From positions 1 through 26,118 of the IMG/VR virus record IMGVR_UViG_3300027833_000195: 26,118 bases of DNA; one strand, written 5' to 3'. This stretch comes from a virus. Position numbers and translations under genes: made by a program. Each line of letters opens with the position of its first letter. The first letter of the stretch is position 1. The notes beneath the pieces are model-generated. The model was given only the letters and a program-made list of their open reading frames with translations, did no database searches and was not told the origin of the DNA. Below, in pieces: positions 1-26,118 of this stretch.

Positions 1-80
1 TAAGGCCTCATACCTTAATAACATAAACAATAAACTATACCTAAAGGTGAGCATAATTACCTAAAGCCACCAAAGCCTAA

Positions 81-117
81 AATATTAAAAGAAAAGAAGA
101 GCCATTGCTGGCTCTTC
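81..117 (-). terminator. Intrinsic terminator of the leftward genes
   Basis: A perfect 8-bp inverted repeat (96-103 with 110-117, GAAGAGCC/GGCTCTTC, loop ATTGCT) lies just past the stop of the leftward 90-aa gene. Read on the minus strand, the stem is followed by a T-rich tract (TTTTCTTTTAATATT). This is the classic form of a rho-independent terminator and supports the leftward unit being transcribed. Confidence 0.8.
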
Positions 118-124
118 CTTGTTG

Positions 125-397
125 CTAGAGTGTGATCTCTGCAGGTGTGTAACGCACTATTCTGTGTGCTGTGTAGTCACCATTGCTCCCTGTTCTGGTC
201 TCTGTTTGTAGACCAAGGCTTGAGATGTTGCTGTCTGCCTGTAGCTCAGATACTAAGTCCTTGTGGATAGACACTGCTACTCTAGTGTCATTGCTCCAGT
301 GACGAAACCAGTCTGTTTGGTTTCCGTCTTTGTCTTTAGCCGTATTTAGCTCAAGGTTAGTAATTCCGATTTGTGATTTAAGTTCAGTGATATTCAT
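125..397 (-). CDS. Conserved-looking hypothetical protein, 90 aa
   Basis: I do not recognise this protein. It is small, soluble and hydrophilic, with no signal peptide, membrane segment or cysteine. Residues 26-43 (QTDWFRHWSNDTRVAVSI) are the most motif-like part. The C-terminal half reads as short beta strands (TAHRIVRYTPAEITL). The start ATG at 397-395 is the first codon of the frame. It is followed directly by a strong minus-strand terminator, and a second small leftward ORF lies about 95 bp upstream. The ORF is therefore the last gene of a leftward unit opposing the virion genes. In such phages the opposing block usually holds early or takeover genes, so an early role is a guess from position only. 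Antisense shadowing is not an issue, because no plus-strand gene covers it. Confidence 0.75.
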   Translation of the reverse strand: MNITELKSQIGITNLELNTAKDKDGNQTDWFRHWSNDTRVAVSIHKDLVSELQADSNISSLGLQTETRTGSNGDYTAHRIVRYTPAEITL

Positions 398-483
398 GAT
401 AATAAGGTATTAGGTTAAGGCATATCATTAGGTCAATGCCAGTAATAGGTGAGGGTAATGGCGTAAGCCTAATACACCTCTTG

Positions 484-510
484 ATCCTAGCTAGTGTGAG
501 TAGCTAGGAT
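484..510. repeat. Perfect 10-bp inverted repeat at the stop of the 47-aa ORF
   Basis: ATCCTAGCTA (484-493) pairs with TAGCTAGGAT (501-510) around a 7-base loop (GTGTGAG). The leftward 47-aa ORF ends inside it, with its stop codon at 491-493. Neither flank carries a real T-run (plus side TGTTGTTG, minus side CAAGAGG), so it is not a textbook terminator. It may be an mRNA 3'-end stabiliser or processing hairpin, or a protein-binding dyad. Confidence 0.6.
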
Positions 511-634
511 TGTTGTTGAACAGTGCATCAAACACTTTGGTGTTCACGTTGCTTGTCTTCATGTCTTGCATTGCATTGGTCTTTGCTTGAGTTGCAAGAC
601 AGTTCTCAAGCTGTTGTTTACTTCTGTTGTACAT
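491..634 (-). CDS. Small leftward ORF, 47 aa, hypothetical
   Basis: An ATG at 634-632 opens a 48-codon frame ending in TAG at 493-491. It encodes a hydrophilic peptide starting MYNRSKQQLENCLATQAK and ending FNNNPSYSH. The first ~35 residues look helical and amphipathic, rich in Q, K, N and T, with one Cys. The frame is closed by TAG a short way upstream of the ATG, and no other frame on either strand is longer here. It lies upstream of, and codirectional with, the 90-aa gene, so both may belong to one leftward transcript. I recognise no family. The ORF is short, so the evidence is orientation, position and sensible composition; a chance ORF remains possible. Confidence 0.5.
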   Translation of the reverse strand: MYNRSKQQLENCLATQAKTNAMQDMKTSNVNTKVFDALFNNNPSYSH

Positions 635-745
635 AGTAATTAGTTTGCGCCCTGTTAAACATACATTGGGATTGAACTACAGGGGGAGTTTAGAATCCAG
701 GAATTGGTGGGGGTGATGTCATAAGGTAGATCACACTCTCATAAT

Positions 746-795
746 TTTACCAAAAAATTTCTACCCAAAATTTATTTACCCACTAGATTTACCCA
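746..795. repeat. Iteron-like array, consensus TTTACCCA
   Basis: Four direct copies begin at 746 (TTTACCAA), 760 (TCTACCCA), 775 (TTTACCCA) and 788 (TTTACCCA), at spacings of 14, 15 and 13 bp. The core TACCCA also occurs inverted at 834-839 (TGGGTA). Regular short spacing in a gene-free divergent region is what binding arrays for a phage regulator or replication initiator look like. The binding protein is unknown. Confidence 0.5.
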
Positions 796-797
796 CC

Positions 798-962
798 CTA
801 TAGAGTTATCTTATAGTAGACTAATTGTAGGAGTGGGTATATAAGGTATAGAAAAGAGCAAAGGGCTAGGGTCCTGGGGTAGAAGACATCCTCTGCTCTT
901 GTTGGTGCACCAAGTATATAGAGAGTGGTGCACACTACTTTTCTTGCTAGGCGTAGTATCAT
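798..962 (-). CDS. Possible leftward membrane microprotein, 54 aa
   Basis: An ATG at 962-960 opens 54 codons ending in TAG at 800-798. The N-terminus is basic (MILRLARKVV). The C-terminal ~20 residues (TLALCSFLYLIYPLLQLVYY) are hydrophobic enough for one membrane span. In favour, a leftward promoter-like element (TTG-N20-TATCTTAG) sits so that predicted transcription starts on the A of this ATG, the same geometry as two rightward genes. Against, the frame runs through hairpins and palindromes, the codons are unusually C/G-rich for this genome, and I know no homologue. It may be a true early protein, or a structured RNA with a fortuitous frame. Confidence 0.35.
   Translation of the reverse strand: MILRLARKVVCTTLYILGAPTRAEDVFYPRTLALCSFLYLIYPLLQLVYYKITL
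854..900. repeat. Inverted repeat AAGAGCA/TGCTCTT with 33-base loop
   Basis: AAGAGCA (854-860) pairs with TGCTCTT (894-900) around a GC-rich loop. On the minus strand the right arm runs into TTTTC, giving weak terminator character for leftward RNA. On the plus strand no T-run follows. It lies inside the doubtful 54-aa ORF and could be part of a structured RNA. Confidence 0.35.
902..933. repeat. Palindrome and hairpin dyad TTGGTGCACCAA
   Basis: TTGGTGCACCAA at 902-913 is a perfect 12-bp palindrome. Its half GTGCACCA (905-912) also pairs with TGGTGCAC (926-933) across a 13-base loop, so GGTGCAC appears twice. Dimeric regulators commonly bind such dyads. The sites lie about 30-60 bp downstream of the predicted leftward start near 962. 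Confidence 0.5.
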
Positions 963-966
963 AATG

Positions 967-997
967 CTAAGATACGATTTTATATGATGTTGTGCAA
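967..997 (-). promoter_or_regulatory. Leftward Bacteroidota-type promoter, start on ATG
   Basis: On the minus strand, TTG (997-995) is followed after exactly 20 bases by TATCTTAG (974-967), one mismatch from the Bacteroidota -7 consensus TAnnTTTG. Counting five bases on from the final G puts the predicted start at 962, the A of the 54-aa ORF's ATG. The perfect palindrome 997-1008 abuts the -33 element. Confidence 0.5.
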
Positions 998-1008
998 GTT
1001 TTAAAACT
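997..1008. repeat. Perfect 12-bp palindrome, candidate operator
   Basis: AGTTTTAAAACT is fully self-complementary and touches the -33 TTG of the leftward promoter. A regulator bound here would cover the -33 contact, so an operator is a reasonable guess. AT-rich palindromes also occur by chance. Confidence 0.4.
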
Positions 1009-1011
1009 GCT

Positions 1012-1040
1012 CAAAGAAAGAAAGAACCAAAGAAAGAAAC
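1012..1040 (+). repeat. Polypurine tract with AAAGAAAG repeats
   Basis: A stretch made almost only of A and G with repeated GAAA units, interrupted by one CC, lies between the divergent promoters. A related GAAAGAAAC recurs near 1102-1110. Its function is unknown; bent or easily melted DNA is possible. Confidence 0.3.
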
Positions 1041-1118
1041 CTGTATATAGTTAGGGTTTTTTACAATTTGTAATATTTGTGAAAGTTGTTCTGAAGTGTA
1101 CGAAAGAAACTTCTTTTG

Positions 1119-1126
1119 CAAAGTTA
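1119..1126 (-). promoter_or_regulatory. Second leftward promoter -7 box TAACTTTG
   Basis: The minus strand reads TAACTTTGC, a full match to TAnnTTTG. No TTG lies at the right distance upstream (TTA instead), so the -33 part is weak. It would give a transcript starting near 1114 with a leader of about 150 bases before the first leftward ATG at 962. Confidence 0.4.
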
Positions 1127-1213
1127 CAACTCTAGTCAATATAAACCTAATTATTTCCCATCGAATTTATTTATGGAGGTTTATGTAACTATAAGAAAAA
1201 TTTATAGTCTTAT

Positions 1214-1246
1214 TTGTTAATATTAAAATTAATTATTGTATATTTG
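1214..1246 (+). promoter_or_regulatory. Rightward promoter of the fibre operon
   Basis: TTG (1214-1216) and TATATTTG (1239-1246), spaced by 22 bases, fit the Bacteroidota -33/-7 pattern, the -7 box being a full match followed by CA. The predicted start near 1251 leaves a leader of about 14 bases before the ATG at 1265. A near copy of the leader (CTAATCAATATAAA) occurs at 1132-1145 (CTAGTCAATATAAA). Confidence 0.75.
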
Positions 1247-1264
1247 CAGCACTAATCAATATAA

Positions 1265-1714
1265 ATGGGTAGAGGTAACAGAAATAAAAAGATAAATCCT
1301 TATGTAAGGAAAAAGAAGACGGATAATGCTGAAAGTGAAAATGCCCTGGCTATTGAAAGACTTGATAGAAAACTTAGAAACCTAAAGCTTCCCAACCTGA
1401 AGGATGTAGATTCCGATCTGAATCCTGAGGATGGCCAAATAATAATATATGATCAAGCATCACAAAAGTGGATAGCAGCAGATGCACCTTCAGGAGGAGG
1501 AAGTGGTACAGGTGGAGAAGATAAACATTATATACATAATCAAACTACAGCATCAACAGTCTGGGTAATTGATCATGATTTAGAAAAAAGACCAGCAGTG
1601 GCCGTAGTTAGTTCTACAGGTTCCTTCCAGGAAGGTGCTGTTGTGTATACGACAATAAATAGCTTGAGTATAACATTCAATGCTTCGTTTTCAGGTAAAG
1701 CCTACCTTAACTAA
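1265..1714 (+). CDS. Tail fibre/adhesin-type structural protein, 149 aa
   Basis: The N-terminal ~20 residues are strongly basic (RGNRNKKINPYVRKKK). A charged helical stretch to about residue 48 follows, then a short globular piece (DGQIIIYDQASQKWIAADAP, residues 56-75) and a Gly/Ser linker. From about residue 87 to the end lies a small beta domain (TVWVIDHDLEKRPAVAVV ... FSGKAYLN). That terminal domain, ending in FSGKAYLN, is a recurrent C-terminal module of tailed-phage tail and fibre proteins, which is the basis of the call. The gene is first in the rightward fibre cluster, directly behind a good promoter. The basic N-terminus may anchor it to the particle. The exact role (adaptor or short fibre) cannot be told. 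Confidence 0.7.
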   Translation: MGRGNRNKKINPYVRKKKTDNAESENALAIERLDRKLRNLKLPNLKDVDSDLNPEDGQIIIYDQASQKWIAADAPSGGGSGTGGEDKHYIHNQTTASTVWVIDHDLEKRPAVAVVSSTGSFQEGAVVYTTINSLSITFNASFSGKAYLN

Positions 1715-1736
1715 CTTAAATTAAAAAAGAAAAGAA

Positions 1737-3248
1737 ATGGCACAAACAACATATAATAAGGATTTAAATGTATTAGGTACAATAAATCTGAATAAAAATG
1801 AACTGCAGCAAGCAGTATTACAAATTAGTTCAGTTGCCCCAACTAGCCCTGTAGAAGGTCAGATGTACTATAACAGCGATGATGAAACAGCATATATCTA
1901 TAGATCAAGTAGCTGGCTAGATCTAGGGCAGGGTGGTATTACAAACAGAGACTATGGTGATATTATAGTAAGTAATAACACATTAACATGGACTATTGAT
2001 TCTAGTGCTGTTACCACAGGTAAGATACAGAATGATGCTGTAACTTATTCTAAGATACAAAATGTATCAGCTAATAATGTATTCCTTGGTAATGACAATG
2101 GTACAAATCAAGGTGTACAAGAGATCACTGCTTCTCAAGCAAGAAATATACTTGGTATAGATGCTAATGCAAATAATTATGTTCACCCTAATCACACAGG
2201 AGATGTAACTTCTGCAGGTGACGGAGCGACTACGATAGGATCTAATAAGGTAACGTATGGGAAGATACAGAAAGTAGCTGGTAATAATGTATTATTAGGT
2301 AATGATAATGGCGCTGGATCAGATGTACAAGAACTATCTAAAACAGCTGTACTTAGTTTACTTAATGTAGAAGACGGTGCAGATGTTACTGATGCTTCAA
2401 ATGTAAATGCAGCAGGAGCTGTAATGAACAGTGATACTTCTACATCTGCAATGAACTTTGTTATTGATGAAGATAACATGAACTCTAACTCAGCAACTAA
2501 AGTACCAACTCAACAATCTGTAAAGAAATATGTAGATGATGCTATTGTTGGAGGGATGAGTTATAAAGGTGCGTATAATGCATCTACAAATTCACCAGCA
2601 TTAGATACAGGCTCACCTGCAGTTGGTCTGGGTGATACGTATACAGTAACAGTTGCTGGTAACTTCTTTAGTATACCTGTAGAAGTAGGTGATGTACTTA
2701 TTTCTGAGATATCTGGAACTAGTGCAGCAAATGTAGCAAACTGGACAATACTACAAAAGAACTTAGATGGTGCAGTAATTGGACCTACAAGTGCTGGTAA
2801 TAATAAAGTAGCATTCTTTAATGGTACTACTGGTAAATTAATAAAAGATAATAACATATCACTTACTGGGTCTAACACTGGTGATGAGCCAAATGCTAGT
2901 ACAACAACTGCTGGTATTGTAGAAGAGGCAACACAAACAGAGGTAAATAATGGTACTGCAACAGGTTCAACTGGGGCAAGACTATTTGTTAATCCATCTA
3001 GATTAGGGTTAAGTAGTTCATTATCAAATGCTGTAAGATTTACAGGAGAAATTGGAAATGGAACTTTGACTTCTATTCCAGTTACCCATTCAATAGGTAG
3101 ACAATTTGTGTCAGCACAAGTATTCTATTCTGACTCTCCTTATGAGCAGGTAGAATGTGAAGTACAGATGACTTCTACTACAGTAACTACTTTTATATTT
3201 AATGTGGCTCCAACTACTGACGAGTACACAGTAGTAATAGTAGGATAA
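1737..3248 (+). CDS. Tail fibre protein, 503 aa
   Basis: This long protein is rich in Asn, Thr, Ser and Val and has no Cys. An N-terminal module (VLQISSVAPTSPVEGQMYYN, residues 28-47, followed by AYIYRSSSWLDLG) is typical of phage fibres. Internal repeats follow: ITYGKIQ/TYSKIQ-like and NNVFLGNDNG/NNVLLGNDNG occur twice (nt 2073-2099 and 2283-2309). A KVPTQQSVKKYVDDAI segment marks the shaft. The last ~75 residues (FTGEIGNGTLTSIPVTHSIG onward) match a recurrent beta-sandwich tip module of fibre and baseplate proteins. It starts 22 bases after the previous stop, so both are probably co-transcribed. A terminator hairpin with an internal promoter follows. Host receptor binding is inferred. Confidence 0.85.
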   Translation: MAQTTYNKDLNVLGTINLNKNELQQAVLQISSVAPTSPVEGQMYYNSDDETAYIYRSSSWLDLGQGGITNRDYGDIIVSNNTLTWTIDSSAVTTGKIQNDAVTYSKIQNVSANNVFLGNDNGTNQGVQEITASQARNILGIDANANNYVHPNHTGDVTSAGDGATTIGSNKVTYGKIQKVAGNNVLLGNDNGAGSDVQELSKTAVLSLLNVEDGADVTDASNVNAAGAVMNSDTSTSAMNFVIDEDNMNSNSATKVPTQQSVKKYVDDAIVGGMSYKGAYNASTNSPALDTGSPAVGLGDTYTVTVAGNFFSIPVEVGDVLISEISGTSAANVANWTILQKNLDGAVIGPTSAGNNKVAFFNGTTGKLIKDNNISLTGSNTGDEPNASTTTAGIVEEATQTEVNNGTATGSTGARLFVNPSRLGLSSSLSNAVRFTGEIGNGTLTSIPVTHSIGRQFVSAQVFYSDSPYEQVECEVQMTSTTVTTFIFNVAPTTDEYTVVIVG

Positions 3249-3259
3249 TAATAAGGTTT

Positions 3260-3309
3260 ATCACTAGATTTTTTGTATATTTGCAATAAATCTAGTGATT
3301 TTACTTTTT
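3260..3309 (+). terminator. Terminator hairpin enclosing a promoter
   Basis: A perfect 12-bp inverted repeat (ATCACTAGATTT 3260-3271 with AAATCTAGTGAT 3288-3299) has a 16-base loop and is followed by a T-rich tail (TTTTACTTTTT, 3299-3309). It sits 11 bases after the stop of the 503-aa fibre gene, as expected for an intrinsic terminator. The loop holds the next promoter's -7 box. Confidence 0.75.
3276..3283 (+). promoter_or_regulatory. Promoter -7 box TATATTTG inside hairpin loop
   Basis: A full match to TAnnTTTG, followed by CA, lies in the loop of the hairpin. A TTG at the -33 distance is not evident. Five bases past the final G predicts a start at 3288, the first base of the right stem arm, giving a leader of about 37 bases before ATG 3325. 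RNA made from here lacks the left arm and cannot form the terminator. Confidence 0.65.
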
Positions 3310-3324
3310 AACTAAAAAATTAGT

Positions 3325-4815
3325 ATGGCAACAAAAAAGATATTTACAAACCTTATATCAAATGGAAAGATAGACGCCAATGAGTTTAGGCCTGGGGATG
3401 GTACAAATGGTAGATTCTTTAGTGACAGTAATGGTAGAATGGCCTTTGATAGTGGTCAGGTTTACATAAAGTCTGGAGTTGGTACATATTACAACTATGC
3501 TGCAAACCAATACCATGGAAGTAGTAGTGGAACTATTCATAGATTTAGAGGTAATTCCATAACTGCCGACAATTGGAGTATAGACACTTCAGGTAATATT
3601 ACTGGGAATTCATTTATAAAGTCAGGAGGTACAGCCAATCAATTTTTAAAAGCAAATGGTACTGTAGATAGTAGTGTTTATATAACTGGATATACTGAAA
3701 CAGATACCTTAGATACTGTTGCTGATAGAGGTAACAGTACAAATCAAACTCTTACATCAACAAATGGATTAGGTTTTAGAGTTGATTCATCAGGGGCTGC
3801 CAGAATTGAAATAGATGCAGGAGGAACTAACTCGGCATATATAAGATTAATGGATACTGGGGCTACAGCATGGGATATATCATCTTATAATGGTGGTAAT
3901 TTAGAATGGAAACCAGGAGGAGGGCAGACTAATAAAATGATTTATACTTCTGCTGGTGTACTAACCACAGGAGATGGTTTTACTTCCACAAAAGGAAATT
4001 CAGCTTATGACTGGGGAGATCATGCTCTAGAAGGGTATCTTACAAGTGCATCTACTCAAAGTAAGTATATAAGAAGTGATGTAGATGATTCAACCTCAGG
4101 TAATCTTACCATGAGTAAGACTTTTCCAAAATTAATTTTAGATAGCCCAGGGTCTGGTGATAACTGGACTTCTCAAGGAGCACAAATTAGTCTTGGTGAA
4201 TCAGGTGGAGGATCAGCTTCTTTACACTTAACTTATAATGGTGGAGGTATAGGACATATTGGTATGGGATCATTATCAGGTACTGGAGTCCCATCTTTCT
4301 CAGCAATAAGGTTTAATTACGCTTCAAATGCTATTTATTTTTATAGTAACCCTTCTATTGCAGGAAATACAAATTGGCATTCAGGTAATGATGGTGCTAG
4401 CTCAGGGTTAGACTCAGATAAGCTAGATGGACAACATGGTACGTATTACCTAGATTATAATAACTTTACAAACACACCTGTAATACCAGATATAAGTAGT
4501 CTTGTGGATGGACAAGGTACTGGAGGAAGAATTACTAAATGGACAGATAGTAATAGTTTAGGTAACAGTATTATGTATGAGGTTAGTAATAAGATAGGAA
4601 TAGGTGTAGCATCACCAAAAGCTGCGTTGCATGTAAATGGAGCAGTAATAGTTGGAAATGACACAACAGCAGCAAGTGCAGACTTAGCAGGAGCTTTAAG
4701 GTATTGGGATGAAACAGATGGTGGAACAATAACTTCTTATGTAGATATGTGCATGAAGGGTGGATGTGGATACTCGTGGGTTAACATAGTGACTAATAGA
4801 ACACTTTGTCTTTAA
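3325..4815 (+). CDS. Tail fibre protein, 496 aa
   Basis: This fibre protein shares modules with the next gene. The N-terminus reads MATKKIFTNLISNGKIDANE. A motif AYDWGDHALEGYLTS (around residues 227-241) and a block SGLDSDKLDGQHGTYYLDYN (from about residue 359) both recur in the following 1001-aa protein. The C-terminal ~95 residues (KIGIGVASPKAALHVNG ... GALRYW ... SYVDMCM ... WVNIV) match a common end module of flavobacterial phage fibres. The last 30 residues contain three Cys (C at CM, GGC and TLCL). Own promoter upstream; 22 bases to the next gene. It is a paralogous partner or alternative receptor-binding protein; which fibre contacts the host cannot be read from the sequence. Confidence 0.85.
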   Translation: MATKKIFTNLISNGKIDANEFRPGDGTNGRFFSDSNGRMAFDSGQVYIKSGVGTYYNYAANQYHGSSSGTIHRFRGNSITADNWSIDTSGNITGNSFIKSGGTANQFLKANGTVDSSVYITGYTETDTLDTVADRGNSTNQTLTSTNGLGFRVDSSGAARIEIDAGGTNSAYIRLMDTGATAWDISSYNGGNLEWKPGGGQTNKMIYTSAGVLTTGDGFTSTKGNSAYDWGDHALEGYLTSASTQSKYIRSDVDDSTSGNLTMSKTFPKLILDSPGSGDNWTSQGAQISLGESGGGSASLHLTYNGGGIGHIGMGSLSGTGVPSFSAIRFNYASNAIYFYSNPSIAGNTNWHSGNDGASSGLDSDKLDGQHGTYYLDYNNFTNTPVIPDISSLVDGQGTGGRITKWTDSNSLGNSIMYEVSNKIGIGVASPKAALHVNGAVIVGNDTTAASADLAGALRYWDETDGGTITSYVDMCMKGGCGYSWVNIVTNRTLCL

Positions 4816-4837
4816 AATAAAATAAAAAAATAAAAAT

Positions 4838-7800
4838 ATGTCAATAGGAAAATATTATTACGGAGCAAGATTTGTCACAAACGGTGGAGATAACACTGAG
4901 TATGTGATGGGTGACGGAACACTAAATAATGGCAGTGGTATTAACACAACTATAGGTACAGATGATGACTTAACAACAAGTGGAGCACTTGTGGTAAATG
5001 CTATAAATTTAACAAACGGAGTAGTAACAGCACATAGTACAAGGACATTGACATTAGCTCAATTAGGTTATACTGGAGATGCTAACGCAAATGAATACGT
5101 GTTGCCTTTTACTGACAATAGCGCTGACTGGAATACAGCCTATGGCTGGGGAGATCATTCACTAGCAGGATATACAGGAGACCAAGATTTAAGTGGATAT
5201 CTACTAAACACTACTGATACATTCACGGGAGCATTAACAGTCAATGGAGATATAAGAGGTTCAGGACAACAATTAATATTGAATGCTGGTGAAGCTTATG
5301 CGTATGCAACAGGACAAACAGGTGAGCATGTTTATATCAATTCAGAACAAGGTCTTGAAGTTAATTCAGAGACAAATAATTGGCAAGGAAATGGATGGGC
5401 AGATAGAAAAACAGCATTACTTAGAGGAGATTTACTTAGATTAGATGGAGAAAGTCTTACTAAGACAAATATCCAAAACTTTAAAGCAGCATATTTGTGG
5501 GGAGATCACTCAGTAGAAGGCTACCTAACTAGTGCAGACATATCAGCATCGAATGGATTAACGGAAACTGGAGGCGACATAGAGCTAGGAGGATCATTAT
5601 CAAGCGCTACGTTAATAAACACAGCTTCTGATAGTCTTTCTATATACAATTCTTCCTCAGGAGGACTTATACAGGCTAAAGGTTCAGCTGCGCATGCTTC
5701 TGGATTTGGATCAGCTGTGTTTGGATTTGGAGATTCTTCAGGATTCCTTGAAGAAGGATTCAATGCTTTCTCTGATAAATTTGAATTTGTTAGTGATAGT
5801 GGAAAAGGTATAGAATATGATGCTGATTACAGTGCAACATACACTACTAGAAGTTTAGTAGATAAAGGATACGTAGATGCAAATGGATACATATTGCCTT
5901 TTACTGATAATTCAGCTAACTGGAATACTGCTTATAGCTGGGGAGATCATGCTCTAGCAGGATATAACACTACTATTGGTACAGACACTGACATTAACAC
6001 ATCAGGATTTAATGTTATAGATAATATTTACATGACTGATGGAGTTATAACATCTACTGGTTCAAGAGCTTTATTAAATTTAAGTATAGAAGATACTAGA
6101 GCAGCAGAAAAAACACCAAATGATTATTTATCAAAAGCATTATCGCTTGATTTTACAGATGAATTTGGTTCACTAGGTTCATGGTGGAGTGGGATCACTG
6201 TAAAAGGTTGGGAAAATAATTATCAAGCATGGCAGTTAATTGGTGGGTCTGGTACAGGTGCAAACACCTCACTTTATTTTAGGCAAGGGGTAGGAACTTC
6301 TTGGGGAGCAATGAATGAAATATGGCACAGTGGTAGTGATGGAGCAGGCTCAGGATTGGATGCTGATAAATTAGATGGACAAGAAGGAATTTATTATTTA
6401 AACTATAATAACTTTACAAATACTCCAACAATCCCTACAGCAAGAACTGATGAGGAAATTAGAGACGTAGCTGCAGCACAATGGATTGATGGAACAAATA
6501 CTACAGTTGTGGTAAATGATTCAGCAAATACTATTAAAATCAATGCTACAGGTGGAGGATCATCTCTTTGGTCTTCAGATACCAACGGTATAACATACAC
6601 AGCAGGTAATGTGGGAATAGGTGGGGCTTCACAATCAGGATTTGATTTGAGAGTAGTGGGTCAGTCAAGATTTAATGATGATGTTAGATTTGATGGAGAT
6701 GTTTCAGTTGCTGGTGGCAACTTAGTAGTAAATAATTCACTTTTAGATGTAAATACAGTAGCAGGAACAGCAGGTCAAATTCTTTCTTCAGAAGGACCTG
6801 GAGGAGGAGTTGAATGGATAGACGCTCCTTCAGGGGGTGGTGGTGGTGTTACTGCAGTATCTGCAGGTGATGGATTAACTGGTGGAGGAATAGGTGGATC
6901 TGTTACTTTAGATGTTAATGCAGGTACAGGACTTTCAATTAGTTCTGACAAGGTAATTGTTAACCCAGGAGATGGACTTACGACTACCTCTACCCAAGTT
7001 ACAGTAGATAATACTGTTGTAAGAACTTCAGGAAATCAAACAATATCAGGGACTAAAGCTTTTACAGGTACTATAAATCTTGATGGTAATGGAGGGTCTG
7101 GAGGAGTAATAAAAGATTATAGTGGATCAACAGGTGCATTTAACCAAGTACTTACTTCAAGAGCAAATGGAGGTGTAGAATGGAAAACTGCGTCAACAGG
7201 TGGTTCAAGTGTTTGGTCTCAAGCTACAGGATTAGTATATATAAACGACACTGCTAATCCAGATAAAGTGGGAATAAATACTAGTAGCCCTGATGGGTGG
7301 TTGGAAGTTTCAAAAAAGACAGCAAGTGGCACTACACCTACTTTGCTATTAACTCAATCCGATATTACTTATAATTCAAGTAATGACAACTTTTTGACGT
7401 TTAAGTCTAAAAGAACTTCTGTTAGTACAGTTTATTGGAATGTAGGTCATGACGTAGGTGGAAATAAATTTGTAATAAATTACAGCACAACTACAAGTCC
7501 TTTTGCTCCAACAGGATCAAACTTTGTTCTTGATATTAACGGAAACTTATCCCTAGAAGGAAATGCAACAGCAACTAATTTCATACTTAGTTCAGATAGA
7601 AGATTAAAAGAAAACATAAAAGATGTTGATTATGATCAACATATAAAAGCTGATTGGAAAACCTTCAATCTAAAGAAAGATGACGAAGAAAAAAGATATG
7701 GTGTTATAGCTCAAGAGTTAGAAGTTAATCACCCCGAGTTTGTTAATACTGATGAGGAAGGATATAAGTCAGTTAAATATATTGATTTACTTATAGCTAA

Positions 7801-7843
7801 AATAGCAGAGCTAGAAGCTAGATTAGAAAAATTAGAGAAATAA
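4838..7843 (+). CDS. Large tail fibre with S74 self-cleaving chaperone, 1001 aa
   Basis: This is a modular fibre that ends in a peptidase S74 intramolecular chaperone domain (about residues 910-1001). The signature SDRRLKENI starts at Ser919, and Lys924 lies five residues on, the spacing of the Ser-Lys pair in endosialidase-type S74 domains. In that family the domain trimerises the fibre, then cuts itself off before the Ser. The end (YIDLLIAKIAELEARLEKLEK region) is a coiled coil, as usual for the family. Internal repeats: residues 32-77 resemble a block after residue 378; LPFTDNSADWNTAYGWGDHS (from residue 89) recurs from about residue 353; WGDHSVEGY recurs near residue 223; a GLDADKLDGQEGIYYLNYNN block matches the 496-aa fibre. 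The start ATG follows an A-rich leader with no separate promoter. Confidence 0.9.
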   Translation: MSIGKYYYGARFVTNGGDNTEYVMGDGTLNNGSGINTTIGTDDDLTTSGALVVNAINLTNGVVTAHSTRTLTLAQLGYTGDANANEYVLPFTDNSADWNTAYGWGDHSLAGYTGDQDLSGYLLNTTDTFTGALTVNGDIRGSGQQLILNAGEAYAYATGQTGEHVYINSEQGLEVNSETNNWQGNGWADRKTALLRGDLLRLDGESLTKTNIQNFKAAYLWGDHSVEGYLTSADISASNGLTETGGDIELGGSLSSATLINTASDSLSIYNSSSGGLIQAKGSAAHASGFGSAVFGFGDSSGFLEEGFNAFSDKFEFVSDSGKGIEYDADYSATYTTRSLVDKGYVDANGYILPFTDNSANWNTAYSWGDHALAGYNTTIGTDTDINTSGFNVIDNIYMTDGVITSTGSRALLNLSIEDTRAAEKTPNDYLSKALSLDFTDEFGSLGSWWSGITVKGWENNYQAWQLIGGSGTGANTSLYFRQGVGTSWGAMNEIWHSGSDGAGSGLDADKLDGQEGIYYLNYNNFTNTPTIPTARTDEEIRDVAAAQWIDGTNTTVVVNDSANTIKINATGGGSSLWSSDTNGITYTAGNVGIGGASQSGFDLRVVGQSRFNDDVRFDGDVSVAGGNLVVNNSLLDVNTVAGTAGQILSSEGPGGGVEWIDAPSGGGGGVTAVSAGDGLTGGGIGGSVTLDVNAGTGLSISSDKVIVNPGDGLTTTSTQVTVDNTVVRTSGNQTISGTKAFTGTINLDGNGGSGGVIKDYSGSTGAFNQVLTSRANGGVEWKTASTGGSSVWSQATGLVYINDTANPDKVGINTSSPDGWLEVSKKTASGTTPTLLLTQSDITYNSSNDNFLTFKSKRTSVSTVYWNVGHDVGGNKFVINYSTTTSPFAPTGSNFVLDINGNLSLEGNATATNFILSSDRRLKENIKDVDYDQHIKADWKTFNLKKDDEEKRYGVIAQELEVNHPEFVNTDEEGYKSVKYIDLLIAKIAELEARLEKLEK
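5102..5173 (+). repeat. Fibre module repeat, copy 1
   Basis: A 72-base stretch coding for LPFTD..WNTAY.WGDH...GY is repeated at 5894-5965 with about ten base differences. Shorter versions of its WGDH...GY end occur near 4011-4036 in the previous gene and near 5499-5523. Such near-identity in neighbouring fibre genes allows recombination between modules. Confidence 0.8.
5894..5965 (+). repeat. Fibre module repeat, copy 2
   Basis: Second copy of the 72-base module at 5102-5173, in the same reading frame of the same gene. It is followed by NTTIGTD and a GVITSTGSR stretch that also has a counterpart near the N-terminus, so a longer unit seems to have been duplicated with its parts rearranged. 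Confidence 0.8.
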
Positions 7844-7844
7844 T

Positions 7845-8354
7845 ATGCCAGCACCACCAGCAAATACAGTACCCAATACGACTACATTTACATTACAAAA
7901 CGTAGTAGACTCTGTGAACCCAACAACAGATGATTTAGTAGATTGTTTTGCAGATGCAGACTCTGCTCAGTTTGACCCTGCTTACGAAGGAAGTAAAAAT
8001 CAACTATTAAATTTTAGAAACTACGGTAACCAAAGTACAGGGACAGGGGTAACTGCTTTAGACAGTTCAAATTATGTTATAGGATCATATAAAACACTTC
8101 CTGGTGGAACCCTTGGTTATAAACCTGCTACGCAAAAGGCTACAGATGGAAGTGGTACAGGCTTTACAGCGAACCTATATATAGATGCTGTAAATGTTAA
8201 TGGAAGAAATCAATATGTATGGAACGGTAACTACCAGATTACAAATGCAGGAAGTGGCTATGCTGTAGGGGACGAAATAACATTTGCAATAACAGGTATA
8301 TTACCATCAAATTCAATTATTGATGCAAGAGGATATGTTGACAGTGTTGGTTAA
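7845..8354 (+). CDS. Fibre-associated virion protein, 169 aa
   Basis: This protein begins one base after the stop of the large fibre. The N-terminal half (TTTFTLQNVVDSVNPTTDDL ... FDPAYEGSKNQLLNFRNYGN, to about residue 62) resembles a module found beside fibre genes in flavobacterial phages. The YEGSKNQLLNFRNYG segment is the most characteristic part. The second half (from about residue 68) is Gly/Asn-rich and predicted beta (KATDGSGTGFTANLYIDAVN, then GSGYAVGDEITFAITG), like small tip domains. A fibre tip, chaperone-like partner or attachment protein is possible; the position in the fibre operon is the main evidence. A new promoter follows. Confidence 0.6.
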   Translation: MPAPPANTVPNTTTFTLQNVVDSVNPTTDDLVDCFADADSAQFDPAYEGSKNQLLNFRNYGNQSTGTGVTALDSSNYVIGSYKTLPGGTLGYKPATQKATDGSGTGFTANLYIDAVNVNGRNQYVWNGNYQITNAGSGYAVGDEITFAITGILPSNSIIDARGYVDSVG

Positions 8355-8371
8355 AATATATTAATTTTTTC

Positions 8372-8402
8372 TTGGTAGTTGTTAATAATTATATTAACTT
8401 TG
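8372..8402 (+). promoter_or_regulatory. Rightward promoter of the packaging block
   Basis: TTG (8372-8374), a 20-base spacer and TAACTTTG (8395-8402) followed by C make one of the best Bacteroidota promoters in the window. The predicted start near 8407 leaves a leader of about 19 bases before ATG 8426. It probably drives the chain of overlapping genes up to TerL. Confidence 0.8.
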
Positions 8403-8425
8403 CTTAATATAAAAATTAAAAGCAA

Positions 8426-8797
8426 ATGAAAGTAATTACTAAAGTACTACAAGTTAGTAAATTCGATTACTATAGAAAACATCTTGAGCTCCTAAATGTC
8501 ATACTACCAGAGGATAAATTCCCAGACAAACTATCAATTAAAGAGATAGAGGTACTTGCAGCTTTTATGAGTCAAGACAAAAATCTAATAGAAGAGGATA
8601 TGTTTAATGGTGTAGTAAGAAAAAAGGTTATGGAAAAACTTTCCTTAAAACCTGGTGGTCTTGGCAACCACCTAAAGAAAATGATTGCCAAGAATTTTTT
8701 ATCTAAAAGTGACATCACTAGAAAAATCACATTAAAATCATTCATGTTACCTGTTGTGAATAATCAAGGTTACAGACTAAAAATTGTAAAGAAATGA
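8426..8797 (+). CDS. Possible winged-helix DNA-binding protein, 123 aa
   Basis: No family is recognised for certain. Residues 36-57 (LSIKEIEVLAAFMSQDK) and 66-91 (RKKVMEKLSLKPGGLGNHLK, then KMIAKNFL) read like helix-turn-helix elements of a winged-helix fold: a helix, the turn around KPGGL and a basic recognition helix. The C-terminal part (RKITLKSFMLPVVNNQGYRL) would be the wing. The charge is strongly basic. It is first behind a good promoter and overlaps the next gene by four bases (ATGA), so the two are translationally coupled. It could regulate late genes or take part in DNA packaging; the fold assignment is inference. Confidence 0.5.
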   Translation: MKVITKVLQVSKFDYYRKHLELLNVILPEDKFPDKLSIKEIEVLAAFMSQDKNLIEEDMFNGVVRKKVMEKLSLKPGGLGNHLKKMIAKNFLSKSDITRKITLKSFMLPVVNNQGYRLKIVKK

Positions 8798-9045
8798 ATT
8801 ATATATTAGGAGTACTAGGAAGTGAAGACAAAGATGAATCAGGAAAATTGGTTTATAAAATACAAATTGAAATAAGTCAAGAAGTATATGATTGGTTAGA
8901 TAATCATGACATTGAATACACTGCCACTAGAGAAAAAATATTTTTATGTAATAATTTAAAATATATTGATCTTGGTACAAAACTAGAAATAGTAGATGAT
9001 GAAGACCTACAGGTTTTAATAATGGCTAATGGAGGAGAGGCATGA
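8794..9045 (+). CDS. Hypothetical protein, 83 aa
   Basis: I do not recognise this acidic small protein. It begins with MNYILGVLGSEDKDESGKLV and has an alternating strand/helix pattern (YKIQIEISQEVYDWLDNHDI), with no membrane segment and one Cys. It overlaps both neighbours by four bases (ATGA at each end), which ties its translation to the winged-helix-like gene before and the IHF-like gene after. A small partner or regulator of one of these is possible, but nothing in the sequence says which. Confidence 0.7.
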   Translation: MNYILGVLGSEDKDESGKLVYKIQIEISQEVYDWLDNHDIEYTATREKIFLCNNLKYIDLGTKLEIVDDEDLQVLIMANGGEA

Positions 9046-9356
9046 GTAAAGAAGCACTTAAAAATAAAGAATTAATGCACCAATTTTATGCAGAGATTGG
9101 AGAGAAATATCCTGACCTTAGTTTAGATCAGGTTAAAGAAATAGCTTATGAACCATGGAAGATGCTAAGGCAAGAAGTTGCTTCTGGAGATTATGACACT
9201 ATTAGATTAAAATATTTTGGTTCATTTCAAGTTTATGAAGGCAGAGCAAAAAGAATGTTATCTAGTTTAGATCAAAGAATGAAACTAAATAAAATTAAAC
9301 CTGAAGACTACTTTAAGTGGAAAGACCAAATTGTTAACTTTTTAAAAAGAAAATAG
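9042..9356 (+). CDS. IHF/HU-like DNA-bending protein, 104 aa
   Basis: The centre IRLKYFGSFQVYEGRAKRM (residues 54-72) fits the HU/IHF signature, in which a strand ending in GF/YFGxF leads into the basic arm. The N-terminal part holds two helices (residues 5-22 and 28-47) as in the family. The arm seems short, and the C-terminal helix (residues 86-104) is longer and basic. Length (104) is close to HU and IHF subunits (about 90-100). A strong purine ribosome site (GGAGGAG) precedes the ATG, unusual for this genome. IHF-like genes are known in crAss-like phages. A likely role is DNA bending for packaging or transcription; no direct evidence here. Confidence 0.65.
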   Translation: MSKEALKNKELMHQFYAEIGEKYPDLSLDQVKEIAYEPWKMLRQEVASGDYDTIRLKYFGSFQVYEGRAKRMLSSLDQRMKLNKIKPEDYFKWKDQIVNFLKRK

Positions 9357-9560
9357 ATGAGTAAAATAAAAGATATGTATGATGGGTTTACAAACCTATG
9401 GGCAGGTAAAGAAATACCTGGAGAAAAGAAAAGAATTTTAGCATGTCAGCAATGTCCATTTTTTAAACCAGATACAATACACTGGTGTAAAAAATGTTCT
9501 TGTAACATGCCAGCAAAGGTAAAAGCACCTAATGCTAAATGTCCAATAAAAAAGTGGTAA
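9357..9560 (+). CDS. Cys-rich, probably zinc-binding small protein, 67 aa
   Basis: Six cysteines at residues 30, 33, 44, 47, 49 and 62, with a His at 42 and a basic C-terminus (NAKCPIKKW), form a zinc-ribbon-like pattern: CxxC, then WCxxCxC, then a final CP. Similar small ACQxCPxF...WCxxC...KCPxxKW proteins occur in many phages, often near packaging or lysis genes, and remain without a defined function. The gene begins directly after the stop of the IHF-like gene. Zinc binding is inferred from the Cys spacing. Confidence 0.7.
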   Translation: MSKIKDMYDGFTNLWAGKEIPGEKKRILACQQCPFFKPDTIHWCKKCSCNMPAKVKAPNAKCPIKKW

Positions 9561-9561
9561 T

Positions 9562-10155
9562 ATGGGATATAGATATACAAAAGTAAGAGGTTACAAAGAC
9601 AAAGAATTATTAGACAGGGTTTCTGCACTAGATTCTTTTAAAGGGTTTCCAGAAAGTTATTGGATACTAGGTGTCCAATCTAAAGAAGATACCTACAATC
9701 ATTTTGACGATAAATTTTATTTATTTAGAGGTCGTAAGTTTATTATGGTCACTACAGGTACAACCAATGCAGGAACTACTGGAATAAAAAATTATGAAAG
9801 ATATAGTGACAAAGGAGTTCTCGTAGTAAAGACAGATGAGTGGTATCATGGTTTATGGAAGTATGGTATGCACAGAAAAAGAATGCCAGCTTTAAAACAA
9901 GTCCGTCCTATAAAATATTTTAGAGACTGGAACAAGAATGAGTGTATAGAAGAAATTGGTAAAGGTTATGAAGGTATGAGAGGAATTAATTTTCATACTG
10001 TAACATATCAAGGGAATGTATCACTAATTAAGAAATTGATTGGAGGCTGGAGTGCAGGCTGCCAAGTAATTAATAATGTTAGAAAGTATTATAAAATGTT
10101 AGGGTATGTTAAAGAACAACCTTATGTAACTTATTGTTTAATAAAAGAATTCTAA
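9562..10155 (+). CDS. L,D-transpeptidase-like cell-wall enzyme (probable lysin), 197 aa
   Basis: The C-terminal half carries GINFHTVTYQG (His145) and, about 20 residues on, GGWSAGCQVI (Ser164, Gly166, Cys167). This His ... SxGC layout is that of the YkuD-type L,D-transpeptidase fold, where the Cys is the nucleophile. Phage relatives with a WSAGCQV motif are often annotated as peptidoglycan-cutting enzymes. The N-terminal ~60 residues are an unassigned module. No signal peptide is seen, so export would rely on a holin; a holin-like gene starts at 25905, 15 kb away. Neighbours are close (one base before, one after). Substrate specificity cannot be told; a virion-associated role is an alternative. 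Confidence 0.6.
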   Translation: MGYRYTKVRGYKDKELLDRVSALDSFKGFPESYWILGVQSKEDTYNHFDDKFYLFRGRKFIMVTTGTTNAGTTGIKNYERYSDKGVLVVKTDEWYHGLWKYGMHRKRMPALKQVRPIKYFRDWNKNECIEEIGKGYEGMRGINFHTVTYQGNVSLIKKLIGGWSAGCQVINNVRKYYKMLGYVKEQPYVTYCLIKEF

Positions 10156-10156
10156 A

Positions 10157-10588
10157 ATGAAAGACGTAATAATAGAAGATGTACCAATTAAAAAACTAGA
10201 GCTAGACTTTAGTACTTGGTACTTAACAAAAATAATAAAGACTGACCAGGTGTCTCAGAATATGGAAATTATAAAAGATATCAGGTTCTTATGTTTCAGA
10301 TACACTGAAGTAAAATATTTTTCACAGAGACAAGTTTTTAAAGAAAGAACAGAATGGTTTTTATCTCAGGGTACAAGAGCTCAGTTAGCTGACTATATAA
10401 AAGATACTCATCCAGGTGGGTTAATAGTTATACAAGCAAAAAGTATGGATCAGTTTATAAAAATGACTGAGACTTTCACTCAATATATAAATACAAATAA
10501 AGGCAAGCCTGTAGAACAAGAAGAAGGGCAGAAAGCAGCTGTAGAGTTAGAAGTACCTAATGTAGGACTAATTAAAATTATATTATAA
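10157..10588 (+). CDS. Hypothetical protein, 143 aa
   Basis: I recognise no family. The protein is soluble, with predicted helices around residues 65-90 (RTEWFLSQGTRAQLADYIKD) and a beta-like C-terminus (VELEVPNVGLIKIIL). It starts one base after the wall enzyme's stop and ends just before the next gene, so it belongs to the same tightly packed transcript leading to TerL. A packaging-related accessory role is only a guess from position. Confidence 0.7.
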   Translation: MKDVIIEDVPIKKLELDFSTWYLTKIIKTDQVSQNMEIIKDIRFLCFRYTEVKYFSQRQVFKERTEWFLSQGTRAQLADYIKDTHPGGLIVIQAKSMDQFIKMTETFTQYINTNKGKPVEQEEGQKAAVELEVPNVGLIKIIL

Positions 10589-10591
10589 TAT

Positions 10592-11164
10592 ATGGCATTC
10601 CTGTTTATAGTATCTGAAAAATCAGTGTTCCCTAATCCTGAGACTTTATTAATAAGTCCATTTAAGGATATTTGGAAAAGAGATAAGACTAAGCAAAAGA
10701 TAAAAGCTTTAGAGGAATTGGCATACATAGAGTTTATGACATCTATGAAAAAGAGTAATCCTTATAGACAATACAAAACTGGAATAAAAGAACAAAAAAT
10801 AAGGGAGGCTATAATTACACAGAAAAATTGGAACCCTGATGAGCTTATAGCAGAGGCAATGGAAAAAGTAGTACAGTTTCACAGAGAGGCTTCTACTACT
10901 TATAACTATTATATGGCAGCAAAAAGGGCAGCAGAGAAAATGCAAAACTTTTTTATGGAAGTAGATATTACTGCTGTAAATGAAAAAACAATGAATCCTC
11001 TGTATAAACCTAGAGACATAACCTCTGCATTAAATGACACAGAGAAAGTATTGAGTAACCTTAAAAGTTTAGAAAAGAAAGTAGAAGAAGAGTTATACGA
11101 AGAAACTAAAAACAGGAGTAACAAAGAAATATCATTCTTTGCTGACCCTGAAAGTTTACGATAA
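10592..11164 (+). CDS. Hypothetical protein in the small-terminase position, 190 aa
   Basis: Almost all helical and basic, with long charged helices (residues 32-60, 84-118, 148-178) and a KSLEKKVEEELYEETK coiled-coil-like end. It lies two small steps upstream of TerL, where tailed phages usually encode the small terminase. Size and helical content agree with a TerS, but I see no convincing helix-turn-helix, so the role is inference. Its stop overlaps by one base (TAATG) the ATG of a 24-aa microprotein gene. The N-terminal stretch SEKSVFPNPETLLISPFKDI reads as a compact module before the helices. Confidence 0.6.
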   Translation: MAFLFIVSEKSVFPNPETLLISPFKDIWKRDKTKQKIKALEELAYIEFMTSMKKSNPYRQYKTGIKEQKIREAIITQKNWNPDELIAEAMEKVVQFHREASTTYNYYMAAKRAAEKMQNFFMEVDITAVNEKTMNPLYKPRDITSALNDTEKVLSNLKSLEKKVEEELYEETKNRSNKEISFFADPESLR

Positions 11165-11238
11165 TGGAATCAACAGCCACTATTTACTTGTGTGTACTTG
11201 TGGCTTTGTTTCTACTCACACTAATAGATAAAGATTAA
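11164..11238 (+). CDS. Single-span membrane microprotein, 24 aa
   Basis: An ATG overlapping the previous stop by one base (TAATG) opens 24 codons ending in TAA, one base before the TerL ATG. The peptide is MESTATI followed by a hydrophobic run (YLCVLVALFLLTLI, about residues 8-21) and IDKD. This is a textbook single membrane helix with an acidic-tailed C-terminus. Gap-free coupling on both sides inside a compact operon argues that it is translated. No family is recognised; lysis timing or membrane anchoring of packaging are possibilities. Confidence 0.6.
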   Translation: MESTATIYLCVLVALFLLTLIDKD

Positions 11239-11239
11239 T

Positions 11240-13411
11240 ATGGAAGACCACATTTACCTTGAAGGTAAAGTTGATGCAGTAAGGAATCCAAGTGGACAAT
11301 GGGTAAACTCACAGGTGTTTAGAGCAGCTGGAGAACACTTTATGAAACATAATTATTATGTTGCAGATCCTTGGGGAACTCCTGATTGGGTTTCTTATTG
11401 GAGAGAAGAAAGAATTAAGTCAATGGATGGTGTTGAAATAGGTGGTGCAAGGATTACTGGAGAACACTATAATTATTTAAACTTCACACCAATAAAGAAA
11501 GTAGGTAAAATATCTGGTAATAAAGCAGATAAGATTACAGGCTTCCCTGACTTCTGGGATGGAGACTACAACTATTTCTGGGTAAGGAAACTTGCCAGAT
11601 ATGGGGTTTTAGACATGCTTTTAAGCGAGGAGGACAAAGAGCTCGTTATAAATGGAGATGACAAAGCAAGGCTAAAGAAGATGGGTGAATTGTTTGAAAG
11701 CCTAAACTTAGCTGTAAAAATTAGACCAGAAAATTTAGGAGGTGGATTTAATCTTATTGTAGGTAAGTCTAGACGTAAGGGATATTCCCTAAAGGCAGCA
11801 GCAATTGGCTCAAACAATTATTTTACTAAACCAAATAAGCTTACTATATATGGAGCTTATGATAAAAAGTATTTATATCCTAATGGCATATTTAGTATGA
11901 CCTATGGTAATATAAACTTTATAAATGAGAATACAGGATGGGCTATGCCTTCTGATACAATTGACAGACCTGGTCAAGGACATGTTAGAGCTTCTTATAC
12001 ACAATATAAGAATGGCTTAAAACTTGAGAAAGGATTTAAGTCTGAGATATTAGCACTTACATACAAAGATAATGCAGATGCTGCCAGGGGTAAGGATGCT
12101 GAAGAAGTGTTCTTTGAGGAATCAGGAGCATTTGGTACACCTGGTCTTTTAAAAGCTTCTTATAAAGCAACAGAGGATTGTGTAATGGCAGGGGCAGTAA
12201 AGACAGGACTGATTACTATCTTTGGAACATCAGGGGATATGTCAGGTGGTACTGCAGATTATGCAGACATGTTTGGTAGACCTGCAGCATTTGACTTGTT
12301 ACCATTTAATAATATATGGGACGAGAATGCTGAAGATATAAGTGTTGGTTTCTTTCACCCTATAAACTGGAACATGGAGGGTTACTATGATAGTCAAGGT
12401 AACTCAGATTATGAAGGGGCAAAGAATGTAGAACTAAATATTAGGAAACATCTTATACAACATGGTGCAACATCTACAGAGATACAACAGAGAATGCAGG
12501 AGAAACCTTTGGGACCTGGAGAAGCATTTGCTTCTGTGTCTACAAACAACTTCCCTGTAGTAGAATTAAAGAGACAACTACAGAAAGTAAAAGGTAAAGA
12601 TTGGCAAAGAACAAAAGGTACACCAGTTAAGATGTACTACAAAGATGGTAAGATAGCTGCAGAACCAATACTAGGAGAAGTAAAACCTGAGCCAATTACT
12701 AGTTATTATAACCAACCTACAGACAAAAGAGGATGCCCAGTTATCTATGAGCAGCCAATTGCAAACCCACCACAAGGGTTGTATAAGATTGGTTATGACC
12801 CTGTTAGACAAGACAGTGGTTCATCTTTGGCATCTATAGTAGTATTTAAAAGTAAGCACACTGGATCACAACATTATGATATAGTAGTTGCTGAGTATAT
12901 AGGAAGACTAGAAACACCTTCAGATATTGATAGAGTAGCAGAGATGTTTGCTGACTTGTATGGTGCAAAGATAATGTATGAGAATGAAGTAACAGGTGTA
13001 AAGACTTACTTCCAAAGAATTAAAAGGATGCATTTACTGGCAGTACAACCAGACAAAGTAATAAGTAAAAACATTAAAAGTTCTAAGGTGGCAAGGGTAT
13101 ATGGTTGTCACATGAATGTACAACTTAAAGATGCAGCAGAAAGATATGTTAAAGAATGGTTACTTACTACTTATGACTATGATGAAAACGGAGATAAGAT
13201 TACTGTAATTGATAAGATATATTCTATAAGATTGTTAGAAGAATTAATAGCTTATAACAGAGATGGTAACTTTGATGCTATATCAGCACTGTTTATGTGC
13301 ATGTTTCAAGTACAAGAAGAAGTACTTGGCAAAGAGTATGGTAACACAGAAAAGAACAGTAGTGCAAAAAAACTTTTAAAAATGAGAGGAAATATGTATA
13401 AAAAACATTAA
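11240..13411 (+). CDS. terL: Terminase large subunit, 723 aa
   Basis: This is the ATP-driven DNA packaging motor and genome-cutting nuclease. A Walker A-like loop GKSRRKGYS lies at residues 175-183, which deviates from the usual GKT/S and matches an arginine-rich form. Walker B VFFEES is at 290-295 and the coupling motif FGTSGD at 328-333. The C-terminal RNase H-like nuclease starts at about residue 513: first acid Asp520 (GYDPVRQDSG), second Glu581 (MYENEVTG), third Asp679 (NRDGNFDA). Length is at the high end for TerL but normal for this phage group. The start ATG follows the 24-aa microprotein gene by one base. The portal gene follows after 20 bases, the usual order. Both domains look intact. 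Confidence 0.93.
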   Translation: MEDHIYLEGKVDAVRNPSGQWVNSQVFRAAGEHFMKHNYYVADPWGTPDWVSYWREERIKSMDGVEIGGARITGEHYNYLNFTPIKKVGKISGNKADKITGFPDFWDGDYNYFWVRKLARYGVLDMLLSEEDKELVINGDDKARLKKMGELFESLNLAVKIRPENLGGGFNLIVGKSRRKGYSLKAAAIGSNNYFTKPNKLTIYGAYDKKYLYPNGIFSMTYGNINFINENTGWAMPSDTIDRPGQGHVRASYTQYKNGLKLEKGFKSEILALTYKDNADAARGKDAEEVFFEESGAFGTPGLLKASYKATEDCVMAGAVKTGLITIFGTSGDMSGGTADYADMFGRPAAFDLLPFNNIWDENAEDISVGFFHPINWNMEGYYDSQGNSDYEGAKNVELNIRKHLIQHGATSTEIQQRMQEKPLGPGEAFASVSTNNFPVVELKRQLQKVKGKDWQRTKGTPVKMYYKDGKIAAEPILGEVKPEPITSYYNQPTDKRGCPVIYEQPIANPPQGLYKIGYDPVRQDSGSSLASIVVFKSKHTGSQHYDIVVAEYIGRLETPSDIDRVAEMFADLYGAKIMYENEVTGVKTYFQRIKRMHLLAVQPDKVISKNIKSSKVARVYGCHMNVQLKDAAERYVKEWLLTTYDYDENGDKITVIDKIYSIRLLEELIAYNRDGNFDAISALFMCMFQVQEEVLGKEYGNTEKNSSAKKLLKMRGNMYKKH

Positions 13412-13416
13412 CTTTG
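13409..13416 (+). promoter_or_regulatory. Promoter -7 box TAACTTTG before the portal
   Basis: A full TAnnTTTG match overlaps the TerL stop codon (TAA at 13409-13411). The predicted start near 13421 leaves an 11-base leader before the portal ATG at 13432. No TTG is seen at the -33 distance, so strength is uncertain. It would separate late head gene expression from TerL. Confidence 0.5.
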
Positions 13417-13431
13417 TAAAAAATCTAAATA

Positions 13432-15840
13432 ATGGAAAGAAATACTAACAGAAATGAAAGAATAAGTTCAGCTAAAAAGAATGCCAATAAAAAAGAATGG
13501 TATAAGCAAAGAGCTAGAGAACTTAAAAATGACCACAGTAGTTTAAGAGAATCTTATGGGAAGGTATCTGATTATAAGAGAATGACAGTTAACTACAACC
13601 TGTTTAATAATATAGTTGATTTAAAAGATTTTGAATATGTATGTAAACCATTTGGATCTGAGGCAGGAGAGCTTCCAGCATCTATGGTTAATAGAGATAT
13701 ATCTTCAGGTAAGATAAAAGCTTTGCTTGGTATGGAAATGAAAAGACCATTTTCTTGGAAGACAGTTGCAACTAACCCTGAGGCTACTACAAGAAAAGAG
13801 CAAGAGCAGTTTAACAGAATTAGAGATTTTGTTGTTGCAGAAATTACTGGTCCTATAAGAACTCAGTTAGAAGAGAAGTATGCAGCAGAACAAAAAGGAG
13901 GAGATCTTACTCAAGAAGAAATAGCTGGTATACAGCAAAAAATGGAGCAAGAGTTAAATGCAATGACTCCTAACAATGTTAAAGAATATATGGAGAGAGA
14001 ACACCAAGATCCTGCTGAGGCTATGACTCATCAGTTGTTGGAGTACATGATCCAGAAAACAGATATAAGAAGAAAATTTAATGAGGCATTTAAACACCTT
14101 ACATTATCTGCAAAAGAGTGTATGTATGTTGGGATATTAAATGGAGAGCCACAAGTTTGGAATGTTAACTCATTAAAGATTCACACAAAAAGATCTAGTG
14201 TGTCACCTTTTATTGAAGATGGAGAATCTATATCAGTAAGATATACAATGACCCCTTCTGAAATAATGCAACATTTTGGTGATGAGCTAACAAATAAAGA
14301 GATAGATAAAATTTATTCTGCATTTATTTCTGATAATACTGGAGAAGATTTATTTAAAGTAGCTGATCAAAATAATGATGATGGAGAATATAGAGACTAT
14401 AATAATGTAGAGGTAGTTCACACATTGTGGAAATCTCTTAGAAAGATAGCTTTCTTATATTACATGGATGAAACTGGTAAAGAACAATCTATGCTTGTAG
14501 ATGAGAACTATGAGTTAAATTTAGAAGCTGGAGATATCAAATTAGAATATGAGTGGTTACCAGAGAGTTACCAGACATGGGTTATACATGATGACATATT
14601 TGTTAACATGGAGCCTGTACCTGGACAATTTAAAGATATAGATAATTTATATCACTGTAAGTTTCCTTACTATGGTGTATATGTTGATGACATGAACTCT
14701 GTTCCTACATCACCAATGGATAGATTAAAAGTTTACCAATACTATTACAATATAGTAATGTATAGATTAGAACTATTATTAGCTTCTGATAAAGGTAAAA
14801 AAGTAATGATGAATATAAATGCTATCCCTGACAGTATGGGAATAGATATGGAACAATGGCAATACTTCTTTGAGAGTTCCCCTTTCATGTGGTTTAACCC
14901 TAATGAGGAAGGCTCAGGATATAATGATGTAAATACTATGGCTAAGACTATAGATTTATCTCTTGCATCTGATATAGGAAAGTATATAGAGTTTGCTGAG
15001 TACCTAAAAAGACAAGCTGGAGCATCTGTAGGAATTACAGAAGCAGTAGAGGGACAAACTAACCCTTATGATTCTGTAGGTAATAATAGACAGAACTTAA
15101 TCCAGACATCAAATATATTAGAACCTTTCTTTGATTTGCACAATACCTTCAAGAAAAATGTATTGACTGCTTTAATAGAGACAGCCAAGGTTGCATATAG
15201 TGGTAAGAATGCTGTAAAGCTTTCTTATGTACTAGATGATTTATCTGTAAAAATCCTAGAAGTAGATGTAGCATTATTACAAAATTCTACAATTGGATTA
15301 TTTGTTGCAAACTCAACTAGAGCTAGTGAAGCTGTAGAGACTATAAAACAATTAGCACATGCTGCTATGCAAAACCAGAAAGCTGAGTTATCTGATGTAT
15401 TATCAGTAATTAGACAAGAAGGTATAGTAGAAGCTGAAGCAACTCTTAAAGTAGCTGAGAAAGAAAGAAAAGCAGAAATAGCACAAGAACAAGAAGCACA
15501 AGGTAAGAGAGCTCAAGAATTAGAGAAGCTACAACAACAAGGAGAACAGCAGAAGCATGAAAATGAGAAAGAGATTGTTGTACTTAAAGAAGAAGAAAGA
15601 AGAAAAACAGTTATCTCCCAGGCTGCTTTAACAGGTATGTCTTTTAATCCTGATGCTGATGCTGATCAAGATGGAGAGAATGATTTCTTAGAAATTGCAA
15701 GAGATGGAGTTAATGCAGAAATTGCAAGAAGTAAAGAACAGTTAGAGAGAGAAAAATTTGAGCAATCTAAAGTAGAACATAAAGACAAAATGGAATTAGA
15801 AAAGCTCAAAGTTAATAAAAGTAAACCCACTAATAAATAA
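13432..15840 (+). CDS. Portal protein, 802 aa
   Basis: This would be the dodecameric ring at the capsid vertex through which DNA enters. The N-terminal ~100 residues (YNLFNNIVDLKDFEYVCKPFG, GELPASMVNRDISSGKIKALLGMEMKRPF) strongly resemble the portals of crAss-like and related Bacteroidota phages. Placement after TerL and before the scaffold/MCP pair fits. The body includes KAFGxx-type helices and a membrane-free alpha/beta core. From about residue 620 a long Gln/Glu/Lys coiled coil follows, interrupted by a 12-residue EF-hand-like loop (D743, D745, D747, G748, D751, E754), then more coil to the end. The long tail is larger than in classical ~500-aa portals. Identification rests on remembered family features and gene order. 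Confidence 0.85.
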   Translation: MERNTNRNERISSAKKNANKKEWYKQRARELKNDHSSLRESYGKVSDYKRMTVNYNLFNNIVDLKDFEYVCKPFGSEAGELPASMVNRDISSGKIKALLGMEMKRPFSWKTVATNPEATTRKEQEQFNRIRDFVVAEITGPIRTQLEEKYAAEQKGGDLTQEEIAGIQQKMEQELNAMTPNNVKEYMEREHQDPAEAMTHQLLEYMIQKTDIRRKFNEAFKHLTLSAKECMYVGILNGEPQVWNVNSLKIHTKRSSVSPFIEDGESISVRYTMTPSEIMQHFGDELTNKEIDKIYSAFISDNTGEDLFKVADQNNDDGEYRDYNNVEVVHTLWKSLRKIAFLYYMDETGKEQSMLVDENYELNLEAGDIKLEYEWLPESYQTWVIHDDIFVNMEPVPGQFKDIDNLYHCKFPYYGVYVDDMNSVPTSPMDRLKVYQYYYNIVMYRLELLLASDKGKKVMMNINAIPDSMGIDMEQWQYFFESSPFMWFNPNEEGSGYNDVNTMAKTIDLSLASDIGKYIEFAEYLKRQAGASVGITEAVEGQTNPYDSVGNNRQNLIQTSNILEPFFDLHNTFKKNVLTALIETAKVAYSGKNAVKLSYVLDDLSVKILEVDVALLQNSTIGLFVANSTRASEAVETIKQLAHAAMQNQKAELSDVLSVIRQEGIVEAEATLKVAEKERKAEIAQEQEAQGKRAQELEKLQQQGEQQKHENEKEIVVLKEEERRKTVISQAALTGMSFNPDADADQDGENDFLEIARDGVNAEIARSKEQLEREKFEQSKVEHKDKMELEKLKVNKSKPTNK

Positions 15841-15862
15841 TAGCCATTAGGCATAAATTAAA

Positions 15863-15888
15863 AATAATTAAGTTTTTTCTTAATTATT
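15863..15888 (+). repeat. AT-rich inverted repeat upstream of the scaffold promoter
   Basis: AATAATTAAG (15863-15872) pairs perfectly with CTTAATTATT (15879-15888) around TTTTTT. It follows the portal stop and covers the place where the next promoter's -33 region would lie. It may be a weak terminator of portal RNA or a binding dyad. The same arrangement, hairpin then promoter then ATG, is seen at 25856-25905. Confidence 0.5.
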
Positions 15889-15902
15889 ATTAATATTTAG
15901 TT

Positions 15903-15910
15903 TATATTTG
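15903..15910 (+). promoter_or_regulatory. Promoter -7 box TATATTTG, start on ATG
   Basis: A full consensus -7 box is followed by CACT and then the ATG at 15915. The predicted transcription start (five bases past the G) falls on the A of that ATG, so the mRNA would be leaderless. If translation starts at Met20 (15972) instead, the leader would be about 57 bases. Confidence 0.65.
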
Positions 15911-15914
15911 CACT

Positions 15915-17069
15915 ATGCAACAAAATTTAGATAATGATTTTGCAGGATTTCTAGATGATACATCATCTGATATGGATTTCTTCTCTGAAGAAGAAACGAC
16001 TACAGACACAGTTGTAACACCTACTGAGCCTGCATCAGACCCTGTCCCTGAAGTTGATAGTAAGGGAAAGGAAGACTCTCCTGAAGTGGAGCAAGAAGCA
16101 AGCCTCTTTGAGGAAGCTGAAGCTGCTGAAGAGAGTGAAGCTCCAGAGGAAGAGAGCAATGAAGAGATTTCTGAAGTACCTAATCTAACAGGAGAAAGTA
16201 TTTCTGCCTTAACACTGCTTAAGGAAAAAGGTTATCTTGGGTATGAGTTAGAGGAAGGCGAAGAGTTAACAGAGCAGAAAGCTGCAGAGTTAATTGAAGA
16301 TTCTTTTGACAACTTATTTGAAGAGAAACTAGAAGAGTTATTTGCTGACGTACCAGATGTTGTAAAACAGATGAACAAGTTTGTTTTAAAAGGTGGGGAC
16401 ATTAATGAGTTCTTAGACACTGTAGCTGTACAGAAAAGTACAGGGATATCAGAAGGTTTAGATCTTACAGATGAATCAAACCAAGAAATGGTAGTTAGAA
16501 ATGGATTAGCTGAAGAAGGCTATGACAAAGAGTACATTGAAGCACAGATTGATTTTTTGAAAGACTCTAAGAGATTAGAAGGTATTGCAGGTACACATTT
16601 TAAAAAGTGGAAGACTGCAAAATCAGCTGAACAAGCTCGTGTTTTACAATCAAATCAAAATGCTGCTAAAGCTGCAAAACAGCAGCGCAGAGAATTAAAA
16701 AACAAAGTAACTAGTTTTTTACAAGAGACTGAAGAAGTTTCTGGTTTCTCTGTAACAAGACAAGACAGAAAACAATTACCTAATTACATGTCTGACAGAA
16801 CTATTAAGTTAGAAAATGGAAGTCAAGTAACAGGTATGCAAAGAGATTTAATGAGAGTTTTAAATAGCCCTACAGGCTCTGTTCAAATAGCTAAACTATT
16901 ACAAGCTGCCAATGAGGATGGAGTTCTAAGTTTTGAAGAGATCAAACAACAGACAGAATCAAAGGTAACAGAGAAGGTAAGAAATAATGTTAGGCGAAAT
17001 AAAAAGAGTGTTATATCAGGAGCAGGTTCAAAGAAGACAAAGAAACCTTTAGCATCCTATTTTAATTAA
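15915..17069 (+). CDS. Scaffolding-type capsid assembly protein, 384 aa
   Basis: Between portal and MCP, where tailed phages encode the scaffold. The first ~100 residues are very acidic and Ser/Glu-rich (FLDDTSSDMDFFSEEE and on). A helical middle with many Glu/Lys follows (residues 100-250), and the C-terminus is basic (EKVRNNVRRNKKSV ... KKTKKPLASYFN). Acidic body plus basic MCP-binding tail is the usual build of phage scaffolds, though no sequence family was recognised. The chosen ATG lies four bases after a consensus promoter; Met20 is an alternative start. A protease function was considered, but no catalytic triad is seen. Confidence 0.65.
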   Translation: MQQNLDNDFAGFLDDTSSDMDFFSEEETTTDTVVTPTEPASDPVPEVDSKGKEDSPEVEQEASLFEEAEAAEESEAPEEESNEEISEVPNLTGESISALTLLKEKGYLGYELEEGEELTEQKAAELIEDSFDNLFEEKLEELFADVPDVVKQMNKFVLKGGDINEFLDTVAVQKSTGISEGLDLTDESNQEMVVRNGLAEEGYDKEYIEAQIDFLKDSKRLEGIAGTHFKKWKTAKSAEQARVLQSNQNAAKAAKQQRRELKNKVTSFLQETEEVSGFSVTRQDRKQLPNYMSDRTIKLENGSQVTGMQRDLMRVLNSPTGSVQIAKLLQAANEDGVLSFEEIKQQTESKVTEKVRNNVRRNKKSVISGAGSKKTKKPLASYFN

Positions 17070-17089
17070 AAATTTAAAAATTTATTTTT

Positions 17090-18571
17090 ATGGCAACGAA
17101 AATTAACAAATTGCAGGTAAGACAAGCTAAGTTTAATTCTACTAGAATGACAGACTTAAATCATTGGAGCAACCAATTAGCTATCAAACCAACAGTATTT
17201 GAAGCACCAACAAGAGCAATCTTCGCTTCAAAAACTAACAGCCTAAACTTATCTTCTGGTAACGTATTAGAAGGAATCTTTGGGATGGGAAAAACAAAGT
17301 ACATCGATGACTTAAACTGGTCATGGAAAATGAAAGTTAAAGGATTCCGTCCTATGACTATCATTGAAAACAGAACTGCTGGTTCAACTCCAGGTAAATA
17401 TCGTAGTGATATCAAAGTATTGGTAGACGTAGATTTATTTGCAATTGGAGAGTCAATAGGACCTGGTTCTTCTGACAAGTCTCAAGTTGTGACTGTAACA
17501 AACAAAGTTAAAGAGGGAGCTCGTGGATATGTGTATACCTTAAAAACTTATACTGAAGGTGCTGAGCATTTCATTAACCCTAAGTATTTAAAGCCTGGAA
17601 CAAAGTGGACTAGAATGTTTACAATGAGAGGTGAAGCTGCAGAGAGTGGATCTCACACTGAGAACTACACTAATGTAGAGTACAAAAACTCATTAGTAAA
17701 ACTTCGTAAAGAATACAAAGTTACAGATTTTGCTGCACAAGCTGTAGTAGAAATTGCTTTCCAAGATGATGAAGGTGGAGTACACAAGTCATGGATGGAT
17801 AAGCAAGAAGCTGATTATTACCAAGCAATGAATAAGGAAATGTCTACATTTGCTTTATATTCTCGTTTAGGTGATCAGCCTTTGATTGATCCAGATTCTG
17901 GATACCCAATCAACCCAGGTGCTGGTATGGAACAGCAAATTGGATTTGGTGGAAATGTAGAACGTTATACTACAATGTCTGCTGAATTAATTGAGGCATT
18001 CTTCGATAGAATTGTGTACTCTAGAATAAATCCAGGTGATTTAGGAGAAGTTATGGGTCTTTCTGGACACTATGGTATGAAAGAGTATGCTAAGGCATTA
18101 GATACTTGGACAGGTTCAAAAGCTATCATTAGAGAAAGTTCTACTTTCATTAGAGGTGCTGAAGGAATGTCTAACAACTCTTTACGTACAGGTTACCAGT
18201 TTGTAACTTATGATTTACCAACAGGTGGATCTTTCAAATTAGTACATAATGCGATGAATGATGACAAGTCTATTCACCGTGATATTGATCCTTTAACAGG
18301 TGTACCTTTACAATCTCAGCGTGTAACTATCTTAGATGTTACTGGAGGTTCTGGAGACAGCCTTGCTAAAGACAATATCTGTCTAGTAAGAAAAAACAAA
18401 GTTTATGGAAGTACACGTATTTTAGGTAGAGTTGGACCTGGTGGAGTTTCTACTGGTGACAGAGCTACTCACTCAGGTGACTATTACGAAGTTCACATTT
18501 CAGATTCAATTGGTGTTCAGATTACTGACTCAACTGTAACTGGTGAATTAGTTAAAACTGTAAATGAATAA
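17090..18571 (+). CDS. Major capsid protein, 493 aa
   Basis: Size, position directly after the scaffold-like gene, and codon use point to the major head protein. It uses CGT for about 10 of 24 arginines, while TerL has almost none, and prefers C-ending codons. Such bias marks very highly translated genes. The N-terminus (KINKLQVRQAKFNSTRMTD) reads as a basic N-arm. It continues as a mixed alpha/beta protein rich in Gly and Asn, without cysteine in the core region apart from the late CLVRKN. It resembles the MCP of crAss-like and related phages in length. The ATG follows an A/T leader with no promoter, so it is probably co-transcribed with the scaffold-like gene. Confidence 0.8.
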   Translation: MATKINKLQVRQAKFNSTRMTDLNHWSNQLAIKPTVFEAPTRAIFASKTNSLNLSSGNVLEGIFGMGKTKYIDDLNWSWKMKVKGFRPMTIIENRTAGSTPGKYRSDIKVLVDVDLFAIGESIGPGSSDKSQVVTVTNKVKEGARGYVYTLKTYTEGAEHFINPKYLKPGTKWTRMFTMRGEAAESGSHTENYTNVEYKNSLVKLRKEYKVTDFAAQAVVEIAFQDDEGGVHKSWMDKQEADYYQAMNKEMSTFALYSRLGDQPLIDPDSGYPINPGAGMEQQIGFGGNVERYTTMSAELIEAFFDRIVYSRINPGDLGEVMGLSGHYGMKEYAKALDTWTGSKAIIRESSTFIRGAEGMSNNSLRTGYQFVTYDLPTGGSFKLVHNAMNDDKSIHRDIDPLTGVPLQSQRVTILDVTGGSGDSLAKDNICLVRKNKVYGSTRILGRVGPGGVSTGDRATHSGDYYEVHISDSIGVQITDSTVTGELVKTVNE

Positions 18572-18587
18572 TAAATAAAAATTGAGC

Positions 18588-19406
18588 ATGGTAGATAAAG
18601 ATTTAAAAATAGAAATCAGACCTATACCAGGTAGAAATGGTATTAAAAGTTTTTCCGAAAACTTAGAATACTTTTCACAGGCTCACATCTTAGCTCCTTT
18701 TGTTAACCCTGTTACGTTGAAATACACAACAGGGTTAAGTGGGGAGGATGTTGATTACTTAAAAGAAGGAGGATTTCCTTACGATATAGTAGATACATAC
18801 AGAAAAGGTGTGGCGCATGAATTCTGGGAAAGTCAAATAGTAAAGGTAGAATTAAGCAATAGTCCAATCTTCTTGTATCCTGGTAAAAATCAAATCGACT
18901 TTATAAAATATAAATACTTACTTGTAAATAATTATATTTATAGATCCGAGGATGAGATGAACACAGGAAGCAAGCCAGAAGCAACACACTATATTTATGA
19001 TGAGAGTGCAGCAAACAAGATTAAAGCAACAAAATTACAGAAAAGAGATTCATTGATTAAGAAAGTTTCTAATCTTTCTTTGACTAGAAAGAGACAAATT
19101 ATCTTAATTATTCTCAATGAGAATACGGATAACAAAGATGAAGATTATTTAACTGTAAGATTTGAGGACATATTCAATAAAAAAGAGTTATCTTTGGAGT
19201 TGACAATGTTATTGGATCAGGATAATCAAGAAATTGCACTGTCAGCTGATATTAAGTCAGCAATACAAAAGAATGTACTTAAACGTACTAAGAACGGAAT
19301 TTTCTATTTTGAGACCAATTTAGGTTTCAGTGAGGAGGATGTCAGAAAAACTCTGAGTTCTCCAGATAACCAAGAGGTTTTATTAAGTATAAAATCTAAA
19401 ATTTAA
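18588..19406 (+). CDS. Hypothetical virion-module protein, 272 aa
   Basis: The frame can open at TTG 18582, but ATG 18588 is two codons in and is the better start behind an A-rich leader. I recognise no family. The N-terminus (KDLKIEIRPIPGRNGIKSFS) is followed by a compact alpha/beta part, then a helical charged region (residues 140-230) rich in Lys, Asp and Leu. It lies between the MCP and another abundant-looking virion protein, so it may be a head completion or decoration protein. It uses few CGT codons, unlike both neighbours, so it is probably made in lower amounts. Confidence 0.7.
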   Translation: MVDKDLKIEIRPIPGRNGIKSFSENLEYFSQAHILAPFVNPVTLKYTTGLSGEDVDYLKEGGFPYDIVDTYRKGVAHEFWESQIVKVELSNSPIFLYPGKNQIDFIKYKYLLVNNYIYRSEDEMNTGSKPEATHYIYDESAANKIKATKLQKRDSLIKKVSNLSLTRKRQIILIILNENTDNKDEDYLTVRFEDIFNKKELSLELTMLLDQDNQEIALSADIKSAIQKNVLKRTKNGIFYFETNLGFSEEDVRKTLSSPDNQEVLLSIKSKI

Positions 19407-19411
19407 AAATT

Positions 19412-20500
19412 ATGAAAAATACATTAGCAGACAATAAGCAGCTTTTCAACGTAAAAGCAATTGCAGATTCTAAATCACTAGATGCATTAGCAGATGGAGA
19501 GTTCGGAGTATTTGCAGAAGGGTCACCAACGAGTTTAGCAGCAAATGCTGTATTCGCTGACTTACCAGCAAAATTTAGATTTGTTTCTAAATTAGATGGA
19601 AAAGTTTATTACAGTTTTGATACAATTAGTAAATCAAGTATTGCTAACCAAGTGGCTCAGCCTTATTTAGCTGCACAAGTAAACATCTGGGAAGGTGTTG
19701 TAGCTAGCTCTGAATGTGATGCAATTACAACTGCAACTTTAAAGATCAACCTTGATGAGGAATCTTTAATGCGTGAGCGTGGTTTATCATGGGTAAATGC
19801 AGATTCATCTGTAGTATCAGCTCCAAATGAGTTGACAGCTGCATGTGAGGTAACAGGAAACCCAGTATATGCAAACCAGTTAATTACTCGTGAGCTATAC
19901 AAGCAAATCAACGAGTCTGAATCACCATTCTATTTAGCGAAAGTTAAAGTAACAGGTGGAGCAGAACTTGTAGATTTAGCAGCAATTGATGCTTCAATAG
20001 CAGCAAACAAAGCTGTTAACACTGATGGAGATGAGTCTACTGACACAGCTACTTTTACTTTAATTATTGAAGGTAAGCCAGCTGCAGCACGTAACTACAA
20101 AGATCTTGACATCAACTACATATTCCCAAGAGGAGTACGTATTACACCAGCAGTTAAATTAAACGGAGATGCAGGTCCATCTATTGCTTTTACAGAGACG
20201 CAAGAAATTGCTTACGAAGTAGGAGCTGGTGCTGACTTGAGAGCTGAGGAATTTGAGTGCATGTCATTATACACTAACTTGAACTTTTACCCACAGTTAT
20301 CTGATGGTATTGCTCAAGATGATTTAGTTTACCAATTCGAGAATAGTTCAAATTACAATGTTTGTAACTTTGAATTCTCTACTGATAAAGTAAACAGAAA
20401 TGACGGAGACAAGAGAAACTTTGGAGTATTATTAGCAACTGATAACTCAGGAGTATTTAATGCACTTAAAGCTCTACTTGACGTAGTTACTGGAGCATAA
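19412..20500 (+). CDS. Probable abundant virion protein, 362 aa
   Basis: No family is recognised. The sequence is Ala-rich, acidic and mostly beta-like (VFADLPAKFRFVSKLDGKVY, TATLKINLDEESLMRERGLS), with four Cys. Half of its ten arginines use CGT and it prefers C-ending codons, the same high-expression pattern as the MCP. That suggests a second major particle component, such as a tail or auxiliary capsid protein. It follows the 272-aa gene by five bases and precedes a connector-like gene. The assignment to capsid or tail cannot be made from sequence alone. Confidence 0.65.
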   Translation: MKNTLADNKQLFNVKAIADSKSLDALADGEFGVFAEGSPTSLAANAVFADLPAKFRFVSKLDGKVYYSFDTISKSSIANQVAQPYLAAQVNIWEGVVASSECDAITTATLKINLDEESLMRERGLSWVNADSSVVSAPNELTAACEVTGNPVYANQLITRELYKQINESESPFYLAKVKVTGGAELVDLAAIDASIAANKAVNTDGDESTDTATFTLIIEGKPAAARNYKDLDINYIFPRGVRITPAVKLNGDAGPSIAFTETQEIAYEVGAGADLRAEEFECMSLYTNLNFYPQLSDGIAQDDLVYQFENSSNYNVCNFEFSTDKVNRNDGDKRNFGVLLATDNSGVFNALKALLDVVTGA

Positions 20501-20519
20501 TTAATAAAAAAGGAAAACT

Positions 20520-21218
20520 GTGACTATTAAAGACATGCATTATGACTTCAAACAGAAGTTAAATAAATTGGACAGCCAGCAATACAGGAATCTTAGGATC
20601 CCTGAAATTGATTGGAAACTTAATGAAGCACAGGAACTTTTTGTAAAGATGGTAGCAAAGCCTAGGAGTAATAATCTCCTAGGTTTTGAAACCTCTCAAA
20701 GAACAATAGATGATATTAGAGAGTTAGTATGTGAACATACAGCTCCTATAAACAATGATCTGGTATCATTACCAGCTGACTATTGGTACTTTTTAGGTGC
20801 TAAGTCTTTGATGAAAAAAGGCATCTGCAAAGATTTTCCAGGTACTATTAAGATTAGACAACATGATGATGAGTTTGAATCAAGCCCATTTGACAACTCT
20901 TCTTTTGAATGGAGAGAAGTTAATGGACTTTTTACAAAGGATGGATTAAAGCTTCATACAGATGGGACATTTGAAAATGTAACTGTAGTTATGGACTATA
21001 TTAAAAAATTAAATTATATTCACAATGCTGAAGATTTTAGAGCAGGAGGATATAACTTACCTTCAGGAATTTCTCTGACAGGTAGTGAGGATTGTATATT
21101 ACCAGAAGGAACACATAGAGAAATTGTGGACCTTGCTGTACTTGTAACAACTGGAGACTTACAAATACAAGACCAGTTTAAGACAGCAAAAGTTAACTTA
21201 AATATACCTTTACAATAA
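20520..21218 (+). CDS. Head-tail or tail structural protein, 232 aa
   Basis: The start may be GTG 20520 or ATG 20535 (Met6); the GTG is preferred because a purine run (AAAAAAGGAAAA) sits just upstream of it. The N-terminus (HYDFKQKLNKLDSQQYRNLR, IPEIDWKLNEAQELFVKM) is helical, conserved in appearance and probably a docking region. I associate similar proteins with virion modules of Bacteroidota phages, but cannot name the fold. Position between the abundant 362-aa protein and two small genes fits a head-completion or adaptor protein. The stop overlaps the next ATG by one base (TAATG). Confidence 0.65.
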   Translation: MTIKDMHYDFKQKLNKLDSQQYRNLRIPEIDWKLNEAQELFVKMVAKPRSNNLLGFETSQRTIDDIRELVCEHTAPINNDLVSLPADYWYFLGAKSLMKKGICKDFPGTIKIRQHDDEFESSPFDNSSFEWREVNGLFTKDGLKLHTDGTFENVTVVMDYIKKLNYIHNAEDFRAGGYNLPSGISLTGSEDCILPEGTHREIVDLAVLVTTGDLQIQDQFKTAKVNLNIPLQ

Positions 21219-21796
21219 TGATTATTAAATACTTAAAAATAGATGGAGATGCTGATGTTGTCTTGGGCGAAGTTGCTACTAATGATGGCAATGGTGTACA
21301 GGCAATGTATGCATGGAACTCCGAAACATATAAAGATGATGCAAAAAAGATTGATGTATCTAGTCGACTATCAGGTAATACCTCTCTAGAAAACTTTACA
21401 ATTAGAGCAGAAGATTTAGGTGTTAATTATATTAGTGGTGTATGGGCATTTGAATTTGTACCTACTAATGATACTGAAACACCAGTTTCTGGTACAGTTG
21501 CAAATTTTATCCCTTACAATGAATGTATCCTTGCAAGAGCACTTGAATGTGTAGTTAAAGGGTGTGCAATACAAGACGATGATTGTGGGAACAGAAATGT
21601 TCTTTTACAAGCAAGCACTTTATTAGATACACTTAAAACAGCATTGTTGTTTGGTCTTGTAGAAGAAGCTATTCAAATACAAAAGGTATTAGAGGACCTT
21701 TGTGAGATATGTACTAACTGCCCTGATTACAACCCTTCTTTATATTATGAAGGCTTTGGTGTTAAAGTTGTAGCAGGAAAACCTGTTACTACATAA
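21218..21796 (+). CDS. Hypothetical virion-module protein, 192 aa
   Basis: I do not recognise it. The N-terminal half is beta-like (VVLGEVATNDGNGVQAMYAW ... IRAEDLGVNYISGVWAFEFV). The second half is Cys-rich: eight Cys at residues 105, 114, 119, 126, 166, 169 and 172 area, with ECILARALECVVKGC and DLCEICTNC. Between them lies a helix (TLLDTLKTALLFGLVEEAIQ). The Cys clusters could bind metal or form disulfides after release. One-base TAATG overlaps on both sides couple it to the neighbours. Connector or tail-adaptor protein is a guess from position. Confidence 0.65.
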   Translation: MIIKYLKIDGDADVVLGEVATNDGNGVQAMYAWNSETYKDDAKKIDVSSRLSGNTSLENFTIRAEDLGVNYISGVWAFEFVPTNDTETPVSGTVANFIPYNECILARALECVVKGCAIQDDDCGNRNVLLQASTLLDTLKTALLFGLVEEAIQIQKVLEDLCEICTNCPDYNPSLYYEGFGVKVVAGKPVTT

Positions 21797-22161
21797 TGAC
21801 AGCAAATAACGTAAACATACTTATAGGGAGTACTAAGCAACAACTGGACAGGAGGATGATTCTTGGAGGTGATGTTAGTACTGAGATGATAGCATTGTTT
21901 AATGTAATTCTTAAACAATTAGACTACTGCAATGTTCAAGTCAATGCAGGTAATTTAGAGTATTCAGCAAAAATACAAACCCTAGAAAACTTATTAGTAC
22001 AGGTCAAATATGCTTGTCCTGATATCTGTAATTACTGGAAAGAGCTTCAAGAAAGTTCTGATGTTAATGATGGAAATACCATTGACTTTAAAACTAGTAA
22101 TTCTGTTATCAAGATCAGTACAACAGATTACAGAATAAGTGAACTACAAATAACAACATAA
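21796..22161 (+). CDS. Hypothetical virion-module protein, 121 aa
   Basis: This small protein has two helices (residues 12-45 and 55-80) and a beta-like C-terminus (NTIDFKTSNSVIKISTTDYR). It has three Cys. It overlaps the preceding and following genes by one base each (TAATG), so it is coupled to the 985-aa fibre downstream. No family is recognised; a fibre adaptor or assembly partner would fit its place. Confidence 0.6.
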   Translation: MTANNVNILIGSTKQQLDRRMILGGDVSTEMIALFNVILKQLDYCNVQVNAGNLEYSAKIQTLENLLVQVKYACPDICNYWKELQESSDVNDGNTIDFKTSNSVIKISTTDYRISELQITT

Positions 22162-25118
22162 TGGCACAACAAAATATTAATACAGGTACGCCTAATGGAC
22201 AAGATGGAGATTTTGTTCGTGATGCTTTTGTAAAAGCAGAAGATAACTTTACAGAATTATATAACAGAAATGAACGAAGAATTGTTGTAACATCTGAATG
22301 GCAAGGAAATTTAGATTTTCGTTGCACAGCAAAAAGTTTTCCTATACAAGGAGAATGGTATAATATATTGCAACCTAATGTAACTACAGTTACTTTAGAA
22401 GCAGCTGACAATCTACTTGATAGAGTTGATTTAATTGTTGCAAATTCAACTACCCTTACTATATACGCAGTAAAAGGAGAAGCTTCAGAAAACCCTGTAC
22501 AGCCAGTTCCTAATTATGATGAATACCCACTTAACTTTGTATTAGTTAGAGCTGGAGAAACTGAACCAGATGGTTTTGAAGATGTAACAGTTTGGGATGA
22601 AAATTTAGGAACACCTAATGAATGGGATTTTACTGCTGATGTACCAACTAGAGGACCAGGGCAAACAATTGTACCAGGGCAAGTAAATACTTATAATGGT
22701 CTTTGGAGTTTAAATGGATCTCAAACATCTAATGCTAGAGCTAAGTTTACAAATAATCAATCTATACCTACAGCTAGATTAAACAACTTATCTTTTTATA
22801 TAAAATTAAAAGAGGACTATACTGTGAAAGGTAAGCTTTATGTTACTTTTGATCAGACTTCTGTAGCTACACAAACAAAGTCTGTAAGTCCAAAACCAGA
22901 AGATTCTCGTGCAGCAGTTCCTGCTCCACCACCACCTAACACAGTAACAGAACTAACTATCAAGAGAAATGAAAATGGGTTTGACCCATCTAATACAGGA
23001 TGGCAAAAGATTACTTTAGATTTAGGTAGAGTTAATTTTGTTACAGGTTCTATTGACACATTAACTATTAGCCCAAATAATGGGGCACCATCTGGAAATG
23101 CTTTAGGGTATTATATAGATAGTGTTAACTTACAATTACTTAGTCAGTCAACAAGTAAACCTACAGTGTTATCAGATGATCCAAACAAGATTGAATACAC
23201 ATCTGAATTAATTAACAATGGAGAAGGAGAAATAGATCCTTCTGGAGACTTATTAAAGTTTATTACCAGAGCAGATCTAAGTAACCCTGACATTGTAGAT
23301 TCAAACTTACTAAATGTTAGTGTAACATACTTACAAGATTTAGACTTTAGAGTTGATCCTTTATCCTTTCCTATTGATGGAGTGTGGTATACTGGAGAAC
23401 CTAATCAAACAATTTCTTTAAACATGGCAGACCCTACTTTATCTAGAATAGATATTATAGGTGTTGACAGATTTGGAGATGCGACAAAAGTGACTGGGAC
23501 TGCGTCAGCTAATCCAGAAGCACCAAATGTAGATGAATCAGTTATATTTCCAATAAAAGAAATATTAGTGGACCCTGCTGCAATAGTGCTGGATGACACT
23601 TTCTCTGAAGTACAGTTATTTAATGAAGGTAGTAATGCACCTGCAGGACAAGAGTGGGTATCTAGTATTCCTAACACAGGATCTAGTTTATCGAGCACTG
23701 AGGCTCAGCTAGGCACATATTCTTTTAAACATGTTGTTAAAGGAGGAGCTTCAAATGGTTTTATATCTTTGACTCCAGGAGCTTTAGATGCTATAGATGG
23801 TAAAGTCTTAGAAGCAATTAGTTTCTACATAAAGTTAAATAGTAAAGATATTAACAGAATTATTATGCAACTTTATGATGGGGTAGCTAACAGAGCTAAG
23901 ATTCACATTATAAATGGTTCTTATGGTTTAGATGCTGGAAGTACTGACTGGCAAAGAGTAACAGTACCTTTAAATACAGTATCTTTAAATACTGATATAG
24001 ATAGAGTATCATTTAATGTATCAAGTGCTAGTTCAGGTTTCCAATTTTACATGGATAACATTGTTGCATACTTAGAAGACACAGACTTAAAGAAAGATGG
24101 TGCAGCTGGAGTAACAGAAAGTTACGTAAATAATGCTGTAGCTGACAAAGCTGACATTACTTATGTAGATACTTCAGTATCAACCAAAGCAGATGTTTCT
24201 TATGTAGACACATCAGTTTCTACTAAGGCAGAGACTAGTTATGTAGATACAGCAGTTGCTAGTAAAGCAGATGCAACAGCAACACAGACAGCATTAGATG
24301 CTAAAGCAGATGAGTTGTATGTAGATACAGCTGTAGCAAATAAAGCAGATGTAACTTACATTGATGGTTTATTAAATGACAAAGCTGATGTAACTTATGT
24401 TAATACAGAATTAGGAGATAAAGCTGACAGTAGTACTGTGACATCTCAATTAGCATTAAAAGCTGATCTTAACACAGTGACAGGAAAAGCTGACTTAACT
24501 TATGTTGACAATCAACTAAGTGACAAAGCTGACACAACAACTGTCAATACTGCTCTAGCTCTTAAAGCTGAGAAGACTTATGTTGATACTGAATTAGCTG
24601 ACAAGGCTGACACAACTTCAGTTAACACTGCTCTGGCAGCTAAAGCAGATACTGCAGACTTAGCTCTTAAAGCAGATACAACTTATGTTAATACTGAGTT
24701 ATCAAATAAAGCTAATAGTAGTGATGTAGGTAATACAGCTTACACAACTTTAATTAGAACTATCTCATCATCTGAGATTATTAGTTTAGGTACTTCACCT
24801 GTAACATTGGTTGCAGCACCTAGTATAGGGCAAGCAATTATACCAATAAGTATGGTGTTTAAGTATAACCCAGGAAGCAATCCATTTACAGCTAATTCTG
24901 TATCATTAAAAATGGATACTCCAGGATCAACACCTTTAGCTAATATACCAGCAAATGTAATAGGTGGTACTGTAGCAAAATTTGAAGTGTTACCTTTTGA
25001 CACAGCAGCAGAACTCTCTATGGGAACTGGAGCAATATTAAAAGGAAATAATTCTAGTAATGCTGGAGATGGAACAATTGTTGTACTGTTTACTTATCAG
25101 ATAGTGCCGATAGCATAA
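22161..25118 (+). CDS. Long fibre with duplicated beta-sandwich modules and KAD-repeat shaft, 985 aa
   Basis: The N-terminus (INTGTPNGQDGDFVRDAFVK, then NFTELYNR) is a phage tail attachment motif. Two related blocks follow, at about residues 46-340 and 388-645. Each begins with LDFR...SFPI.G.WY, includes a beta-sandwich with SFYIKL and ends in a DWQR/GWQK...YIDS/YMDN strand set. That pattern is carbohydrate-binding-module-like. Residues ~651-856 are a shaft of short YVDTxVxxKAD repeats, typical of trimeric fibres. The C-terminal ~110 residues (EIISLGTSPVTLVAAPSIGQ on) are a recurrent phage end domain. It is translationally coupled to the gene before; a GC-rich terminator follows. Sugar binding is inference. 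Confidence 0.85.
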   Translation: MAQQNINTGTPNGQDGDFVRDAFVKAEDNFTELYNRNERRIVVTSEWQGNLDFRCTAKSFPIQGEWYNILQPNVTTVTLEAADNLLDRVDLIVANSTTLTIYAVKGEASENPVQPVPNYDEYPLNFVLVRAGETEPDGFEDVTVWDENLGTPNEWDFTADVPTRGPGQTIVPGQVNTYNGLWSLNGSQTSNARAKFTNNQSIPTARLNNLSFYIKLKEDYTVKGKLYVTFDQTSVATQTKSVSPKPEDSRAAVPAPPPPNTVTELTIKRNENGFDPSNTGWQKITLDLGRVNFVTGSIDTLTISPNNGAPSGNALGYYIDSVNLQLLSQSTSKPTVLSDDPNKIEYTSELINNGEGEIDPSGDLLKFITRADLSNPDIVDSNLLNVSVTYLQDLDFRVDPLSFPIDGVWYTGEPNQTISLNMADPTLSRIDIIGVDRFGDATKVTGTASANPEAPNVDESVIFPIKEILVDPAAIVLDDTFSEVQLFNEGSNAPAGQEWVSSIPNTGSSLSSTEAQLGTYSFKHVVKGGASNGFISLTPGALDAIDGKVLEAISFYIKLNSKDINRIIMQLYDGVANRAKIHIINGSYGLDAGSTDWQRVTVPLNTVSLNTDIDRVSFNVSSASSGFQFYMDNIVAYLEDTDLKKDGAAGVTESYVNNAVADKADITYVDTSVSTKADVSYVDTSVSTKAETSYVDTAVASKADATATQTALDAKADELYVDTAVANKADVTYIDGLLNDKADVTYVNTELGDKADSSTVTSQLALKADLNTVTGKADLTYVDNQLSDKADTTTVNTALALKAEKTYVDTELADKADTTSVNTALAAKADTADLALKADTTYVNTELSNKANSSDVGNTAYTTLIRTISSSEIISLGTSPVTLVAAPSIGQAIIPISMVFKYNPGSNPFTANSVSLKMDTPGSTPLANIPANVIGGTVAKFEVLPFDTAAELSMGTGAILKGNNSSNAGDGTIVVLFTYQIVPIA
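24115..24730 (+). repeat. Tandem coding repeats of the fibre shaft
   Basis: About 15 degenerate units of 11-15 codons of the form YVDTxVxxKAD (variants TYVNTELxxKAD, TSVNTALAAKAD) run in frame through the shaft. The DNA repeats are in phase with the protein, so copy number can change without a frameshift. No spacer structure exists, so it is not a CRISPR. Confidence 0.85.
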
Positions 25119-25126
25119 TTTAATAT

Positions 25127-25152
25127 GGGGCTCTTATAGGGGGCCCCTTTAA
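25127..25152 (+). terminator. GC-rich intrinsic terminator after the long fibre
   Basis: GGGGCTC (25127-25133) pairs with GGGCCCC (25141-25147), with one G-U, around a 7-base loop, followed by TTTAAT. It sits nine bases after the fibre stop and is the most GC-rich spot in the window. It closes the virion transcript at least in part. No promoter is seen before the next gene, so some read-through is likely. Confidence 0.8.
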
Positions 25153-25161
25153 TAATCAAAG

Positions 25162-25857
25162 ATGGAAAAAGCATTAGCAATACTTAGATGGATATTTTTT
25201 ATGGTGTTAGCACTAGTTATAAGCATTACTGCTCTTTTAATATATCCTCTTGCATATATATTTAGATATAAATTAAGAATGGCTTATTACGGAACTAATA
25301 AGACCTTAAGAATTTTAAGTACTCCTTTGTGGATGTATTTAGATGACGAGGAGTTTTTTAGAAATGGTGATGATTATGGAGATGCTTGGTGGAAAGTTAC
25401 AAACAATATTGATGTGAATGCATTAAATGGGTGGCAACTATTCATAGTATCTTATAAGTGGGCAGCAATTAGAAACCCTGCCTGGAATCAACATAGATTG
25501 TTTAAACCCAAAGACGGAGAAGAGACTTTAGTAAAAATGATAGGGTCTACTAGCTATCCTGATTGGAGGGAATTCTGTGAGCTCAAGTGGTTTACAGATG
25601 GGGAATACACTGATAACCAAGGTGAGTGTATTGCTTTAAGTCCCTATAGTATCTTTGGTAATGCATTTATTTGGTTTTCATGTAGTGGTACTTTGTATTG
25701 GAGATACTCCTTTGCAAACTATGTACCTCTAATAAACAGATGGGTGGAATTACATTTAGGAAGTACTGAAGGTAACTTTGAGTACGTAAATAAAAGATAT
25801 ACTTGGCGAATGAAGATTAAAAAAGCATCCCTCTGCAATTCGAAAACTATTAAATAA
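25162..25857 (+). CDS. Membrane-anchored phage protein, 231 aa
   Basis: The N-terminus holds a strong hydrophobic stretch (residues 7-34, AILRWIFFMVLALVISITAL and on), probably one span or a hairpin. The rest is a Trp/Tyr-rich soluble domain (AWWKVTNNI, SYKWAAIRNPAWN, SGTLYWRYSF). Proteins with this membrane-plus-RNPxWN pattern are seen near lysis genes in phages of several hosts and remain without function, as far as I recall. It lies between a terminator and a holin-like gene, which supports a role in lysis or entry exclusion; this is inference. Confidence 0.65.
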   Translation: MEKALAILRWIFFMVLALVISITALLIYPLAYIFRYKLRMAYYGTNKTLRILSTPLWMYLDDEEFFRNGDDYGDAWWKVTNNIDVNALNGWQLFIVSYKWAAIRNPAWNQHRLFKPKDGEETLVKMIGSTSYPDWREFCELKWFTDGEYTDNQGECIALSPYSIFGNAFIWFSCSGTLYWRYSFANYVPLINRWVELHLGSTEGNFEYVNKRYTWRMKIKKASLCNSKTIK

Positions 25858-25878
25858 ATTAAAAAAAGCTTTTAATTT
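25856..25878 (+). repeat. AT-rich inverted repeat upstream of the holin promoter
   Basis: AAATTAAAA (25856-25864) pairs with TTTTAATTT (25870-25878) around AAAGC. It overlaps the stop of the 231-aa gene and lies just upstream of the next -7 box. Weak terminator or operator; it parallels the repeat at 15863-15888. Confidence 0.4.
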
Positions 25879-25892
25879 AAATATTAATTTAC

Positions 25893-25900
25893 TAAATTTG
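25893..25900 (+). promoter_or_regulatory. Promoter -7 box TAAATTTG, start on ATG
   Basis: A full TAnnTTTG match followed by CAGT and ATG at 25905. The predicted start falls on the A of ATG, so the holin-like mRNA would be leaderless. No other in-frame ATG exists in the visible part of the gene. Confidence 0.65.
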
Positions 25901-25904
25901 CAGT

Positions 25905-26118
25905 ATGAAAAGTTTTAGTAGTATATTGTTCGCAGATTTTAGCTGGAAAAAGCTATTATATTTTTTACCAGTCCCCATACTAGCACAAATCGAATCAGTG
26001 ATTTATCCATTAGTAGGTTTATTAGTTGTTATTAGTCTTGACTTGCTGACAGCTCTAATAACTTATTTTGACAAACTCTGGAAAGAGAAGGGCTCACGAC
26101 TATCAGTTAATGAGTATA
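25905..26118 (+). CDS. Holin-like protein, 5' part only
   Basis: The frame is open from ATG 25905 to the window end (71 complete codons). The N-terminal helix (FADFSWKKLLYFLPVPILAQ) is followed by a hydrophobic span (SVIYPLVGLLVVISLDLLTA, residues 31-50) and a charged loop (LITYFDKLWKEKGSRLSVNE). The LDLLTA ending of the span is typical of small phage holins of the Phage_holin_4 type. Holins make membrane holes that let a lysin reach the wall. The rest of the gene lies outside the window. It is close to the membrane protein at 25162 and has its own promoter. Confidence 0.6.
   Translation, partial: MKSFSSILFADFSWKKLLYFLPVPILAQIESVIYPLVGLLVVISLDLLTALITYFDKLWKEKGSRLSVNEY

Follow-up and report, generated by a model that had tools for sequence, protein, structure and literature searches.

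Leader RNAs whose folding depends on where transcription began are known from bacteriophage T4. In the leaders of gene e (lysozyme), soc and I-TevI, an inhibitory hairpin is left without its 5' part in transcripts made from the late promoter (PMC3014915, PMC2988022). The promoter lies within or beside the hairpin, such that RNA arriving from upstream folds both arms, whereas RNA from the embedded promoter has no 5' arm and escapes; as the hairpin hides the ribosome-binding site (RBS) or the AUG, control is exerted on translation. Folding depends on origin in the same way at the ends of IS10 and IS50, mobile elements that are protected from outside transcription: RNA entering from outside folds an inverted repeat, which RNA from the internal promoter cannot do, and translation of the transposase is the step affected. 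A promoter located inside the loop of a terminator was not found described in the open-access literature, which is not proof of absence.

The element analysed here occupies positions 3260-3309 of a 26-kb virus record, IMGVR_UViG_3300027833_000195 (34.7% GC), the whole 26,118-nucleotide stretch of which is referred to as the window. The 50 bp are probably a terminator and a promoter fused into one element, which separates two late fibre-region transcription units of a crAss-like phage with a marine Bacteroidota host. By analogy the element would work like the T4 gene e and I-TevI leaders. It falls outside that class because the AUG is not hidden: the hairpin ends at 3299, leaving the RBS and the AUG (3325) of the downstream gene exposed, and, with a T-tail and a position 25 nt before the AUG, it would act on transcription rather than translation. 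The promoters also differ, the T4 late promoter being TATAAATA while that of the window is the Bacteroidota sigma-A box TAnnTTTG.

The late gene module of the phage lies on the plus strand and comprises fibre genes (1737-7843) and the genes for terminase (11240), portal (13432) and the major head protein (17090). The assignment to crAss-like phages is based on the terminase, which displays 57% identity to Flavobacterium phages FpV4/Fpv3 and ∼32% to gut crAss-like phages. The host is most likely a marine flavobacterium; we infer both the host and the marine origin. In crAss-like phages the host RNA polymerase is believed to transcribe the middle and late genes (PMC8375218). The hairpin is housed in the 76-bp gap between a 503-amino-acid tail/fibre gene (1737..3248), which matches tail PHROGs and whose stop codon is 11 nt before the hairpin, and a 496-amino-acid tail-fibre gene (3325..4815), which matches tail-fibre PHROGs and would have a 5' leader of 37 nt if transcription started at 3288. 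The next plus-strand gene (4838..7843, 1001 amino acids) also matches tail-fibre PHROGs, contains a Peptidase_S74 chaperone domain and is presumed to belong to the same transcription unit as 3325..4815. These matches bear out the initial description of the neighbours, made from the sequence alone, as consecutive fibre genes. The upstream unit (gene 1265 together with the first of the fibre genes) has its −7 box, TATATTTG, at 1239..1246 on the plus strand (promoter P1239), the top matrix score in the window, and the following unit (gene 8426 onward) has the plus-strand box TAACTTTG at 8395..8402. Upstream of the late operon, positions 398-1264 form a stretch of ∼870 bp without a convincing gene, which contains a repeated motif (AAAGAAAGAAAGAACCAAAGAAAGAAAC ... 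GAAAGAAACTTC) and islands of 74-79% identity in divergent relatives. The stretch has no match in Rfam and could be an early/late control region, a promoter for a virion RNA polymerase or an origin.

The plus-strand hairpin consists of a left arm, ATCACTAGATTT (3260..3271), and a right arm, AAATCTAGTGAT (3288..3299), that pair perfectly; the order of the element is ATCACTAGATTT TTTGTATATTTGCAAT AAATCTAGTGAT, followed by TTTACTTTTT (3300..3309), an interrupted T-tail with 8 T in 10 bases. Positions 3260-3299 are the sole perfect inverted repeat of at least 12 bp (loop 3-30) in the window, against a mean of 0.055 such repeats in order-1 Markov copies of it. The fold of 3260-3309 has a predicted energy of −18.8 kcal/mol (z −8.38), and none of 200 shuffles was equally good. 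The 12-bp perfect repeat proposed in the sequence-only reading is thus present as described, but the T-tail that accompanied it in that reading is broken, and a d'Aubenton-Carafa-type score of about +0.4 is borderline, placing the hairpin 36th, close to the median, among 85 putative gene-end terminators from the window and its relatives. A simple terminator scan of the window did not list the hairpin because the loop limit of the scan is 3-8. The apparent loop of 16 nt is not open; RNA folding adds 5 further pairs, TTGTA (3273-3277) with TGCAA (3282-3286), capped by the tetraloop TATT. The TATATTTG box, which had been placed in the loop, does lie between the arms at 3276-3283; through the TTGTA/TGCAA pairing, however, half of it is within this upper RNA stem. 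Elsewhere in the window a GC-rich hairpin, GGGGCTCTTATAGGGGGCCCC (25128-25148), with a poor T-tail follows the 985-amino-acid gene.

Sigma-A promoters of Bacteroidota carry TAnnTTTG at −7 (PMC7366714, PMC9723704), and the plus-strand sequence TATATTTG at 3276..3283 conforms to this published consensus. A promoter matrix was built from 142 intergenic TAnnTTTG boxes before genes of relatives, the window being left out of the training set. The best plus-strand scores in the window, at 1239, 8395, 3276, 13409, 25893 and 15903, are all at gene starts. Box 3276 ranks third among all window positions and, as the matrix includes the box by construction, also third in the fairer comparison with the TAnnTTTG boxes of the window. 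The surrounding plus-strand 13-mer TTGTATATTTGCA (3273-3285) is shared with P1239 (1235-1247) and with promoters of relatives (L178/L249, L239 and L188), and the 18-mer TTTTTTGTATATTTGCAA occurs in at least 120 stretches of genome contigs, mostly Bacteroidota by title among the matches listed. In the intergenic DNA of the relatives TAnnTTTG is ∼10 times commoner than scrambled motifs. A scan for sigma-70 promoters, which is uninformative for the Bacteroidota phylum, gave matches no commoner than in shuffles. No −33 element (TTG/TTTG) is present 17-23 bp upstream of the box. Such an element was reported in B. fragilis and not found in F. johnsoniae (PMC7366714); since it is weak or undetected in Flavobacterium, it is not treated as class-defining across the phylum, and its absence here only lowers confidence. 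Based on these sequence comparisons, 3276-3283 is a credible Bacteroidota sigma-A promoter. The promoter-like box and the terminator-like hairpin each exceed chance expectation by a clear margin. Mapped promoters of F. psychrophilum have the box at −12 to −5 (PMC9723704), a spacing that puts the predicted start at A3288 on the plus strand, the first base of the right arm, in agreement with the position first proposed. Relatives also conserve two late promoters of the window: gene 8426 is preceded by TTAACTTTGCTT(CAG) (8355-8425) and gene 15915 by TTAATATTT-N-TTTATATTTGCA (15841-15914). Their extended boxes differ, possibly reflecting two promoter classes.

The consequence of this geometry was examined by folding the two RNAs in silico. 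Read-through RNA folds at −19.2 kcal/mol, while RNA from 3288, given that start, folds at −1.4 kcal/mol, which fits the original proposal that upstream RNA forms the hairpin and RNA started at the element cannot. The loss of folding does not depend on the exact start, as any start after ∼3272 loses the left arm. In the proposed mechanism, polymerase from P1239 would transcribe both arms, and the resulting RNA would form a hairpin of 17 pairs followed by a U-rich stretch, such that most transcripts end near 3300-3309. The host polymerase, carrying the Bacteroidota primary sigma factor, would bind TATATTTG, which the arms enclose, and initiate at 3288. The RNA so made would have no left arm, could not adopt the terminator fold and would continue into the fibre genes (3325-8354). 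A single 50-bp element would, in this way, stop the RNA of its neighbour and let its own through, and insulation of the two units may be its purpose.

No homologue of the 3260-3309 junction was found among the relatives searched. None of the 26 terminase-linked relatives searched has the fibre cassette, and the two fibre proteins, searched in the records of 28 relatives, matched only the fibre-linked G023/G024. Exact arms occurred twice in viral contigs; both matches were rejected as relatives, one being coding DNA and the other an unrelated locus without TAnnTTTG between the arms. Relatives of the fibre genes themselves were mostly domain matches in unrelated phages, with no matching junction. 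The arrangement of a box between paired arms was also sought across 166 non-redundant promoters from the relatives and the window, using as a null the exchange of left flanks between promoters. Perfect stems of at least 11 bp across the box were observed 4 times against 0.34 expected, and stems of at least 9 bp with the right arm within one base of the predicted start 5 times against 0.77; the excess includes AT-only arms and the window case that seeded the search, and the independent evidence is smaller than these numbers. AT-only arms (L182, L203, L206 and others) were not counted as independent cases because, according to the flank-swap null, a T-rich spacer facing an A-rich leader explains much of their pairing.

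The best other nested case, and the longest nested repeat, is in G006 (L254 2052-2100), where perfect 18-bp arms surround the box (TTAAATTTGCAG / TAAATTTG) and the right arm starts at the predicted +1. The repeat follows a gene with a C-terminus that, in our reading, is like a fibre tip (Pfam gave no match) and precedes a small membrane-protein-like gene; it has no T-tail and shares no arm sequence with the window repeat. The G005 orthologue of the preceding gene has no intergenic gap after it, and the repeat is thus not conserved there. The expectation that relatives would carry TAnnTTTG within inverted repeats before fibre genes is consequently only weakly borne out, by this G006 repeat, which lacks a T-tail and is not a homologue of the junction. 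Given that an 18-bp nested repeat can occur without a T-tail, nesting is not always a sign of termination. The same extended box was also examined at 122 other viral sites and 119 bacterial ones; none shows a clear nested terminator and one (L358) has a weak partial overlap, indicating that the arrangement is rare.

Other overlaps of terminator and promoter are widespread in the crAss-like relatives, and, judged from sequence, the window element may represent, in compact form, a type of stop/start overlap present in several versions in related phages. In the tandem form, found after the major head protein gene, the T-tail is followed by the box after 0-20 nt (L314, L338/L340, L320, L218 and L311/L318). 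A conserved tandem element before one late gene has the order AACATCTCTAT-ATAGAGATGTT-T-run-TTTTG-TATATTTGA, the terminator tail being fused to the promoter (L303 16531, L325 7692, L326 18035, L286 18002, L328 12199, L285 9366 and L342 17951). L083 has a tandem terminator-promoter at a place other than the fibre junction. Tandem terminators are common among the sites with the same extended box, with 24 upstream terminator hairpins at the 122 viral ones and a terminator within 10 nt at 15 of the 119 bacterial ones, although the query motif holds a T-run and therefore favours tandem sites. These junctions (T-tail into TTTTG-TATATTTG) resemble the window in that one intergenic element ends and starts units with the same box and a T-run; in the tandem form, however, the hairpin is wholly upstream of the box, whereas the window has the box enclosed by the arms and a hairpin that extends past +1.

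The box-first form is found behind the major capsid gene and has TATATTTG overlapping the left-arm base of a terminator (L194 16698, L179 9359, L188 15700 and L192 12979). Among these four, the clear cases, pairs 3 to 8 of the arms vary on both sides with pairing kept, while the box is fixed and its TG stays paired. Variants are found in L206, L209 and L267, that of L206 without a T-tail. RNA started at a box-first element loses part of the left arm and folds at −2.7 to −7.2 kcal/mol, compared with −17 to −20 kcal/mol for the full hairpin, although L209 keeps −15.0. The likeness to the window is that the −7 box overlaps the hairpin and own-start RNA loses left-arm sequence; the difference is that the box is at the base of the left arm and a short remnant hairpin is kept, whereas the box of the window is in the loop. 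In the window itself, no terminator/promoter hairpin follows the capsid gene. In the third form listed for the junction behind the head protein gene, the box TATCTTTG is itself the left arm and the AUG is in the right arm of one hairpin, at 11600-11660 of L273 (FpV4, NC_041872; gene annotated as HNH endonuclease gp14) and at the corresponding start codons of L309 (∼8918) and L328 (∼8624), with one compensatory T-A to C-G change. The arrangement is that of T4 I-TevI and gene e, and by analogy this is likely a crAss-like parallel, in a cultured phage, of I-TevI regulation, in which read-through RNA would hide the AUG and own-start RNA would not.

Two other interpretations of the window element carry real weight. 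The hairpin may be an ordinary intrinsic terminator in which TATATTTG is a chance product of AT-rich sequence, the downstream fibre genes being read by leakage. The absence of a −33 element, the presence of TAnnTTTG in ∼5% of 16-nt stretches of the relatives' intergenic DNA and the failure to find another case at fibre junctions are consistent with an accidental box. Such an origin is nevertheless unlikely for a sequence that ranks third in the matrix, the other top plus-strand matches all being at gene starts, and whose extended 13-mer is identical to that of P1239 and of promoters in relatives; moreover, the 76-bp gap contains no other box that could serve the downstream fibre genes. Conversely, the promoter may be real and the repeat not a terminator but a regulator site, or a read-through hairpin that does not terminate, as in G006. 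The longest nested repeat, that of G006, has no T-tail, AT-rich arms of 9-13 bp flank the box in several further relatives, also without T-tails, and the interruption and borderline score of the window tail point the same way. In the window, however, 8 T in 10 bases are at the right distance after a repeat located directly behind a stop codon and between two units, half-sites 28 bp apart are a poor fit to the usual dimeric operator, and the nested repeats of the window and G006 have no arm sequence in common. This second interpretation is judged as unlikely as the first.

The stable stem directly after the stop codon could also protect, or be cut to process, the 3' end of an mRNA within a through-transcript, the promoter being incidental or weak. 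The G006 repeat, with no T-tail, would fit such a role, which leaves both the promoter-quality box and the start of the right arm at +1 unexplained and is thus considered improbable. The location of inverted repeats around a promoter before fibre genes of a Bacteroidota phage is also reminiscent of known phase-variable loci; recombination between the arms would here flip the box and switch the fibre genes on or off. It is highly improbable that the window element works in this manner, as 16 bp between the arms would not allow two recombination sites to synapse, and no related locus was found with the arms in either orientation. A fused terminator-promoter remains the preferred explanation of the repeat, its T-rich tail and the box together.

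More tentatively, the element may be a terminator that exempts its own promoter, stop and start being combined in one palindrome and the fate of the RNA being set by its origin, and the nested, box-first, tandem and AUG-hiding overlaps at late junctions of crAss-like phages could be variants of one punctuation system. If so, 50 bp would suffice, without a protein, to read the origin of an RNA, stopping that from upstream and passing that made locally. Such elements would explain how neighbouring units (fibres, capsid and head proteins) are expressed at separate levels in the packed late operons of crAss-like phages, and would extend the logic of T4 gene e and I-TevI from translation to termination. 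Cousins of the element are carried by cultured relatives, the Flavobacterium phages FpV4 and kin.
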